Below, one piece after another: positions 1 to 64,000 of a DNA stretch of 64,000 nt (its first letter is position 1; every line of letters begins with the position of its first letter). Source of the stretch: Lactiplantibacillus mudanjiangensis (GTDB lineage Bacteria; Bacillota; Bacilli; Lactobacillales; Lactobacillaceae); NCBI RefSeq assembly GCF_005405385.1, contig NZ_BJDY01000003.1, positions 1-64,000 of the forward strand, given 5' to 3'. The translations under genes and the position numbers were made by a program. The notes beneath the pieces are model-generated. The model made no database searches, was not told where the DNA came from, and saw only the letters and a list, made by a program, of their open reading frames with translations.

Positions 1-110
1 GCAAATGTTTGTTGTGCTAACCTAAGTTAGCAGACCCTACACATTTGATTTGTCGAAACTTTGTTCAGTTTTCAAAGGTCTAATTTGTTGGCTGATTACC
101 TCAACGCAAC
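1..110 (-). other. 5' leader of an rRNA operon (16S gene lies just outside the window)
   Basis: Read on the minus strand, this stretch contains a boxA-like segment CTTTGAAAACTGAAC (about 64-78), then AAATGTGTAGGGTC, the small hairpin GCTAACTTAGGTTAGC and AAACATTTGC at the window edge. From memory this order matches the leader found just upstream of 16S rRNA in lactobacilli. Three strong tandem promoters directly upstream support it. The 16S gene itself is not in the window, so the identity is inferred. Confidence 0.65.
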
Positions 111-116
111 TTAATC

Positions 117-145
117 ATCATAACATCTTAAGCATTTCATGTCAA
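117..145 (-). promoter_or_regulatory. Strong promoter, proximal of three tandem rrn promoters
   Basis: On the minus strand TTGACA (140-145) and TATGAT (117-122) are separated by exactly 17 bp. An A-rich tract lies just upstream of the -35 and may act as an UP element. It points left into the rRNA leader. Confidence 0.8.
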
Positions 146-207
146 CATCTTTTTTTTGAGAAGTAACAACTTAATTTGTTTTGGTTGCCGTTGCGACAAC
201 AGGAATA

Positions 208-236
208 ATCATAACAATCAATGAAGAAGTTGTCAA
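208..236 (-). promoter_or_regulatory. Strong promoter, middle of three tandem rrn promoters
   Basis: On the minus strand TTGACA (231-236) and TATGAT (208-213) are separated by 17 bp. Sequence and spacing match the proximal promoter, as expected for a stacked rRNA promoter region. Confidence 0.75.
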
Positions 237-295
237 CAACTAATTTCAATAATTTATTTTTGAATTCCTTGCCTGCCGTAGCAGCAACGTATACA

Positions 296-324
296 AATAT
301 ATCAATTTCGGTTATCCATGTCAA
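296..324 (-). promoter_or_regulatory. Strong promoter, distal of three tandem rrn promoters
   Basis: On the minus strand TTGACA (319-324) and TATATT (296-301) are separated by 17 bp, with an A/T-rich run upstream (330-360). It is the outermost of the three. Confidence 0.7.
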
Positions 325-426
325 CAACTTTTCAAAACTTTTTTCACTTTTTCGAAAACAGTCTCGTCAATCAATAGTTTCTTTCATATAATAGGCAGTA
401 ATCAGTATCAAGGAGGATGACGAAAT

Positions 427-933
427 TTGCTTGCATGGTTGCCTTTCATCATTAGTTCAATCGGTACTGGCATTGGTCTTATTTATCTCAGTCGCCAGTC
501 TGACTCTTTATTAATCAAGTTAAAGTGTTGCGCTTTGCTCGGCTTTATTTGGGTTTTAACTGGTATTTGTTATACCCCAACGGCTTATAATTTCAGTGGC
601 ACCGAGATCATTCACTATTTAGTATTTGGTCCGGTCAAGTTAACGCTAGTACCATTTCAACATCTCGACATTGAATTTTGGTTAAATGTGCTTTTAACCA
701 TGCCACTTGGTTTTTTGATTATTTGGAACTTTCCACACTGGTCGTGGCGACGACTCATTTTTATCGGACTGCTCACTGGTTTAACTTTAGAAACTGGGCA
801 ATTTATTTTAGATTGGCTTGTTCAAATTAATCGCTGGGTTGAAGTCGATGATGTGCTCACTAACTGGGCCGGCGTTATCATCGGTGGTGCCTTTAGTTAT
901 TGGCTAAATCGCCAAACCTGGTTTAAATGGTAA
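427..933 (+). CDS. VanZ family membrane protein
   Basis: This is a 168-residue membrane protein with about five hydrophobic segments. The middle segment NVLLTMPLGFL and the later E-TGQF...R-x-x-EVDDVL-TNWAG pattern are typical of the VanZ family. VanZ proteins are linked to teicoplanin resistance and surface lipid or glycopeptide interactions, but most members have no known role. Translation starts at TTG, chosen because AAGGAGG (410-416) lies 10 nt upstream and no ATG fits. It is monocistronic and ends at a strong shared terminator. Confidence 0.85.
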   Translation: MLAWLPFIISSIGTGIGLIYLSRQSDSLLIKLKCCALLGFIWVLTGICYTPTAYNFSGTEIIHYLVFGPVKLTLVPFQHLDIEFWLNVLLTMPLGFLIIWNFPHWSWRRLIFIGLLTGLTLETGQFILDWLVQINRWVEVDDVLTNWAGVIIGGAFSYWLNRQTWFKW

Positions 934-936
934 CAA

Positions 937-989
937 ACTAAAGAAGTGACGCCTATTCGCAAATGCGAAACAGGCGTCACTTCTTTAGT
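937..989. terminator. Bidirectional intrinsic terminator
   Basis: A perfect 18-bp inverted repeat (937-954 with 972-989) sits between two convergent genes, with T- and A-rich edges on both sides. It can end both the vanZ-like gene and the serine hydrolase. Confidence 0.9.
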
Positions 990-990
990 T

Positions 991-1980
991 TTAGCCTTCT
1001 TCGTCAAAGAACAGATCAAAGACATGTGCGCGATCTTGATTCCAAACTTGATTATCACTCGTTGGGTAAACACGATTCGTTAATAAGACCAATCCAATCT
1101 GGCGATCTAAATCAAACGCAATCGCAGGACCCGTGTAACCGGTATGGAAGTACTGATGTTTTCCTGGCCGACGTTCCCAGCCCAACGTTCGACCGTCAAC
1201 ATCGTATTCCCCTAACCAATCAAAGACATTTTCATCCAGGACCCGTTTACCTTGGTATTCACCAAAGTTCAACATCATCTCAACAAAAACGGTCAAATCA
1301 GTTAGTGTTGAGAATAACCCTGCATGACCACTCTCACCATTCAATAAGAAAGCTTTGTAATCATGAACTTGACCTTGAATTTGTCCTCGACGTGGGTCAA
1401 ACTCAGTCGGTACAAACCGAATCTTAGGCCGATTCAAATTGTAACCCGTATTGGTCATTGCCAATGGATAACAAACATGATCTTGAATACTTCGTGCGAG
1501 GGCGCCGTCAACCGTCCGGATGATCCAGCCTAGGATAATATAGCCTAAGTCAGAATATACAACTTTCTCACCCGGCTGATTGATTAATTTCGCCCCATAA
1601 ACTGCAGTAATTAAATCCTCACGATTCATTGCGGTTAAATGTTCAATATCCGCAGGTAACCCACTATTATGAAGTAAAAGATGTTTAATCGTAATTTCTG
1701 GGTGTTGAAACCCTGGTAAAAAGCGCGTTACCGAGTCTTCTAAACGAATCGTATGATCAGACAACAATTGGAAAATCCGTGTTGTGGTGGCAACCACTTT
1801 CGTCACCGAAGCTAAGTCATAAATCATCGAGGCATCTAAACCAATGCCAAATTCATCATTACCTTGCTTACCATGATAATATTGATCAATTCCCCGCGGG
1901 GTAATCAGCGCAAACGAGGCCCCAAAAATATCGCCGGCATCGATGCAGCTATCAAGATACTGTGTTATTTTTTTAATCAC
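991..1980 (-). CDS. Serine hydrolase, beta-lactamase/penicillin-binding-protein fold
   Basis: This 329-residue protein belongs to the class C beta-lactamase-like serine hydrolases. The nucleophile motif is S58-V-T-K61, the second motif is Y142-S-D (in place of YxN), and an HTG triad lies near the C terminus. No signal peptide is visible, so it is probably cytoplasmic and may be an esterase or D-amino-peptidase rather than a resistance enzyme. It starts at GTG with AAAGGTAGG upstream. It is divergent from the large RNA and shares the intergenic region with its promoter. Confidence 0.85.
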   Translation of the reverse strand: MIKKITQYLDSCIDAGDIFGASFALITPRGIDQYYHGKQGNDEFGIGLDASMIYDLASVTKVVATTTRIFQLLSDHTIRLEDSVTRFLPGFQHPEITIKHLLLHNSGLPADIEHLTAMNREDLITAVYGAKLINQPGEKVVYSDLGYIILGWIIRTVDGALARSIQDHVCYPLAMTNTGYNLNRPKIRFVPTEFDPRRGQIQGQVHDYKAFLLNGESGHAGLFSTLTDLTVFVEMMLNFGEYQGKRVLDENVFDWLGEYDVDGRTLGWERRPGKHQYFHTGYTGPAIAFDLDRQIGLVLLTNRVYPTSDNQVWNQDRAHVFDLFFDEEG

Positions 1981-2117
1981 TAGTCACGAGCCTACCTTTC
2001 ATAATGGTCGATGACGTTACTAGTCATGCCGTTTTAATTATTAATTACCCTTTTATCATAACGAAAACTCCCATAAAAGCAACGTTAACATCTTTTTTAA
2101 CATTTTAGCTCTTTATG

Positions 2118-2146
2118 TTGCAACCGCTTACATCGTGTGCTATTAT
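2118..2146 (+). promoter_or_regulatory. Promoter of the large structured RNA
   Basis: TTGCAA (2118-2123) and TATTAT (2141-2146) are separated by 17 bp. Transcription is expected to begin near 2152-2154, exactly where the 5' arm of the closing stem begins. Confidence 0.75.
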
Positions 2147-2151
2147 ACTAA

Positions 2152-2786
2152 GTGAGGAAAGGTAATAACCTCGTTAGCAAGCTTCTCAAATAAGTAGATA
2201 TCGTGGCAACGTTAGATATCTAGCTTCAAAAGCATTGGTCGTTACTGAGACCAGTTCAGGCGTCGCTAAGCGTTATCGGTTTAAAGCAAGTTGTAAATTT
2301 CTTTGAATGGCTGAACGTTGATCCTTGAATAAACAGTAACCGCAAGACGATTTAACCGGAGTTATCAAGACTATCTAGATTTTAACGATTTGTTAGGAAA
2401 CAGGTGTCGCCGATGACCAATTGTATGTTCCACTAGTACCAGGTTTTATCAGTTTCAATTGTTTCACAGTTCCATTGTAGCTTAGTATTAAAAGTTTAAA
2501 CGGAGGTGCATGTCTGTTACGAAGACATTCCTAAGTTTTAAACGCGAGTTCGACTTTCGTTAAAACCCGTTTGATGAGTCACGAATCAAGTAATTGATTA
2601 CTTTTGATCGACTAAAGCAGATAGATACAACAAGTACGGGTTAGTCCGTTAGAAGTTGGACGCACGTAAAATTGAATAGCATGAAGGTGTAACACATTAA
2701 GAACAATGAACAACGTGTTCTTGCTAACCAAGGTTATTCCTCATAAATGGGACTCAAGCACGAGAAGCCTTGAGTCCTATTTTTTT
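2152..2786 (+). ncRNA. Large structured non-coding RNA, possible ROOL-class
   Basis: About 635 nt without a credible reading frame, with a promoter at one end and an intrinsic terminator at the other. The two ends pair over some 550 nt: 2152-2157 with 2739-2744, 2164-2171 with 2731-2738, and 2173-2181 with 2720-2728, which is 23 bp in all with small bulges. Local helices inside include 2195-2202/2215-2222, an ATGTCT/AGACAT hairpin near 2510-2530, a GTTTTAAACG/CGTTAAAAC hairpin near 2534-2566 enclosed by AAACGG/CCGTTT, and a nested TACG..GTCC/GGAC..CGTA stem near 2635-2668. Size, the ornate architecture and the host fit the ROOL or GOLLD giant RNA classes of Firmicutes; ~600 nt favours ROOL. 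The class assignment is inference, while its existence as a discrete structured RNA is directly supported. It is not inside a visible prophage. Confidence 0.8.
2750..2786 (+). terminator. Intrinsic terminator of the large RNA
   Basis: GGACTCAAG (2750-2758) pairs with CTTGAGTCC (2769-2777) and is followed by a T tract (2780-2786). Confidence 0.9.
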
Positions 2787-2827
2787 GCTTATTTTTAAAT
2801 TCAATTCATCAAGGAGTTAAAAAAACC

Positions 2828-3748
2828 ATGAAAATGATTACTTTAGGCCCAACGACACGGCAAGTTTCCGCTGTTGCGCTGGGCGTTATGCGCATGAATG
2901 CCCTCACCGCTGAACAAGCAACGACCATTTTAAAAACCGCCGTTGATCAGGGCATTAATTATATTGATACCGCCGATATTTATGGTGGTGGTCAGTCTTC
3001 AACGCTACTTGGAACCGCAATTAAGCAGTCCCACTTAGCACGTGACCAATTTTATTTGCAATCTAAAGGTGGCATCGTTCCTGGCAAACGTTACGACATT
3101 TCAAAAGAACATTTAATTGCTAGTGTTGACGCCGAATTACAGCGGTTAGGCGTCGATTATCTTGACACCTTCCTGCTCCATCGGCCGGACGCTTTAATGG
3201 ACCCTGCTGAAGTTGCCGCAGCTTTTGATGACTTACAAGCAACTGGGAAAGTGCGCTACTTTGGGGTGTCCAACTTTAATCCTCAGCAAGTTGACTTACT
3301 GCAAGCAGCGGTTTCACAAAAACTCATCATTAATCAATTACAATTTGGCCTCATGCATACCGGCGCTATTGATTTTGGGTTCCATACTAATATGCAAGAC
3401 GAACGTAGCATCAACCATGATGGTGGCATCATTGAATATTCACGTTTACACCAGATGACCATTCAAGCGTGGTCACCTTATCAATATGGCACCTTTGCTG
3501 GGATATTCTTGGATAATCCTAAGTTTCCTGAACTCAACGCCGCCTTGCAAACGTTAGCCGATACTTACAACACAACTAAAGGTGCCATTGCAACAGCTTG
3601 GATTCTACGACATCCGGCTCACTTCCAAGTTATCTTAGGGACCATGAATCCGACTCATTTAACTGAAAATGCTGCCGGAACTGAGGTAACGCTTAGTCGT
3701 CAAGACTGGTACGACTTATACTTAGCTGCCGGACATGACTTACCCTAA
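2828..3748 (+). CDS. Aldo/keto reductase
   Basis: A 306-residue NAD(P)H-dependent oxidoreductase of the aldo/keto reductase superfamily, a TIM-barrel enzyme that reduces aldehydes or ketones. The catalytic tetrad is visible: D47 in IDTAD, Y52 in IYGGG, K80 in QSKGG and H118 in LLHRP. The overall pattern resembles the YdhF-type group. The ATG start is preceded by AAGGAG (2811-2816). It follows the RNA terminator, so it probably has its own promoter or depends on read-through. The substrate cannot be told from sequence. Confidence 0.88.
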   Translation: MKMITLGPTTRQVSAVALGVMRMNALTAEQATTILKTAVDQGINYIDTADIYGGGQSSTLLGTAIKQSHLARDQFYLQSKGGIVPGKRYDISKEHLIASVDAELQRLGVDYLDTFLLHRPDALMDPAEVAAAFDDLQATGKVRYFGVSNFNPQQVDLLQAAVSQKLIINQLQFGLMHTGAIDFGFHTNMQDERSINHDGGIIEYSRLHQMTIQAWSPYQYGTFAGIFLDNPKFPELNAALQTLADTYNTTKGAIATAWILRHPAHFQVILGTMNPTHLTENAAGTEVTLSRQDWYDLYLAAGHDLP

Positions 3749-3793
3749 TGAGCTAAAAACGGGTACAAAACAATATCATAGTTGTTACCACAA

Positions 3794-3824
3794 AAAAGTT
3801 TGGGCCTTGTCTCAAACTTTTTTT
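3794..3824 (+). terminator. Intrinsic terminator after aldo/keto reductase
   Basis: AAGTTTG (3796-3802) pairs with CAAACTT (3813-3819), followed by a run of T. Confidence 0.75.
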
Positions 3825-4001
3825 GATCAATTGACTCCTTCAACATCAATCACCCTAACCCACCAATTCTTAAATCTAAAGAAAGTTAGGCTTTTATATT
3901 TCGAGTTTGACCAAAAATGCGCTATCATTAAAGGTATAAAACTTAGCTATCATACAATTATAAAGTTAATCGTTAAGACCATGCTTAAAGGGAGCCCTGC
4001 C

Positions 4002-4421
4002 ATGCCAAAATTCAACATTACACTCATCAGCCCTAAACGCGCTAAAGCGATGCTGACAGAATATAAAGAACAACGTAAAAATTCCGTCCCACACTTAGCT
4101 CATCCGGGTCGTTACATTTTACCGGACTACAAGCTAACCCGACGACGGGCAGCCTTTAAAATCGTTAAACATACCTTTTTAACGCCGCATTATAAATCTT
4201 ACGTGGCTTTAGATTCTGATAACGGCCATACACTCTGGTTACATAACTTTGGTTCACTAACAGAAGCTTTGTTCTGGCTAGAGACTGGCTTAAAAATCAG
4301 TGATACTGATTCACATTCGAACTATAAAGAATGGGTGTCCAAGCACATTGATGAAATCGAAACCTTCAAAACGGCTTTGCGGGACCGTAAAAAAGCTAAA
4401 TCTCAAAAAGCCACAAAATAA
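4002..4421 (+). CDS. Conserved hypothetical protein, basic and cytosolic
   Basis: A 139-residue protein I do not recognise. The reading frame is open much further upstream, but that part covers a terminator. The ATG at 4002 is chosen because AAAGGGAG (3987-3994) is well spaced before it. The protein is rich in Lys, Arg and His, has no membrane segment, and ends in a Lys-rich tail (DRKKAKSQKATK), which could suggest nucleic-acid contact. It stands alone between two terminators. Confidence 0.7.
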   Translation: MPKFNITLISPKRAKAMLTEYKEQRKNSVPHLAHPGRYILPDYKLTRRRAAFKIVKHTFLTPHYKSYVALDSDNGHTLWLHNFGSLTEALFWLETGLKISDTDSHSNYKEWVSKHIDEIETFKTALRDRKKAKSQKATK

Positions 4422-4427
4422 CCAGCA

Positions 4428-4463
4428 AAAAAGACATGACCATTAGTGATCATGTCTTTTTTT
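4428..4463 (+). terminator. Intrinsic terminator
   Basis: AAGACATGA (4431-4439) pairs with TCATGTCTT (4450-4458), followed by a T run. Confidence 0.85.
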
Positions 4464-4481
4464 ATTCCCCATATCACGAAC

Positions 4482-4709
4482 CTATATCCCTTTTGACCTT
4501 GAGCCAAACTGCAATGGCGTTACCCGCTTAAACATCCCCATGCGTACGCCAACTTGCCAACGCACTGGCATTTGCTTAGCAACTGTGGTCGGTTGCTCGA
4601 ATTGCCATGACTGACCTAACGTTGGTAAGTCCCGCACGCTGCGTTCAGTTGAACCGCCTAAGACCAGGCTAAATCCTAAAACTACCATTGTTTTGGTTCC
4701 TAACCGCAT
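4482..4709 (-). CDS. Small hypothetical protein, possible signal or membrane segment
   Basis: A 75-residue reading frame starting at ATG 4709, with AGGTGGG a few bases upstream. The N terminus (MRLGTKTMVVLGFSLVLGG) looks like a short hydrophobic or signal segment, and the rest is polar and basic. No family is recognised. It could also be a remnant of a longer secreted protein or a chance frame, hence the low confidence. Confidence 0.35.
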   Translation of the reverse strand: MRLGTKTMVVLGFSLVLGGSTERSVRDLPTLGQSWQFEQPTTVAKQMPVRWQVGVRMGMFKRVTPLQFGSRSKGI

Positions 4710-4820
4710 CCCGATACCCACCTAACTATTCATTTGACTTACGCCTTGAGTATAGTGAGCCATTGTAAAGTTCCGGTATTGAAAACGTAAATTTCGAGTT
4801 TCATTTCTGTAAAGACTATC

Positions 4821-4854
4821 AAAAAAAGAGCCGCGACAAACGTCGCAGCTCTTT
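4821..4854 (-). terminator. Intrinsic terminator of the BCCT gene
   Basis: On the minus strand AGAGCTGCGAC pairs with GTCGCGGCTCT and is followed by seven T. Confidence 0.9.
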
Positions 4855-4877
4855 AGTGTCTCCAAATCATGATTAAC

Positions 4878-6494
4878 TTAGTCAGTCTCTGAGGCCGACT
4901 TACCGACTGCCCGCCGTTCGCGCGCATAATCGGTCTTCGTCGAAATTTCAACATCTCGAGCCAACTGTTGCCGCCGAGCCTTGGCAGTGGCTTTAGCTTG
5001 CGCTTTAGCCGCTTCTTTGACTGGATCCGTCGATAAATCATGATAGATCGAGTACAACAAGACCAGACAAACCGCAATCAGTGGAAAACCTGACATTGCA
5101 CAAATCGACTGAATGGCTTTAAAACCACCGACCGTCACTAACCCTAGCGAGAAGAGCAAGAAGATAACAACCCAGCTCATCCGATTAAAACGACTCGGTT
5201 GTTCACCCACTGCCAATTCTTTACTCGTAAATGATGACGTGATGAACGCAAATGATGACACCGTGGTGGCCAAAAAGATGAAACATGATAGACAATACAA
5301 AACCAACATAATCATCTTCAATGGCAATGTCGTTAAGACCGCTGCAATTACCGCAGCTTGACCTTGAGTGTTCAAAATGTGAACCAAATTAACAATCCCC
5401 ATCTTTTGCAAGTACAAGGCATAACCACCTAAAACGGCATAGAAACTGACACAACCAAGCGAGCCCCATAAGAGCATCCCGCCTAAGACCTGACGAATCG
5501 TCCGACCGCGTGAGATCCGGGCAATAAATAAGCCCATCACTGGCATAAAGGATAACCACCAGCCCCAATAGAAGATCGTTTGACTTTGCATCGCGGTCAT
5601 CGGACCATTAGCCGCCGTATTGAAACTCATGCTAACAAATTTATTAATAAACAGACCAATACTGTTGGTTTCTGAATTTAAAATATAAACGGTGGGACCT
5701 ACTAGTAAAACGACCACTAAAAAGCCAATCGCCAACCAAATATGGGCCGAACTCAGCCGGCCAATCCCACGTTTGAGGCCATTAAAGACGGCCAACGCAA
5801 AGATCACAAATAAAATCGCGAATAAACCTAACTTCAAGGTCATCGTATCAGGAATCCCAGTGACAGTACTCAAAACTTTGGAAATGACTGGAATTTCCAT
5901 ACCGACAGAAGTTCCGACACCACCCATAATCCCAATAACGACTAAAAAGTCGACCAGATTACGAGCAACCCGCTTAGCCAAGCTTTGGCCTTCCAAGACT
6001 GAAATCGCCGCACTCAACCGTTGAACCTTGACGTGCTTAACATACATTGCATAGGCAATTCCAATGGTGGCCGGCGCAAACATCATCCACGCCATGGGTC
6101 CCCAGTTGAACTGGCCTAACATATGCGCATAATTATACGCTGTATTTGAAAACGGCTTAGCGCCGAATGATGGACTTTGTAAATAGCGTAAGGGGTCCAC
6201 GATACTCAACATTAAAATGCTGGCATCAATCCCAGTGGCATAAACCATGCTCCCCCAATGGAACGTTGAGAATTCTGGCTTATCATTAGGGCCACCGAGT
6301 TTTGTTTTCCCAAACTTACTTAATCCTAAGTAAATGAAAAAGATAAAGTTGATGACATAGACCAACATGTACAACCAGCTCATATTACTGGTTAACCAGG
6401 TTAAGATTGACGTTAACCCCGTTTCTAACGACTTACCCCCGACGAGTAACACGACGGACGCGAGCGCGAAGAGCGCAATCGTTGGTAAATACAC
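4878..6494 (-). CDS. BCCT-family transporter (betaine/carnitine/choline type)
   Basis: A 538-residue secondary transporter with about 12 membrane segments. The family signature is visible as FFIYLGLSKFG, FHWGSMVYATGID, the Trp-rich IFYWGWWLSFMPVMGLFIARISRG, and FLATTVSSFAFITSSF. It likely imports a quaternary ammonium osmolyte driven by Na+ or H+. The C-terminal tail is charged and Ala/Lys/Arg-rich. The listed start is GTG 6494, but coding continues upstream in frame as IDWW and KSKN with no ATG, GTG or TTG. A ribosome site AGAGGA lies near 6552-6557, so the true start may be a rare codon such as ATT near 6524. An insertion remnant abuts this point. Confidence 0.85.
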   Translation of the reverse strand: MYLPTIALFALASVVLLVGGKSLETGLTSILTWLTSNMSWLYMLVYVINFIFFIYLGLSKFGKTKLGGPNDKPEFSTFHWGSMVYATGIDASILMLSIVDPLRYLQSPSFGAKPFSNTAYNYAHMLGQFNWGPMAWMMFAPATIGIAYAMYVKHVKVQRLSAAISVLEGQSLAKRVARNLVDFLVVIGIMGGVGTSVGMEIPVISKVLSTVTGIPDTMTLKLGLFAILFVIFALAVFNGLKRGIGRLSSAHIWLAIGFLVVVLLVGPTVYILNSETNSIGLFINKFVSMSFNTAANGPMTAMQSQTIFYWGWWLSFMPVMGLFIARISRGRTIRQVLGGMLLWGSLGCVSFYAVLGGYALYLQKMGIVNLVHILNTQGQAAVIAAVLTTLPLKMIMLVLYCLSCFIFLATTVSSFAFITSSFTSKELAVGEQPSRFNRMSWVVIFLLFSLGLVTVGGFKAIQSICAMSGFPLIAVCLVLLYSIYHDLSTDPVKEAAKAQAKATAKARRQQLARDVEISTKTDYARERRAVGKSASETD

Positions 6495-6559
6495 CCACCA
6501 ATCAATATTCTTACTTTTTAAAATAGCAAACCTGCTACTGAAAATATCCTCTCGATATC

Positions 6560-6905
6560 AAAAAATTTCGTGGTTCACCCTCCCAGCTCAATCAACTGGG
6601 AGTCCCCACGCGTTAATTTCCGACTAGCAATCGGTACACCCCTGCGAAAAAGCTTCGCAGCACTCAGTACCCTTAGTTTTAATAAGGTAAACGGCTTGCA
6701 GTTCTAGCTCGGTTTGTGCTATCTCAAAATCAGTAGCAGAATTTCCTTCTTTCCGTTGGGTGAGCTAAAACTACGCCATACTGACAAAACTAGTTAAATT
6801 GCATCATCACCATTGGCAGTCGCCAATGCTTTAGCGCTGATAGCCGCATGTTGTGGTCAACTGACCGCTAACACACCATGTAACTATACATAGTTACCGT
6901 ATCTT
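6560..6905 (-). mobile_element. Hairpin-rich IS200/IS605-like remnant (omega-RNA-like right end)
   Basis: A gene-free stretch with at least six successive hairpins: CGTGG..CTCCCAG/CTGGGAG..CCACG (6569-6610), CCGA/TCGG (6620-6634), CTGCGAA/TTCGCAG (6642-6660), CATTGGC/GCCAATG (6811-6828), TGTT..GGTC/GACC..AACA (6850-6873) and GTAACTAT/ATAGTTAC (6880-6897). The terminal hairpin followed by GGGTGAACCACG and a T-rich end resembles, from memory, right ends of IS200/IS605 elements whose transcripts form guide RNAs for TnpB or IscB. No transposase or tnpB reading frame is present, so it would be a non-autonomous or solo element. It ends directly before the BCCT ribosome site. Confidence 0.4.
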
Positions 6906-6978
6906 GCTAATGAAAAACCCCCTTGAATTCAGATACGTCATTTGTAAAGTGGGCGTCATGATCGGCCCCATAATACAC

Positions 6979-7075
6979 AAAAAGTCGCACGACAGGGTAA
7001 CAAGTTACCACCTGTACAGCGCGACGTCTTATACAAATGCTGATTTCAGTATTTTCTGATATATCTGAATGTTCA
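6979..7075 (-). ncRNA. Putative small RNA or attenuated BCCT leader
   Basis: About 97 nt lie between a promoter (7082-7109) and a strong intrinsic terminator. The terminator hairpin on the minus strand nests GTCGC/GCGAC, ACAGG/CCTGT and GGTAAC/GTTACC, followed by TTTTT (6979-6983). No ORF lies between. The ends CATTTGTA (6939-6946) and TACAAATG (7032-7039) also form an inverted repeat, so the unit could instead be a small MITE-like insertion. Confidence 0.45.
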
Positions 7076-7081
7076 CTTATA

Positions 7082-7109
7082 ACTATACTAGCATTAGAAA
7101 ATAATTCAA
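7082..7109 (-). promoter_or_regulatory. Promoter for putative sRNA/BCCT leader
   Basis: On the minus strand TTGAAT (7104-7109) and TATAGT (7082-7087) are separated by 16 bp, pointing towards the terminator hairpin at 6979-7025 and the BCCT gene. Confidence 0.5.
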
Positions 7110-7327
7110 ATTGCCGGTTTTTCGGGGTTTAAAGCCTATCATGAAAGGCCTGAGACCATTTTTCAGTCGTCAAAAAAGGCCAATCTTTCTGAAAATTAAT
7201 CATCATTTGCGCAAATTATTAAAATTACTTTAGAATCATTATTATCTGTTTGAATTTCAATCGTTTCATGCTATCCTTGCTATAAGTATAAAGGAATCGG
7301 TTTCATGATGTAAAGGAGGAGACCACA

Positions 7328-9166
7328 ATGAGACATTATTACAAATTAAGTTTGACGGTTGCCGTGGGGGTTATCGCGTTAATTTTACAATTTGGGCTGC
7401 ACCAACCAGGCACGGCGCAAGTGATCATCACTATTCTGGGCTCATTGATGACCTTGTCAATGTTGATTGAAATGATTAAAACCTTGCGAACCGGTAAATA
7501 CGGCGTCGATTTACTGGCAATTACTGCCATCGTCGCGACCTTAGCGGTTAGTGAATATTGGGCCAGTTTGATTGTGTTAATTATGTTAACTGGTGGTGAC
7601 TCACTAGAAGATTACGCGGCTAAACGGGCCAACACTGAATTGAAGGCCTTGCTCGACAACTCACCTCAAATCGCCCATCGACAAGTCGACGGTCAATTAA
7701 CTGATATTGCCGTTGAAGCCGCACAAATTGGCGATCAATTAGTCGTTAAACCAGGCGAACTGGTGCCCGTTGATGGTCATCTTATTCAAGGAACCGCACT
7801 TTTTGATGAAGCCTCATTAACTGGTGAATCTAAACCGGTTGAGAAAAAAGTGGGTGACGATGTCATGTCTGGTGCAGTCAATGGAGACAGTGCCATCACA
7901 ATGGTCGTTGATAAAGTCGCCGCCGATAGTCAGTATCAACAACTAGTCAAGTTAGTTAAGGAATCCGAAGCCCGGCCAGCTAAGTTCGTCCGGCTAGCCG
8001 ATCGATATGCGATTCCATTTACATTAGTGGCCTACCTCATCGCTGGTATCGCCTGGTGGTTGAGCGGCGATCCCCACCGCTTCGCAGAAGTCTTAGTGGT
8101 TGCGTCACCATGTCCACTGATTCTCGCGGCACCGGTAGCGTTAGTTTCTGGGATGAGTCGCACAAGTCGTAACGGGATTGTCGTTAAAACTGGTGACATG
8201 CTTGAAAAAATGGCGACCGCTAAATCCGCTGCGTTTGATAAAACGGGTACCATTACGAGTGGTCAATTAACGGTCAATCAAATCGTCCCACAACCCGGAT
8301 TTACCGCAACACAAATCTTACATTTAGCAGCTAGTGCTGAACAAAATTCTAGTCACATTCTGGCACGTTCAATCGTTAAATATGCCAGTGACACACCGCT
8401 TAGTCCCGTTGATCAGTTAGACGAAGTCACCGGCAATGGGGTCACGGCACAAATCGATGACCACACTGTTAAAGTCGGTAAATTACGCTTTGTCGCACCT
8501 AATACTGACTTAACACCTCTGGCGCAAACGGCGATTTACGTTGCCGTTGATGGACAGTACGCCGGTCATATTACGTTTATCGATAATGTCCGTCCAGAAG
8601 CTGCGGCTACCTTACAAGCCTTACACGCTGAAGGCGTCCAAAATGTCATGATGCTGACTGGCGATCAACGGGCCATCGCCACCAAAATTGCCCAAGAAGT
8701 TGGTATTGATACCGTTCAAGCCGACCTGTTGCCAGCCGATAAGATTACGAATTTAAAAGCCATTGCTAAATCCGACAGACCAGTCATCATGGTGGGTGAT
8801 GGCGTCAATGATGCGCCTTCACTTGCCGTGGCCGATGTCGGGATTGCTATGGGGGCTCATGGGTCAACTGCTGCGAGTGAATCTGCTGATGTGGTGATCT
8901 TAAAAGATGATCTCAGTCGCGTGGTCACCGCGATTCAAATCTCCAAAGACACGATGAATGTGGCAAAACAAGCGGTCTGGATTGGTATTGCCATCTGTAC
9001 AATCCTAATGTTAATCGCTAGTTCCGGCATCATTCCAGCGCTCTTTGGCGCGATGCTTCAAGAAGTCGTCGATACCGTCTCCATCTTGTGGGCCTTGCGC
9101 GCCTTACGTGATCGTCCACGCGCCAATTCACAATTAACCCAATTGAATTCGCAACAAGTACATTAA
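7328..9166 (+). CDS. P1B-type heavy-metal-transporting ATPase (SPC motif)
   Basis: A 612-residue membrane pump exporting a transition metal using ATP. Visible motifs are TGES in the actuator domain (about 165), the membrane motif S-P-C-P in VVASPCPLILAAP, the phosphorylated D304-K-T-G-T, SSHILA in place of the usual HP locus, and GDGVNDAP. There is no N-terminal metal-binding domain. An SPC motif instead of CPC or CPH points to the P1B-4-like group, known for cobalt, iron or zinc/cadmium efflux; the metal is not certain. Start ATG has AAAGGAGGAG upstream. A 76-residue Cys-containing gene follows directly. Confidence 0.88.
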   Translation: MRHYYKLSLTVAVGVIALILQFGLHQPGTAQVIITILGSLMTLSMLIEMIKTLRTGKYGVDLLAITAIVATLAVSEYWASLIVLIMLTGGDSLEDYAAKRANTELKALLDNSPQIAHRQVDGQLTDIAVEAAQIGDQLVVKPGELVPVDGHLIQGTALFDEASLTGESKPVEKKVGDDVMSGAVNGDSAITMVVDKVAADSQYQQLVKLVKESEARPAKFVRLADRYAIPFTLVAYLIAGIAWWLSGDPHRFAEVLVVASPCPLILAAPVALVSGMSRTSRNGIVVKTGDMLEKMATAKSAAFDKTGTITSGQLTVNQIVPQPGFTATQILHLAASAEQNSSHILARSIVKYASDTPLSPVDQLDEVTGNGVTAQIDDHTVKVGKLRFVAPNTDLTPLAQTAIYVAVDGQYAGHITFIDNVRPEAAATLQALHAEGVQNVMMLTGDQRAIATKIAQEVGIDTVQADLLPADKITNLKAIAKSDRPVIMVGDGVNDAPSLAVADVGIAMGAHGSTAASESADVVILKDDLSRVVTAIQISKDTMNVAKQAVWIGIAICTILMLIASSGIIPALFGAMLQEVVDTVSILWALRALRDRPRANSQLTQLNSQQVH

Positions 9167-9170
9167 AGCG

Positions 9171-9401
9171 TTGCCAAAACCCAATCACCAGTGCTATGCT
9201 TGCGAGAGAAACGGATGTGAGCGTATGCCTGATTGGGTTTTAAATTGGTCAAAAGAATCACTAATTTTTATTGCTATTCTGACCTCGATTGCCGTGTTCT
9301 TACTAAAAGTCCCGTTACGCCAAGCCATTCTCGTCGACTTTGGCTACATGATTGTGGCGTTACCGTTTGCCTGGTCTACTCGCAAACGTCCTCGCCAATA
9401 A
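9171..9401 (+). CDS. Small membrane protein with N-terminal Cys cluster, downstream of metal ATPase
   Basis: A 76-residue protein in an operon with the metal ATPase, 4 nt after its stop codon. The N terminus carries three cysteines and a histidine (HQCYACERNGC), followed by two hydrophobic segments and a basic tail. The listed start is TTG 9171. An ATG at 9225 with GGATGTGAG upstream is an alternative, and would remove the Cys cluster. If the long form is made, the cysteines could bind the metal exported by the ATPase; that is inference. Confidence 0.6.
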   Translation: MPKPNHQCYACERNGCERMPDWVLNWSKESLIFIAILTSIAVFLLKVPLRQAILVDFGYMIVALPFAWSTRKRPRQ

Positions 9402-9436
9402 AAAAATCCTGAGAAAAGATTCTCAGGATTTTTTAT
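9402..9436 (+). terminator. Intrinsic terminator
   Basis: AAAAATCCTGAGA (9402-9414) pairs with TCTCAGGATTTTT (9420-9432+), followed by further T. Confidence 0.9.
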
Positions 9437-9443
9437 TATTTTG

Positions 9444-9904
9444 ACTAAAGGTTGAACCTTACTTTTTAACAATTATCGTTGATGGGGCATTAAGCTTACT
9501 TGCCGCCTACCGTTCGCCCACATTGAGCCGGAACGCTGTGAGCGGACCGGTTCAGCCAAAAGGCGGTCTGAACCGTCGTTTTGAACCACCAAAATCGTGT
9601 TTCAAAAGCGCCAGTCTCTATCGCTAAGAGAACCCCACGGCTGGGCTCAATGTGGGCTCACTCTCGTCTAAGCTGGTGGGATGATCAAATTTAACTAGCA
9701 ACAAGAAACTAACCGGAGTCAGCCAGTGATGGCGCCGGCCGTGACAACATCGTTAGTCCGGATGATTTTTCCGGGCTTACGATGTGGACGACTTTTGAGA
9801 CTAGCGGTTTTGGCTAGGCTCAAAAGCGAGGTGGAAGCCCGCATTTTGGCTGGAGCCGGTCTCACAGCCGGCAGAATCACTGGCTGGCGGAGGTGGCTAA
9901 TTTA
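9444..9904 (+). repeat. Two-module palindromic intergenic element, copy A (full length)
   Basis: Fills the gap between the 76-residue gene and adenine deaminase. The left end ACTAAAGGTTGAA (9444-9456) matches the terminal repeat of other copies. Module 1 runs from CTTGCCGCC (9499) to about 9665, closed by CCACATTGAGCC with GGCTCAATGTGG and containing arms CGGTTCAG/CTGAACCG and TTTTGAA/TTTCAAAA. Module 2 (about 9715-9900) is closed by GCCAGTGAT/ATCACTGGC and holds three arms: ACATCGT/ACGATGT with TAGTCCGG, TTTTGAGACTAGC/GGCTAGGCTCAAAA, and GAAGCC. No gene is seen in it. Confidence 0.8.
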
Positions 9905-9953
9905 GTACAGTTCAAACCAGTACTGGTACGGTTTCCATCGCCATGATTATCTT

Positions 9954-11636
9954 TTAACCTTTAGATTGTTCTACTGAAATAAAATCAAAGATTGTTTGAT
10001 CAAACAAACCGCGATCAGTAAGTTTCAACGTTGGAATCACGGGTAACGTTAAAAATGACAACGTGATAAACGGATCAAATGGTAACGGCGTCTCACAAAG
10101 TTGATCGTAAGCCTGTTTAAGCGTTGTTAATCGTTGCGCCGTCGTTTGATAAGTGGTGGCAGACAATAAGCCACCAACTGCTAACGGCAAATCCGCCATG
10201 ACTTGGTCGTCATCAACAACCGCTAGTCCCCCATCGGTAGCAGTAATTTGTTCAATCGCTCTTAGAATCGCCGCATCCGATGTTCCAACCGCGACAATGT
10301 TATGGGCATCATGCGCCACGGAACTGGCAATTGCCCCATGTTTTAATCGAAAGCCGTGTACTAATCCGACCCCAACCCGGCCGGTTTGATGATGACGTTC
10401 GACCACGACCATTTTTAAAATATCCTGGTCCAAGTCAGCGACAAATTGTCCGTCAACTACAGGTACCGTCTTCACCAAATGATCGGTTTCAATATGGTTA
10501 GGCTGCACTCCAATGACATTCACTCGGTCGTGTATTAATGGTAAGGCTAAATCGGCTAAAGTCGCGTGATGCTGAATCTTAGTCGCTGTAAATGGAAGCG
10601 GTTTGGACTTAACCACCGATTCAACCCACTGGCCGGTCTTCATCGTCTTCGCGATTTGGACCGTCTCAACGTGATCTAATACCACCAGATCCGCTAATTG
10701 TCCTGGTGTTAGGCTACCACGGTCACTTAAGCGATGTGCGCAGGCCGCGTTATAGCTCGCTAGGGTATACGCCAATGCTGGACGCATGCCACTGGCAATC
10801 GCCAATTTCACGTTATAATCGATTGACCCTTCCGTCATCAGATCCGCAATCGTTTTGTCATCAGTACAAAAGGCAAACCGACTGGCATTAGCTTCGGTCA
10901 CTGCCCCAATTGTGGCTTGCACATCGCGTTCGACCGTCCCCTCACGTAAAAAGACCATCATGCCAGCTTGCACTCGATCCAGCGCTTCTTGTACTGTTGT
11001 GCACTCATGATCAGTATCAAGCCCCGCGTTGCGCATGACTGCCAATTGTTGCGGCGTTAACCCAGCCGCATGTCCATCCGCGTGATAACCAAATGTCTGT
11101 GCATCATGAATCTTAGCCATCGTATCTTCATCACCGCGGGCTACCGCGCCGTAATCCATCACTTCAGCCAACCCGCGTACTTCCGGTTGCGCATAGAGTG
11201 GTCGTAAATCGGCTGCATGCAATGTGGCGCCATTATCATCAAATGGCACACACGGTACCGATGATGGCAACATGAAAAATACATCCAACGGTGTTTGCCG
11301 GGCATCGTCAATCAAATACTGAATACCCGCTGTTCCAGCCACATTAGCTAGTTCATGGGGATCGGTCGCAATCGCAGTCACGCCGTGCGCTAACAAGACT
11401 TTACCGAGTTCACTTGGCGCAACTAACGAGCTTTCCATATGCACATGCGCATCAATCATCCCTGGTACAATCCATTGCCCCGTCGCATCTACTCGCTGAC
11501 GAGCGTCATAAGGCGCATCCACTAAATTACTGACCACGTACCCTTGATCGATCCAAAGACTCGTCTTTTCAAATTCACGCGTCAACGTATTTAAAACCTG
11601 AGCCCCTGTAATCACCATATCGACTGTCTTTTTCAT
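9954..11636 (-). CDS. ade: Adenine deaminase
   Basis: A 560-residue amidohydrolase that converts adenine to hypoxanthine plus ammonia in purine salvage. The metal-binding motif DAHVHMESS near residue 62, the DPHELAN segment, HADGHA and the substrate region FCTDDKT are characteristic of bacterial Ade rather than adenosine deaminases. The enzyme is usually Mn- or Fe-dependent; Mn fits this host. It is monocistronic, start ATG with GGAGAAACC upstream. A guanine-type purine riboswitch with a terminator precedes it, so expression should fall when guanine or hypoxanthine is abundant. Confidence 0.93.
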   Translation of the reverse strand: MKKTVDMVITGAQVLNTLTREFEKTSLWIDQGYVVSNLVDAPYDARQRVDATGQWIVPGMIDAHVHMESSLVAPSELGKVLLAHGVTAIATDPHELANVAGTAGIQYLIDDARQTPLDVFFMLPSSVPCVPFDDNGATLHAADLRPLYAQPEVRGLAEVMDYGAVARGDEDTMAKIHDAQTFGYHADGHAAGLTPQQLAVMRNAGLDTDHECTTVQEALDRVQAGMMVFLREGTVERDVQATIGAVTEANASRFAFCTDDKTIADLMTEGSIDYNVKLAIASGMRPALAYTLASYNAACAHRLSDRGSLTPGQLADLVVLDHVETVQIAKTMKTGQWVESVVKSKPLPFTATKIQHHATLADLALPLIHDRVNVIGVQPNHIETDHLVKTVPVVDGQFVADLDQDILKMVVVERHHQTGRVGVGLVHGFRLKHGAIASSVAHDAHNIVAVGTSDAAILRAIEQITATDGGLAVVDDDQVMADLPLAVGGLLSATTYQTTAQRLTTLKQAYDQLCETPLPFDPFITLSFLTLPVIPTLKLTDRGLFDQTIFDFISVEQSKG

Positions 11637-11667
11637 ATTCTTGGTTTCTCCTTCTGCCTATCCGGAG

Positions 11668-11795
11668 AAAAAAGCCGCCGGACCCCTCCCGGCAAATTGA
11701 GAGAGAGATCCAGCGGCTCAATTCGCTTATAGTCCAACCTTTACGGGGTTGGGTAGAAACTCGCCGTCCATATTACGGCATTATATAGGCAATTG
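11668..11795 (-). promoter_or_regulatory. Purine riboswitch (guanine type) with expression-platform terminator
   Basis: On the minus strand the aptamer (11719-11795) shows the conserved core ATATAAT-x-x-CG, ATATGG, GAGTTTCTACC, CCGTAAA and GGACTATAA. The position equivalent to nt 74 of the xpt aptamer is C (GACTAT, where adenine aptamers have GATTAT), predicting guanine/hypoxanthine rather than adenine binding. It is followed by a terminator: GCCGCTGGATC pairs with GGTCCGGCGGC, then six T (11668-11719). Ligand binding should free the terminator and stop transcription of ade. Confidence 0.92.
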
Positions 11796-11980
11796 TTGTT
11801 TAAGTTATTTTTTGGTTGTCAGTAACCTTAGCAAAATTTGCGCATAAATGCAAACCGTCACCTTTAACTTTCAGCCCTAAAAATTATCATCACCCAGTGC
11901 ATGACTGCCATAGCCTAGTGACAATGAAAGCGATATAATGTTCATGAATAATTTAATAATTAAAGGAGCTGGACTTAACT

Positions 11981-13087
11981 ATGATGATGATGAATAACCC
12001 CACCATGTTATCTTATATTCGTCGTGAACAATCTGTTTTAAATCAAATACTTGCCGCCTATCCCGAACAAATCGGCAATGCCATGGCCCAAGCGCCTGAG
12101 GATACCCACCACTGGTTGATCCTCACAACGGCTTCAAGTCTCAACGCCGCTAAAAGTGCGCGCCTTTATATGGAACACACCGCTAATATCCAAGTTGATG
12201 TCCAAGATGCGGAATACTACGCTAACTATGGCCACATTAATCCTGGTATTGACACGGTTATCGCCATTTCATTAAGCGGTGAAGATCCAGATACCATCGC
12301 CGCACTTAAAAAGGTCACGGCTGGTAGCCATGCCTATACCATTGCCATGACTAGCCAGGTCAAGAGTCAGTTACCAACATTAACGGATGCAACGGTCGAT
12401 ATTTTAACTGGTAAGGAAACCATTCCATATATCACCTTGAGTTACAGTGCCTTAATGCTTTCCTTAATGTTCTTAGGGTTACGCAGTGCCGCTAACCGCA
12501 ATTTAATGACTGAATTAGCCGCAAATCAAGAACTCGATGAATTTGGTCTCTTGATCGAACACATCAATGAAACGATCCAACGGTCAAATGACTACTACCG
12601 GAAATTCACGATTGATTTTGGGTTAGCTGATCAATTTACGGCCATCGGACCAAGCGTCGTTGCGGGTACACTAGCCGAAATGGAGACTAAGTTCACTGAA
12701 ATTGTCCGCGTCCCAACAAACGGCTACACAGTCGCTGACTTTACTCACGGGGCTTATCTCGGTGCCCATGAAAACCACCGTCAATTTTATATTGAATTAA
12801 ATACCTTACCTAACGTGATGCAAAAACAGGCTGCCGTTAAAACTTTTGAATCTAATCTCACGCCACACATTTATACGATTAGTTTTACTGGTGAACAGCC
12901 AACTGAAAAAGATGAACAGACCTTGATCCTTCATCAAGTGGATGACGTCTTAAAAGCCCCATTACTTGCCATTATTCCGTTCCAAGTCTTAGCTTGGTTC
13001 ATTGCCAAAGCCAAAGGGATTAATTTATCGCATTCAATTTTCACTAAATTTCAAACGGTCGTTGATGGCGTCGATCAACCCAAATAA
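11981..13087 (+). CDS. SIS-domain sugar isomerase/deglycase-like protein
   Basis: A 368-residue protein with two SIS (phosphosugar isomerase) folds, as in the C-terminal half of GlmS and in fructosamine-6-phosphate deglycases. The first fold shows TTASSLNAAKSARLYME (normally a GTGSS phosphate loop) and ISLSGEDPDTIAAL, the second ends near FQVLAWFIAKAKGINLS, typical of the family. It likely acts on an amino-sugar or fructosamine phosphate. Start is in a run of three ATG after AAAGGAGCTGG. There is no PTS or kinase neighbour to reveal the substrate. Confidence 0.75.
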   Translation: MMMMNNPTMLSYIRREQSVLNQILAAYPEQIGNAMAQAPEDTHHWLILTTASSLNAAKSARLYMEHTANIQVDVQDAEYYANYGHINPGIDTVIAISLSGEDPDTIAALKKVTAGSHAYTIAMTSQVKSQLPTLTDATVDILTGKETIPYITLSYSALMLSLMFLGLRSAANRNLMTELAANQELDEFGLLIEHINETIQRSNDYYRKFTIDFGLADQFTAIGPSVVAGTLAEMETKFTEIVRVPTNGYTVADFTHGAYLGAHENHRQFYIELNTLPNVMQKQAAVKTFESNLTPHIYTISFTGEQPTEKDEQTLILHQVDDVLKAPLLAIIPFQVLAWFIAKAKGINLSHSIFTKFQTVVDGVDQPK

Positions 13088-13097
13088 CCGTTCATTC

Positions 13098-13140
13098 AAA
13101 ACAGCTTCCCCACAAGTTATCGTGGCGAAGCTGTTTTTTT
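13098..13140 (+). terminator. Intrinsic terminator
   Basis: AAACAGCTTC and CCAC pair with GTGG and GAAGCTGTTT, followed by seven T. Confidence 0.9.
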
Positions 13141-13147
13141 GAGTTGA

Positions 13148-13540
13148 GCTATTTAATCGTTCCGTTAGACTAGCCAGCGTTCTGTGGGGGCCGATTCCAG
13201 CCTAAAAGCGGTCTGGAATCTCGCTTTAAAGCCTACAATTCAAGTCTTTAAAGTCGCCCCGCAACCTAAGATGACACAAAACGTCATCTAACGTTGCCGA
13301 CACGGAACACTAGCTAGTCTAACTCCACTGAAATACTGCTTAACTACATTAGCTGGAGGTGGTTGCTGACGTAATTGGCTGTGAAAGTGGCGTTAATCCG
13401 GCGACTTACCGGATTAACGCCACGGACGATCTTGATCAACGGCGGCTTTTGCCGTTGATCAAGTCGAGGTTCAAGACCGCTCCTCAGGCTTGAACCGGTC
13501 CCCACAGCTGATGAAGCCACCAACCACCGCAAGTATCCAA
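13148..13540. repeat. Two-module palindromic element, copy B (diverged sequence, same architecture)
   Basis: Gene-free stretch built like the other copies but with largely different sequence. Module 1 (13159-13325) is closed by GTTCCG..TTAGACTAGC with CTAGTCTAA..CGGAAC and holds arms GATTCCAG/CTGGAATC, TTTAAAG/CTTTAAA and GATGAC/GTCATC. Module 2 (about 13351-13530) is closed by GGTGGTTG/CAACCACC and GGCTGTG/CACAGC, and holds arms TGGCGTTAATCCGG/CCGGATTAACGCCA and CTTGATCAACGGC/GCCGTTGATCAAG plus a third weaker arm. No coding region is seen. Confidence 0.75.
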
Positions 13541-13551
13541 TACAATATAAT

Positions 13552-14982
13552 CTAATTTAATTCAGTAGCTTGCGTTAATTTAGTTGTCGCTTTTTTTGAC
13601 GCATGTAAGTGCGCTAACCCCAGGCCAGTAAAGCCACTGAGAATAGACATTACTGGGCAAAGTAGACTAAAGAAGACGAATGGTAAGTATTGAACGGTTG
13701 GAACACCTAACGTCGTGGTCAAGAAGACGCCACCAACACCCCACGGAACTAAGTAGTTAATAACGGTCCCACCATCTTCTAAGACGCGGCCTAAAGCTTG
13801 ATCAGCTAAGCCACCATTATGAAAGGCTTGGCGGAAAGCACGCCCTGGCAAAATAATTGATAAAAACTGTTCACCAACGAAGACATTGACCCCAATACAG
13901 GTTACAACGCCAGCCGTAATAAGCTTGCCGTCACTATTTAAATGCTTAGCAATCGGTGTCATGATTTGACCAATCAAGCCGAATTTCATCAATAAACCAC
14001 CTAATGACAACGTGACCACAATCAAAGCCACCATACTCATCATGCTGACAATACCACCGCGTGATAATAAGGTATCAACACTCGTGTTTCCCGTTTTTGA
14101 AACAAACCCGGTATTAATAATTGCTGTTAACTTGGTCATACTCATCTGAGGTTGTTCAAACAAAATCAAGCCAGCCGAAACAAAGATATTGAGTAGCATC
14201 GTTGGAATAGCTGGCATCTTGAACCCCGCGCAGACGAAGACTAACACGATTGGCAACAGTGACAATGCCGAAATACTAAAATGGCCATTTAAGACACTGA
14301 CAGTTTGGTTAATCTTCGCTAAGCTTGTCCCATGGTCACCATGACCTAATAATGCGAATAAGCCTAATGAGATTGCGCCCGCTGGAATCGTACTCCACAT
14401 TAAGTGTTTAATGTGGGCAAACAAATCAGTATCCACAACAGCTGAAGCTAAGTTATTTGTTTCAGATAGTGGCGATAATTTATCGCCAAAGATCCCACCA
14501 CTAATGATGGCCCCAGCAACTAAAGCTGGGGTCAAATTCATCGTAACACCCATCCCGAAGAAGGCAATCCCGACAGTCGAGGTCACGGTAAAGGCACTCC
14601 CAACGGCAGCACCTACCAATGTGCAAACGATAAAGACTGATGGCAAGAACCATTGAATATTGATGAGTTTAAAACCAATCACCATTAACGTGGGAATCGT
14701 CCCTGCGGCAATCCAAGTGGAAATCATGGCGCCAATTAAAATAAAGATGAAAATGGGAATAATCCCTTGGTCGATCCCCTCTTTAATGCCAGCGTTCACC
14801 GCCGACCATGGAAAGCCACGTAGCATCGCCCACGCGGTAACGACACCCATTGCCAGTAATACCGGAACTTGAGGAGACAGACCGAAGCCGATCACACCTA
14901 AACTCATAATGCCTAGGACGACGAGCAACACAATCACAGCTTCTAAGGTGCTAATTTTAGGGGTACTTTTAGTTGTTTTCAT
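13552..14982 (-). CDS. NhaC-family Na+/H+ antiporter, predicted tyrosine transporter
   Basis: A 476-residue membrane protein with about 11-12 hydrophobic segments and the NhaC family signatures GGIFGDKLSPLSETNNLAS and GGTVINYLVPWGVGG. By homology it exchanges Na+ for H+ or a metabolite. It is preceded by a T-box leader, which in Firmicutes marks amino-acid genes. Published comparative studies of T-boxes assigned tyrosine specificity to NhaC/YheL-type genes and proposed them as Tyr transporters, and the leader here appears to offer a UAC specifier. Start ATG has AAAGAGGAATT upstream. Confidence 0.85.
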   Translation of the reverse strand: MKTTKSTPKISTLEAVIVLLVVLGIMSLGVIGFGLSPQVPVLLAMGVVTAWAMLRGFPWSAVNAGIKEGIDQGIIPIFIFILIGAMISTWIAAGTIPTLMVIGFKLINIQWFLPSVFIVCTLVGAAVGSAFTVTSTVGIAFFGMGVTMNLTPALVAGAIISGGIFGDKLSPLSETNNLASAVVDTDLFAHIKHLMWSTIPAGAISLGLFALLGHGDHGTSLAKINQTVSVLNGHFSISALSLLPIVLVFVCAGFKMPAIPTMLLNIFVSAGLILFEQPQMSMTKLTAIINTGFVSKTGNTSVDTLLSRGGIVSMMSMVALIVVTLSLGGLLMKFGLIGQIMTPIAKHLNSDGKLITAGVVTCIGVNVFVGEQFLSIILPGRAFRQAFHNGGLADQALGRVLEDGGTVINYLVPWGVGGVFLTTTLGVPTVQYLPFVFFSLLCPVMSILSGFTGLGLAHLHASKKATTKLTQATELN

Positions 14983-15088
14983 TATTAATTCCTCTTTTTA
15001 AGTTGTCAAAGTAACGGTCAACTAAACTCACCTAATATCGAACTAAGCCACCACAAGTTTTCATCATCATTGTTCTCATCCTCTTCAT

Positions 15089-15345
15089 AAAAAAATCGCC
15101 CCCATTGTTCGTTAAGAACAACAGGGACGATTAGACTAGTCGCGGTACCACCCAGGTTGCGGCTTTTATCATCAGACTAAAGCCACCACTCACTAGAAGA
15201 TAACGGTTCTAGTTATTCCGTTCAATCGAAACTCGGTTACCGTATTTCAACAACAGCTCCTGATCGGTTCGCAGCAACCACCGACTTCCTGACACCCAGA
15301 CCTGCTTCTACTTGATGTAACGTTTAACGTTCGCTTATTAACTTG
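15089..15345 (-). promoter_or_regulatory. T-box leader, probable Tyr (UAC) specifier
   Basis: The minus strand carries the exact T-box core GGGTGGTACCGCG (15141-15153). The terminator AATCGTCCCTGTTGTT / GAACAATGGGGGCGATT is followed by seven T (15089-15132). The upstream Stem I region holds TGAAATACGGT with the likely specifier TAC at 15242-15244, which is tyrosine. Uncharged tRNA-Tyr would stabilise the antiterminator and switch on the NhaC-family gene. The T-box itself is certain; the specifier choice rests on position and literature precedent. Confidence 0.92.
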
Positions 15346-15351
15346 TAGTCA

Positions 15352-15380
15352 ACAATACCACCCTTGTTTTTAATCGTCAA
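15352..15380 (-). promoter_or_regulatory. Promoter of the T-box leader
   Basis: On the minus strand TTGACG (15375-15380) and TATTGT (15352-15357) are spaced 17 bp, placing the start near 15345. Confidence 0.7.
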
Positions 15381-15399
15381 GCCATTTTTTAATTTATTT

Positions 15400-16047
15400 T
15401 TAATTTAAAAAGAAAACACTACTATTCCAAACGATATGTAAGATCATCGATGGCCAGATGCTGTGACTTCGTTGGTAATTCCAACCGAACAGCAATCCTA
15501 ACGGAAAGACACAGGCGATGTTGCCTAACCAAACTAACGGACTATAACCCATCACGAGGTACAGTGGAAAGTGGATTACCTGAAAAGCCAGTGCTTGCAT
15601 CAAATTAACCCGCCAAAATGGACCGGTCTTTAACAAACAATTCAGCAAACAGCCGCGGAAAAACCATTCTTCAAAAAAGCCAGCCGCTAACGTGACATTA
15701 ATCAGCTGCCCCATATCTAACTTGCCTACTGCAAATGGCGCCGGTCGCATCAGTTGACCTAATGTCTGAACAGCCAGTAGTCCTAACAGACTCAGCCAAA
15801 ATGCCCACGGTAAACGGAATTGCCACAATTTGGCTGGCAGTTCTGTTAATTTCGCCCGATAATGTCCCAAACACCACCAAGTTAACCCACCCCACAACAT
15901 GCCTTTAGCGGCGACCGTTAACCAATCATAACGCCATCCCGAGACTTGTTGCGGTAACCAACCATGAATCACGGGCGTTACGAGACACCATCCGAGCAGT
16001 AAGCAAATATAAGACCACCAGCCCACATTACATTTTTGCCATGACAT
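15400..16047 (-). CDS. CPBP-family intramembrane metalloprotease
   Basis: A 215-residue polytopic membrane protein with the CPBP (CAAX protease/Abi) motifs: EEWFFR (the EExxxR pair) followed by QVIHFPLY and a final HIVWNS. In lactobacilli such proteins are often bacteriocin immunity or self-protection factors, and some are peptidases; no bacteriocin gene is near. Start ATG follows GGGAGGTGG. It stands alone. Confidence 0.85.
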   Translation of the reverse strand: MSWQKCNVGWWSYICLLLGWCLVTPVIHGWLPQQVSGWRYDWLTVAAKGMLWGGLTWWCLGHYRAKLTELPAKLWQFRLPWAFWLSLLGLLAVQTLGQLMRPAPFAVGKLDMGQLINVTLAAGFFEEWFFRGCLLNCLLKTGPFWRVNLMQALAFQVIHFPLYLVMGYSPLVWLGNIACVFPLGLLFGWNYQRSHSIWPSMILHIVWNSSVFFLN

Positions 16048-16282
16048 TTCGAGCCACCTCCCTAATTATTTGTGACTTTATCATAAGAATAATTGAAAAC
16101 CCTTGGAACTAGTTCAGAATGTAAGCTTATTGTAATCCAATTGCAACATTTCCCAGGTACACTGGGGATTTGTATAGTTCTCGCTACGGATTAATAGTGT
16201 TATTCTAAAATATAGACAAGTTTTAAGGACGGCGTTATCAGGGTTGCGCCGGACTGATATCAGAATGGAAGGTCGCAAATCA

Positions 16283-17515
16283 ATGAAGTTAGCATCAACG
16301 GGGTCCCACATTTTACGAGCAATCGCTACTGGGGTAGCAGTTCTCGGCATCGGCGTGGCGGTACAGCACACTACCGCCCACGCTGAAAGCGTCAATAGTT
16401 ACATCAGTAGTCAAAAAATTGGCCATGCCACTATCACTAAGTCTATCTGGAGTGGTTTTCCAAAGTATAAATATCGTAACGGTGTCGGTAAACCAGAAGG
16501 CGTCGTCGTTCACGAAACCGCCAATTCAACCTCAACGATTTACGGTGAAATCGCCTATATGAAGGCCCATTACAGCAATGCCTTTGTTCACAGTTTTGTT
16601 GACGCCTCACGAATCGTTAACATCGCCAACACCAACTATTTAAGTTGGGGCGCTGGCCCCGCTGCTAACCAACGTTTCGTTCAATTTGAACAAGTCGAAG
16701 TGCACAGTAAATCGGCCTTCGCACATCAAATCGCTAATGCCGCTTACTATACGGCTTACCTTTTAAAAGAATACAACTTAAAACCTAACGACGCCGCTTA
16801 TGACGGTAAAGGAACCGTTTGGTCACACAACGCCGTTTCTAAATTTTTAGGCGGCACCACTCATACTGATCCCGTTGGTTATTATGCTTCGGCTGGTCGG
16901 AAGTATTTTGGTCAAGCCTATACGATGGCTCAATTTTATCAACAAGTTAAACGTCAATACAACTTATTGCATGGTTCATCAACCTCAACCTATGCCAAAG
17001 CAACTTATCAAAAGGGTTCTGGCAGTGAAACCGCTAAGTTGAGTAGCAGTTATACCAAGTACCGCCTCTATAATCACATTAAAGGCACGCGAGCAACTAA
17101 GAAATACACTTGGACGCGTTCAAAGGCTTATGCTGGTAAGCGCGTTTATATTGACGAAATCGGCACCAAAACGGCTAGCAAGTCGAAATGGTATCGTATC
17201 CGTTTCCGTAAATCAACTTCAGCACAAAAATACTGGGTTTACAAGAAGGCCTTGAACTTTGGGACGTTAACGTTCAACAAAGACTTAACGTTACAAAAGA
17301 CGGTCAAAACCACCAGCAATACAGCAACGTATAACCATATTCCAAACACACATTACTTATCCAAATCAGTTGGGTCGACCGCTAGCTTACAAGGTCAAAC
17401 CGTTAATATTAACTGTGAAGGTATCCGAACCATTGATGGTGTGCAAACTACTTGGTATCGCGTTGTTCCAACCACTGGTGACCCCTACTGGATTAATGCT
17501 ACTGAATTTGATTAA
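16283..17515 (+). CDS. Secreted N-acetylmuramoyl-L-alanine amidase with wall-binding repeats
   Basis: A 410-residue secreted peptidoglycan hydrolase. The ATG at 16283 is chosen over an upstream frame start because GGAAGG (16267-16272) precedes it and a signal peptide follows, ending AHA-ES. The Amidase_2 domain shows VVVHETAN (zinc-binding His), FVHSFVD and VWSHNAVSKF...HTDPV with further zinc/catalytic His and Asp. The C-terminal half carries SH3/GW-like repeats with YRLYNHIKG and WYRIRF, also found in the beta-helix protein at 58483. It cleaves the amide link between N-acetylmuramate and L-Ala. Confidence 0.88.
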   Translation: MKLASTGSHILRAIATGVAVLGIGVAVQHTTAHAESVNSYISSQKIGHATITKSIWSGFPKYKYRNGVGKPEGVVVHETANSTSTIYGEIAYMKAHYSNAFVHSFVDASRIVNIANTNYLSWGAGPAANQRFVQFEQVEVHSKSAFAHQIANAAYYTAYLLKEYNLKPNDAAYDGKGTVWSHNAVSKFLGGTTHTDPVGYYASAGRKYFGQAYTMAQFYQQVKRQYNLLHGSSTSTYAKATYQKGSGSETAKLSSSYTKYRLYNHIKGTRATKKYTWTRSKAYAGKRVYIDEIGTKTASKSKWYRIRFRKSTSAQKYWVYKKALNFGTLTFNKDLTLQKTVKTTSNTATYNHIPNTHYLSKSVGSTASLQGQTVNINCEGIRTIDGVQTTWYRVVPTTGDPYWINATEFD

Positions 17516-17524
17516 CAACTAACT

Positions 17525-17568
17525 AAAAAATCGTCCTTGGAAATTTTCTTTCCAAGGACGATTTTTTA
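17525..17568. terminator. Intrinsic terminator, possibly bidirectional
   Basis: AAATCGTCCTTGGAAA pairs with TTTCCAAGGACGATTT, followed by T; it lies between convergent genes. Confidence 0.9.
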
Positions 17569-17595
17569 TACTGCGATAGATCATCGAAACGTTAA

Positions 17596-18492
17596 TTACC
17601 ACAAAAATGAAATCATCGACTTTGCCACTTGCGGATTCTGGTTCAACGCACAATGCGCCGCCGTAGTTCCGCTATAAAACGCTTCGCGATACTGTGCCAG
17701 TTGTCCACGCAATAAATAACTCACAGATCTGGCCGAAGCCACGCCAACATAACCGTCGTTGTTAAACCCTAGATTGGTATCACCAATCACATTTAACATT
17801 TTGACGTTAGCTGGGAAGTTTGCTCGCAACTTCAACATCGCCGCAAAGTGTCGCGTAAACCGTGTTGGCTTAGCCGCGACTGCTTGAACGTGCCGTTCAG
17901 TCGCCGTATTCAAATAACCGGTTAACCCATCAAACGGACCGGCAATCGTGACAATCTTCTTTAACGTAGGTAACGCTTGATCATCACCATAGGTTAACGC
18001 TTGATTGACAATGTCATTTGAACCAAGCGAATGACCCACGGCGTTATACTTGGTCACGCCGTACTTAGCCTTTAATTGCACCAAAACTTGATGCAACCAA
18101 TAAATCTGTGTCTTTTGAGTCGCATGATTATCTTTAAACACGACTTGCACCATGGGATTCTTCAGCGACTTTTGCCAATACCCTTTGAAGGCCATGACCC
18201 CACTTTTATACACATTAACCACGAGTGCTTTTTGCGCAGCACCAGCTTGTTCTGCTTTTTTAATCAAATAATTCGTCGAATAAGCCCCGCCATTATAACC
18301 ATGCAAAAAGACGGTCGCCGTTTTCGACTGCTGGTATTTTGGCTGAATAACTTTGGCCGTTGTAGGTGTTAGCTGACTCGTTACCCGCGTAATTTTAGTA
18401 CTACTGCCACCGGCTCCTAACAAAATGACGGTTGCCCCAATCACGAAGGCCAGTAGTAACAACTGTCCAACCGTCCTGATTCGTTTCAACAA
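17596..18492 (-). CDS. Secreted or anchored alpha/beta hydrolase (DUF915-like)
   Basis: A 298-residue alpha/beta hydrolase with an N-terminal membrane or signal segment (LLLAFVIGATVILLGAG). The oxyanion region VFLHGYNGGAYS and nucleophile elbow GHSLGS are clear, with an Asp/His pair expected near GFNNDGYVGV and AAHCALN. This matches the DUF915 family common in lactic bacteria, whose substrates are unknown. It is convergent with the amidase. An esterase role is possible. Confidence 0.8.
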   Translation of the reverse strand: MLKRIRTVGQLLLLAFVIGATVILLGAGGSSTKITRVTSQLTPTTAKVIQPKYQQSKTATVFLHGYNGGAYSTNYLIKKAEQAGAAQKALVVNVYKSGVMAFKGYWQKSLKNPMVQVVFKDNHATQKTQIYWLHQVLVQLKAKYGVTKYNAVGHSLGSNDIVNQALTYGDDQALPTLKKIVTIAGPFDGLTGYLNTATERHVQAVAAKPTRFTRHFAAMLKLRANFPANVKMLNVIGDTNLGFNNDGYVGVASARSVSYLLRGQLAQYREAFYSGTTAAHCALNQNPQVAKSMISFLW

Positions 18493-18690
18493 CAGGTTTC
18501 ACGTTCCCCTCTATGTAAAAGTGACCTAATGCCTTAGCAACAGGTTACGTTAACAATTATGCCATAACTTTTGAAATTTTTGTGGTTATTATCACCAAAA
18601 TGGAACCCTTTAATACCGTTTTGTTTCTCAGATCAGTATAATGAGTTATGCAATCTAACTAATCAACTATGCTAAATTTGGAGGTTCCGT

Positions 18691-19191
18691 ATGTATAACA
18701 AAACATTTAAATATCCGGATAAGGCGGCCTACACCTTCGTGATCGATGCGTTGGCTAAAAAGGGCATCACCTACAAAGAAATTGCACAAATTACGTTTAA
18801 CTTACAAACAAAATATTTGTCAGGCTTAACACTAGCAGAATGTGAAACAGAAACGCAAGAAGTCCTTCACAAACGCGAATTGTTAAATAACGCGATGGTC
18901 GCCCTAGAGCTCGATCGCCTGGCAACCGAAAAACAACTCAGCGAACCTTTACAAACAATCGTCGCTAACGATGCTGGCGTGTTTGGCGTTGATGAAGGTT
19001 TGGCTTTAAACATGGCCAACATTTACGGCACAATCGGAGTCACTAACTATGGTTATGTCGACAAAGTCAAAGAAGGCGTCATTAAACAACTCGACACCGA
19101 CAAATCCGGTGTGGTTAATACGTTTATTGACGATCTTGTTGGGGCCATTGCGGCCGCTGTCGCTGCTAAAATTGCCCATAAATATGCTTAA
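18691..19191 (+). CDS. Phosphatidylglycerophosphatase A-like protein (YutG family)
   Basis: A 166-residue protein resembling PgpA/YutG proteins of Bacillota. The family is proposed to remove phosphate from phosphatidylglycerol phosphate. The conserved Asp/Asn segments NDAGVFGVDEGLA and NTFIDDLVGAI are seen; the C-terminal Ala-rich stretch is a hydrophobic helix. Start ATG with GGAGG six nt upstream. Monocistronic. Enzyme activity of this short type is not certain. Confidence 0.75.
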   Translation: MYNKTFKYPDKAAYTFVIDALAKKGITYKEIAQITFNLQTKYLSGLTLAECETETQEVLHKRELLNNAMVALELDRLATEKQLSEPLQTIVANDAGVFGVDEGLALNMANIYGTIGVTNYGYVDKVKEGVIKQLDTDKSGVVNTFIDDLVGAIAAAVAAKIAHKYA

Positions 19192-19208
19192 TCACCTTAG
19201 AAAATGAC

Positions 19209-19262
19209 AAAAAGGCACTAACTGCCGGCATCAGTTTTGCCGGGCAAGTTAGTGCCTTTAAA
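19209..19262. terminator. Bidirectional intrinsic terminator
   Basis: AAAGGCACTAACT plus GCCGGC pair with GCCGGGC plus AGTTAGTGCCTTT, with A and T tracts at the two edges, between convergent genes. Confidence 0.9.
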
Positions 19263-19288
19263 TTTTTTTAACACCCCAAAGTGTTAAC

Positions 19289-19693
19289 CTAAGCCATTTG
19301 ATGTTCCGCTAACGACTTCATCTTCAAAACGCGTTGGTCGCGTGGAATAAACATCCGAATCTCATCTTGGTTAAACCCACATAATAAACGATGGTCATCA
19401 AAAATAATGGGCCGCCGTAAGAGTTGTGGTGTTTGACTTAAAACATGCACCGCTTCACTCAATGGCATGTCTTCAATCGGTGTGGTTTTGCTTAATTGCC
19501 GATACGCATTGGACTTGGTGCTGATTAAATCATCAATCCCGTCATACGTGTACTGGAGTAAATGCTTAATTTCGACTTCGGTCAAAGGCTGAGCATTCAT
19601 ATTCCGTTCATGGAATGGAATTCGATGCTCGAGTAACCAGCGATGGGCTTTGCGACAACTTGCGGTACTTGGTAACACACATAAGTTTATCAT
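19289..19693 (-). CDS. Spx/ArsC-family regulator
   Basis: A 134-residue thioredoxin-fold protein of the Spx family. The N-terminal redox region reads STASCRKA, keeping one Cys of the CxxC pair seen in classical Spx. The later RRPIIFDD is the usual RRPI element near the cis-Pro. Spx proteins bind the RNA polymerase alpha subunit and control thiol-stress genes. Lactobacilli have several paralogues, so this need not be the main one. Divergent from nothing; its promoter region is A/T-rich (19694-19903). Confidence 0.82.
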   Translation of the reverse strand: MINLCVLPSTASCRKAHRWLLEHRIPFHERNMNAQPLTEVEIKHLLQYTYDGIDDLISTKSNAYRQLSKTTPIEDMPLSEAVHVLSQTPQLLRRPIIFDDHRLLCGFNQDEIRMFIPRDQRVLKMKSLAEHQMA

Positions 19694-19903
19694 TTCATTA
19701 TCCCCAATCTTGCTTGCCTAACAATGCAACCCCCATTATTGTGCACTGTAATAGTTGACGTCATTAATTAACATCCTAATCATAGCAAAATTAAGTTCTA
19801 ATTGCTAGCGTTTTCAAAAAATAAATAAAATAATTTGACGATCACAGTTTATTAACCAATTAATCCCGGAATTGAATATTCCGGAATTAATATTTTTATC
19901 ATA

Positions 19904-20323
19904 TTAACTTGTCGGTAACTGACCACTTTGTTGTAAATACTCGGCTAATACCATAGCTTGGTTGTGTTGTTCGTCTTTAGCGCCGTATAATAAAATCACG
20001 TTCATCGTTTTTAATTGCGTGGCAACTTGCTGAACAAACTCAGTCGTAATTGGATTAGCCTCAAGTTCGGCTAAATAACGGGTTTTGAATTCAGGATACT
20101 TGGCTGGCTCATGATTAAACCATTTACGAAGTTCAGTTGACGGCCCGATTTCTTTTACCCAAGTGTCTAAATGCGCATTCACTTTGGAAATACCACGCGG
20201 CCATAAACGATCCACTAAAATACGATAGCCATCTAGATCAGCTGGCTTGGTATAGATACGTTCCACTTTTAATAACACATTACCATCTTCAATCTTTAGA
20301 ATTCGAGGTCTTACTTTTGACAA
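19904..20323 (-). CDS. DUF488 family protein
   Basis: A 139-residue member of DUF488, recognised by GYRILVDRLWPRGISK, WVKEIGPSTELRKWFNH and ILLYGAKDEQHNQAMVL. Function unknown; the family is linked to stress and nucleic-acid contexts. The listed TTG start overlaps the divergent glycosylase start. A GTG at 20278 preceded by GAAGATGG would begin closer to the usual family start (VERIYTK) and avoid the overlap, so the true protein may be 124 residues. Confidence 0.8.
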   Translation of the reverse strand: MSKVRPRILKIEDGNVLLKVERIYTKPADLDGYRILVDRLWPRGISKVNAHLDTWVKEIGPSTELRKWFNHEPAKYPEFKTRYLAELEANPITTEFVQQVATQLKTMNVILLYGAKDEQHNQAMVLAEYLQQSGQLPTS

Positions 20324-20955
20324 TGACTCATTTAGCCACCGCGGCCTTTTTCACTGGGCGGCCAACGACTGAAATTGCTCAAGCCTTATTAGGAACCACT
20401 TTATTATACCGCACGCCGACGACAACTGTCGGTGGCCTGATTGTTGAAACTGAAGCCTATCTCGGCACACATGATACGGCTGCGCATGCCTTTAATGGTC
20501 GGCGAACCGCTTTTAGCGAACCACTCTATCGCGATCCCGGGACGTTGTACATTTACCGTTTACGAGCCAACTTCTTGTTAGACATCGTCACCCAACCCGC
20601 TGAAACACCAGAAGGCGTCTTGATTCGCGCCATCGAACCCACCCTTAATATTCCGAAAATGGTCGCTAACCGTAGTAAAGATGGTGTTTTAGCGACCAAC
20701 GGCCCCGGCAAATTAATGCAAGCCCTTGGCATTCAAGATCAACAAATGAACTTACAGCCCTTAGCCACTAGTGACCTCGCAATTGATTTAGCGCAAACCC
20801 GTCAACCAGTTAAAATCCAAGCTTTACCACGCGTTGGCGTCAATCCAGATGCAGCTAGTGGACAACTCCCGCTTCGTTTTGTAGTTGCGGGTAATCCCTA
20901 TCAAAGTGATAGTCGTAAACGCGATTGGCGTGACGATCACGGTTGGCGACAATAA
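20317..20955 (+). CDS. DNA-3-methyladenine glycosylase (AAG/MPG family)
   Basis: A protein of about 212 residues that excises alkylated purines in base-excision repair. The pattern ALLGTTLLYR, GGLIVETEAYLG, HDTAAHAFNGRRT and GTLYIYR is characteristic of the AAG family, with the catalytic Glu in ETEAYLG and intercalating Tyr in IYRL. The open frame extends far upstream, but GAGG (20305-20308) selects TTG 20317 or ATG 20323. Divergent and overlapping by a few bases with the DUF488 frame. Confidence 0.87.
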   Translation: MTMTHLATAAFFTGRPTTEIAQALLGTTLLYRTPTTTVGGLIVETEAYLGTHDTAAHAFNGRRTAFSEPLYRDPGTLYIYRLRANFLLDIVTQPAETPEGVLIRAIEPTLNIPKMVANRSKDGVLATNGPGKLMQALGIQDQQMNLQPLATSDLAIDLAQTRQPVKIQALPRVGVNPDAASGQLPLRFVVAGNPYQSDSRKRDWRDDHGWRQ

Positions 20956-20990
20956 AAAAACGCCTGAGCACCAGCGCTCAAACGTTTTTA
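20953..20990 (+). terminator. Intrinsic terminator
   Basis: AAACG and GAGC pair with GCTC and CGTTT, followed by TTTTA; A-rich on the other side. Confidence 0.65.
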
Positions 20991-20994
20991 ATCG

Positions 20995-21315
20995 CTATTC
21001 GCCAACCACTAATTCAACTTGGCCCCGCTTTGGGACAAAATTAATGTTATAGATTGGTTCGCGTAAGACTTTTTCATATTCATCTAGCACATCCGTTGGT
21101 AATGGCGTGTGGGTCGCCAGGGCTTCGGTCAGCTCATCAACGGAATAAATCTGATCCATGTTAATAAAGATCCGCATATTACCGACCACGTCGTTTAACA
21201 ATTCAGTCAAAACGGCGTTTGGTTTGCCATTGCCATCAGTAACGACAACTTGGTTACTATCGACTTCTTTGTGGTCAATCTGGGTTAACTTAATAATGTC
21301 AAACACATTCAGCAT
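20995..21315 (-). CDS. Conserved hypothetical protein
   Basis: A 106-residue acidic soluble protein. Start ATG 21315 is chosen because GGAGG lies 8 nt upstream; the frame extends 20 codons further but without a ribosome site. It begins MLNVFDIIKLTQ and has no membrane segment or known motif that I can name. Neighbours give no functional hint. Confidence 0.7.
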   Translation of the reverse strand: MLNVFDIIKLTQIDHKEVDSNQVVVTDGNGKPNAVLTELLNDVVGNMRIFINMDQIYSVDELTEALATHTPLPTDVLDEYEKVLREPIYNINFVPKRGQVELVVGE

Positions 21316-21583
21316 ACTTTTTCCTCCGTGACTTAGCCGGGCACCACCCGCACCAATTAGTAAACTAGTTTTCATTAGTTTACCACAAACACCTAGCTAA
21401 TGGCCGACCAACCCCCTTAAATGACGACACGCTACCTTATCAAACTTAATTGATTTGACACAAAGGGACCGAATCCGCGCCCTGATTGGGTTTAATTAGA
21501 TGTACATTAGGCGAATAAGCTTGTTTCAATGGCCTAATGAAGGTATGATTTAATTATCACTTACGGGTTAGGAGTTCAGACAA

Positions 21584-22900
21584 ATGAAAAAACTAGCAAC
21601 ACTTTTGGGGACTGTCGGTACCTTGGCGGCAGTGGGGTTATTCATGCCAACCACGGCACACGCTTACGATACCATTTCCAAGCAAACTAATCAGAACTAC
21701 ACGGCACGATTCGTTAACCAGGCTAAAACCAATGACGGCATTTACAAGTATGGGATTTACAATACCAGCAGTTCAACTGCAACCCGTGATTTAAATGGGA
21801 AAAATTGGGAACATCGCTTTATCAAAGTCACCCAAGAGGCCACTACTGCAAGCGGCACCTGGGTTAAATTCAGTTACTATGGCGACACAATTGGCTGGGT
21901 CAAAAAAAGTGCGATTGAACCCTACTCAGTTAAACAAAATGCGATTGCTTTGATCGATAAGTATCATTATCGCGGTACAGCGATGCTTATCAAAAATTAT
22001 GCCAGCAACAGTGTGACCGCCTCCACTGGTTACGCTTATTATGGTGGCCGTAAATTGAATACGAGCGACACCGTCTACCCAACCGCTTCACTGCAAAAAG
22101 TGATTACGGGGGCAATTATCGTCCAGTTGGTCAACGAACATAAGTTGACCCAGTACACGCGCTTGAGTAAATTTTATCCCAATATTAAAACCAGTGCCGA
22201 CATCACGATTCGTCAATTATTAGACCACAACACTGGTCTCGAACAAACCAACGAAGAGATTGATCCCGGTAAAAATTTGACCGAAGCACAAGCCATTCAA
22301 TATGCGATCAGCCAATTGAATGCCACCGGTGCCGGTAAGCATCACTATACCAACGCCAATTACATTTTGTTAGCGGGGATTATTCGCCAATTAACTGGTC
22401 AATCCTTAGAAGCCAATGTGCAATCACGGATCATCAATAAACTAGGTTTAAAAGAAACGTATTTCTACAATACAATTCCTAGCAACATTACGCCGGCCGC
22501 TAGTTATAAGTATGAAAATGGCAAAAATTATCAATATTATGCCTTAACCACGAACTTATTATCCTCTTTGACTGGTGCCGGTAACATGTATATGTCACCT
22601 CAAGATTACTACACCGTTCAAAAAGGCTTGCGCAATGGCAAGATTTTGAATAAGAGTGACTACTACTACTTGTCTAACAATTACAAGTACGCTTACGATG
22701 GCGGGATGTGGCACAATAAGAGCACCCATATGAAGTACAGTTCTGGGAGTTTACGGAACACCGGGATTACTACTCATATGTACTTATCCGAAGGCAACAA
22801 AACTGGGGTCATCTTCTTCTCTAATCAAAAAGGGACCGGCCGCAGTACCGCCGATCTTACTGAAAAAACGTTATATAATTTAGTTAAATATTACATGTAA
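21584..22900 (+). CDS. Secreted serine hydrolase (beta-lactamase fold) with N-terminal SH3/GW-like domain
   Basis: A 438-residue secreted protein. The signal peptide ends ...TTAHA-YD. Residues about 30-110 form a repeat ending in WVKFSYYGDTIGWVKKS, like the wall-binding modules of the amidase at 16283. The enzymatic part has the SLQK nucleophile (S-x-x-K), YTNANY (YxN) and the class C/ DD-peptidase layout. It may trim peptidoglycan or teichoic-acid D-Ala. Start ATG follows TTAGGAG. A second, non-secreted homologue is at 991. Confidence 0.85.
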   Translation: MKKLATLLGTVGTLAAVGLFMPTTAHAYDTISKQTNQNYTARFVNQAKTNDGIYKYGIYNTSSSTATRDLNGKNWEHRFIKVTQEATTASGTWVKFSYYGDTIGWVKKSAIEPYSVKQNAIALIDKYHYRGTAMLIKNYASNSVTASTGYAYYGGRKLNTSDTVYPTASLQKVITGAIIVQLVNEHKLTQYTRLSKFYPNIKTSADITIRQLLDHNTGLEQTNEEIDPGKNLTEAQAIQYAISQLNATGAGKHHYTNANYILLAGIIRQLTGQSLEANVQSRIINKLGLKETYFYNTIPSNITPAASYKYENGKNYQYYALTTNLLSSLTGAGNMYMSPQDYYTVQKGLRNGKILNKSDYYYLSNNYKYAYDGGMWHNKSTHMKYSSGSLRNTGITTHMYLSEGNKTGVIFFSNQKGTGRSTADLTEKTLYNLVKYYM

Positions 22901-22907
22901 TCATTCT

Positions 22908-22949
22908 AAAAACGACCTCGTTCAGTTTTTGCTGAACGAGGTCGTTTTG
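22908..22949. terminator. Bidirectional intrinsic terminator
   Basis: AAAACGACCTCGTTCAG pairs perfectly with CTGAACGAGGTCGTTTT between convergent genes. Confidence 0.92.
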
Positions 22950-22950
22950 T

Positions 22951-23749
22951 TTAGTCATCAGAATATTCAATTTCACCATTGTAGTAAGGTTTGTTGTTAA
23001 TTTGATAATTCGTCCACGACGCCATGGCATTGTACGTGCCGTCTGACATGTCCAGATTAAGCTTACCAGTCGTTTTTAACTGCTTAATGGTTAACCGATA
23101 ATGATTTTTGGCAATCTTTTTATTAGGTAACCCTTTCAATGGTTTTTTATAATCAACTATTGTCGTATTTCCAATCACCGTGACCTCGGTTACTTTAACG
23201 GATCGAGTTGGTTTATAATTTTGAGTATCCGTGGCTTGTTGTGAATCTACCAAATGCACGTCTTTAGCTAACGTTAAATAAAACCCACTGGTTGGAATAG
23301 CGTCAAAATTCTTTTCATCGGCTTTAAATCCCGTCCCTGGTCGAAAAATTAATGTTCGCATCGGTGCTTTTAGCTTAACTGCTTTAAAATTGGCCTTAGA
23401 CAATAGGGTTGCCTGAGTTGTTAAACTATTTGCATACTTTATTTTCTGAGCACGCGCATAATGGATCGCCCCATACGTAAACAGTGCTGTCGTTTGATCA
23501 CTATTACCGTTTTCTCTAACACTGGTAGCTGAAATTTTTAACAGCGTGTTTTTACGAACTTTAACTAATTTGTACTTAGACCCGACTTTTTCCTTAATCC
23601 CAACTGTCATTGCTTTTTTAGTTCGGACATAAGTTGTGTTACTTGGTAAATACTTGGATTGCTTAGCCGCCATCGCCGTGGTTAACCATTCCCCCAATGC
23701 TTACCGCACTAACCGTAACTAATAACACAACGTGCCATCTTCCAAGCAT
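22951..23749 (-). pseudogene. Secreted hypothetical protein interrupted by a frameshift in a G5 tract
   Basis: The 248-codon open frame starts abruptly at TTG 23697 without a signal. In the other frame an ATG at 23747-23749, with AAAGGGGG upstream, begins LGRWHVVLLVTVSAVS and runs into the same GGGGG tract (23691-23695), where it goes out of frame. Removing one G joins the two and yields a normal signal peptide ending TTAMA-AKQ. The mature part is a Lys-rich, beta-type extracellular protein of unknown family. It is a recent frameshift, slippage-based switching or a sequencing error. Confidence 0.7.
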
Positions 23750-23830
23750 CCCGTTTCCCCCTTTTGTACTTTTAAGTATACGCATTAGAACTTTTAACTA
23801 ACAAACATTCAGACTTGTAAATTTATAGTC

Positions 23831-23965
23831 TGTACTCAAAGTCGAAAGTTACTTTTTAGTCATAATCTTACTTGCCATCTGACGTTCGCGCACCTTGAGC
23901 TGGAACGCTGTGGATGGACCAGCAGAAGCACTGGCTGGCGTAGGTGCTGACTAATTCAAGCTAAT
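23831..23965 (+). repeat. Palindromic element, copy C (deleted interior)
   Basis: Contains the left end AGTCGAAAGTTACTTTTTAGTC, the first ~50 bp of module 1 (CTTGCC.. to TGGACCAG, 23869-23920) and then directly the last ~35 bp of module 2 (AGAAGCACTGGCTGGCG). All hairpin arms are lost. Located between the frameshifted gene and mutY. Confidence 0.65.
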
Positions 23966-24018
23966 ATTAATATGACTGCTACCACTAGCTTCTACCCTTT
24001 TAGATGAGTACTCAAAAT

Positions 24019-24058
24019 AAAGCGATGCAAAATCTTGTGAGATTTTGCATCGCTTTGT
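24019..24058 (-). terminator. Intrinsic terminator of mutY
   Basis: AAAGCGATGCAAAATC pairs with GATTTTGCATCGCTTT with a 6-nt loop. Confidence 0.88.
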
Positions 24059-24069
24059 TTTTCCTATAA

Positions 24070-25185
24070 TTAGTTATCGTGTTCAACTTCTTGATATCGA
24101 TGCCAAATTTTTTCTTGTACCTTTGGCATCGGTAACTTGCTTAGTTGATCTGCCGACACTACCTTACCAGGAAAGTAAGCCAAATCAGTCGTTTCAACCT
24201 TTCCAGCCAACAACTGAATCGTCCACTTTTGGTGGGTAAACGTATGCGAAACTGCCTTTAATGACAATTTCTCACTCGTTACTTTCAACTGATATTCGTG
24301 CTTAAAGTAAGTCGAAACTGCTACTAATAAATCAGCCTCAGTTGCGTCATCCGCTAAGTCTAAGTCATCAACCTTAACTAACGGCACCGTCCATAGATTC
24401 GCCAACATCCCCGTACTTGGTCGTTGCGTCATCAACCACTCACCAGTCGGTACTTTTGCCATCACGGCAACATAATCGACTGGGACTGGTCGGGGTTTCT
24501 TGGTCTTCACCGGATAAGCCAATTCCTTACCATCCAAGTAAGCCTGATTGAATGCCTTGACTGGTGAGTGCTCACTATCCGGGTTGCGAGCGGTCATGTA
24601 ACTTGAACCCAGATCCATAATCGCTTGATTAAAATCACCGGGTCGATCGACTGGGATAATCTTGGCAATCACTTGTTCAAATAATTGCCGCGTCTGTGGC
24701 TTAGCAATATCGGCATCAATTTCTAACAACCGACTAAACACGCGAAAGGCATTCCCATCAACAGCCGGCACGGGTTCATTAAAGGCGATACTGGCAATGG
24801 CACCCGCAGTGTATGGGCCAATCCCAATCAACTCAGTCAACTCGGTCGCCGTTTTCGGCCACTGACCGTCATAGTCGGCCAATAATTGCCGTGCACATCG
24901 TTGCATGTTTCGCACTCGTGAATAATAGCCTAGCCCTTCCCACGCTTTTAGCAAGCGATCTTCCGGCGCTGCGGCAAGTTCTTGAACCGTTGGAAACCAG
25001 TCCATAAACCGTTCATAGTACGGGATTACCGTCTGCACCTGGGTCTGCTGCAACATAATTTCAGACACCCAAATGTGATACGGTTCATGGTCCCGACGCC
25101 ATGGTAAATCGCGACCCTCTTGATCAAACCACGTCAATAACGTCGTTTGAAACGCCTTAATGGTCGCTGGTGACCATTCAATCAT
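24070..25185 (-). CDS. mutY: Adenine DNA glycosylase lacking the Fe-S cluster ligands
   Basis: A 371-residue MutY that removes adenine opposite 8-oxoguanine. LPWR, the catalytic Glu in EIMLQQTQV, the helix-hairpin-helix ELIGIGPYTAGAIAS, the catalytic Asp in VDGNAFRV and a C-terminal NUDIX-like domain with SHTFTHQKW are present. The four cysteines that hold [4Fe-4S] in most MutY proteins are absent; the segment after DLGSSYMTAR has none. Cluster-free MutY is reported in lactobacilli. ATG 25185 is chosen for the AGGAGG just upstream, discarding 20 extra codons. Confidence 0.93.
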   Translation of the reverse strand: MIEWSPATIKAFQTTLLTWFDQEGRDLPWRRDHEPYHIWVSEIMLQQTQVQTVIPYYERFMDWFPTVQELAAAPEDRLLKAWEGLGYYSRVRNMQRCARQLLADYDGQWPKTATELTELIGIGPYTAGAIASIAFNEPVPAVDGNAFRVFSRLLEIDADIAKPQTRQLFEQVIAKIIPVDRPGDFNQAIMDLGSSYMTARNPDSEHSPVKAFNQAYLDGKELAYPVKTKKPRPVPVDYVAVMAKVPTGEWLMTQRPSTGMLANLWTVPLVKVDDLDLADDATEADLLVAVSTYFKHEYQLKVTSEKLSLKAVSHTFTHQKWTIQLLAGKVETTDLAYFPGKVVSADQLSKLPMPKVQEKIWHRYQEVEHDN

Positions 25186-25203
25186 ACCTATTCCTCCTAA
25201 CAC

Positions 25204-25239
25204 AAAACCACGGCTTACCAAGTAACGGTAACCCGTGGT
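25204..25239 (-). terminator. Terminator-like hairpin before mutY
   Basis: ACCACGG and TTACC pair with GGTAA and CCGTGGT; on the minus strand it is followed by TTTTG. It would end the upstream operon (27557 to 25247) before mutY. Confidence 0.6.
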
Positions 25240-25246
25240 CATCACG

Positions 25247-25615
25247 CTAATCTAGCGTTTCGGCGAGATTAACTAACGTTTTTTCATAATGATCAGTCAC
25301 ACTAGCGTCTTGAAAATCGGCATTAAAGATCGCTAAAGTTAAAAATTCTGGATACTTCACAATCACTTCAGCTAATCGTGCGTTACTTTCTGGATACTTC
25401 TGATCTTCGTTATTTAAAATATCTAAACTTGCTTGATAGCAAACATTGGCTAAAAACAAATAATCGACAAAATAATTAAAGCCCAACTGATTTTTCAGTT
25501 GGAAATGCGCGTCAGCATCCACCGTTTCATAAATATTAGTCATATATTTTGAAACTACTTCTTGATATTGACGCAACAACTCGGCTTTCGCCTCGGCATG
25601 AACTTCGGCCGTCAT
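25247..25615 (-). CDS. Conserved hypothetical helical protein
   Basis: A 122-residue acidic, alpha-helical soluble protein. ATG 25615 has AGGTGGGG 6 nt upstream, better than the frame start 33 nt earlier. No known motif is seen. It lies after the Imm5-like gene with a 32-nt gap and is probably co-transcribed with it and the MFS transporter. Confidence 0.7.
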   Translation of the reverse strand: MTAEVHAEAKAELLRQYQEVVSKYMTNIYETVDADAHFQLKNQLGFNYFVDYLFLANVCYQASLDILNNEDQKYPESNARLAEVIVKYPEFLTLAIFNADFQDASVTDHYEKTLVNLAETLD

Positions 25616-25647
25616 TCTATCCCCACCTAACTTACGTTCTGTAGGCA

Positions 25648-26154
25648 TTATAGCATATGACGTATTCCTAAATTAATATTCCGGGCTAAATCTGCTAGTT
25701 GTTGATACTGCCACTGTCGTTCAGCCGTCACCGCAACTGCATCATTGGGTTGAGTCAAGTTAACCAATTTGATTGCTTGATCTGCTGCCCGTAACGCATT
25801 ATCGTCAACATACGCCGAAGCAATCGCCCAGCTAATACATTCTAAAGCGGCCGCACCAATTGAACTGGTACTTTTAGCGACCAAGGCCTCAACTTTGGCA
25901 CTAGCCTGTCGAACTTGATAGACACTAGCCAAATTGACTTGCCATAATTCATTAGCATCAAGCGCTAATCGAATTTGGCGTTCATGCTGCTGGTCATCAT
26001 CTACAAAAGCCATGGCCTTCTTAGCAATAATCAACGCCCATTTTGCGAGTTGTTGTTGTGAGAGCTCACCGGTTAAACTTTCGATTTGGGACCGTATTCC
26101 AGGGTCATCGTCAATCGATATTTTAGGGTGACTCGGTCTAAAACCTTCCGTCAT
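25648..26154 (-). CDS. Imm5-like putative immunity protein
   Basis: A 168-residue alpha-helical protein. The order WALIIAKKAMAF, RQIRLALDANELW, VRQASAKVEALV and AALECISWAIASAYVDD-ALRAADQAI matches the repeated-helix layout of the Imm-5 family of putative polymorphic-toxin immunity proteins. No toxin is visible nearby. The ATG overlaps the MFS stop (TGATG), so the two are translationally coupled. Whether it protects against a toxin is unproven. Confidence 0.6.
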   Translation of the reverse strand: MTEGFRPSHPKISIDDDPGIRSQIESLTGELSQQQLAKWALIIAKKAMAFVDDDQQHERQIRLALDANELWQVNLASVYQVRQASAKVEALVAKSTSSIGAAALECISWAIASAYVDDNALRAADQAIKLVNLTQPNDAVAVTAERQWQYQQLADLARNINLGIRHML

Positions 26155-27557
26155 CACGCATTCCTACTTTCCTTACTAATCCTACGACTTTGCCAAATAC
26201 TACCTAGGGCGATACCTGCCAATAACAGTAACACCCAGTAATCAATGTGAGCACCAGCCGCGGTCGTTGTCTTGGCGGCACCAGGCATCAATTGGCAGGC
26301 CCCAATAATGGCAGCCAAGATCCCGGTCCCCAAAGAACCAGCATATTGTTGCGCCATATTAAAGGCTGCATTGATATCCGCTTTTTGGTGCATAGCCACT
26401 TGTTGGCTCGCGTTCGTAATCGTATTACCAAACGCAAAGGCAAACCCCACTCGTAAGATCAGGTAAAAACTCCCAATCAGGATCACTGTCAACTTCGCCT
26501 GCCACAAAACCAAGGCCAAACAACCAATCACCATCGCGACTAGTCCACTTAATATCGGTCGATAGGCACCAACCCGATCCAGTAAATGCCCTGCTACAGG
26601 CGCTAAACTGGCACCTAACAACGCACCGGGTAATAACATCAACCCAGCGGTAAAGGCATCCTGACCCAAAACCAATTGCGCCACGTTCGGGAGCACAAAT
26701 GAACTACCGATATTAATGAATTGTAACAGAAAATAAGCTAATAAGTGCCAATCAACCACGAGATTTCGAAAAATTTTCAAATCTATCAAGTGAACCGTGC
26801 TCTGACGATTGTAATGAATCAAACCAAACATTAACCCTAGACTAACCAGCAACCCAATTCCAAAATTCACACTCAAAAAGCCATGCTGGCCGGCTTGATT
26901 AAACGTCAAATCTAGCCCAATTAATAAAGCCGCTAACCAGACGAAGCCTTGCCAATCAAAACGATCATGACGATCATTAGCCGGCAAGTCTAGATGCGTT
27001 TGCCCGATCAAGAAAACAATGACAATTAACGGTAATAGCCACCAAAAAATAGCTCGCCAAGTGACGTTAGTCGTTAGCAAACCGCCATAAGTTGGGCCAA
27101 GCGCTGGCGCTAATGAAATGATCATCGCCGCCATACCGTTATAGGTTCCCGTTTGGTGACGTGGAATCTGGGTCAAAATAATGTGAAACAATAGCGGTGT
27201 TGAAATTCCAGTCGACAATGCTTGAATGACCCGGGCCGTCATGAGAACCGGAAATGTCGTCGCACAAGCCGCTAAAACGGCGCCAACGGTAAAACAACTA
27301 ATGGCGACTAAGAATAGTTGTTTGGCTGGATAGCGTTTTAATAAGTGGGCCGAGGCAATCATCATCATCGTCACGACTAATAAGTATCCTGTCGTGAGCC
27401 ACTGAACGGTCGTCAACGGGACATGCATCGTCTGCATTAACTTAGGGAACGTGACATTCATTGAAGTTTCCACTAAAATCCCCATAAAACTAAGTAAACC
27501 GGCCGCTAAAATACTGTATAAGGTGTTCTTCGTTACTGATTGATTCTGCTGAGTCAC
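26154..27557 (-). CDS. MFS drug exporter, DHA2 family (14 TM)
   Basis: A 467-residue transporter of the EmrB/LmrB type that exports drugs or organic ions by proton antiport. Motif C-like PALGPTYGGLL, and the N-terminal TTVQWLTTGYLLV are typical of DHA2 proteins. It heads an operon with the Imm5-like and 122-residue genes. Start ATG has GAGAGGAAAG upstream. The role in this operon could be export of a self-toxic product, which is inference. Confidence 0.85.
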   Translation of the reverse strand: MTQQNQSVTKNTLYSILAAGLLSFMGILVETSMNVTFPKLMQTMHVPLTTVQWLTTGYLLVVTMMMIASAHLLKRYPAKQLFLVAISCFTVGAVLAACATTFPVLMTARVIQALSTGISTPLLFHIILTQIPRHQTGTYNGMAAMIISLAPALGPTYGGLLTTNVTWRAIFWWLLPLIVIVFLIGQTHLDLPANDRHDRFDWQGFVWLAALLIGLDLTFNQAGQHGFLSVNFGIGLLVSLGLMFGLIHYNRQSTVHLIDLKIFRNLVVDWHLLAYFLLQFINIGSSFVLPNVAQLVLGQDAFTAGLMLLPGALLGASLAPVAGHLLDRVGAYRPILSGLVAMVIGCLALVLWQAKLTVILIGSFYLILRVGFAFAFGNTITNASQQVAMHQKADINAAFNMAQQYAGSLGTGILAAIIGACQLMPGAAKTTTAAGAHIDYWVLLLLAGIALGSIWQSRRISKESRNA

Positions 27558-27582
27558 TAGTCATCTTTCCTCTCTCAAAACA

Positions 27583-27630
27583 AAAAATAACGGCGGTCCT
27601 AGTCTAATTAAACTCGGACCACCGTCGTTA
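27583..27630 (-). terminator. Intrinsic terminator of the hsp20 operon
   Basis: On the minus strand TAACGaCGGtGGTCC and GGACCGcCGTTA pair and are followed by TTTTTTG. Confidence 0.85.
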
Positions 27631-27641
27631 CTCTTTTTCAA

Positions 27642-28091
27642 TTATTGAATTTCAATGTGGTGTGTATCAGCCGCTGCTTTTTTCGGTAAAACCAACGCTA
27701 ACACGCCGTTTTCATAGTGCGCTTCAATCTTGTCAGCCGCAACATCCGCTAACGAATATTGACGATTAAAGGTTCCTGTCGCGCGTTCATTAGCTAAAAC
27801 GGTCACATCGGCATCATCGTCTAAGCCATTGCGCTTAACCCCAACGGACAAACGACCATCACGATACTTCAAGGTAATGTCTGACTTTTCAACCCCGGGA
27901 AGATCAATTTGGAGTTGATACTGATCATCCGTTTCTTGAATATCCGTCCGTAATAACGCCCCATCTCGGCCCGTCACAGCTGAGAGCGATTGACCTAAGT
28001 CATTGAAGACCGTCGCGGCCGTTTTAGAATCTAGCGGATTTAACCGTTCAAATAAATCTTTGTGCCAATTATCCATCATATCGTTTGCCAT
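27642..28091 (-). CDS. Small heat-shock protein, Hsp20/alpha-crystallin family
   Basis: A 149-residue ATP-independent chaperone. The alpha-crystallin core spans about residues 45-140 with DLPGVEKSDITLKY, the GRLSVG strand and the terminal A-x-x-x-NGVLALVLPK signature. It ends with a short IEIQ tail with an I-x-I-like anchor. L. plantarum has three such genes; the neighbourhood suggests the one known as hsp3 (19.3 kDa), but this is memory-based. No CtsR or CIRCE site was seen. A 110-residue gene lies upstream with a 22-nt gap. Confidence 0.93.
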   Translation of the reverse strand: MANDMMDNWHKDLFERLNPLDSKTAATVFNDLGQSLSAVTGRDGALLRTDIQETDDQYQLQIDLPGVEKSDITLKYRDGRLSVGVKRNGLDDDADVTVLANERATGTFNRQYSLADVAADKIEAHYENGVLALVLPKKAAADTHHIEIQ

Positions 28092-28113
28092 TGCTTAATC
28101 ACCCTTTCAATTG

Positions 28114-28446
28114 TTACACACCATAAACTTGCATATCGACAGGTATCACCCGTACCACTTTGTGAATCGTGATGGTTAGCGCTTTAGCCGTTGCGTGCCT
28201 TGGCCATTGTGACTGGGGCTTTTCCATCAGTTCAATCCCAACTAATTGCCGAATTCGATCCAAAATATCTGCAACACCAAAAGCATTGGCACCTTGATTG
28301 AACGATGTCCGTAGACTTGGCATCTCAACTTGTAAATGTTGTTGCTGCCAACTGAATGTGACTGGGACATAGACCGTTGTTGGTGTCACTTGCGATTGTG
28401 CAAGCGTTTGATCTAACTGTTGAATAAATGTCGTAAAGGTATCCAT
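28114..28446 (-). CDS. Hypothetical protein upstream of hsp20
   Basis: A 110-residue soluble protein starting at ATG 28446 behind AGGGGTGATC. It has a Q/T-rich N terminus and a C-terminal stretch TITIHKVVRVIPVDMQVYGV predicted as beta strand. I do not recognise a family. The short gap suggests co-transcription with hsp20 and thus a possible stress role, which is inference. Confidence 0.65.
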   Translation of the reverse strand: MDTFTTFIQQLDQTLAQSQVTPTTVYVPVTFSWQQQHLQVEMPSLRTSFNQGANAFGVADILDRIRQLVGIELMEKPQSQWPRHATAKALTITIHKVVRVIPVDMQVYGV

Positions 28447-28568
28447 TTTGATCACCCCTATCGATTTACTTAATATTATACAGCGTTTTCATTATTTTAA
28501 ACAGCGTGACTCTTAGTTACAGGTTGAGTGTTATATTCTGACAACCATTGATGTTCAAAGGCCCACTA

Positions 28569-28980
28569 CCTTGCCACCTACCGTTCGCCCACCTTGAGCC
28601 GGAACGCTGTGGGTGGACTGGTCGAGCCACAGAACGGTCTCGACCATTGTTTTGAACCGCCTAACCCGCGTTTCAAAAGCACCGAGCTCTAAGCGATAAA
28701 TCGCTAAGTGCTCCCACGGCTGGGCTCAATGCGAGCTCACTCTCGGTTATGTTAGTAATTACTAATCAATTTGTATCCACAAGATAACCGGAGTCAGCCA
28801 GTGATGGCGCCGGCCGTGCAAACATCGTTAGTCCGGGTGATTTTCCCGGGCTTACGATGTGGACGACTTTTGAGACTAGCGGTTTTGGCTAGTCTCAAAA
28901 GCGAGGTGAAAGCCCGCATTTTGGCTGGAGCCGGTCCCACAGTCGGCAGAATCACTGGCTGACGGAGGTGGCTAATTTAG
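28569..28980 (+). repeat. Two-module palindromic element, copy D (full length)
   Basis: Near-identical to copy A over both modules. Module 1 arms are GGTCGAG/CTCGACC, TTTTGAA/TTTCAAAA and AGC-(T/C)-TAAGCGAT/ATCGCTTA. Module 2 keeps all three arms and the GCCAGTGAT/ATCACTGGC closing stem. The terminal inverted repeats seen in copies E and G are not recognisable here. Confidence 0.8.
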
Positions 28981-29010
28981 CCCATCTAATGTGGTAAAAC
29001 TCTCAATCTA

Positions 29011-29042
29011 AAAAAGGTGCCTAGGCTAACGCCTAAACACCT
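29011..29042 (-). terminator. Intrinsic terminator of the 47-residue gene
   Basis: On the minus strand AGGTG and AGGC pair with GCCT and CACCT, followed by six T. Confidence 0.8.
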
Positions 29043-29058
29043 TAATAACGGCTAAAAG

Positions 29059-29202
29059 TTAGTTATTGGATAACTTTTTAGCATCTTCGTCAATGGTTTC
29101 AAAACCGGAAACCCCACTCTTTGGCTTTGGATGCTTTGCACGTTCTTCTTCAGCTTTTTGGATCATAGCTTTCTTTTGTTCCTTGCTAAGCTTTTGTGCC
29201 AT
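29059..29202 (-). CDS. Small charged hypothetical protein (47 residues)
   Basis: A short gene easily missed by length cut-offs. ATG 29202 follows AGAGGCG with good spacing, the frame reads MAQKLSKEQKKAMIQKAEE then ERAKHPKPKSG and ends KLSNN, and a terminator comes right after. It is highly charged and Lys/Glu-rich, with no hydrophobic segment. Function unknown; stress-type hydrophilic protein is one possibility. Confidence 0.7.
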   Translation of the reverse strand: MAQKLSKEQKKAMIQKAEEERAKHPKPKSGVSGFETIDEDAKKLSNN

Positions 29203-29368
29203 GATACTCGCCTCTTTTATGATGGAAACGAACCAATTGTTCGCTACAGGTTCATTATAGTGCTAATTTAAAAAAGTGGCGCATTTTTGTTCGAAAAAGT
29301 TTTAAAACTTCTCAGTTGCATTCTGTAATTATTAGATTTACAGTTAAGACATTCAGGAGGGGATTTAT

Positions 29369-30007
29369 ATGACAAAAGTCTTAATTCTCGGCGCTGCTGG
29401 TCAAATCGCCCGGTTAGCCGAACAACAATTCTTAGCAGATACGAACGTTGATTTAACACTTTACTTACGCAATGCCCAACGGGTTAACGATCTAAAATCA
29501 GCACGCGTTACGGTCATCGATGGCGACACCACCGATGAGGCTAAGCTTACCCAAGCCATGGCTGGTCAAGATGTCGTTTATGCCAACTTAGCTGGCCAGA
29601 ATATTAAAACTCAAGCCGAAACGGTTTTAGCAGCTATGCACGCAGCAAATGTCAAACGACTCATTTGGATTTCCACCTTAGGGATTTACGATGAAGTTCC
29701 TGGAAAATTTGGTGCTTGGAACAATGCCACTTTAGGCAGTTACTTAACTCGTTACTACAGCGCTGCCGAAGTGCTGGAAAATTCTGATTTAGACTACACT
29801 ATTATTCGACCCGCTTGGTTAACGAACAAACCAGAAGTGGCTTACGAAACTACCGGTCGCCACGATGCCTTCAAAGGAACCGAAGTCTCACGTCAAAGTA
29901 TCGCAGCGTTAGTGGTCAAGCTTGCTACTCATCCTGATGAAGCTGTTCGGGCTTCACTGGGAGTCAATAAACCTGATACCGACGGCGATAAGCCTGCTTG
30001 GTACTAA
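29369..30007 (+). CDS. NAD(P)-binding SDR-like protein (NmrA/atypical SDR)
   Basis: A 212-residue Rossmann-fold protein of the atypical short-chain dehydrogenase group. The dinucleotide motif is LGAAGQIA near residue 7-14, followed by VIDGDTTDEAKL, LIWISTLGIYDE and YTIIRPAWLT. Such proteins act as NAD(P)H:quinone-type reductases or redox sensors. Start ATG has AGGAGGGG upstream. Convergent with the uracil-DNA glycosylase. Confidence 0.82.
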   Translation: MTKVLILGAAGQIARLAEQQFLADTNVDLTLYLRNAQRVNDLKSARVTVIDGDTTDEAKLTQAMAGQDVVYANLAGQNIKTQAETVLAAMHAANVKRLIWISTLGIYDEVPGKFGAWNNATLGSYLTRYYSAAEVLENSDLDYTIIRPAWLTNKPEVAYETTGRHDAFKGTEVSRQSIAALVVKLATHPDEAVRASLGVNKPDTDGDKPAWY

Positions 30008-30015
30008 ATCAAACT

Positions 30016-30642
30016 TTAATCCGATGAATCTAGATACGCTTTTAATTCAGCTAAATCCGTAGTGACGATTGGTCGGATTTTTTTGAATCGGCGGCTATAA
30101 GAAGGATGATATAACGGCCAGATACAATAAGCTTCCTCGGTCCACTCAAAGCGTTGATGGTCGGATGACCAACGACGAATCGGTTGCGTCAATAACCGGC
30201 CATGGACTGCACTAATTTTGACTTTTGGCCCTAATAATCGTTGCAAACCCGTATTGCCTAAGGGCACCAATAATCGATTGACCAGCTGACTTAATTCCGC
30301 ATCCAGTAACGGTGCACTCGCTGCAATTTCAGCTGGTGTCGGTTTACGATCCCGTTTTAAGCCAGTAGGTCCTAGCTGATATGGTCGCGAACGCACGGCA
30401 CCAGTTAAATAAATCTCATCACGGATTAACCCCAATTGCGTTAACCATTGATCCAAAATGGTTCCCGCTGGTCCTTGAAACGGATGACCGACCCGAGCTT
30501 CGACCGCCCCCGGGGCTTCGGAGACCATCACTAACTTGGGTTCCAGTGACCCTTCGCCAGGGACAAAACCTTCCAACTGTGGAAATTGAGTCAATAAGTC
30601 TCGACCTAATGCTTGTTGTGTCGTTGTTAATAAAGTTGCCAT
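30016..30642 (-). CDS. Uracil-DNA glycosylase, family 4-like, without Fe-S cysteines
   Basis: A 208-residue protein of the uracil-DNA glycosylase superfamily, which removes uracil from DNA. Motif A reads SEAPGAVEARVGHPFQGPAG and motif B reads LYHPSYSRR, both like family 4. Family 4 enzymes carry a [4Fe-4S] cluster held by four cysteines, but this protein has only one Cys (in AYCIWPLYH), and the usual VKCRP region reads VRSRP. The cluster appears lost, as in MutY of the same window. Activity is likely but unproven. Confidence 0.82.
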   Translation of the reverse strand: MATLLTTTQQALGRDLLTQFPQLEGFVPGEGSLEPKLVMVSEAPGAVEARVGHPFQGPAGTILDQWLTQLGLIRDEIYLTGAVRSRPYQLGPTGLKRDRKPTPAEIAASAPLLDAELSQLVNRLLVPLGNTGLQRLLGPKVKISAVHGRLLTQPIRRWSSDHQRFEWTEEAYCIWPLYHPSYSRRFKKIRPIVTTDLAELKAYLDSSD

Positions 30643-30837
30643 TTTCAGTTAAATCCCCCTTTATGATTAACGTGCATTTCTACATTTGTTATCAAAAAAT
30701 GATCATCAAATCTACAGAACTTCGGTATCATATTTACAGGTTAATAATCGCTAAAGTCTATTATAACAGCTTTTATACTGATTTTTAGCATTTTTGAAAC
30801 CGCTTGAATCTAATTGTGACGTGTGTAACAATACAAA

Positions 30838-30854
30838 TTGTAAGCGGTTTACAT
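30838..30854 (+). promoter_or_regulatory. Possible catabolite-response-like palindrome
   Basis: TGTAAGCGGTTTACA is an imperfect 15-bp palindrome similar to a CcpA cre site but one base longer than the consensus. It lies about 35 bp before the alcohol dehydrogenase start, so repression by CcpA is possible. Confidence 0.35.
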
Positions 30855-30886
30855 ACTATTAAAAATCAAAGTGAGGGACCTGCATT

Positions 30887-32008
30887 ATGAAAATTAAAGC
30901 AGCTGTTGTTGATCAAGTAAATGATCCATTTGTCATTAAAGATGATATCGAATTGGCCGAAATGGGCCCAACCGATTTACAAGTTAAATTAGTCGCTAGT
31001 GGGATTTGCCATTCTGATGAAGCCATCCGTAAAGGTGACGCTTCACTCGGCTACCCTGTTATTCTAGGCCATGAAGGCTCTGGGATTGTTGAAAAGGTCG
31101 GTCCACAAGTTAAAAACTTCAAACCCGGCGATCATATTGTCATGTCATTTTACGCCGATGGCACTTGTGACAACTGTTTGAAGGGCATGCCAACCAAATG
31201 TCGGAACTATGCCGATTACAACTTGAGCGGCACTCGTCCAGATGGCACCGATCATTTCCAAGAAGACGGTCATCATGTTAGTGACATGTTCGACCAATCT
31301 TCATTTACCACACATACTGTAGTTGACCAACGTAACGCCGTGAAAGTCGACAAAGACCTCGACTTACGCCGCTTAGGACCTTTAGGCTGTGGCTATGTGA
31401 CTGGTAGTGGCACCGTTTTGAATAGCTTACAACCTCGCCCCGGCCAAACAATCGCCGTCTTTGGGACTGGTGCGGTCGGCTTGGCAGCCATGATGGCTGG
31501 TAAAATCTCAGGCTGTACCGAAGTCATTGCCGTGGATATCGTAGATTCTCGGTTGGAACTGGCCAAAGAACTTGGCGCCACCCATACCATCAATAGCAAG
31601 AACGAAGATCCAGTTGAAGCCATTAAGAAGTTAACGAATGGCTATGGTGTGGACTTCACTGTTGACACGACTGGTGTTGAACCCGTCATGATTTCAGCCA
31701 TTCATGCTTTAGCACAAGGTGGGACCGCGGCCTTGATTGCCGTTACTGCTAAGAACATCACCATCAGTTCATGGAATGATCTTTGTGTTGATGACAAGAA
31801 AGTTATCGGCGTCAACATGGGTGATTCAATTCCTCAAGTTGATGTGCCACGTTTAATCGACTTCTACAAGCATGGGATGTTCCCATTTGAAAAGACTGAA
31901 AAGTTCTACAAGTTCGCTGACATTAACCAAGCCAATGCTGATTCAGTTAGTGGGAAGACGATTAAACCCGTCCTCATCATTGACGAAGACTATCAACCAG
32001 AAGCTTAA
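30887..32008 (+). CDS. Zinc-dependent alcohol dehydrogenase (class III / aryl-alcohol type)
   Basis: A 373-residue medium-chain dehydrogenase. The catalytic zinc ligands are in ASGICHSDE and GHEGSGIVEKVG, structural zinc ligands begin CDNCLKGMPTKC, and the NAD site is VFGTGAVGLAAMM. It interconverts alcohols and aldehydes, and the pattern is closest to aryl/benzyl-alcohol dehydrogenases. Only three structural cysteines are evident in the lobe; a fourth is missing, so structural zinc may be absent. Start ATG follows GAGGGAC. Monocistronic with a strong terminator. Confidence 0.88.
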   Translation: MKIKAAVVDQVNDPFVIKDDIELAEMGPTDLQVKLVASGICHSDEAIRKGDASLGYPVILGHEGSGIVEKVGPQVKNFKPGDHIVMSFYADGTCDNCLKGMPTKCRNYADYNLSGTRPDGTDHFQEDGHHVSDMFDQSSFTTHTVVDQRNAVKVDKDLDLRRLGPLGCGYVTGSGTVLNSLQPRPGQTIAVFGTGAVGLAAMMAGKISGCTEVIAVDIVDSRLELAKELGATHTINSKNEDPVEAIKKLTNGYGVDFTVDTTGVEPVMISAIHALAQGGTAALIAVTAKNITISSWNDLCVDDKKVIGVNMGDSIPQVDVPRLIDFYKHGMFPFEKTEKFYKFADINQANADSVSGKTIKPVLIIDEDYQPEA

Positions 32009-32016
32009 TTTGATCT

Positions 32017-32053
32017 AAAAAAGCGTGTGCTCCCTCGGGAACACACGCTTTTT
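32017..32053. terminator. Bidirectional intrinsic terminator
   Basis: AAAAGCGTGTG and TCC pair with GGA and CACACGCTTTT between convergent genes. Confidence 0.88.
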
Positions 32054-32055
32054 GG

Positions 32056-32970
32056 TTACTCTAGATCTGGATCACTACGATAATGTTGCAAGATATAAAT
32101 CGCCAGGACAACTAACACCGAACCAATGATTTCAACAACACTGACCTTTAAGCCCAAGAAAATAATGCTTAACACGAAAGTGACCACTGGTTGGACCGCA
32201 TCGACGATACTAACCACCGCCGATGGTGCGAATTGTAAACTGTGCAGTAGCGCTGAAAAGGCCCCAATCGTCCCGATTAACACAATTGCCCCAATCGAAA
32301 TAATCAGTTTCGGCGTAATCGTTGGTGCACCAACCCATAACGGGTGATAGCCATTGAACAAGACCCCCGCAATTAAGGTCCCCCAACCAAGAATGACAAT
32401 TGGTGAATTTTCGGACACAATTTTCCGTGGCAACACCACGTATAACGCAGCAGTCACCCCAGATAAAATACCCCAAATCAACGCATCAGTTGGAATCGCT
32501 AATTCATGAATATTTCCACGCGTAATCGCTAAGAAAACCCCAAACAGTGAGACACCAAAAGCCAGCATATCACTCCGCAATGGCAATTGACGTTTAAAAA
32601 CTAGGGTGCCCAATACGATAAATAGTGGACTTAAATATTGTAAGATAGTCGCCGCTGCAGCGGTTCCCCGTTCAATACTAATATAGAATGTATACATGTT
32701 GGCCATGAGCCCTAACGTAGCATAGGCCACCAGTTGGCCAATCGACCGCCAAGAATGCCAGACTTTAAAAATGCCACGTCCCTGTTGAATAAAGCCGATC
32801 GTCAACAAGATAATCCCGGCTGACAATGTCCGGACTGATAAGAACCAATCGGCGGGAATCGCTTGATTTTGCGAGACAAACTGCATGACCGTCCCGGAAA
32901 TCCCCCAGAGCGTCGAGGCCAGCATCGCCCACAAAATACCTTTCATATAACGATTAGTTGGAGTTTTCAA
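32056..32970 (-). CDS. EamA/DMT-family transporter
   Basis: A 304-residue protein with ten membrane segments in two EamA halves (about residues 10-145 and 160-295), the layout of RhaT/YdcZ-like metabolite or amino-acid exporters. The second half ends with the VEIIGSVLVVLAIYIL helix. The substrate is unknown. Start ATG; upstream region 32971-33055 has an A/T-rich promoter area. Monocistronic. Confidence 0.83.
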   Translation of the reverse strand: MKTPTNRYMKGILWAMLASTLWGISGTVMQFVSQNQAIPADWFLSVRTLSAGIILLTIGFIQQGRGIFKVWHSWRSIGQLVAYATLGLMANMYTFYISIERGTAAAATILQYLSPLFIVLGTLVFKRQLPLRSDMLAFGVSLFGVFLAITRGNIHELAIPTDALIWGILSGVTAALYVVLPRKIVSENSPIVILGWGTLIAGVLFNGYHPLWVGAPTITPKLIISIGAIVLIGTIGAFSALLHSLQFAPSAVVSIVDAVQPVVTFVLSIIFLGLKVSVVEIIGSVLVVLAIYILQHYRSDPDLE

Positions 32971-33055
32971 TTTTCATTTACCTCAATTTAATTAATGGGC
33001 ATATTATACCGGCCCTTGATTAAATTTTACTGAAAATGAGGTCGCTTTTTTGCAG

Positions 33056-33097
33056 AAAAAAATAACGTGAAATCGTCGTTTTGACGTCCACGTTATC
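33056..33097 (-). terminator. Intrinsic terminator, apparently of the VIT1/CCC1 pair
   Basis: On the minus strand ATAACGTG pairs with CACGTTAT and is followed by seven T. It lies ~360 bp beyond the stop of the 33455 gene, with repeat copy E in between. Confidence 0.75.
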
Positions 33098-33114
33098 AAT
33101 AGGTCATACTTATC

Positions 33115-33438
33115 AACTAAAGGTTGAAAGTTAAGTCTAACGGTAAAGGCTTTACTAGAATTGACTTAAGTCATGCTAAATTGATCACCTACGCCAGCCA
33201 GCGATTCTGCCGGCTGTGGGGGCTCTTAGCGATTTATCGCTTAGAGCCAGGCGCTTTTGAAACACGGGTTAGGTGGTTCAAAACGACGGTTCAGACTGCT
33301 TTTGGGCTGAACCGGTCCGCCCACAGCGTTCCGGCTCAATGTGGGCGAACGGTAGGTGGCAAGTACGACTAGTTTTGATCGATGAATGCTTATCATATCA
33401 ACGACCATTGCTAAAAAATAGCTTTCAACCTTTAGTTA
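33115..33438 (-). repeat. Palindromic element, copy E, with terminal inverted repeats
   Basis: Ends are inverted repeats: AACTAAAGGTTGAAAGTTA (33115-33133) and TAGCTTTCAACCTTTAGTT (33419-33437). In minus orientation module 1 is present up to its third arm (TCTTAGCGAT/ATCGCTTAGA), then joins directly at CCCACAGCCGGCAG to the end of module 2. This is an interior deletion between short similar sequences (CCCACGGCTGG and CCCACAGCCGG). It sits between the VIT1/CCC1 gene and its terminator. Confidence 0.8.
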
Positions 33439-33454
33439 TTAATTGCACCATCTT

Positions 33455-34153
33455 TTAGAATAACGTCCCAATATAATAGTGAATAAACATCGTGATAATC
33501 CCAACGATGATGTTCCGGATAACGGCGGTTTTGACATTACCTTTACCGAGTACGGCTGATAAATAACCAGTCAATGCCACAGACAACGTGACCGCCATAA
33601 TCGTTCCCGGCCACTTCATGGCATCTGGCAAAAAGGTCATGGCTACTAATGGAAAAATTCCCCCGGCTGATGCCGAAAACAAGGATGAAAACGCCGCATC
33701 CCACGGATTCATGTAATGCCCCAACTTAATGTCATACTTAATGCTGACCACCGTTTCAAGCGGCTTTTTCGCTAATAAATCTTTCGCAATTGCGATCGCC
33801 GTTTCTTCAGTGACACCCAATGTCATATAATGCCGCTTAACCGCCGCCACTTCGTCATCAAAATTTGTTTTTAATAATTGCCGTTCTTTTTCAACAACCG
33901 CTTTTTCGGTATCCTTTTGGGTGCTAACTGAGGCATATTCCCCAGAAGCCATCGAAAACGCGCACGCTAATAAATCCGACAAACCTGCAATAAAAATCGT
34001 AAATTGGTTCGTCGTTGCGGCCGCCACACTGAACAGTACCCCAACAACCGTTAAAATCCCATCATTAGACCCTAACACACCGGCCCGCAACGTGTTGAGT
34101 TTCTCATCCATTGTTTGATGGGTCTTTTTTGGCTTTACTTTTGACATCATCAT
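33455..34153 (-). CDS. VIT1/CCC1-family metal transporter (second of a tandem pair)
   Basis: A 232-residue membrane protein of the VIT1/CCC1 family, which moves Fe2+ or Mn2+ out of the cytosol. Family marks are RAGVLGSNDGILTVVG at the N terminus, MASGEYASVSTQKDTEKA after TM2, and three C-terminal segments with an acidic/His loop between. Start is in an ATG run behind AGGGGGAATG. It forms an operon with the paralogue 24 nt upstream. Manganese is the likelier cargo given low iron use in this genus, which is inference. Confidence 0.87.
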   Translation of the reverse strand: MMMSKVKPKKTHQTMDEKLNTLRAGVLGSNDGILTVVGVLFSVAAATTNQFTIFIAGLSDLLACAFSMASGEYASVSTQKDTEKAVVEKERQLLKTNFDDEVAAVKRHYMTLGVTEETAIAIAKDLLAKKPLETVVSIKYDIKLGHYMNPWDAAFSSLFSASAGGIFPLVAMTFLPDAMKWPGTIMAVTLSVALTGYLSAVLGKGNVKTAVIRNIIVGIITMFIHYYIGTLF

Positions 34154-34177
34154 ATCGTCATTCCCCCTAGTTCAACC

Positions 34178-34855
34178 TTATGCAAATAAATGACCGATGA
34201 AATAGGTCACAACCATCGTTAACAGCCCTGAAACCACGTTACGGAAAATACCGTGACGACGATCTGCATTCCCTAAAATTGCCGCCGTATAACCCGTAAT
34301 CGCTAATGCAATGGCGACAGCAATCACCGTAGCTAAGACTTTAATTTTAGCCGGGAAAAAGGTAATTGACACTAACGGTAAAATAGATCCGGTTGGAAAT
34401 GAAATCATCGAGGCAATCCCCGCCGCATAAGGACTAATAAATTCCTTTGGATTAAACCCATAACGTTCACGTATCGTGGTCGTTAAGGCATCATCAGCCA
34501 TCATTTCCTTAGTCGCTTGCGCAGCGAGTGGCTCGCTAATCCCCTGATTGACATACTTCTGCTTAACCATGGCAACTTCATCATCATAATTTTGTGCTAA
34601 AGCTGCTTTTTGATGCGTAATCGCCATCTTTTGCGCATCCTTTTGCGTATTGACCGAGACATATTCACCCATTGCCATCGAAATTGTCCCTGCTAACATC
34701 CCTGCTAGACCCGAAATCAAGATTGAGAAACTATTTGTCGTCGCACCAGCAACCCCAACAACAATCCCGGCAACTGACAAAATGCCATCATTAGCACCCA
34801 TGACACTGGCCCGTAAAATATTGACCCGTTGCGCTAACGTCATCTTTTTTTTCAT
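34178..34855 (-). CDS. VIT1/CCC1-family metal transporter (first of a tandem pair)
   Basis: A 225-residue paralogue of the next gene, sharing RASVMGANDGILSVAG and MAMGEYVSVNTQKDAQK. ATG 34855 is chosen because GATGGGGGTC precedes it; seven extra upstream codons overlap the ribosome site. The pair may form a heteromer or divide Mn/Fe tasks. There is no Fur or MntR box that I can identify with confidence. Confidence 0.87.
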   Translation of the reverse strand: MKKKMTLAQRVNILRASVMGANDGILSVAGIVVGVAGATTNSFSILISGLAGMLAGTISMAMGEYVSVNTQKDAQKMAITHQKAALAQNYDDEVAMVKQKYVNQGISEPLAAQATKEMMADDALTTTIRERYGFNPKEFISPYAAGIASMISFPTGSILPLVSITFFPAKIKVLATVIAVAIALAITGYTAAILGNADRRHGIFRNVVSGLLTMVVTYFIGHLFA

Positions 34856-35025
34856 GTTATGACCCCCATCGAACACTTTGTAATCATTATTACGTAATAC
34901 ATATTATTCCTATTTACATTAAAATGCAACCCTAGGCCACAAGTTACATATTCATTAAAGTTATGTTAGCCTAAATCTAAGTATAGTTTAGCATTAATTG
35001 ACAGTTACGGTTAGGTGAAACCAAA

Positions 35026-35059
35026 CAAAAAACCAGCAATTCGAAAATTGCTGGTTTTT
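35026..35059 (-). terminator. Intrinsic terminator
   Basis: AAAAACCAGCAATT pairs with AATTGCTGGTTTTT around a CGAA loop, just after the acylase stop. Confidence 0.92.
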
Positions 35060-35063
35060 AATC

Positions 35064-36050
35064 TTAATTGACACGATTAAATTGTTGCGTCGTTGCTAAG
35101 GGAAATTCAGTTGGTTGACTAGCCGTCATTAAGTCGGCTGTTAATGCCACCCGCGTGATCGTTTGATCATCATAAGGTTGAATGTAGAAGGCTGGTTCAT
35201 GCATACTCATGTACGCCCGATACTGCGTATAATCTGAAGAGCCATCTGCTTGTAATTTCACCCCTTTGGTAATTTCTACCGAATTCAACAAGTGCGATAG
35301 TGCATTGATGGCTTCGACATCGGTCTCAACCGGGTCGGCATATTGCCGCATAAAGACAGTGCGTACAAACCGTGATGGTGACGTGTAATCCCCAGGCATT
35401 CCTAGCGCACCTGTTCCTGGACCAAAAGGCTTTACTTCGAAGTCGCCATATTGCCGATCAGGTTGTGGCCCTGGTTGGAGTTGAACGTAATTACTTAAGT
35501 TCTTTAAGTGCCAACCAAAATCTGGTGTATTCGTCATCACACCAACCGGATTCACCATGTAATGCATCCCATCAGCTTCTTGTTCCAAGACATAAGTTGC
35601 ACCACTACGATCACTAATGATCCAATGCAAAGGCACCACGATATTTAACAATGGTGCTGCCGCTTCCACAATCGCGAGTTCATTTAAGCGATCACCAAGT
35701 TCTTGTGCACTTTTAACGTTCCCTAAAATCCACATTAAAACCTCATGTGGGGCTAAATTCAATTTATCCGCCACAGCGGTTTGTGCATAGTGAGCTTGAC
35801 CAGAAAAATATAAGGCCGCTACACTGACACCATACTCGTTGACACCATCCACAAAAATATACCCATTTAAATTGCGACCGGTCCCCACAAAACTATACGG
35901 TGTCTCAAAACCGGCTGTCGTCACCACACTATTAAAATGCTGTTGTCGTGGCATGGCAACTGGCCGACCACCTAGTTCAAAAGCAAAATCCATCGTTCGG
36001 GCTAAAAATTGATCGCCACCCGTAGTTTGTAACGTTAAACTCGTACACAT
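35064..36050 (-). CDS. Penicillin V acylase / bile salt hydrolase family enzyme
   Basis: A 328-residue Ntn-hydrolase of the choloylglycine hydrolase family, hydrolysing linear amides such as penicillin V, acyl-homoserine lactones or conjugated bile salts. ATG 36050 is required because it exposes the nucleophile Cys2 (MCTSLTL) after Met removal, and AAGGAAG precedes it; the frame extends three codons further. Arg and Asp of ARTMDF, Asn of MTNTPDF and Arg of SRFVR complete the site. By neighbourhood it corresponds to the gene called bsh3 in L. plantarum, reported as acylase rather than true BSH. Confidence 0.88.
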   Translation of the reverse strand: MCTSLTLQTTGGDQFLARTMDFAFELGGRPVAMPRQQHFNSVVTTAGFETPYSFVGTGRNLNGYIFVDGVNEYGVSVAALYFSGQAHYAQTAVADKLNLAPHEVLMWILGNVKSAQELGDRLNELAIVEAAAPLLNIVVPLHWIISDRSGATYVLEQEADGMHYMVNPVGVMTNTPDFGWHLKNLSNYVQLQPGPQPDRQYGDFEVKPFGPGTGALGMPGDYTSPSRFVRTVFMRQYADPVETDVEAINALSHLLNSVEITKGVKLQADGSSDYTQYRAYMSMHEPAFYIQPYDDQTITRVALTADLMTASQPTEFPLATTQQFNRVN

Positions 36051-36141
36051 GAGCGTCACTTCCTTGATTTGAATACTCTTATTTTAGCACCCAAATCAAC
36101 TGACAACACGCATTCGCAACAATTAATTTACACTAATCAGT

Positions 36142-38181
36142 TTAATCTTTAAGCCGTAAGGTCATCGCATTAATCGCCACAATAATCGTACTTAGTGACA
36201 TGACAACTGCCCCAACCATCGGGTTCAATAAGAAGCCCCATGGTGCTAAGATTCCAGCAGCTAGTGGGATTGTGATGACGTTATAGCCAGCCCCCCACCA
36301 AAGATTTTGAGTCATTTTCCGAGTGGTCTGCCGCGCTAACGCTAAGAAATCAACAACATCATCAGGATTACTCTTAACTAATACAACGTCAGCTGAATCA
36401 ATCGCCACATCCGTACCAGACCCAATGGCAATCCCGATATCGGCTTGAGCTAAACTTGGCGCATCGTTAACGCCATCTCCAATCATCATGACGCGTTGAC
36501 CCTGTGCTTGATATTGCGTGACTAACTTAACTTTGTCCTCTGGTAACAAACTCGCATGAACCTCAGTAATTCCTAGTTGTTTAGCAACGACCTGGGCACT
36601 TTGTTCATTATCGCCAGTCAACATAACTGGCGTAATGTGTTGTGCCTTCAAACTCGCAATTAAATGTTTGGCCGCTGGTTTCAATTGATCGCCTTGAGCC
36701 ACGTAGCCTAAGACCTGTTGATCTTGTACCAAGAAGCTCACGGAATTACCGGCTGAAGCTAAGCGGTTAAACGTCGCTTGATCATAGGACAAGTGTTGTC
36801 GATCCAAATAGGCAGCGGAAACGACTTGATACACCTGACCATCAATAGACCCACTCAACCCAACACCCGTAATTTGGTGGACATCGGTTGCCTGAACGGT
36901 CGGCACTTGTTGCGCTTTAGCGGCTTTCAAGATACCAACAGCTAATGGATGACTGGCCCCTTTTTCCAAACCAGCCATCAAACTTAAAACTTGATCGGCC
37001 TGATATTGTGCATTCAGGCTTTGATAATCAGCCACTTTAAAGTCACCAGCGGTCAACGTCCCGGTCTTATCCATTAACGCATAGTTTAACTTTTTAACTT
37101 GTTCCATAGCATCCCGATTACGAATTAATAACCCATGACGAGCCGCTAAAGCCGTGCTGCGAGCAATGACTAATGGGACTGCTAAACCAAGTGCGTGCGG
37201 GCAGGCAATCACCAAAACCGTTACCGCAATCGACAACGCTAAGGCCAAATTACCGACCAACAACCAAACGATAAAAGCCACAATGGCTACCGTTAAGGCG
37301 GCATAGAACAATAAACCAGCAACTCGATCAGCTAAATTTTCTTGCGCTGATTTAGCCGCTTGCGCATCGCTAACCAGCTTCATAACCTGAGCTAAATAAC
37401 CACTTTCACCGGTACCAGTTACTCGCATGTCAAATGTGCCTTCGCCATTGACAGAACCACCAACAACCTTGGCATCAACTTGCTTTTCAACTAACCGTGC
37501 TTCACCAGTGACCATCGCTTCGTTAACGCTCGTCGCGCCACTCACAATGACCCCGTCAGCGGGAATTTTTTCACCGGCACGAACTTGAACGTGATCAGCC
37601 GTCATTAAGGACTCAATAGCAACATCTTGCGTTTGTCCGTCAACGATTTTGTGAGCAGTGCTAGGTAATAACTTGGCTAACTTGTCCACCGCGGACCCGG
37701 CATTCATGACCGTATTCATTTCAATCCAATGCCCTAATAACATGATGTCAATCAACGTGACGAGCTCCCAGAAGAAGTCCGTTACCCGTGGCGTCACAGC
37801 TAACCAATCATTGGCAACGACCGCATAGATGCTATAAACAAAGGCAACGCCAATCCCCATCGTAATCAAGGTCATCATTGCGGGTTTTCGATTAGCCAGC
37901 TCTGCTTTGGCGCCACTAAAGAATGGTTGACCACCATAAACAAAAACAATCGTTCCTAAAATGGCAACTAAATAATCAGACCACGGTTGAAAAATCAATT
38001 GAAATGGCAACCGCATCCCCATCATGGGACTCATCAAAATAATCGGTAAAGTCAATACTAATGATACCCAGAATTTACGTTTCAGATTTCCCATATGCAT
38101 CATTTGTCCGTTTCCCATATCCATGTCGTCATGCGCCATCATTTGATGATCATGATCCATGGTCATTGTTGTTTTCTTCAT
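36142..38181 (-). CDS. copB: CopB-type copper/silver P-type ATPase
   Basis: A 679-residue P1B-3 ATPase exporting copper. The membrane motif is C-P-H in IACPHALGLAVP, with TGEAR in the actuator, DKTGTLTAG as phosphorylation site, SHPLA and GDGVNDAPS. The first ~30 residues form a Met/His-rich metal-binding tail (MDHDHQMMAHDDMDMG). The gene lies downstream of a perfect cop box and near copY on the same strand, about 130 bp apart with copY's terminator in between. Confidence 0.93.
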   Translation of the reverse strand: MKKTTMTMDHDHQMMAHDDMDMGNGQMMHMGNLKRKFWVSLVLTLPIILMSPMMGMRLPFQLIFQPWSDYLVAILGTIVFVYGGQPFFSGAKAELANRKPAMMTLITMGIGVAFVYSIYAVVANDWLAVTPRVTDFFWELVTLIDIMLLGHWIEMNTVMNAGSAVDKLAKLLPSTAHKIVDGQTQDVAIESLMTADHVQVRAGEKIPADGVIVSGATSVNEAMVTGEARLVEKQVDAKVVGGSVNGEGTFDMRVTGTGESGYLAQVMKLVSDAQAAKSAQENLADRVAGLLFYAALTVAIVAFIVWLLVGNLALALSIAVTVLVIACPHALGLAVPLVIARSTALAARHGLLIRNRDAMEQVKKLNYALMDKTGTLTAGDFKVADYQSLNAQYQADQVLSLMAGLEKGASHPLAVGILKAAKAQQVPTVQATDVHQITGVGLSGSIDGQVYQVVSAAYLDRQHLSYDQATFNRLASAGNSVSFLVQDQQVLGYVAQGDQLKPAAKHLIASLKAQHITPVMLTGDNEQSAQVVAKQLGITEVHASLLPEDKVKLVTQYQAQGQRVMMIGDGVNDAPSLAQADIGIAIGSGTDVAIDSADVVLVKSNPDDVVDFLALARQTTRKMTQNLWWGAGYNVITIPLAAGILAPWGFLLNPMVGAVVMSLSTIIVAINAMTLRLKD

Positions 38182-38229
38182 TTCAACTCGACCTCCCCAA
38201 ATATCAGTGTTGTTTTTTATTTATGGCTA

Positions 38230-38251
38230 AAGTTTACAACTGTAAACTTTA
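38230..38251 (-). promoter_or_regulatory. cop box (CopY operator) before copB
   Basis: TACAACTGTA (38235-38244) is an exact TACAnnTGTA cop box, embedded in the longer palindrome AAAGTTTACAACTGTAAACTTT. CopY is expected to bind it and repress copB until copper rises. Confidence 0.9.
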
Positions 38252-38273
38252 AAAGTCAACTTAAACGCTGACA

Positions 38274-38307
38274 CAAAAAAAGAGCTTGGATTTTGTCCCA
38301 AACTCTC
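38274..38307 (-). terminator. Intrinsic terminator of copY
   Basis: On the minus strand AGAGTTTGG pairs with CCAAGCTCT and is followed by seven T. Confidence 0.8.
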
Positions 38308-38314
38308 GTAACTT

Positions 38315-38746
38315 TTAACAGTGTTGATCACCCGGCAAACAATCACAATCAACGGTGACTGGGGCTGTCGCTTGTTTTTGCGCTAACGTCGCTTGTAAAT
38401 TTTCAATATCCGTTTGGCTTAACGTCAATTGAGTTACTAGATCAGTCAACGTTTGACCAACCCGCATTTGACAAAGATGACCAAACAACGTCGTCACGGC
38501 TTCATCCATTGATGGTTGTTCATCAACGGTTGGATAATACGTAAACGCTCGACCATGCTTTTCCGCTCGCAACGCACCTTTTTTAATTAACCGGCCTAAC
38601 AATGTCTTAACCGTTGCGGTTTTCCAGCCCATCTTTTCAGCCATAATTTCAGCCATTTGGCTACTGGTCACATGACCTAATGTCCACGTCACCCGCATGA
38701 CTTCCCATTCAGCATCACTAATTTCAATTTTGGTTTGTGCTTCCAC
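38315..38746 (-). CDS. copY: CopY/BlaI-family copper-responsive repressor
   Basis: A 143-residue repressor. The N-terminal winged helix (DAEWEVMRVTWTLGHVTSSQ ... WKTATVKTLLGRL) is typical of BlaI/CopY. Classical CopY ends in CxCx4CxC to bind Zn or Cu; this one ends CDCLPGDQHC, so the third Cys is replaced by Gln with a His beside it. It likely still senses copper with three Cys plus His. A one-mismatch cop box upstream suggests autoregulation. It has its own terminator before copB. Confidence 0.88.
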   Translation of the reverse strand: MEAQTKIEISDAEWEVMRVTWTLGHVTSSQMAEIMAEKMGWKTATVKTLLGRLIKKGALRAEKHGRAFTYYPTVDEQPSMDEAVTTLFGHLCQMRVGQTLTDLVTQLTLSQTDIENLQATLAQKQATAPVTVDCDCLPGDQHC

Positions 38747-38791
38747 TTTGATTAGCCACCCTTCTCAGCTCGCTAATAATTCTATATAGTC

Positions 38792-38801
38792 TACATCCGT
38801 A
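38792..38801 (-). promoter_or_regulatory. Imperfect cop box before copY
   Basis: TACATCCGTA differs from TACAnnTGTA at one position and lies about 45 bp upstream of the copY start, consistent with weak autoregulation. Confidence 0.6.
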
Positions 38802-39000
38802 AACATTGAATTGCAATTTTTTTGTCGCTATTAATTACTCTGTCATTTTAGTTTACCACGTTTATCAACTAAAAATTAATTTATATTTACTAAGCGAATT
38901 CAATCAGTTAAATTGATAACACCTTGGTTCTATACTAAAATAAAGATAATTTGGTTTATAAACTAAACCAACAAAACTCAAACATAGGGAGGCGATTATC

Positions 39001-39663
39001 ATCTATCGTTTTTTTGTACAGCCCCAAATTAATGGCCATGATCAATCCGTCTATGGATATGAAGTGCTTTTACGTAAACGTCAAAAAGACACTTGGACAT
39101 TACCTAATAACTTTTCGGAAATTTCCATGGATGAACAGGCCACGTTGTTAGAGGAAACGGCGGACACGTTAAAAACATCCCTCACTAACAAAGTGATTGC
39201 TTTCAATCTAAATCGTGACCAAATCGACAATCCTTTCACCATTGGCACTATGGTGGCACTAAAGAAACGCATTAACCCAGCAGCCTTAACGATTGAATTG
39301 ACCGAAGCGCCAACTTTAGACGAAATTCAAAAATATAGCCTCTTATTACATCAATACGACATGAAGTTAGTATTAGATGATGTTGGTACTGGTAGCAACA
39401 CTTACGACAATATTAAGGACCTGTTACCCTACGTTGATCAGATTAAGTTCGCCATGCAAAATTTGCGAATGAGTGGTCAAGCTAATCAAATTCCTGAACA
39501 ACTGGCTTTTTGGACTAAGATTGCCCAGCAGTATCGCTTAGAAATGGTCCTTGAGGGTGTCGAAACACCGCAAGATCAAAAGTTAGCCGCTAAATATGGC
39601 ATTCAGATCAATCAAGGTTATCTCTATGGTAAGCCAACCATACCGCATGAAGGCAACTCGTAA
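39001..39663 (+). CDS. EAL-domain protein, possibly c-di-GMP phosphodiesterase, with non-standard start
   Basis: A single-domain EAL protein of about 220 residues. Seen are YGYEVLLR (EVL in place of EAL), ELTEAP, LDDVGTGSN (loop 6), QIKFAM, LEGVETPQD and QGYLYGKP. The domain would hydrolyse c-di-GMP, though the changed EAL triplet may weaken catalysis. The frame is open from 38962 but has no ATG, GTG or TTG before 39064, which would cut into the domain. GGAGG (38988-38992) lies 8 nt before ATC 39001, which encodes the expected first residue ahead of YRFFVQP. Use of AUC or AUU as start, or a start-codon loss, is implied. Confidence 0.7.
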   Translation: MYRFFVQPQINGHDQSVYGYEVLLRKRQKDTWTLPNNFSEISMDEQATLLEETADTLKTSLTNKVIAFNLNRDQIDNPFTIGTMVALKKRINPAALTIELTEAPTLDEIQKYSLLLHQYDMKLVLDDVGTGSNTYDNIKDLLPYVDQIKFAMQNLRMSGQANQIPEQLAFWTKIAQQYRLEMVLEGVETPQDQKLAAKYGIQINQGYLYGKPTIPHEGNS

Positions 39664-39697
39664 TGTGAGCTTAAACTGTCGATAGAAAGGAGTACTT

Positions 39698-40828
39698 ATG
39701 ACACTCACACATTGGTATGTCCCAGCTTTAGTGACGAGCGTTTTCTTCTTGCTAGGCATCATTACCCTCTACTGGACCTTGGCCGATCGCGCCATCAAAT
39801 GGTGTACCGCCCACCACAAAGCTGTGGATAAAGAACAGATTCGCACCACCGTTGGCTTGGTTTACTTAGCCATTTTAATTTTAAGTTTACAATTAATTGT
39901 CAGCCATCAATCGATCTCATGGGTGTTTATTAACTTTCAGATTTTCGCGGTCGTCTTTGTCAGCTACTTTTTGCTATTAGGTATTAAAGTCTGGCATTGG
40001 GCGATTACCGCCATTCTATTCATGCTGATTGATGGGACCATTTCTCAAACTTTGTCTTGGTTGTATACGGTGGTTTTTGTCACCCTATTCTTCGTGATGA
40101 AATGGCTAAAACTCCATCGCCACTTCAACTACTGGGATTTTATTTAATATTTGGTTGTCGGCATGATTTTTTCAGCCGCGCTCTGGCAAATTGTCGCGAT
40201 CCGCTTACAACTGCCTGAAGAACGCGTCACCTCTGAATTATTATTCATGGGGATTATGCTCGTGATTGTTTACTTCTATGTGAACGGACTATATCACGAT
40301 GCCGCGACTTTAGCCCAATTAACACATAATACGAACTTCGATGAATTAACGCATGCCAAGAACTTCTTTGCCTTTCGAACCAACTACGGTCAGGCCTTCA
40401 AGCACAGTCGTAGTCATCAAATGCCGTTTACCATTATGTTATTTGATATTGATCACTTCAAACACATCAATGATACTTATGGTCATTTAGCTGGTGACTA
40501 TGTGCTTGAACATTTAGCCTTACTAATCGAAAAATACTTACAAACCACTGATCGCGACTTGGTCCTTTATCGTACTGGTGGCGAAGAATTCACCATTCTT
40601 TTCATGGATTATGATTTAACTAAAGCTAAACAACATGCTCAAGCCATTACGACTATGATTCACCAAGCTGATTTTCAATATGACAACCAAAAGATTCAGC
40701 TCAGTATTTCAGTCGGAATGACCATGCAGCAAGCCGCCGATGAAGATAGCACGCATCTTTATCGACGAGCAGACGAATACTTGTATCACTCCAAGAACAA
40801 TGGTCGCGATCAAATCACGGCTAAATAA
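39698..40828 (+). pseudogene. GGDEF diguanylate cyclase split by an in-frame stop
   Basis: The frame from ATG 39698 (GAAAGGAG upstream) encodes four or so membrane segments and meets TAA at 40145-40147; the same frame continues without a shift to 40828. Joined, it is a ~376-residue membrane-anchored GGDEF protein. The second part has FDIDHFKHINDTYGHLAGD and RTGGEEF, an intact active site with GGEEF. No good ribosome site precedes the downstream TTG 40151. The EAL gene upstream is 34 nt away, so both lie in one operon. Confidence 0.78.
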
Positions 40829-40876
40829 CCAAAAGAGACACACGTCAACTTTCAATGACGTGTGTCTCTTTTGGTT
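40827..40876. terminator. Bidirectional intrinsic terminator
   Basis: AACCAAAAGAGACACACGTCA pairs perfectly with its complement at 40856-40876, between convergent genes. Confidence 0.92.
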
Positions 40877-40887
40877 ATTATTTCAAT

Positions 40888-43800
40888 CTAGTTATGCCGC
40901 CGTTTCCGACCAATTCCAAACCAACTTACCACACCTGTTAAGGCCAGCAAAGTCAATCCTAACGCTGAAACATTATGCGTTTGATCTTCATCAGTTTGTG
41001 GTAACTGTGCAACCTTTTTTTTATTAGCAGTGACCACCGCAGCTGACACAACCGTGGTCTTCGCTAACACCGTTGGTTGTTGATTAGCACCATGACTTGC
41101 GGTTGTACCTGGATTGATCGTGTCACCATCACCATCGGGATTAACTAACGTGTTTTCATCAGTTCCCGGATTAATCGTGTCGCCATCACCGTCAGGATTG
41201 ACAGTCGTGCCATCATCACCTTGGTTGACCGTGTCACCGTCACCATCAGAATTAGTGGTTGTGCCGCCATTATCATCAGTATCAGTTGCCGGTTGAACGG
41301 TAATCGCGGCGGTCTTCGTGTACGTGTTACCCGCAGCATCAACATAAGTGTACGTCACTTGGTAGCTACCAGCCGTTGTCGTATTGACTTGACCGCTGAC
41401 GGTTACCGCGCTTAAAGTCAGGGTTTGACCTGTAGCATCAGTGGCTTGAACAAAATTATCTGCGGCCGTCCAAGTACCACCTGCTGTTAACGTACTGTCT
41501 TTAACCGTTAAACCAGCTTGGCTCTTAGTGACCGTCACCGTAATCGTTTGCTTAACGACGTTGCCTTGGTTGTCTGTATACGTATACGTGATTGGGTAAC
41601 TACCCACTTTGGTGGTATCGACAGTCCCACTAACTTTGACTTGGCTCAGATCTAACGCTTGACCAGTCGCATCTTTTCCAGCCGTTAAATTATCCATCAC
41701 AGTCCATTTCGTCGTAGGCCCGGCAATCAACGTACTATTTGTCGTGGTTAACCCAGCTTGGGTCGCGGCAACCGTAACAGCAATTGTTTTGGTGAAGACA
41801 TTACCCGCGCCATCCGTGTAAGTATACGTGACGTGATAAACACCGGCCTTTGTCAAATCAACCGTATCGCCACCAACCGTGACAGTCGTTGCTGCCGTTG
41901 ATTGACCGAATTCATCAGTGACGGTAACGGCCTTAGTCGCATTCCAAGACGCATTTGGCCCTTGAACAATCGTTTGATCATTGGCATTTAAAGCCGCTTG
42001 ACTCGCCACCACTGCCACATTAGCAACTGAATTAGTCGTGTTACCTTGGCTATCAGTGTACGTATACGTAATCGTATTGTCGCCAATTTTACTCAAATCA
42101 ACTTGACCACTAACTGTGACGGTCGTGCCATCAGCCCGCAAGTAACTGTACATAATGGACATTACCCGCGCACTATTGACTTGCACGTCATTTTTCAAAA
42201 TCACATCATCAGCTGCAACCGTATCACCATTAGCTTGAATCACCGAAACCAAATTATCCTGTGCCTGCCAAGTGGCATTTGGCCCCATGATGATAGTGCC
42301 GTCCTTAACGTTTACATGTGCGACTGATTTAATCACATGAATCGTGGCCGTAGTCGTGGCCGTGTTACCGGCTGCATCAGTATAAGTCAGTGTCACTTCA
42401 GTATCGCCAACTTTCGTCAAATCCGGCGTTGCATTGGTCGTGACTTTAGCTAATTCAGCGGCCGTTAATGCATGACCATCGCTTCCAGTGGCACTGGCTA
42501 AACTATCTGAAACTTGCCAATTGGCGTTCGGTCCCATGATCACGGTGACATCTTTGCCGGCTAAGTTTACTTGACTGGCAATGACTTTGACACTAATCGT
42601 GTAAGTATGCGCATTGCCTTCGCCATCCGTGTAAGTTAATGTCATTGGATAATCGCCAACTGTGGTTAAATCAGGGGTAGTGCTAGTCGTTAATTGGAGT
42701 GTCTTCAAATCCGTCACAGCGTCGCCATTAAAATCAGTCGCGCTAATCACATTATCTAAGACGTTCCAAGTGGCATTTTGACCTTTAACGATTTCGATAT
42801 TCTTAGTGACTAAACCGGCTTGACTCGCAATCACATTGACAACAACATCGGTCGTCACTGTATTACCAGCCGCATCAACGTAAGTTAACGTCACGGTTTG
42901 AGCGCCCGCTTTACTGGTATCTAACGTTGAACTCGTCACGCTCGCCAGTTCAGTCACATCTAAAGCTTGACCATCAGCATTTAAACTCTTAGTTTGATCA
43001 ACACTATCACTTGCTTGCCAAGTTTTTGAGCCTTGGTTCACACTGACGGTTTGACCAACCAATACCGCCTGGCTATTCACTATCGTAACAGTGGCATCAG
43101 CTGTTCGGGTCACCCCTTTATCATCTGTGTAGGCTAAGATCACCTGGTAAGTTCCGGCTTTAGTTGTTTCGACCGTATCACCAGTTGCCGTAATGACATC
43201 TGTCGAAACGGTGCTTAAGTCAATCGCATTACCATCAACGTCTTTCAATGACGCAACACTATCTTTAGCCGTCCAAGTTGTCTTAGGACCCGCAATTAAG
43301 GTGATATTTTTCGCCGTTAAATCAGATTTTGACGTAATGACTTCCCAAGTATAGGTGATTGGTGCAGTAAAGTTGGTTGTCCGACCCTGATCATAAGCTG
43401 CCATTAATTCAGCGCTCGTGTAAGTCTTGCCATCGGTATCGATCCATGAACCCGTGTATTGATCGGTCACTTTGATTGCTGGTAACGTCACAGTATCTTG
43501 ATAAGGATCACCAAAAATATTGACACCAGACGTTTGTAAATTAACCGTTGGACTTAAGGTCAAGGTGCTTAAACTCGTTGCCTTAAGCATGTCCGTCATT
43601 GACGCGACATTCGTCATATCAAAGCTCGATAAATCTAAGCTAGTCACCGCTGCGCCGCTAAACATCGCATACATATCGGTTACTTGGCTAGTATCAAAGC
43701 TGCTCAAATTAAGTTGTTTGATACTTGTATCACTGAACATGCTATTCATTGACGTCACATTATTAGTCTTAAAATGACTGAGGTCTAGCGACTCAAGTCC

Positions 43801-45678
43801 TTGCGTGCCGCTAAACATTGAAGCCATCAATTGGACTGCGCTCGTATCCAATTTAGACAAATTGACGCCCGCTAAATTGGTGTTTTGGAACATACTACTC
43901 ATGTCCGTCACTTGGCTAGTGTCAAATGTGCTTAAGTCAATCCCAGCTAAAGTTGCGCCCGCAAACATACTACTCATGTCGGTCACAGCACTAGTCGTCA
44001 ACGAACTAAGATCAATACCTGTTAAATCAGTCCCCGCAAACATCCCAGCCATGGTCGTGGCCTCACCCGTCTGGAATTGGGCTAGATTTAAGCTCCCTAA
44101 AATACCAGTGTTACTAAACGTATTGGTAAAATTCGTGACATTATCGGATTTCCAACCACTGAGATCCACAGTCTTTAAACTAGCTGTGTTTCGGAAAACA
44201 TTCATCCAAGATGTGGCTTTCGTAAGTTGCCATCCGGTTAAATTCAACGTTGTTAAGCTGCTGTCACTCGCAAACAAGTTTGCAATTGAGATGACATTAG
44301 CCGTCTGCCAACCGCTCAGGTTTAAGCTTGTCAGACTCGTATCAGTCATGAACATACCACCCATGGTGATATTTTTGGTGGCATTGAGCGTCCAACCGCT
44401 TAAATCTAATGACGTTAAATTAACATTATTCGAAAACATCGTGTCAAAAGCAGTCACATTACTAACATTCCAGCCAGCAACCGGAATCGTCGTGGCCAAA
44501 TTTGAGGAGAACATACCACCCATGTCGGTCACTTTGCTCGTATCCCAATTAGCAATTCCAGAAAAATCACTAATCTTAGCTCCGGAAAACATTCTGTCCA
44601 TATCCGTGACATGGCTCGTATCAATATAATTAAGTCCAGAAATACTGGTTAAATTAGCAGCACCGAAGAACGTATAGGCCAAACTACTGCCGGCTGTTAC
44701 AGGGCCCTCAATCACCACACTTTTAATTTTGGCCCGATTACTGTACCAGGAATTAGCCCCTTGCATTGCACCCCAAGTTCCGGCTGAAATCGTTAATAGA
44801 CCATTACTATCTAAAGTCCAAGTGCTCCCACCGGTGACCTCTTTACTAAAGTCCCCACTAGCCACAACAGTTGCTGTCACTGTAGCAGCCCGAGCTAGCA
44901 TTTTTTTCGATAGACTTCCTTGAACAACTGCTGCTTGCATCGCACCACTTAACGCATTAATTGCAGTGGTGTTGGTTGTCGTCAATGGTGCTGTCGTCAA
45001 AGTATCCGTCGTCTCTGCCGCTGTGACATTAGTTTCAGCATCAACGACATCGGCGGTTGGTGCCGTTGTATCCTGGGTCGTCTCGGCAGTTGGTTGCGTA
45101 ACCGTTGATGTTGATTCAGTCACTTGGTTAGTACTTGTTGAAGTGGTGGTATCGGCATCTTTCGCCGTAGTTGTTGAGCTACTGCTCTCGTCGACTGTCA
45201 CAGTTTTGTTTGATTGGCTTGTGCTTGTTTTATCCTGATCAGTAGCCGTTTGATGACTTTGCGTGGTCTCCTTTTGGCTACTAGTCTCATTAGTGGTCGT
45301 TTGATTCGTCGTCTTGCTGTCACTAGCCGTTACGGATGACTCGCTAGTCTCATTGATTTCACTGGTTGTATCATCAGCTTTAGTGACTGACGATGCCTGA
45401 TCATCAGTCGTCGTTTGATCGGCCTTCGTTGTTGCTGTTTGACTGCCATCGGATGTTGCCGTGGTAACATCTGATTGATTTAAGGTAGTGGTCGAGCCAC
45501 TCAGTTGGGTTGCGCTACTGCTGGTGACGCTACTAGTCGCATTTGTTTCATCGACCGTATCGGCTTGCCCGTTCAACAAATTAACATTCCAAGTCGTGAC
45601 GGCGATTCCGGCAAAGACCCAAAAGCGTCCCTTTTTATACATTTTATAAATTATTTTTTCATTTTTTGTTGCTCGCAT
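40888..45678 (-). CDS. Giant LPxTG-anchored surface protein with BspA-type LRR and eight Ig-like repeats
   Basis: A ~1596-residue adhesin-like protein. ATG 45678 follows GGGG and begins a KxYKxGKxW-type signal (KIIYKMYKKGRFWVFAG). Then come a Ser/Thr-rich stalk (about 40-270), DUF285/BspA leucine-rich repeats with repeated DMSSMF-like units (about 330-720), and eight Ig-like (group 3) repeats ending in YTYTD-x-x-GN. The fifth Ig repeat holds an insert of roughly 25 residues. Two or three NPDGDGDTINPG repeats precede LPQTDE, a hydrophobic segment and RKRR for sortase anchoring. Likely role is adhesion; the ligand is unknown. Confidence 0.88.
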   Translation of the reverse strand: MRATKNEKIIYKMYKKGRFWVFAGIAVTTWNVNLLNGQADTVDETNATSSVTSSSATQLSGSTTTLNQSDVTTATSDGSQTATTKADQTTTDDQASSVTKADDTTSEINETSESSVTASDSKTTNQTTTNETSSQKETTQSHQTATDQDKTSTSQSNKTVTVDESSSSTTTAKDADTTTSTSTNQVTESTSTVTQPTAETTQDTTAPTADVVDAETNVTAAETTDTLTTAPLTTTNTTAINALSGAMQAAVVQGSLSKKMLARAATVTATVVASGDFSKEVTGGSTWTLDSNGLLTISAGTWGAMQGANSWYSNRAKIKSVVIEGPVTAGSSLAYTFFGAANLTSISGLNYIDTSHVTDMDRMFSGAKISDFSGIANWDTSKVTDMGGMFSSNLATTIPVAGWNVSNVTAFDTMFSNNVNLTSLDLSGWTLNATKNITMGGMFMTDTSLTSLNLSGWQTANVISIANLFASDSSLTTLNLTGWQLTKATSWMNVFRNTASLKTVDLSGWKSDNVTNFTNTFSNTGILGSLNLAQFQTGEATTMAGMFAGTDLTGIDLSSLTTSAVTDMSSMFAGATLAGIDLSTFDTSQVTDMSSMFQNTNLAGVNLSKLDTSAVQLMASMFSGTQGLESLDLSHFKTNNVTSMNSMFSDTSIKQLNLSSFDTSQVTDMYAMFSGAAVTSLDLSSFDMTNVASMTDMLKATSLSTLTLSPTVNLQTSGVNIFGDPYQDTVTLPAIKVTDQYTGSWIDTDGKTYTSAELMAAYDQGRTTNFTAPITYTWEVITSKSDLTAKNITLIAGPKTTWTAKDSVASLKDVDGNAIDLSTVSTDVITATGDTVETTKAGTYQVILAYTDDKGVTRTADATVTIVNSQAVLVGQTVSVNQGSKTWQASDSVDQTKSLNADGQALDVTELASVTSSTLDTSKAGAQTVTLTYVDAAGNTVTTDVVVNVIASQAGLVTKNIEIVKGQNATWNVLDNVISATDFNGDAVTDLKTLQLTTSTTPDLTTVGDYPMTLTYTDGEGNAHTYTISVKVIASQVNLAGKDVTVIMGPNANWQVSDSLASATGSDGHALTAAELAKVTTNATPDLTKVGDTEVTLTYTDAAGNTATTTATIHVIKSVAHVNVKDGTIIMGPNATWQAQDNLVSVIQANGDTVAADDVILKNDVQVNSARVMSIMYSYLRADGTTVTVSGQVDLSKIGDNTITYTYTDSQGNTTNSVANVAVVASQAALNANDQTIVQGPNASWNATKAVTVTDEFGQSTAATTVTVGGDTVDLTKAGVYHVTYTYTDGAGNVFTKTIAVTVAATQAGLTTTNSTLIAGPTTKWTVMDNLTAGKDATGQALDLSQVKVSGTVDTTKVGSYPITYTYTDNQGNVVKQTITVTVTKSQAGLTVKDSTLTAGGTWTAADNFVQATDATGQTLTLSAVTVSGQVNTTTAGSYQVTYTYVDAAGNTYTKTAAITVQPATDTDDNGGTTTNSDGDGDTVNQGDDGTTVNPDGDGDTINPGTDENTLVNPDGDGDTINPGTTASHGANQQPTVLAKTTVVSAAVVTANKKKVAQLPQTDEDQTHNVSALGLTLLALTGVVSWFGIGRKRRHN

Positions 45679-46189
45679 TCGAAATTCCCCATTTCTTAAC
45701 TGAGTACCCACACCCATCATCACAACAAACCGCCACTCCCAATTGACGGTTGATTACAATTATTTATGATCTTTTTTAAGGCCCCTGATTCCATCGTCTT
45801 TTACCAACCAATTTTTAAAAACTATAATTAATTATAATAATTAAAGCTATTGATTAATAAGCGCCTTTCGTAATTATAATATAGCATAAATTAGTTTATT
45901 AAACCATTCTAATTTTCTAGATATTGGTTATTTATTTATTGTCTTTCAGACTTTAATTAAGCATCGATAAAAGGCGATGATTTGCGGCTTTTATTATTCT
46001 TTTTTAGATATCATTTTTTATTGAACCGATCTAACTCTCACACAACAATTATATAAAAGCCACTAATTATTTAAGTGAATTCACAATTATGGCAAACTGC
46101 CTTTATTTAAATAAAATAATGATATCCAACTAACTATCTACGCCCTAATTATCAATTATCAACCCAACCAATTTAGCTAAAACATCAAA
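45679..46189. other. A/T-rich intergenic region, no gene seen
   Basis: About 510 bp between the two surface-protein genes on the minus strand. It is very A/T-rich and must hold the promoter of the giant gene. I see no conserved motif or short ORF with a ribosome site. Confidence 0.5.
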
Positions 46190-46225
46190 AAAACACCAAG
46201 TTAGTTTTTGACTAACTTGGTGTTT
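46190..46225 (-). terminator. Intrinsic terminator
   Basis: AAACACCAAGTTAG pairs with CTAACTTGGTGTTT around a 7-nt loop; A-rich on the downstream side for the minus strand (T run). Confidence 0.9.
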
Positions 46226-46236
46226 ACTATTTTCAA

Positions 46237-47058
46237 TTAAGCTTGACGCAATTTACGGCTGATCCCCGCCGCACCAGTTAACGTGGTTAAAGCTAACAAC
46301 ACGCCTCCCGCGATCGACGTGGTATTCGTGGTCGCTGTATCACGACTTGGTAAACTGAACGCAACCGCTGATGTTAACTTGGTTGTCGTTGGCCGTTTAA
46401 CAGTTGTTGGCACTTGTGTAATACTCGTGGTCTTGGCCTTAGTTGTCGTTGCTGACACTTTGACAGCTGGCTTAACCGTACTAGTCACAACCGCTTTAGT
46501 TGTACTAGGTGTTGTCTTGGCTGCCACACTGGCCGTAGCAGCAACTTTAGCCGTGGCTTTAACTGACACTGGTGTTGTAACCGTGGCTTTTGTCGCCGCT
46601 ACTGCTGTTGCGGTCGTTGATTTAGCCGACGTTGCTGGTGTTACTGATTTCGTTGCCATTTTAGTGGTACTTGTCTTAGTAGCGGCAGTGGTTTTAGCCG
46701 TCGTTTGTGGCCGTGGTGTTAAATTAATTTTATCGGTAATTTCTTCGGTCGTCGTGCCATCTTCATACGTAGTGGTCGTCGTGCCATCTTTTTCAGTCAC
46801 GTTAGTCTTAGCATTGGCGTCATAAGTTTGATCACTAGTATCAGTCGTTGTATCAGCACTTGAAGCTTCAGTGCTGGCCGTATCATCGGTCGTCGTTGAA
46901 TCAGTCGTTGCCGTAACGGCGGTTGTTTCACCGGTCGTGGTTGTGTCATCAGCGTTAGCCAAAACCGTCCCAAAGCTGAGTGCAACTAACGTAGCTCCTG
47001 CTAGTAAGAAAAGTCGACTTTGTTGATGTAATTTTTTAAAAGTTGTCGTTTGACGCAT
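46237..47058 (-). CDS. Thr/Ala-rich secreted wall-associated protein with degenerate sorting signal
   Basis: A 273-residue exported protein of low complexity. The signal peptide (RLFLLAGATLVALSFG) ends ANA-DD, followed by a Thr/Asp-rich segment and a long Thr/Lys/Ala/Val stretch likely to be O-glycosylated or extended. The C terminus reads LPSRDT, then a hydrophobic helix and RKLRQA. This looks like a sortase signal, but LPSRD departs from the LPQTxE form of the neighbouring gene. Start ATG has AGGGGGG upstream. Confidence 0.75.
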   Translation of the reverse strand: MRQTTTFKKLHQQSRLFLLAGATLVALSFGTVLANADDTTTTGETTAVTATTDSTTTDDTASTEASSADTTTDTSDQTYDANAKTNVTEKDGTTTTTYEDGTTTEEITDKINLTPRPQTTAKTTAATKTSTTKMATKSVTPATSAKSTTATAVAATKATVTTPVSVKATAKVAATASVAAKTTPSTTKAVVTSTVKPAVKVSATTTKAKTTSITQVPTTVKRPTTTKLTSAVAFSLPSRDTATTNTTSIAGGVLLALTTLTGAAGISRKLRQA

Positions 47059-47457
47059 TGCTGATACCCCCCAGAGCCGGTCAAAAACCGCTTTTCGACC
47101 ATAAGCTTATGCCAGTTTCATTACATATATTTATACTGAAAAATCAAAATTTAACTTAAAGACTGATAAATCAGTCTTTTCAATTTTGGGTTTATTATTT
47201 AATTTAATCACATTCGTTAATGAATAAACCCTTTCTACATTTATAGAATAACACATATATCTAGTATAAATCAATAACAAATTATTAATATACCGATTTT
47301 AAAATCCGTTTTAAATAAGGCAATTAAAAGTCTAGGCTTTTACTTAATACCGGCTATTCAATTAAAACTATACCAATTTTGAAATTGCAGTGATCAGATG
47401 CTAATTATCGCTTTTTATTCATAATGTACTATCCTGACATGTGTGGGATATAGATAA
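47059..47457. other. A/T-rich intergenic region, no gene seen
   Basis: About 400 bp of strongly A/T-rich sequence carrying the promoter of the Thr-rich gene. No repeat, RNA motif or short gene could be supported. Confidence 0.5.
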
Positions 47458-47490
47458 TCAAAAAAGCGTTACGCTCATTGCGTTAACGCC
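47458..47490 (-). terminator. Intrinsic terminator
   Basis: GGCGTTAACGC and GCGTAACGC on the minus strand form a hairpin followed by six T. Confidence 0.65.
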
Positions 47491-47514
47491 TAATTAACTA
47501 CCTCAAATATTTAA

Positions 47515-47796
47515 TTAATCCTGAGTTAGTTGTTTAACAAACTGAGCCAAAACCGCTGTCAGTGTGTTAACCGTCTCCGGATAAGTCGCTGGATGTTGTA
47601 ATAAGTAGCTCATAATTCGACCTTGGTACAACACCGACGTTGATTGTTCCCCACTCGTCTGTAACAAAGTCCGTCGAAATTCATTTAATAATTGCTGTAA
47701 CCCGGCTTGATTGTCATCAGTAACATCTAAAGTTAATGCTGCTCGACTAATGGCATCCAAAACCATCGTTTGAGTTGTTGCTTGTTTAATGGTCAT
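47515..47796 (-). CDS. Small helical protein, possibly bacteriocin immunity-like
   Basis: A 93-residue soluble protein, ATG 47796 behind AAGGTGGGG. It is predicted as a helical bundle (LQQLLNEFRRTLLQ ... RIMSYLLQHPATYPETVNTLTAVLAQF). Size and helix layout recall enterocin-A-type immunity proteins, but I see no diagnostic motif and there is no bacteriocin gene next to it. Treat as hypothetical. Confidence 0.6.
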   Translation of the reverse strand: MTIKQATTQTMVLDAISRAALTLDVTDDNQAGLQQLLNEFRRTLLQTSGEQSTSVLYQGRIMSYLLQHPATYPETVNTLTAVLAQFVKQLTQD

Positions 47797-47941
47797 TACC
47801 ATCGCCCCACCTTTTTTCTAGGATAGCAATTAGTATACACTTAATTTGCGATTAACGACCAGTCAAAGTTCCTAATTGCAACACCAATAACGCTATGTTA
47901 GGGTAAACTATTCCCTTACCAAATATTTGGAGGTTTATCAG

Positions 47942-48358
47942 ATGAAACCATCACCAAAATGGATCGCGCGTGTCCAACAATTTATGCGCGGCCGCTACGG
48001 TCAAAACGATACATTGAACCGGGTTTTAAACAATACTGCGTTGCTCTTAATTATCATTAGTCTATTTGGTCGTTGGCCATGGTTAGTCTTAATCGCATTC
48101 TTATTACTAATTGTGAGTTATTGGCGTTTATTTTCCAAAAAGATCTATCAACAAGTCGCCATCAACCGTCGTTTTCAACGATTATGGCAACCAATCATAC
48201 GACCATTCACTTGGATCAAGCATCAACTCACCCAGCATTGGCGTTTTCGCTTCTTTCACTGCGCCCAGTGTCAACAACGCATTCGCATTCCACGCCATCA
48301 CGGTCGAGTTCGGATCACTTGTCCAAAATGTGGGCATCAATTTGAGGCGCGCACTTAA
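47942..48358 (+). CDS. Two-TM membrane protein with C-terminal zinc ribbon
   Basis: A 138-residue protein. ATG 47942 is chosen for GGAGG 8 nt upstream. Residues about 25-65 form one or two membrane segments (LLLIIISLFG and WLVLIAFLLLIV). The C terminus holds CAQC..17..CPKC, a zinc-ribbon pattern, with RHHGRVRI between. Basic loops lie on the cytoplasmic side. Similar small proteins occur widely in lactobacilli without an assigned role. Confidence 0.78.
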   Translation: MKPSPKWIARVQQFMRGRYGQNDTLNRVLNNTALLLIIISLFGRWPWLVLIAFLLLIVSYWRLFSKKIYQQVAINRRFQRLWQPIIRPFTWIKHQLTQHWRFRFFHCAQCQQRIRIPRHHGRVRITCPKCGHQFEART

Positions 48359-48395
48359 GTTCTAAATTTCTGAAAAATTGACTTTTTTTCAGAAA

Positions 48396-48419
48396 TCGCT
48401 TACGAAAAAGCGTTTTTTC
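48396..48419 (+). terminator. Intrinsic terminator
   Basis: CGCTT pairs with AAGCG and is followed by six T. A second weak hairpin TTTCTGAAAA/TTTTCAGAAA precedes it (48368-48395). Confidence 0.65.
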
Positions 48420-48469
48420 TGCTACAGTGACCTATTGTGTTAACTGTACGGAAAAAGGAGAGAACGTGA

Positions 48470-49900
48470 ATGCAAACAAAGTCACACACTAATCCAACTT
48501 TGATTATGATTGGATTATTATTAGGCGGGTTTGTCGGCATGTTCAGTGAAACCGCGTTGAACATTGCCCTCCCGCAATTGGAACAACAACTCAACGTGAA
48601 CACCGGGACAATTCAATGGCTCGTGACCGGTTACTTATTGATGGTCGGAATCGTGCTGCCATTATCCAGTATGCTCACCAAACACTTTACAACTCGACAA
48701 CTGATTATCTTTGCGCTGATTGATTTCATGGTCGGCGCTATTATCTCAGCCCTTGCCGGGAGCTTCTTAGTCTTACTCATCGGTCGGATGATTCAAGGAA
48801 TTGCAACCGGTTTAATTTTACCGTTGATCTTTATTGTCTTATTAGCCGTTTACCCACCACAAAAACGCGGGGCCGCCATGGGACTAGTCGGTTTAGTTAT
48901 TATGTTTGCCCCCGCAGTCGGGCCAACTTTAGCTGGCTTAATCTTGGGCTTGTTATCTTGGCATTGGATTTTCTGGTTATTCGTCCCACTCTTGGCGATT
49001 GCGTTAATTATTACCATCATCTTTATGCAAAATGTCGCCGAAGTGACCAAACCTAAGGTCGATGCCTTATCAATTGTCCTATCATCCTTCGGTTTTGGCG
49101 GACTCGTCGTTGGTGCTAGCTTAGCAGGTGACCGCGGTTGGGGAAATCCCTTAGTCTTAGGAGCGCTGATTATTGGCCTGGTTGCTTTATACTTCTATGG
49201 TTATCGGCAACTCCATCTCGAGACGCCTATTTTGAATCTTCGGGCATTTAGCTTCCGTAACTTCAGTATCGGGACAGTTTTAGTCATGATTGACTTCGGC
49301 ATTATCATGTCTTCCATGTATTTATTACCCATGTATTGGCAAAAAGGCCTGGTTGTACCAGTCGCCTTAACTGGGGTCTTAATGTTACCTGGTGGTGTGA
49401 TCAACGCGGTTGTTTCCGCGACTTCTGGACGTTTATTCGATAATTATGGTGCAAAATATTTAACACGAATCGGCTTTGGACTCAGCTTCATCGGGGCCTT
49501 GATGTTAATTTTTACCACCACACACAGTGGCTATTGGTATGTTGTCCTCGCACACGTCATCATTATGATTGGTGCTCCGCTAGCCATGTCACCTGCCCAA
49601 ACTTACGGGTTAAATGCACTCCGGGGACCGGTTGCCGCCGATGGCAGTACAATTTTGAATACGCTACAACAAATTCTCGGCGCCTTAGCTACCGCGATTG
49701 CGACTAGTCTGTTAGGTATCGGTCAAAGTGCCAGCAATGCGACTGGGGCAACTGCCTTTGTCCATGGCGTTCATTATGGTTTCTGGTTCACTTTAGCATT
49801 AGCCGTCTTAGGTTCTTGCCTATCCTTTATGGTCGATGGCAAACCAGCTAAATCTGTTGATCCATTGGTAGAAAAACAGTCAGCCGCAACGGCTCATTAA
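48470..49900 (+). CDS. MFS drug exporter, DHA2 family (14 TM)
   Basis: A 476-residue EmrB/LmrB-like multidrug or toxic-ion exporter driven by protons. N-terminal GFVGMFSETALNIALPQLE and GTIQWLVTGYLLMVGIVLP, then APAVGPTLAGLILG (motif C) are typical. Start ATG follows AAGGAGAG. It is monocistronic with its own terminator and is a separate paralogue of the transporter at 26154. Confidence 0.87.
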   Translation: MQTKSHTNPTLIMIGLLLGGFVGMFSETALNIALPQLEQQLNVNTGTIQWLVTGYLLMVGIVLPLSSMLTKHFTTRQLIIFALIDFMVGAIISALAGSFLVLLIGRMIQGIATGLILPLIFIVLLAVYPPQKRGAAMGLVGLVIMFAPAVGPTLAGLILGLLSWHWIFWLFVPLLAIALIITIIFMQNVAEVTKPKVDALSIVLSSFGFGGLVVGASLAGDRGWGNPLVLGALIIGLVALYFYGYRQLHLETPILNLRAFSFRNFSIGTVLVMIDFGIIMSSMYLLPMYWQKGLVVPVALTGVLMLPGGVINAVVSATSGRLFDNYGAKYLTRIGFGLSFIGALMLIFTTTHSGYWYVVLAHVIIMIGAPLAMSPAQTYGLNALRGPVAADGSTILNTLQQILGALATAIATSLLGIGQSASNATGATAFVHGVHYGFWFTLALAVLGSCLSFMVDGKPAKSVDPLVEKQSAATAH

Positions 49901-49916
49901 CCATGACTCATTTACA

Positions 49917-49958
49917 ATCACGTTACGATCAAATAAATCGTGACGTGATTGTTTTTTC
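49917..49958 (+). terminator. Intrinsic terminator
   Basis: AATCACGTtACGAT pairs with ATCGTgACGTGATT, followed by TGTTTTTT. Confidence 0.88.
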
Positions 49959-50022
49959 TAATTGCACTTTTGCCTGTTTTCCGCCACAATGGAAGTGAGT
50001 CATTACAAGGAGAATTCATTTA

Positions 50023-50217
50023 ATGGAAACGACAGTTAATTTAATTATTGGGACTAGTGTTCTACTGGCTCTCATTTGTTTCTGGCAAGCGGTTGTCAGC
50101 TTTCGCCATGGTTCACAAAAATTAATGGCGTGGATCTGGTTAATTGTTGGCTTATTATTCGTTGGTTTGGCCGGATTTTTCATTTGGGTCATGGTGCCAC
50201 TTTGGACCAGCCTCTAA
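50023..50217 (+). CDS. Small two-TM membrane protein
   Basis: A 64-residue protein made almost wholly of two hydrophobic helices (residues 5-24 and 35-60) joined by a short SFRHGSQKL loop. Start ATG has AAGGAG upstream. The next gene begins 12 nt after the stop, so they form a two-gene operon. No family recognised. Confidence 0.7.
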   Translation: METTVNLIIGTSVLLALICFWQAVVSFRHGSQKLMAWIWLIVGLLFVGLAGFFIWVMVPLWTSL

Positions 50218-50229
50218 GGGGGGACGACA

Positions 50230-50523
50230 ATGCCTTCATCTGCATTGATCAATAAGTACTTAACGAAGTATCAGCTCACATTACAACATCCAGAACACGG
50301 CATGGTGTTACTGACATCATCGGTTTGGCTCGCCCATCCAGAATTGCAACAAGCAATATCTCAGGCAGTTCAAGGACTAAAAGGTATCCAACAAGTGACC
50401 GCCACAAGTCCTGAGCAACTGATATTGCGCTACGATTCCAGTCAGTTACGGCAGTTAAACCCACTGACTTTGCTATCATTGGAACGGCAACTCAGTCGGC
50501 AATACAAAAAAGCAGGTTATTAG
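50230..50523 (+). CDS. Hypothetical protein, possible HMA-like ferredoxin fold
   Basis: A 97-residue soluble protein with AAGGGGGG before ATG. The order GMVLLTSSVWLAHPELQQAISQAVQGLKGIQQVTAT then QLILRYDSS suggests a beta-alpha-beta fold like heavy-metal-associated domains, but there is no CxxC. Small HMA2-type proteins without metal sites exist. Co-transcribed with the two-TM protein. Confidence 0.6.
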   Translation: MPSSALINKYLTKYQLTLQHPEHGMVLLTSSVWLAHPELQQAISQAVQGLKGIQQVTATSPEQLILRYDSSQLRQLNPLTLLSLERQLSRQYKKAGY

Positions 50524-50529
50524 CTAGGC

Positions 50530-50860
50530 TAACTTAGTCACCTACGTCAGCCAGTGATTCTGCCGGCTGTGGGACCGACTCCAGCCAAAGTGCGGGCTTC
50601 CGTCTCGCTTTTAAGACTAGCTCAAACCGCTAGTCTTAAAAGTCGTCCACGTCGTAAAGTCCGGCAAAATCATCCGGACTAACGATGTTTTCACGGCCGG
50701 CGCCATCACTGGCTGACTCCGGTTATCATACGGATACTAATTAATTATAATCACTATCATCTTCATATTGAGCCCAGCGCTTTTGAAACACGGGTTAGAC
50801 CGCTCTTTGGTTAGGCCCGTTCCGGTTCAATGTAGGCGAACGGTAGGCGGCAAGCAAGAC
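50530..50860 (-). repeat. Palindromic element, copy F (full module 2, truncated module 1)
   Basis: In minus orientation the part at 50535-50720 is a complete module 2 with all three arms and the GCCAGTGAT/ATCACTGGC closing stem. Module 1 (about 50765-50860) keeps its outer end and the TTTCAAAAGC arm but lacks the third arm. It fills the gap between convergent genes. Confidence 0.75.
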
Positions 50861-50877
50861 TTTCATAATACGTTATT

Positions 50878-50924
50878 AAAAAATGGTTGATTCAGAATGT
50901 TAAATTCCGAATCAACCATTTTTT
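50878..50924 (-). terminator. Intrinsic terminator
   Basis: AAAAATGGTTGATTC pairs with GAATCAACCATTTTT; on the minus strand it follows the DUF1398-like gene. Confidence 0.85.
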
Positions 50925-50964
50925 GCATAATCATTTGTTTAAAGGCGCACCTGATAGCTCATAG

Positions 50965-51351
50965 CTAAAATTCAATCGCAGCAATAATTTTACCTTCTGG
51001 ACCGGCAAAATCAATAATATTGCGTTTCAAGTTAGCCGTCCAAGTCTCACAGCCAGCCGCCGCGAGTGCTTTCACTGCTTCGGCCAAGCTTAACGTGCCT
51101 GCAATGTAAGCCGCACCTGCTTTTTCAACAGCGTCCACATTAACCTCACCGCCAGTAACCGGCGTGCCAAGGCCATTACTCAATCGTTCAACTAAATAGC
51201 CATTTTCGCCAAAATAAGTGGTCATCCCAGCATCAACATCATATTCTAAGTGTTGAATCCCTAAATCCGCTTCTTTTTTGGCAATTGTTGCAAAATCTGT
51301 ATGGTCGCCCAAGTTTGCTAATAATTCATCAATCGTTGCTAATTTAAACAT
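50965..51351 (-). CDS. DUF1398 family protein
   Basis: A 128-residue soluble protein resembling DUF1398 (phage-derived or envelope-related, function unknown). The pattern GIQHLEYDVDAGMTTYFGENG and C-terminal CETWTANLKRNIIDFAGPEGK fits. Start ATG has AAGGGAG upstream. Monocistronic with a terminator. Confidence 0.7.
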   Translation of the reverse strand: MFKLATIDELLANLGDHTDFATIAKKEADLGIQHLEYDVDAGMTTYFGENGYLVERLSNGLGTPVTGGEVNVDAVEKAGAAYIAGTLSLAEAVKALAAAGCETWTANLKRNIIDFAGPEGKIIAAIEF

Positions 51352-51398
51352 CGTCTTTATCTCCCTTAATTTAGTTTACTGTTCTATTGTAATCCAAA

Positions 51399-52772
51399 TT
51401 AAGCTGCTTTAGGTTTTAAAGGGTAGAAAATCCGCATCAATAACATATAAATTAACGCAATTACGATCATATCGATAAAGGTTGCGCCAAAAACATTAGC
51501 GACAATCGTCACTTTCTTCAACAACAAGAAGATCCCAACGCCTAAGACCCAACAGATTAACGCAATCCAATTGACCCCATGATGATACCAATATTGTCCA
51601 TGTGAGTTCGCTAATTCATTAACATCGTAATGTTGGTGATGACGCCAATAATAGTCCACTAGCAACACACTGATCATCGGCCCTAAAACCATCCCAATGT
51701 AATCTAAAAATGCCGTGAAGGCCGTCAAAAAGCTCCCAACGAACAATGGCACCAAGGTCACTAACGTTGCAATAATTGTCACTGCCCAAAGTGCGGGTCG
51801 TAACCGGATCTTAGGGAAAATATTCGACAATGCTGACCCCGCTGCCAGTAAGTTCACCGCATTGGCGGTCATACTCGTTAAAACAATGACGAGTAACGCC
51901 AACACACCTAATCCTAACCGACTAGCAATCGTACTAGGATCAGAGTTATTTGGATCATAGGTCCCCGACGTAATCGCAATACTAATGGTCGCCGCTAACC
52001 CAATAAAGGCGAACCAGAATAGCCCCGCAAAAGCGCCTAAGAATGGCATACCGGTAGCACCCGACCGTTTACGCGTGAATCGGGTAAAGTCCGCCCCAGC
52101 GGTCACCCACGACAAGTTAAAGGCTGCTAGTGTGTCCATCCCAGCCCCCGCTGTCATGTGTAACTTAGCTGGCGCGTGCCATGCTAATAATTGCGAAAAC
52201 GAAACCGTTTTGAAAACAACGACGGTTTCCCATAAGACAAACAGAATCACTAAAATAATACCCAATCGTTCGATCATCTGAACAGACTTTTGTCCCACCG
52301 AAACACTCAACAAGTGTAAAACGCTCATGACAATAATTCCCAAAATCAGGCCCTTGGCACCACCTGGTTTTCCATAGACTGGCCAGCCCATAATATCGTG
52401 TAGCAGATAACTGACCGATGTCGCCGCAATAAAAGTATTCACCGCAGTCCAGCCAATATACTGGGTTAAATTAACAAACGATGGCACATAACTCCCACGA
52501 ATCCCAAAGGAACCACGAATCAAACTCATCGTCGCCGCTCCCGTCCGATAACCCATGAAGCCAACTAACGATAAACATAAATATGACAGCGTTGAAGATG
52601 CCACAATCACTTTTAGTGCCGTTAATAGACCACAAGCGGCTAAAACACCGCCGACATACCACGTCCCATTATTGGCATTGGCCCCAATCCAGGTCGCAAA
52701 CATGTCCCAGTTCGACATATGACGATGTTTGGTGGCAATAACTTCAATTTGATATTTAGGTTCCTGTTTCAA
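51399..52772 (-). CDS. NCS1-family purine/cytosine permease
   Basis: A ~457-residue transporter of the nucleobase:cation symport-1 family. Signatures are MSNWDMFATWIGANANNGTWYVGG, GSFGIRGSYVP and SWVTAGADFTRF. Likely substrates are purines, cytosine or related bases such as thiamine precursors. The frame extends to 52820, but transcription should start near 52789, so TTG 52772, behind AAAGGGTG, is the probable start. A promoter and an overlapping palindromic operator lie just upstream. Confidence 0.85.
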   Translation of the reverse strand: MKQEPKYQIEVIATKHRHMSNWDMFATWIGANANNGTWYVGGVLAACGLLTALKVIVASSTLSYLCLSLVGFMGYRTGAATMSLIRGSFGIRGSYVPSFVNLTQYIGWTAVNTFIAATSVSYLLHDIMGWPVYGKPGGAKGLILGIIVMSVLHLLSVSVGQKSVQMIERLGIILVILFVLWETVVVFKTVSFSQLLAWHAPAKLHMTAGAGMDTLAAFNLSWVTAGADFTRFTRKRSGATGMPFLGAFAGLFWFAFIGLAATISIAITSGTYDPNNSDPSTIASRLGLGVLALLVIVLTSMTANAVNLLAAGSALSNIFPKIRLRPALWAVTIIATLVTLVPLFVGSFLTAFTAFLDYIGMVLGPMISVLLVDYYWRHHQHYDVNELANSHGQYWYHHGVNWIALICWVLGVGIFLLLKKVTIVANVFGATFIDMIVIALIYMLLMRIFYPLKPKAA

Positions 52773-52786
52773 GCTGTTCACCCTTT

Positions 52787-52807
52787 CTACAATGTTATCC
52801 ATTGTAG
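52787..52807 (-). promoter_or_regulatory. Palindromic operator over the -10 box of the NCS1 permease
   Basis: CTACAATG (52787-52794) and CATTGTAG (52800-52807) form a perfect 8-bp inverted repeat with a 5-bp spacer. It covers the -10 hexamer and the start site, the classic place for a repressor. Confidence 0.7.
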
Positions 52808-52830
52808 GTTTTTCTAACAAGTGAGGTCAA
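52801..52830 (-). promoter_or_regulatory. Promoter of the NCS1 permease
   Basis: On the minus strand TTGACC (52825-52830) and TACAAT (52801-52806) are separated by 18 bp. Confidence 0.65.
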
Positions 52831-52897
52831 GCACGATTTTACAAATTATCTGATATTGCCGCAATTAAACTTTAGCCGTAAGATAAAAGTTAAGTTT

Positions 52898-53237
52898 ATG
52901 ACAGGTAAAGGTCGAAAGATAATTATTGCAATAGGAAGTGTACCCGTACTGATTTGAGTGATGCTAAATGGGTCACCTACGTCAGCCAGTGATTCTGCCG
53001 GCTGTGGGAGCACTTAGCGATTTATCGCTTAGAGCTCGGCGCTTTTGAAACACGCAGGTTTGGTGGTTCAAAACGACGGTCCAGACCGCTTTTTGGCCGG
53101 GCCGGGCCGACCACAGCGTTCCGGCTCAATGTGGGCGAACGGCAGGTGGCAAGCATCACTAGTTTCGATTGATAAGCACTTACCATATCAACGATGATTG
53201 CTAAATAAGTAACTTTCAACTTTTAGTCATGACAGGT
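52898..53237 (-). repeat. Palindromic element, copy G, flanked by a 9-bp direct repeat
   Basis: ATGACAGGT occurs at 52898-52906 and again at 53229-53237. Just inside are inverted ends AAAGGTCGAAAGATAA and GTAACTTTCAACTTTTA. The body, in minus orientation, is module 1 through its third arm (AGCGATTTATCGCT) joined to the end of module 2, the same interior deletion as copy E. It separates the divergent NCS1 permease and MFS genes, 70 bp and 30 bp from their starts of control. Confidence 0.82.
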
Positions 53238-53265
53238 TTAACTATAAAAAAAGGAAGTGACACAC

Positions 53266-54483
53266 GTGCATGGTGCACTAGTGGGTTGGCGGCGTAATTT
53301 GGCCGTCCTATGGTTAGGAACTTTTATTGCTGGGATGGGCTTTTCAGAAGTCATGCCCTTTTTATCATTATACGTGAGCGAACTCGGACATTTTTCACAC
53401 AGTCAATTAACAATGTACAGTGGTTTAACATACGCAGTCACTTTCTTCGTGGTCGCCGTGGTGTCGCCACTCTGGGGTAAATTGGCCGATCGCCGCGGTC
53501 GTAAAATTATGTTACTGCGCTCTTCGCTTGGGATGGCGATCGTCATTGGCTTAATGGGCTTCGTTCATAACATTTGGATGTTAATCTTTCTGCGTTTCCT
53601 GCAAGGCCTTTGTGCCGGCTACATTCCGAATGCCAGCGCGTTAATCGCCACCGAAACGCCGAAGGAAAGTAGTGGAACAGCGATTGGTATTTTAACTACC
53701 GGTTATGTCTCCGGTAATCTGATCGGCCCAATCCTAGGTGGGGTCTTAGCACAAGTCTTTTCGATTCGTTTAACCTTTATTATCACGGGTTGCTTATTAC
53801 TCATCGTCTTTTTCTTGAGTCTGTTCTTAGTACATGAAAATTACCGGCCAGATCCACACGCGGTCGTTAAACAAACGGGCAGTTTGCTCAGCCAGTTCAA
53901 AAATCCAACATTAATCATCGTGTTGCTCGTTTCCACAATGATTATTCAAATGGGTAATAACTCAATTACTCCGATCATCAGTCTCTATGTTCAACAATTG
54001 ATGCATAACGTCGGACCGATCACGGTCGTTGCCGGGATCATCGCCGCATTACCCGGAATTTCGACTTTATTGTCAGCACCACGTTTAGGACATTTAGGGG
54101 ATACTCGTGGGACTGGCCGGATCTTAGTTTTTGGCTTTGTTTTTGCCATTTTAATGTATTTCCCACAAGGCTTTGTTTCCAGCATCTGGTTACTCGGTGT
54201 CTTTCGGTTTATGATCGGAATTTCGGACGGAGCCTTATTCCCAACCGTTCAAACATTGCTCTCTAAAAACACCCCGCGCCACTTAACTGGCACAATTTTT
54301 AGTTGGAATCAGTCGTTTCAAGCCCTTGGTAGTATGTTAGGTTCCCTAGCCGGTGGGGTCGTTTCCAACTGGTTCAGTTACAGTGGGGTCTTTATCTTCA
54401 CCGCAATATCTTTACTGCTTAACTTCATCGTCGTGCTCTTTTTCATTCCTGAGTTACGACATCCATTTCAGAAAAAAGGATAA
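53266..54483 (+). CDS. MFS multidrug efflux protein (12 TM, DHA1)
   Basis: A 405-residue exporter of the DHA1 type, like Lmr/Nor/Tet pumps. Motif A is GKLADRRGRKIM, and motif C-like GNLIGPILGGVLAQ is present in TM5. GTG 53266 lies 10 nt after GGAAG; GTG 53257, three codons upstream, is too close to the ribosome site. It follows repeat copy G, so its promoter lies at or near the repeat end. Confidence 0.85.
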   Translation: MHGALVGWRRNLAVLWLGTFIAGMGFSEVMPFLSLYVSELGHFSHSQLTMYSGLTYAVTFFVVAVVSPLWGKLADRRGRKIMLLRSSLGMAIVIGLMGFVHNIWMLIFLRFLQGLCAGYIPNASALIATETPKESSGTAIGILTTGYVSGNLIGPILGGVLAQVFSIRLTFIITGCLLLIVFFLSLFLVHENYRPDPHAVVKQTGSLLSQFKNPTLIIVLLVSTMIIQMGNNSITPIISLYVQQLMHNVGPITVVAGIIAALPGISTLLSAPRLGHLGDTRGTGRILVFGFVFAILMYFPQGFVSSIWLLGVFRFMIGISDGALFPTVQTLLSKNTPRHLTGTIFSWNQSFQALGSMLGSLAGGVVSNWFSYSGVFIFTAISLLLNFIVVLFFIPELRHPFQKKG

Positions 54484-54486
54484 CCT

Positions 54487-54534
54487 AAATGGTCGCTAAA
54501 CAACACCCCGATAGTGTTGTTTAGCGACCATTTT
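54487..54534 (+). terminator. Intrinsic terminator
   Basis: AAATGGTCGCTAAACAACAC pairs with GTGTTGTTTAGCGACCATTT. Confidence 0.92.
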
Positions 54535-54636
54535 GAATCTTTACAATAATAATACCAACTCTTTACGCATTCGCGATTAAGCACTGAGTAGACAACGTTA
54601 AACTAAGCTTATTAAATGATCATTAGGAGGCTTACG

Positions 54637-55323
54637 ATGCCAACCATCACGTTAAAACACGTCCAAAAAACATATTTAAATCAACCCATTCTATCTGACT
54701 TAGATTTAACGTTGCCGAGGCATCAAATCACCACAATTACCGGAAAAGGCGCTGCCACGCTGCTCGGCTTAATTACCGGTTCACAACGCCCTGATGCCGG
54801 CCAAATTTGGTTTGATGATCGCTTGGTATTCAGCCATGCGACCCCACATCTAAACCACTCACCAGCACAACGCCAGATTGCTCAATGTGGTGATTTCGCC
54901 TTTTGGCCGCACTTAACCTTGCGCGAAAATATCGCCTTTCCATTACGCCATCAATTATCAGAACCGTTATTGACTCAACGAATCACTCGGGCCTTGGCGC
55001 AAGTCGACTTACTTGATGATCAAAATCGCTATCCGGGATCCCTTAGTGCCCATCAAAAACAAGCGTTGGCACTAGCCCGCAGTCTATCCCAACAACCAGC
55101 CGTCTTAATCTTTAATGACAGCTGGCAATTAGGCCACACGCTACTCGCAAACAGTTTGCGACAACAACTGGCAACACTAGCACGACAGCTAGCCCTGACC
55201 ACGATCATCGTCACTGACGATCAGGTAGCGGCCACCCAACTGGCAGACTATGTCGTTCAACTCAAACATGGCCGGATACAACAAGCTGGCACTGCCAAAA
55301 AGCTCGTTCTAACGGCTAATTAG
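54637..55323 (+). CDS. ABC ATPase homologue with all catalytic motifs degenerate
   Basis: A 228-residue protein with the full length and order of a PotA/CysA-like ABC ATP-binding subunit. ATG 54637 has AGGAGG upstream. The Walker A region reads TGKGAATLL (no GKS/T), the Q-loop reads QCGDFAFWPHLTLRENIAFPL, the signature reads LSAHQ instead of LSGGQ, Walker B reads VLIFND instead of LLLDE, and the switch reads VTDD instead of TH. ATP hydrolysis is therefore unlikely. No permease gene is adjacent. It may be a regulatory pseudo-ATPase or a decaying gene without frame lesions. Confidence 0.75.
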   Translation: MPTITLKHVQKTYLNQPILSDLDLTLPRHQITTITGKGAATLLGLITGSQRPDAGQIWFDDRLVFSHATPHLNHSPAQRQIAQCGDFAFWPHLTLRENIAFPLRHQLSEPLLTQRITRALAQVDLLDDQNRYPGSLSAHQKQALALARSLSQQPAVLIFNDSWQLGHTLLANSLRQQLATLARQLALTTIIVTDDQVAATQLADYVVQLKHGRIQQAGTAKKLVLTAN

Positions 55324-55340
55324 TCGTTAAAACGAGCTTC
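55297..55340 (-). terminator. Terminator overlapping the 3' end of the ABC homologue
   Basis: AAGCTCGTT..TAACG pairs with CGTTA..AACGAGCTT across the shared 3' region; on the minus strand it is followed by TTTTT, ending the hydrolase transcript inside the ABC gene. Confidence 0.65.
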
Positions 55341-55348
55341 AAAAAACG

Positions 55349-56287
55349 TTATTTTAGATATCGCGCCATAAATGTCGTGACTTTTTTCGTATACAATTTT
55401 GGATGTTGCGGATAAGATTCCGCATGTCCGGCGCCCGGAACCACCCACAACTGCTTATCTTTGACCGTTGTTGCTCGATAGTTTTGGTAGACCATCTTGG
55501 TTGGGACAAAGGTATCTTTACTACCATGAATGAAGAAGATCGGTAACTTATTGTGATGCAACTGTGTCACTGAGCTCGCCGTTAAGAAATTAAAATGGGC
55601 TTTAGCTTGTGCGACCCAGCTCGCCGTATAGATTAATGGAAATTTCGGCAAATGATAAAGTTCTTTCAATTCATAGCTGAGCTCATCACCGACACTCGTA
55701 TAGCCACAATCTTCAATAATCGCTTTGACTTGTGATGGTAATTTTTCACCACTCATCATCATCACGGTCGCGCCACCCATTGAGACACCAAATAAGCCGA
55801 TTCGGCTCTTAGTGCCTTCTCGTTGAATCACTTGCTTCGTCCACTTCACATAGTCTAACCGATCTGGCCAGCCAAACCCATAATAATGACCTTGGCTTTT
55901 CCCATTACCACGATCATCTGGTGCTAAGACGTTATAGCCTTGACGATGCCATAGTCGAATATAGCTCGCCATCTGTTCTTTATTACCCATATAGCCGTGC
56001 GCGACCACAATCGTCCGATTCGTTTTTTTAGCCGCCGGTACAAAATCGGCCACGAGTTTCAGGTGATCAGTCGCCGATGTTTCATGCCAAGTTTGCTTTT
56101 TGACTGTTTTAAGCCACTTTTGGTTAGTGGCTAAGGTGCTTTTGCTTTTATGTGAACTGTGATTTAACACTTTAGGCGTCGGTTCAAAAGCAAAATGATA
56201 CAAATAAAAGCTGCCCCCAGCAATACCGATACCGAGGATGATGACGATAGCTAAAGCCACCAGTCCCCATTTTTTTCGTTTACGCAT
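55349..56287 (-). CDS. Membrane-anchored alpha/beta hydrolase
   Basis: A 312-residue alpha/beta hydrolase. One N-terminal membrane segment (LVALAIVIILGIGIAGGSFYLY) anchors the enzyme outside. Seen are VVAHGYMGNKEQM (oxyanion hole), GLFGVSMGGAT (nucleophile Ser), HGSKDTFVP (Asp) and GAGHAESY (His). It resembles YqkD/BAAT-type esterases; substrate unknown. Start ATG; AGAGAGGG lies upstream. The DUF1836 gene lies just upstream on the same strand. Confidence 0.86.
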   Translation of the reverse strand: MRKRKKWGLVALAIVIILGIGIAGGSFYLYHFAFEPTPKVLNHSSHKSKSTLATNQKWLKTVKKQTWHETSATDHLKLVADFVPAAKKTNRTIVVAHGYMGNKEQMASYIRLWHRQGYNVLAPDDRGNGKSQGHYYGFGWPDRLDYVKWTKQVIQREGTKSRIGLFGVSMGGATVMMMSGEKLPSQVKAIIEDCGYTSVGDELSYELKELYHLPKFPLIYTASWVAQAKAHFNFLTASSVTQLHHNKLPIFFIHGSKDTFVPTKMVYQNYRATTVKDKQLWVVPGAGHAESYPQHPKLYTKKVTTFMARYLK

Positions 56288-56312
56288 GTTTCAATCCCTC
56301 TCTTAATGCCGC

Positions 56313-56765
56313 TTATGCCAAAGCTTGTTGTGTTAATAAATGATAGGCGACGGTTTGCGCCGCAAATTGAATGGCCTGACTCGTCGTGTCCGCAGTCGTT
56401 ATCGTCACCGGCTGTGCCCGCAGCGCTTGTTCAAAAGCTACGACGAATTCTTGATAACGGGCCTCAATTTGCCGTGAATCACGAATCTTTAAGATTGCCT
56501 GACTAATCGTCGTCAAGTTAAAGTCCTGTTTTAATAAAGTCACAACTAATACTGCAACAACCTGGTTGCGCGTATATTGCCGACCGGTTGGACGACTAAA
56601 GAAATGTTGTTTCACATAACTATTGACCATTGTTTTGGTCACTTCGGGAACGCCCAGTGGTGCCAACGCTTGATTAACCAATTGACAGAGCTGTTCCATA
56701 TATACCGGTACTCCAGGTAATTCAGCCCACGCCGGTAACTTAAATGTTGCTAAAGTTTGGGTCAT
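56313..56765 (-). CDS. DUF1836 family protein
   Basis: A 150-residue protein of DUF1836, seen as PGVPVYMEQLCQLVNQALAPLG then TKTMVNSYVKQHF-SRPTGRQYTRNQVVAVLVV, a helix-turn-helix-like region shared by this family. It is probably a DNA-binding or regulatory protein. Start ATG with AGGAGGAAAG upstream. The alpha/beta hydrolase follows 25 nt later, so they are likely co-transcribed. Confidence 0.8.
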   Translation of the reverse strand: MTQTLATFKLPAWAELPGVPVYMEQLCQLVNQALAPLGVPEVTKTMVNSYVKQHFFSRPTGRQYTRNQVVAVLVVTLLKQDFNLTTISQAILKIRDSRQIEARYQEFVVAFEQALRAQPVTITTADTTSQAIQFAAQTVAYHLLTQQALA

Positions 56766-56967
56766 CTACTTTCCTCCTGATTGCTTATTTAATTTACCGT
56801 AATTTAGAGTTAATTTCAAGAATAGCTATGGTATAAATTAGATTATATAGAATTATTATCTATGTAATTAATCACCATTATTGAGCGAAATTTACTTGAA
56901 TCCAGCTGACGTTTTCCGCTAAAATAGAGAGGTTACTAATTATGGCACCTATAGAAAGGACTTTCCT

Positions 56968-57441
56968 ATGAATAACGTGTATTTAGCGGCACCCTTTTTC
57001 GATGACGCTCAAAAAGAACGTATTGAACAAGTTAAGGCAGCTTTAATGGCCAACCCAACGATCAATGCTGATGGGATTTTCTTACCCCAAGAACATCAAT
57101 TTGAGGACGAACCTTTTGGCAGTCGTGCTTGGCAACAATACGTTTACGCTTCTGACATGCGCCAAGTGCATCGCGCTGATTTAGTCGTTGCTTTACTCGA
57201 CTTCGACATGACTAGCGATACTAACGAACCTGATTCTGGGACCATGTTTGAAATTGGCGCAGCAGTCGCCGAAAAGACCCCCGTCCTAGTTGTCCAATTC
57301 GATGCCGATAAGCAACTAAACTTGATGATTGCCCAAGGTTTAACAGCTTACTTCGATGCCAGCAAGACTGGCCTCCAAGAATTAGCAACTTACAATTGTG
57401 ATGACTTAAAATCAAAACCAGCTAACCGTCCCGTATTCTAA
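56968..57441 (+). CDS. ntd: Nucleoside 2-deoxyribosyltransferase
   Basis: A 157-residue enzyme that swaps bases between deoxyribonucleosides, typical of lactobacilli. MNNVYLAAPFFDDAQ at the N terminus, DLVVALLDFD and the nucleophile Glu in DSGTMFEIGAA are conserved, and the C terminus ends RPVF near the active site. Start ATG has GAAAGGAC upstream. It works with adenine deaminase and nucleobase permeases in salvage. Monocistronic. Confidence 0.93.
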   Translation: MNNVYLAAPFFDDAQKERIEQVKAALMANPTINADGIFLPQEHQFEDEPFGSRAWQQYVYASDMRQVHRADLVVALLDFDMTSDTNEPDSGTMFEIGAAVAEKTPVLVVQFDADKQLNLMIAQGLTAYFDASKTGLQELATYNCDDLKSKPANRPVF

Positions 57442-57452
57442 GATGACTAGCT

Positions 57453-57491
57453 AAAAACGGCGTGACCCGCTTAATGGGCCACGCCGTTTTC
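57453..57491. terminator. Bidirectional intrinsic terminator
   Basis: AAAACGGCGTG and CCC pair with GGG and CACGCCGTTTT between convergent genes. Confidence 0.9.
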
Positions 57492-57492
57492 T

Positions 57493-58362
57493 TTATTCAT
57501 CCACAAAAACTTGTTGCGCATAGGCTGCTGGTAAACGCACAATCACAAACATCGCGTAACGCCCATACTTGGCATTCGCCACTGGTTGGGTTGCAATACC
57601 AACTTTGGCTTTACGATAGAAAGTGCCTTCCGGAATGCCCCAGTTTTCATCCACCTGAAACCGATTATAAAGATCCTGCGTTAATTGCGTCTTAGTCCCA
57701 ATTGCCGCTACACACTTAGCCTTAGCCATCCCAAAACCTTCGACCAATTGATTAGCCTTTAACAATTTTTGATATTGTTGCGCATTGGCGTCTTTTTGAC
57801 TGGCCGCAATCGCTGCCGTTTCAACAAAATTGTCATAGTCATTCCCAGTATTATTTACAAAATGGTATTTAGTACTCATCATTTGTGTCAATACAGTCTT
57901 CGCTTGAGCTATCGTGGTAGCATCCGCATGAGCGCCTTCAAGACCACCTAACTCATCGATTAACCGCAAAGCTAAAGTGTCTTGACTACTCGACCCAATC
58001 GTTGGTGTCAAATAGCCACGCCAAATCCAACCATTCATCGAATGATCCGCGTTTTTTACATGATAATAAATCGCACTTTTTTTCGTTGTCTTATTAAACA
58101 GCTTTTCGTGCGCATCGGTATACCAGGTCACTTGACCAGTCGTCGTATTGACCCCATACTTTGTCCCCAAGTGTTGCGAATACCGGGCCCCGCGTTGCTG
58201 ATTATGATAAGCATGTCGCCCCATCGACTTACGCCAAACCAACCGTACATTTCGCGACCGTTTGGCCGAATATTGGCTAGTTGTTGCGGCCTGACTTCGA
58301 ACAGACCCAAAGCTAAGACCCGCTAGCAGCAGTCCACAGCCAATTAACAAGTTACGCATCAT
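57493..58362 (-). CDS. Secreted hypothetical protein
   Basis: A 289-residue exported protein with a signal peptide (LLIGCGLLLAGLSFGS) ending SQA-AT. A short module SAIYYHVKN...GWIWRGYL near residues 95-120 resembles SH3/GW-like wall-binding repeats. The rest (about 130-289) is helical and of unknown family. ATG follows AAGGGGGACG; a second in-frame ATG one codon later is equally possible. It stands alone and is probably wall-associated. Confidence 0.75.
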   Translation of the reverse strand: MMRNLLIGCGLLLAGLSFGSVRSQAATTSQYSAKRSRNVRLVWRKSMGRHAYHNQQRGARYSQHLGTKYGVNTTTGQVTWYTDAHEKLFNKTTKKSAIYYHVKNADHSMNGWIWRGYLTPTIGSSSQDTLALRLIDELGGLEGAHADATTIAQAKTVLTQMMSTKYHFVNNTGNDYDNFVETAAIAASQKDANAQQYQKLLKANQLVEGFGMAKAKCVAAIGTKTQLTQDLYNRFQVDENWGIPEGTFYRKAKVGIATQPVANAKYGRYAMFVIVRLPAAYAQQVFVDE

Positions 58363-58435
58363 GACGTCCCCCTTTTATTTACAAGGTCAGTGTACCACCC
58401 AAACCTTAAGCGACCTAGCGCAGTTTAAGGCCATC

Positions 58436-58471
58436 AAAAAAAGACCGCCAGCATTTCGCTAGCGATCTTTA
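58436..58471 (-). terminator. Intrinsic terminator
   Basis: AAAGAcCGC and AGC pair with GCT and GCGaTCTTT; T-rich on the minus strand. Confidence 0.75.
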
Positions 58472-58482
58472 TTAAATCAAGT

Positions 58483-60660
58483 TTAGTTGATATCAAAGGC
58501 TGAAGCCCGAGTCCAATTACCATTTTCCATTTGATAATAAGTGGTAACCGCACCCTTAGAATCAGTCCGACGCGCCCGTTGGACAATCTTCACGTTCATC
58601 TGGCTAACATCACCAGTCGTCCCTTTATCCTTGGCCAAGTCTTCGGCATCAAAGACTTTGTCATAGACTGGGTAACGTTTGATTAAGTTCAACGTCTTGC
58701 TGTAGTCTTCATATGTGATCTTGTCAAAGACTAAGCCACTCTTACGAATCCAGAATTTGGTAGCATCCTTAGCAGTCGTGAAGCGAATCCGGTACCAAGT
58801 CCCAGAATCAGCTTCGGCCTTCATGTCAATGTAAGCCCGCGTGTAACCTAACTTCGTCCAATCAACCTTAGTGGTCTTCCAGTTAGCTGCACCCTTGATA
58901 TGGTTATACAAGGCAAATTTTTTGGCTTGTAAATTAGTCGCTAATTCGGCATGTTGGGTGTTCAAACCGGCACGATACGTTTGTGTCTTATTGGTTTGCT
59001 TGTTTTTCTTCGTACTCCAACTGCTCAATGATTGTAAGTTGTTCTTCTTCTTGGCAGAAGCTGAAACCCCACCGATGCGAATCCAGTAGTGGGTTGCTTT
59101 GCTATCACTACTGAACGCAATCCGATACCATTGACCACTTGATGCCTTAGCATACTTATCAACATAGATCGTTGACCCAAGTTTCTTCCAGTCTGGAACC
59201 ACATAGTTCCAGTTCTTATGGCCCTTCACATGGTTATATAAGGCATACTTCTTGCTAACCGCTTTAGCACTAACTTTAGCCGTTTGCACTTGCGTTCCAT
59301 GGAAATAGCTTTCCACTTTATTAGTGGCCTTACGCTTCTTCGTTGGCATCGAGATCGTCAACTTACCAGAATCGGTAATTTGTGTGCCAGTTGGCACTTC
59401 TTCAACTTGCGTGGTTGGCAAAGCTTTCGAGTTGTTATTACTAATTTTTGCATCAGTCGTATCGAAGTTAGCCGTAACAAATGGCACACTACTTTTAGAC
59501 GTTTGAATCGTGTTCCCAGTAATCGTAATGTTGGTCATCTTGGTGCCAGTGGCGGCATCCAAATAAACGTAACGGTTATCGGGACTCAAATTTGAGAAGG
59601 TATTGTTTTTAATGTTTAAATTGTCCATGGTAATCGTCTTTTCGGTATTGTATAGCCGAATGTAATTCCCTGAACCTAACGCATACTTGTTAACAAATTG
59701 GTTGTTTTGAATGTATAAATTCGACACATCGCGGAAATGAATATTAGCGTCATCTGCCGTTAACAGTGGTCGAACATCTTGAACATAGTTATTTTCAAAG
59801 TAAACATCATGAATAATACCGGCAGCACCATGGTTATAAAGCGCATGTTGACCAATTGGGTTAGGCGCAAAACTTTGGACATAGCCACTGGTCTTTTGGA
59901 CTGGCAAGAATTTGTTGTTCGTCACATGGACATCATAGGTTGGTAAGTTATCATATTGATCGCCCGCATTTTTGTAAGACATCGCCTTAGCATTTGAGTA
60001 ATCAATTTGAATCGCTTCTTTATACTGCTTATCCGTCCCATTAAAACCAGTAAACGTTGAGTTGGTAATCGTAATGTTATGACTACCATCTAAATCAATA
60101 TAATGCCCAGTTGGTGATTCAGCATTATCAAAGGTACAGCCATCAAACGTCACAGCTGAAGCATGGTGCACACTTTGCGTGAAGATTGATTGTCCCGCTG
60201 ACGTTTGACTACCCTTAAACGTGGCATTTTTCCAAGTGATGTTAGAAATCCCACCATCGTAACCTGCTTTAGGGCTTGGATAAACGAAGTTGACCCGACG
60301 CGCATTATCAACGATAAAATTAGCCCCATCTTCAAAATTAAAGGTAATATTTGAATGTAAGGTCACAATTTCAGTCCCAGTGTCACTCCCAAAGTGATAG
60401 TCACCCTTAGGCACATTGATCACGAGTGGCGCGTTTGTATGCGCATCAATAATGGCTTGTAAGTTCTTAACATTATCAATCGCATCGTTGTTACCTACTA
60501 AACCGGCCGTCTTTGCATTGACCGTTACCGTACTAGTAGCTGCCGCGGCAGGCACGCTTGGTTGAATCAACGTCATACTCCCCGCTGTCAACAACACACC
60601 CATCGTAACCATTCCAAGCCCGGCCACCCAATGGCGATGCCGGTTTATACTATGTTTCAT
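58483..60660 (-). CDS. Secreted right-handed beta-helix (pectate-lyase-like) protein with wall-binding repeats
   Basis: A 725-residue extracellular protein. ATG 60660 is chosen for GGGGAGG upstream; the signal ends PAAAA-TS. Residues about 45-420 form a parallel beta helix, seen as recurring NITFNFEDG, NITWKNATFKG, NITITNSTFTG, NLYIQNNQFVN, NITITGNTIQ units, as in pectate lyases and glycan-degrading enzymes. The C-terminal ~270 residues hold three SH3/GW-like repeats with YALYNHVKG and FALYNHIKG. It may bind or cut a polysaccharide; no catalytic residue could be assigned. Confidence 0.83.
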   Translation of the reverse strand: MKHSINRHRHWVAGLGMVTMGVLLTAGSMTLIQPSVPAAAATSTVTVNAKTAGLVGNNDAIDNVKNLQAIIDAHTNAPLVINVPKGDYHFGSDTGTEIVTLHSNITFNFEDGANFIVDNARRVNFVYPSPKAGYDGGISNITWKNATFKGSQTSAGQSIFTQSVHHASAVTFDGCTFDNAESPTGHYIDLDGSHNITITNSTFTGFNGTDKQYKEAIQIDYSNAKAMSYKNAGDQYDNLPTYDVHVTNNKFLPVQKTSGYVQSFAPNPIGQHALYNHGAAGIIHDVYFENNYVQDVRPLLTADDANIHFRDVSNLYIQNNQFVNKYALGSGNYIRLYNTEKTITMDNLNIKNNTFSNLSPDNRYVYLDAATGTKMTNITITGNTIQTSKSSVPFVTANFDTTDAKISNNNSKALPTTQVEEVPTGTQITDSGKLTISMPTKKRKATNKVESYFHGTQVQTAKVSAKAVSKKYALYNHVKGHKNWNYVVPDWKKLGSTIYVDKYAKASSGQWYRIAFSSDSKATHYWIRIGGVSASAKKKNNLQSLSSWSTKKNKQTNKTQTYRAGLNTQHAELATNLQAKKFALYNHIKGAANWKTTKVDWTKLGYTRAYIDMKAEADSGTWYRIRFTTAKDATKFWIRKSGLVFDKITYEDYSKTLNLIKRYPVYDKVFDAEDLAKDKGTTGDVSQMNVKIVQRARRTDSKGAVTTYYQMENGNWTRASAFDIN

Positions 60661-60957
60661 GATTAAATTTCCTCCCCACAACCCTTTTTCATGGTTAATC
60701 CCAGTTTATCATGAATTGGAAACGGATAAACCCTTGATCCAATTTTGTAAAACAATCGACATATACAAATTTTTATACTTGCGACTATAATCACCGTATG
60801 ATTATTTTAATGGGAAACTAATCTACAGCACCTATATCATAGCCAATTCACCCTCTCACTGTACAAAATATTAAATAGTTTGTTCGCTAGATTAACGACA
60901 TTTAGCCGAATATTGTTATAATTAAACTATTAATCTAATTCTGAAGGAGTGGGCTTC

Positions 60958-62508
60958 ATGCAAATCAAACTAATTTCAACCAGTGACGTTCACGGCTACT
61001 TAGCGCCCACTGATTATAGCCAACGTGATCACGTCGCTCCATTTGGGCTCAGTCGTGCCGCCACCATCATTCAACAACTCACACAAACAGATAACGATGC
61101 CGTTTGGCCGATCGTTGTGGATAACGGTGATTTTGTGCAAGGCTCACCATTAACGTATTTTATTGCCCGTCAACATCAAGAGGCCGCGCCTTTATACTCA
61201 CGCTTAGCTAACCGTAACCAAGTTCAAGTCGGCGTGTTTGGCAATCATGAATTCAACTATGGTCTTGATTTCTTGGACTTATGTGAATCAGCCCGTCACT
61301 ATCCCATGCTGGCTGCCAATATTGAAGATACTCATCACCGCACCTTATTTGCCAAGCCCTACACCATCCTAGAACGGGCTGGCGTCAAAGTCGCGATCCT
61401 TGGATTAACCACCCAATTCGTTGGCCGTTGGGAATTACCGGCGCACTTAGATGGCTTGAAATTCCATGATGTCGTTGAAACCGCCAAACATTATGTGCCT
61501 AAATTACGTGAATTAGCTGATGTCGTCGTAGTTGCTTACCACGGCGGGTTGGAACGTGATCCACAAACTAACCAACCGACTGAACGTTTAAACGGTGAAA
61601 ACCGCGGGTCTGCCTTATTGAACGAAGTGCCTGGGATCGATGCTTTAATCACTGGTCATCAACATCGGCGTTTAGCCGTTAAAGTCAATGGTGTCCCTGT
61701 AACACAACCCGGTATGAAGGGCAGTAACGTTGGTTTGATTACATTGAACTTAAACGACCAACGCCAAATCATCGCCAGCCAAGCTGACACCATCAGTACC
61801 GCTGATGCCATTCCTGATGCAGCAACGATGGCGTTAATCAAACCGGTTAACCACCAAATGGAAGATTGGCTCGATACGCCACTAGGCACCATTAACGGCG
61901 ATATGTTAGTCCACGACCACTTGCAGGCCCGGTTACATAACCATCCCTACCTCAACTTTATCAATCAGGTAGAAATGGCGGCAACTGGCACCGACATTGC
62001 GGCAACCGCACTTTTTAATGATGATGTCCCTGGGTTAAAACCAAACGTGACACTGCGTGAAGTCATGAATAGTTACGTTTATCCTAATAAACTCGCAGTT
62101 GAGACTATTACGGGTAAAGATTTACGCCACGCTTTAGAGCGTTGTGCCGGTTACTTTCTTTTAAAAGATGGGCACGTGATTGTTAATCCGGAGTTCTTGC
62201 ATCCAAAACTACGACATTATATTTATGACGTTTACAGTGGCGTTGACTATACTTTCGATTTAACACGACCACTGGGGCAGCGTGTGGTTCAATTAGATTA
62301 TCATGGTCAAGCGATCCAACCTGATCAACCATTAACGGTCACCTTGAATCATTACCGCGCTGGTGGCGGTGGCAATTATCCCATGTATAACACCACCAAA
62401 ATTGATCGCCAGTTACCAACTGACATGACCGTACTAATCGCCGACTACTTTGCTAAACATCCAGTCGTCACGGCCACTCAACCGACTAACTTTAAGGTGA
62501 TTTACTAA
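60958..62508 (+). CDS. Metallophosphatase / 5'-nucleotidase family protein, cytoplasmic
   Basis: A 516-residue two-domain phosphoesterase. N-terminal metal ligands are DVHG, DNGDFVQGSP, GNHEFNYG and GHQHR; the C-terminal nucleotide-binding domain has NYPMYNTTKID-like sequences and GAGGN-like AGGGGNY. It resembles UshA/CpdB but has no signal peptide, so it acts inside the cell, perhaps as cyclic-nucleotide phosphodiesterase or 5'-nucleotidase. ATG 60958 follows GAAGGAG; the frame begins three codons earlier. Confidence 0.88.
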   Translation: MQIKLISTSDVHGYLAPTDYSQRDHVAPFGLSRAATIIQQLTQTDNDAVWPIVVDNGDFVQGSPLTYFIARQHQEAAPLYSRLANRNQVQVGVFGNHEFNYGLDFLDLCESARHYPMLAANIEDTHHRTLFAKPYTILERAGVKVAILGLTTQFVGRWELPAHLDGLKFHDVVETAKHYVPKLRELADVVVVAYHGGLERDPQTNQPTERLNGENRGSALLNEVPGIDALITGHQHRRLAVKVNGVPVTQPGMKGSNVGLITLNLNDQRQIIASQADTISTADAIPDAATMALIKPVNHQMEDWLDTPLGTINGDMLVHDHLQARLHNHPYLNFINQVEMAATGTDIAATALFNDDVPGLKPNVTLREVMNSYVYPNKLAVETITGKDLRHALERCAGYFLLKDGHVIVNPEFLHPKLRHYIYDVYSGVDYTFDLTRPLGQRVVQLDYHGQAIQPDQPLTVTLNHYRAGGGGNYPMYNTTKIDRQLPTDMTVLIADYFAKHPVVTATQPTNFKVIY

Positions 62509-62509
62509 C

Positions 62510-62845
62510 GGTTGAAAGTTACTTTTACCCATAATCGCCAATCAAAAATAGACTAACTTGCCACCTACCGTTCGCCCACATTGATCCGGAACACTGTGGG
62601 CGGACCGGTTCAGCCGAAAGGCGGTCTGAACCGTCGTTTTGAACCGCTAAACCCGCGTTTCAACAGCGCCAAGCTCTAAGCGATAAATCGCTAAGAGCTC
62701 CCACGGCTGGGCTCAATGTGAGCTCACTCTTGGTTACAATGGTTTCTGAATTAATTAGTGTCCGCAAGTAACCGGAGTCAACCAGTGATGGCGCCGGCAG
62801 AATCACTGGCTGACGGAGGTGGCTAATTTCGTTTTCAACTTTTAT
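62510..62845 (+). repeat. Palindromic element, copy H (module 1 intact, module 2 arms deleted)
   Basis: Left end AACGGTTGAAAGTTACTTTTA (62510-62530) and right end TTTTCAACTTTTA (62831-62843) are inverted repeats. Module 1 is complete, with GGTTCAG/CTGAACC and AGCTCTAAGCGAT/ATCGCTAAGAGCT arms. Module 2 is reduced to its closing stem: CCAGTGATGGCGCCGGC joins directly to AGAATCACTGGCTG, so the three arms are gone at the repeated GCCGGC. Confidence 0.8.
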
Positions 62846-62857
62846 TAAGCCGCATAA

Positions 62858-62893
62858 AAAATGCGCGTCCAGTTTGTGTGGACGCGCATTTCG
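62858..62893 (-). terminator. Intrinsic terminator, possibly bidirectional
   Basis: AAATGCGCGTCCA pairs with TGGACGCGCATTT between convergent genes; the A/T edges fit both strands. Confidence 0.88.
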
Positions 62894-62912
62894 TTTATCA
62901 GCTGATTAAGTT

Positions 62913-63773
62913 TTAGAAATTAACCGTATCAGGGTCGTTGGCTAAACCAGCAACACCACGTAAGCCATCAATTGTCGTCATATCATCGGCACTGAGTTCA
63001 AAATCAAAAATTTCAGTATTTTGAGCAATCCGATCAGCATGAACAGACTTTGGCAATGGTAAGAAACCATGTTGAAGTGACCAGCGTAAAACCACTTGTG
63101 CCACTGACTTGTCATACTTTTGTGCCATCGTTTGTAATGCTGGCACATCAAAGATCTTACCGGTACCAAGTGGACTGTAAGCTTCAGACAAGATGTCATG
63201 CGCATCGTTGTAAGCCACGATTTCCGGTTCCAAATCGCTAGGATTCAAGAAAATTTGGTTTACCGCTGGAATAACTTTCGCCGTTTTAAGTAACGCATCT
63301 AAATGCTTAGGACGAAAGTTCGAAACGCCAATGGCACGAACTTTACGTTCAGCGTACAATTCTTCCATTGCCCGCCAAGTATCAGCATTTAATTGTTCCC
63401 AACTATCACGCATCGCCGCTGGATTAGGCCAATGGATCAAATAGAGATCAACATAATCTAACCCTAACTTTTCCAGTGAGGTGGCTAAGGCCGCTTTGGT
63501 TTGATCATAACCATGATCAGCGTTCCATAACTTAGTTGTGACAAATAAGTCTTTACGAGCAACGCCACTATCAGCGATCGCTTTACCAACACTTTCTTCG
63601 TTGCCATAAGCAGCGGCAGTATCAATGTGCCGGTAGCCGGCTTTCAAAGCAGCTAAAACAGAATCATACGCCACTTGACCATCTGGTGTTTGCCAAGTGC
63701 CAAAACCAACGATTGGAATCTGTGTGCCGTTATTGAGTTCATAAGTATCGGTTAGTTTAGTTAACTGTGTCAT
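62913..63773 (-). CDS. Aldo/keto reductase (2,5-diketo-D-gluconate reductase type)
   Basis: A 286-residue NADPH-dependent reductase. The catalytic tetrad is in HIDTAAAYGNE (Asp, Tyr), TTKLWN (Lys) and YLIHWP (His); IGVSNF and the KSV-x-x-x-R cofactor motif (PLPKSVHADRI) identify the AKR5-like subgroup. It reduces a range of carbonyls and may detoxify methylglyoxal. Start ATG with GGAGGG upstream. It differs in subgroup from the AKR at 2828. Confidence 0.92.
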   Translation of the reverse strand: MTQLTKLTDTYELNNGTQIPIVGFGTWQTPDGQVAYDSVLAALKAGYRHIDTAAAYGNEESVGKAIADSGVARKDLFVTTKLWNADHGYDQTKAALATSLEKLGLDYVDLYLIHWPNPAAMRDSWEQLNADTWRAMEELYAERKVRAIGVSNFRPKHLDALLKTAKVIPAVNQIFLNPSDLEPEIVAYNDAHDILSEAYSPLGTGKIFDVPALQTMAQKYDKSVAQVVLRWSLQHGFLPLPKSVHADRIAQNTEIFDFELSADDMTTIDGLRGVAGLANDPDTVNF

Positions 63774-63908
63774 CTACAAAACCCTCCTGTTTTTAATTAC
63801 ACGCTAAGTTTACCGGTTATGCCGCGCCAATCACAAGTAAACTGTTTCAAACCACTGCTATTTTTTAGGTTTCGTGAGAAAATAAATCTATCTAAGGAGG
63901 CCGTTCTC

Positions 63909-64000
63909 GTGGAAAAAACCAATTTAGTCATGCAAACAACCTTATTAGCTGGCGCTATCCTGCTTGAAAATGGCGCAGAAATTGCTCGTGTTGAAGATAC
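63909..64000 (+). CDS. ThrE-type threonine/serine exporter N-terminal domain (partial)
   Basis: The first 30 codons of a gene cut by the window edge. GTG 63909 follows TAAGGAGG. The residues LAGAILLENGAEIARVED match the start of the ThrE/YjjP (DUF1212) domain, which forms an exporter of threonine and serine. The partner domain gene would lie beyond the window. Confidence 0.75.
   Translation, partial: MEKTNLVMQTTLLAGAILLENGAEIARVED

Follow-up and report, generated by a model that had tools for sequence, protein, structure and literature searches.

To our knowledge, only a handful of giant RNA families have been described in bacteria, most of them with the function still open. ROOL and GOLLD (RF02032) are the large RNAs to which the locus described here had been likened. 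Decoy RNAs of the CsrB/RsmZ type are built from repeated hairpin modules. Oligomers of ROOL, GOLLD and OLE use kissing loops, according to the available part of PMC12286853. For 6S genes of lactic acid bacteria, a catabolite-responsive element (cre) over the -35 box has been described in about one third of the species and was read as repression by CcpA (PMC8414754, text available in part). The L. plantarum supermotifs (LPSMs) are described as RNAs of 800-1000 nt, present in multiple copies and limited to L. plantarum (PMC5643018, text available in part). Searches of the open-licence literature, in the portions of text available, showed no description recognisable as the RNA of this locus, which is not proof of its being unpublished; the lactobacillus terms looked for are absent from the main text of PMC11109978.

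The window, a stretch of 64,000 nucleotides from Lactiplantibacillus mudanjiangensis, carries near its beginning a unit which, on comparison of sequences, is well supported as the gene of a real large structured RNA family absent from Rfam 15. The following features were located:

2118-2786, + strand: RNA unit; promoter, closing stem, internal helices and terminator are all present
2118-2132, + strand: putative CcpA operator (cre) TTGCAACCGCTTACA over the -35 box; exact fit to the consensus
2138-2146, + strand: extended -10 box (TGCTATTAT); spacing to GAGGAA fixed in 21 of 21 genus members
2153-2181, + strand: 5' strand of the closing stem P1 (TGAGGAA ... AATAACC ... TTAGCAAG); from fold, inverted repeat and energies of own versus swapped ends
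2182-2187, + strand: CUUCUC, which is predicted to pair with the terminator loop; pairing score 6 or higher in 48 of 59 units
2188-2500, + strand: variable 5' module region; helices 6-11 with 13 of 17 compensatory pairs
2502-2528, + strand: GGAGGUG element with AUGUCU/AGACAU hairpin; GGAGG in 57 of 60 units
2670-2692, + strand: conserved 3'-core motif AAUUGAAUA ... UGAAGGUGUAA; from alignment A1, with UGA(A)GGUG in 56 of 60 units
2720-2743, + strand: 3' strand of P1; same three lines of evidence as the 5' strand
2745-2786, + strand: intrinsic terminator; its loop holds GAGAAG (2762-2767)

The first-pass annotation had read the locus as a stand-alone, ornate RNA with its own promoter, a long-range closing stem and a terminator, and conservation together with covariation supports this reading. 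The promoter TTGCAA-17-TATTAT was recovered at 2118-2146 with an extended TG. A match to the promoter consensus alone is no evidence, because 11 sites were observed against 11.8 expected by shuffling; the unit is more than a chance arrangement because it is conserved in the genus and covaries. The transcript would start near 2152-2153, and reckoning from promoter to terminator gives a size of about 634 nt. The terminator also stood up to inspection, with 14-nt arms (2745-2758 and 2769-2782) of 93 % complementarity, a T run ending at 2786 and a compensatory change at one pair of the stem in six of 15 sequences. As claimed, the unit has no open reading frame of note: the longest frame overlapping it measures 39 aa on the minus strand, and inside lies one frame of 17 codons (2510-2563, + strand). 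The position outside any visible tRNA cluster or prophage agrees with zero tRNA in the window and no blastn match to the unit in 72,556 plasmid and 50,697 phage records. The suggested host location is supported by genus-wide conservation and, as far as phages and plasmids were searched, by these records.

The unit was present by blastn in all 21 Lactiplantibacillus genomes, with 74-86 % identity for the best piece in each of the other genomes and a match split into pieces in three of them (G007, G018, G019); in the family, blastn detected it in 31 of 301 genomes. The genome of the window has a single match by blastn and by profile. This profile, R1, covers the last 178 nt and was built from 24 sequences without structural information. 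At E <= 0.01 it matched 70 genomes out of 397 Lactobacillaceae, spread over 15 of the 40 genera. After inspection, 61 genomes in 12 genera were accepted as carriers: 21 in genus g1, 11 in g5, six in g34, five each in g15 and g25, four in g26, three in g22, two in g21 and one each in g3, g11, g12 and g13. The locus sequence was retrieved for all 61; L092 and L093 were accepted by their 3' part, the other loci also by promoter, end pairing or motifs. Named relatives with the unit are Pediococcus stilesii, P. argentinicus and P. acidilactici, Secundilactobacillus oryzae, S. malefermentans (two copies) and Paucilactobacillus wasatchensis. The remaining nine matched genomes were judged chance hits: G061, G118, G143 and G166 had no cre and, by eye, probably lie antisense to a coding gene, while G070, G172, G259, G238 and G200 were dropped for the missing cre. 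A second match of genome G022 (L113) was discarded as being of the same kind as the first four. Five Pediococcus genomes (G094, G256, G190, G209, G226) hold a second, divergent family copy of about 500 nt at another locus (L094-L096, L103, L110).

Beyond the family little was found. A class-wide search of 398 genomes gave, besides the own genome, a single weak match (G1062, E 3.5e-4), which was rejected as a member since it has neither cre nor GGAGG; a promoter-pattern scan over 395 genomes of the order matched ten, all of them Lactobacillaceae. A short core motif was followed in 80 of 87 stretches: R1 gave 78-126 bits for 18, each of Lactobacillaceae origin or part of a MAG labelled uncultured Lactobacillus, and at most 20.8 bits, or nothing at E <= 0.01, for the other 62. 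A viral or mobile origin was rejected, as R1 scores no higher than 15.4 bits on any of 18 viral contigs found with a short motif.

Counts of end pairing, loop pairing, cre and conserved words refer to a set of 60 units that includes 16 of the 21 Lactiplantibacillus units. L011, L012, L015, L020 and L021 stand outside it, having failed strict promoter or terminator patterns, and were counted in the coding-frame test, as were their genomes in the 21-genome cre count; L092 and L093 stand outside the set as well. L110, cut by a contig end, is absent from the P1 and loop counts and L040 from the P1 energies, for which the terminator positions of L080 and L115 were set by hand.

The claimed closing stem was found, at 22 bp in the predicted fold instead of 23, with 2153-2181 pairing to 2720-2743. 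Its arms at 2160-2181 and 2720-2741 (22 nt, 73 % complementary) form an inverted repeat longer than any other in the unit. Across 58 units from 12 genera, the mean P1 energy was -27.0 kcal/mol with the own ends, -16.7 kcal/mol with the 3' ends of other groups and -12.0 kcal/mol with internal windows. Group means favoured the own 3' end in 14 of 15 groups, which points to a closing stem re-made across genera. None of the ten main Pediococcus units had a foreign 3' end that equalled its own. The exception is g12, where 36 of 57 foreign ends at least equalled the own one; single units of other genera also tolerated many foreign ends, up to 22 of 42 in g1, 33 of 52 in g34, 12 of 56 in g21 and 12 of 55 in g25.

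The whole RNA folds at -162.4 kcal/mol (z -2.8), better than 20 of 20 shuffled sequences. RNAalifold, applied to 15 of the 21 Lactiplantibacillus units, proposed 141 pairs, 17 of them with compensatory change, and 98.2 % of the cells are paired in this structure. Covariation supports the fold within Lactiplantibacillus: in 57 cells the two sides had both changed, compared with 20.1 (sd 3.7) in shuffles that ignore the relatedness of the sequences, pairs with compensatory change numbered 17 against 10.4 and the covariation score was 0.142 against 0.102. Sliding the structure by one to three columns reduced the changed cells to 0-7, a control that favours the structure because it came from the same alignment. 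Further pair types did not exceed expectation (64 versus 62.3; 142 of 500 shuffles were equally high). Most of the compensatory pairs fall into the 5' helices 6-11. Most helices of the 3' core are nearly invariant in the genus, thus within-genus covariation cannot test them, and helix 13, a proposed helix that would pair the GGAGG element, had zero compensatory change. Automatic consensus folding of 3' parts from several genera returned no base pair, so that the support for the fold is confined to the genus.

Unit length varies from 423 to 1101 nt in the family. Hairpin modules occur in g34 in one, two, four, six and two copies (L083, L084, L085, L087, L088), spaced by 63-88 nt; the sixth unit of this genus, L086, has one module by motif and longer repeats about 113 nt apart by self-comparison. 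The 1101-nt Lactiplantibacillus unit L019, which contains a short run of N, repeats part of itself, and self-repeats occur in four of six Pediococcus units tested. Over all genera, repeats in the 5' part were seen in ten of 21 units tested; the other 11, the unit of the window included, had no repeated module.

The cre consensus is TGNAANCGNWNNCA. The promoters of Lactiplantibacillus carry it at the same place throughout, exactly in 17 of 21 genomes and with one mismatch in four, as expected of a member of the CcpA regulon. In the mixed set, 51 of 60 units fit the strict cre and nine fail, among them three of four from g26, a count biased because most units were chosen with the cre pattern; the 21-genome count is free of this bias. 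By the evidence of the operator, the unit is probably under catabolite control. The cre-type promoter is also found elsewhere: in G061 (g3; L038, 1501-1820) it stands with TTGAGGAAGGC before a seemingly different unit of about 280 nt with its own terminator, and in G022 the scan matched a promoter of this kind (L046; pattern match only). These two may represent a second cre-controlled RNA.

We propose, with a probability of roughly 0.58, that the unit represents a new RNA family whose members are large, structured and catabolite-controlled, act in trans and serve as scaffold or decoy when the carbon supply is poor. By comparison of the family members, the promoter would deliver a trans-acting RNA with closing stem, 3' core, one or several 5' modules and, in most cases, a loop-pairing terminator. 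CcpA would repress the gene in the presence of a preferred sugar, and the RNA should accumulate once this sugar is exhausted. P1 and the loop pairing may clamp both ends and thereby prolong the life of the RNA; the modules together with the conserved GGAGGUG and UGAAGGUGU elements may hold a partner at several places. The final step, to a scaffold or decoy at poor carbon supply, is drawn by analogy and suggested by clamp, modules and conserved words.

The pairing of the terminator loop bears on a rival reading, a homo-oligomeric RNA in which this loop pairs with the P1-adjacent strand of another molecule and yields dimers, chains or cages, ROOL/GOLLD-like without kinship. The loop sequence GAGAAG is complementary to CUUCUC, located directly 3' of the 5' strand of P1. 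Corresponding zones pair in most units when G-U is scored as half a pair and the loop is extended by a few bases of the stem to either side (loops of L040, L080, L106, L109, L114 and L115 were placed by hand). In all six g34 units both sides were altered together to CUCCUC/GAGGAG, and the match extends to nine pairs in g11 (UUCUCGCAA/UUGCGAGAA) and eight in g25 (GCCUUCUC/GAGAAGGC). No internal 28-nt window scored equally in 44 of the 48 pairing units; in L030, L035, L081 and L106 internal windows did as well. Geometry favours partners in trans, since the loop lies at the outer and its partner at the inner end of the 22-bp P1, a distance that a straight hairpin with 14-nt arms would not reach, and the kissing loops of ROOL, GOLLD and OLE (PMC12286853, in its available part) provide a precedent by analogy. 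A bent P1, however, would permit the pairing inside one molecule, and 11 of 59 units lack it, namely those of g12, g13 and g26 (0 of 4), four of five from g15 and the divergent Pediococcus unit L082. We regard oligomers as possible but rather improbable. The more far-reaching version, a new class of giant RNA that assembles head-to-tail through the terminator loop, evolves by tandem modules, forms sugar-switched multivalent assemblies and is kept in the host genome, is speculative and to be doubted somewhat more. A promoter under cre, and conserved words that could lie exposed, would also agree with an antisense-type RNA of oversized body that regulates mRNAs of carbon metabolism. Its size, its covarying global fold and its module repeats seem to exceed the needs of a base-pairing RNA, and we consider this reading unlikely.

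The conserved words themselves lend some weight to a ribosome decoy, in which GGAGGUG next to AUG and UGA(A)GGUG would mimic initiation sites and hold 30S subunits at carbon shortage. GGAGG was found far more often than the 19.6 units expected by shuffling, UGA(A)GGUG in 56 of 60 units against 2.2 expected, and GGAGGUG is complementary to the 3' end of 16S rRNA; the 16S-end pattern was searched in the draft genome and was not found. Both motifs may instead be structural, the spacing of GGAGGUG to AUG is just 3 nt, and in Pediococcus, Secundilactobacillus and Paucilactobacillus GGAGG is not followed by a start codon, so that a ribosome decoy is quite unlikely. These same units weigh against a dual-function RNA whose 17-codon frame is translated. 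The frame starts inside the GGAGGUG/hairpin element, is open with GGAGG and ATG or GTG in 19 of 21 genus members and has counterparts at the corresponding place in g13, g15, g22, g25, g26 and g34. Its variable columns are spread as 3, 5 and 6 over the codon positions and four synonymous changes face 12 non-synonymous ones; a conserved frame with synonymous bias was not found. The peptides differ between genera and L020, L021 and L106 have no start codon either. The coding potential was rejected for lack of this signature, and a translated frame is very improbable. Least credible of all is a leader or attenuator of the aldo/keto reductase (Pfam) encoded downstream, whose frame begins about 40 nt past the T run and for which 19 of the 21 genus members have a match within their 1.5-kb flank. 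A strong terminator lies between unit and reductase, the gene is more than 1 kb away in L003 and L004 and missing from the flank in L014 and L015, and six Pediococcus loci have the longest downstream frame (mechanically called) on the opposite strand; with downstream contexts differing in other genera, the leader was rejected.

Upstream of the unit a beta-lactamase-family protein is encoded (Pfam). At 4002-4421 (+ strand) follows a 139-aa protein with no Pfam match, whose relatives in Lactiplantibacillus, Pediococcus and Secundilactobacillus are 54-86 % identical. It was matched in 13 of 30 genomes, near the RNA in Lactiplantibacillus and Pediococcus and on other contigs in two Secundilactobacillus genomes; in the examined genomes of g3, g11, g12, g13, g15, g22, g25, g26 and g34 there was no match at E 1e-5. 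Patchy and unlinked in Secundilactobacillus, it probably reflects an old neighbourhood, and it was dismissed as a conserved partner gene. Elsewhere in the window are a purine riboswitch (11710-11808, - strand; Rfam, 73.2 bits) upstream of a 560-aa frame (9954-11636, - strand) for a putative adenine deaminase, and an imperfect tandem repeat at 41111-41254, of either 57 bases (2.6 copies) or 30 bases.

The scaffold or decoy RNA proposed here occurs in every sampled genome of a tractable genus of food bacteria and as a single copy in the genome of the window, and the cre signal says when to look for it. Genus-wide presence, tractable hosts and cre thus make the question of giant-RNA function directly testable, with the terminator-loop pairing and the variable module number as two well-defined targets for mutation.

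Kinship to ROOL or GOLLD, suggested by the first-pass annotation from length and layout, was not supported. In Rfam scans neither family appeared in 1950-2830 (E up to 10) or in 20 relatives (E up to 0.5), where the sole match was a tRNA at a locus edge, and membership was rejected on this negative result in 21 members, with a positive control that covers the ROOL model only: the same library gave ROOL 130.4 bits on the L. salivarius megaplasmid. At gathering score, Rfam 15 had no match in the unit; a lax scan gave four sub-gathering matches, none to a large-RNA family. R1 did not match the ROOL stretch of the megaplasmid, on which, at 4367-4597 (- strand) of L228, an rli28-like RNA was also seen (49 bits, gathering 45).

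With ROOL (RF03087) the unit shares the character of a large structured non-coding lactobacillus RNA made as its own transcript; it differs in location, since the control ROOL lies on a megaplasmid and the unit has no plasmid match. GOLLD resembles it in a length of several hundred nucleotides, an ornate fold with long-range pairings and a name that covers Lactobacillales, but the unit has no Rfam match to it and the window no tRNA. Like CsrB/RsmZ RNAs, the family varies in the number of its hairpin modules, as would be expected of a multivalent decoy by analogy, whereas the unit is larger and has a 3' core; the sequences were compared through Rfam only. Among the named RNAs of Lactiplantibacillus, the LPSMs, which are long, intergenic, transcribed and structured, come nearest. 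They are set apart by their published description (PMC5643018, available in part) and not by sequence, namely by many copies versus one in the own genome and by limitation to L. plantarum versus 12 genera. To the Rfam 6S models the unit has no match. The 6S RNA of lactic acid bacteria, 160-200 nt long against about 634 nt here, likewise has a cre over the -35 box in about one third of the species and hence the same control logic (PMC8414754, in its available part).
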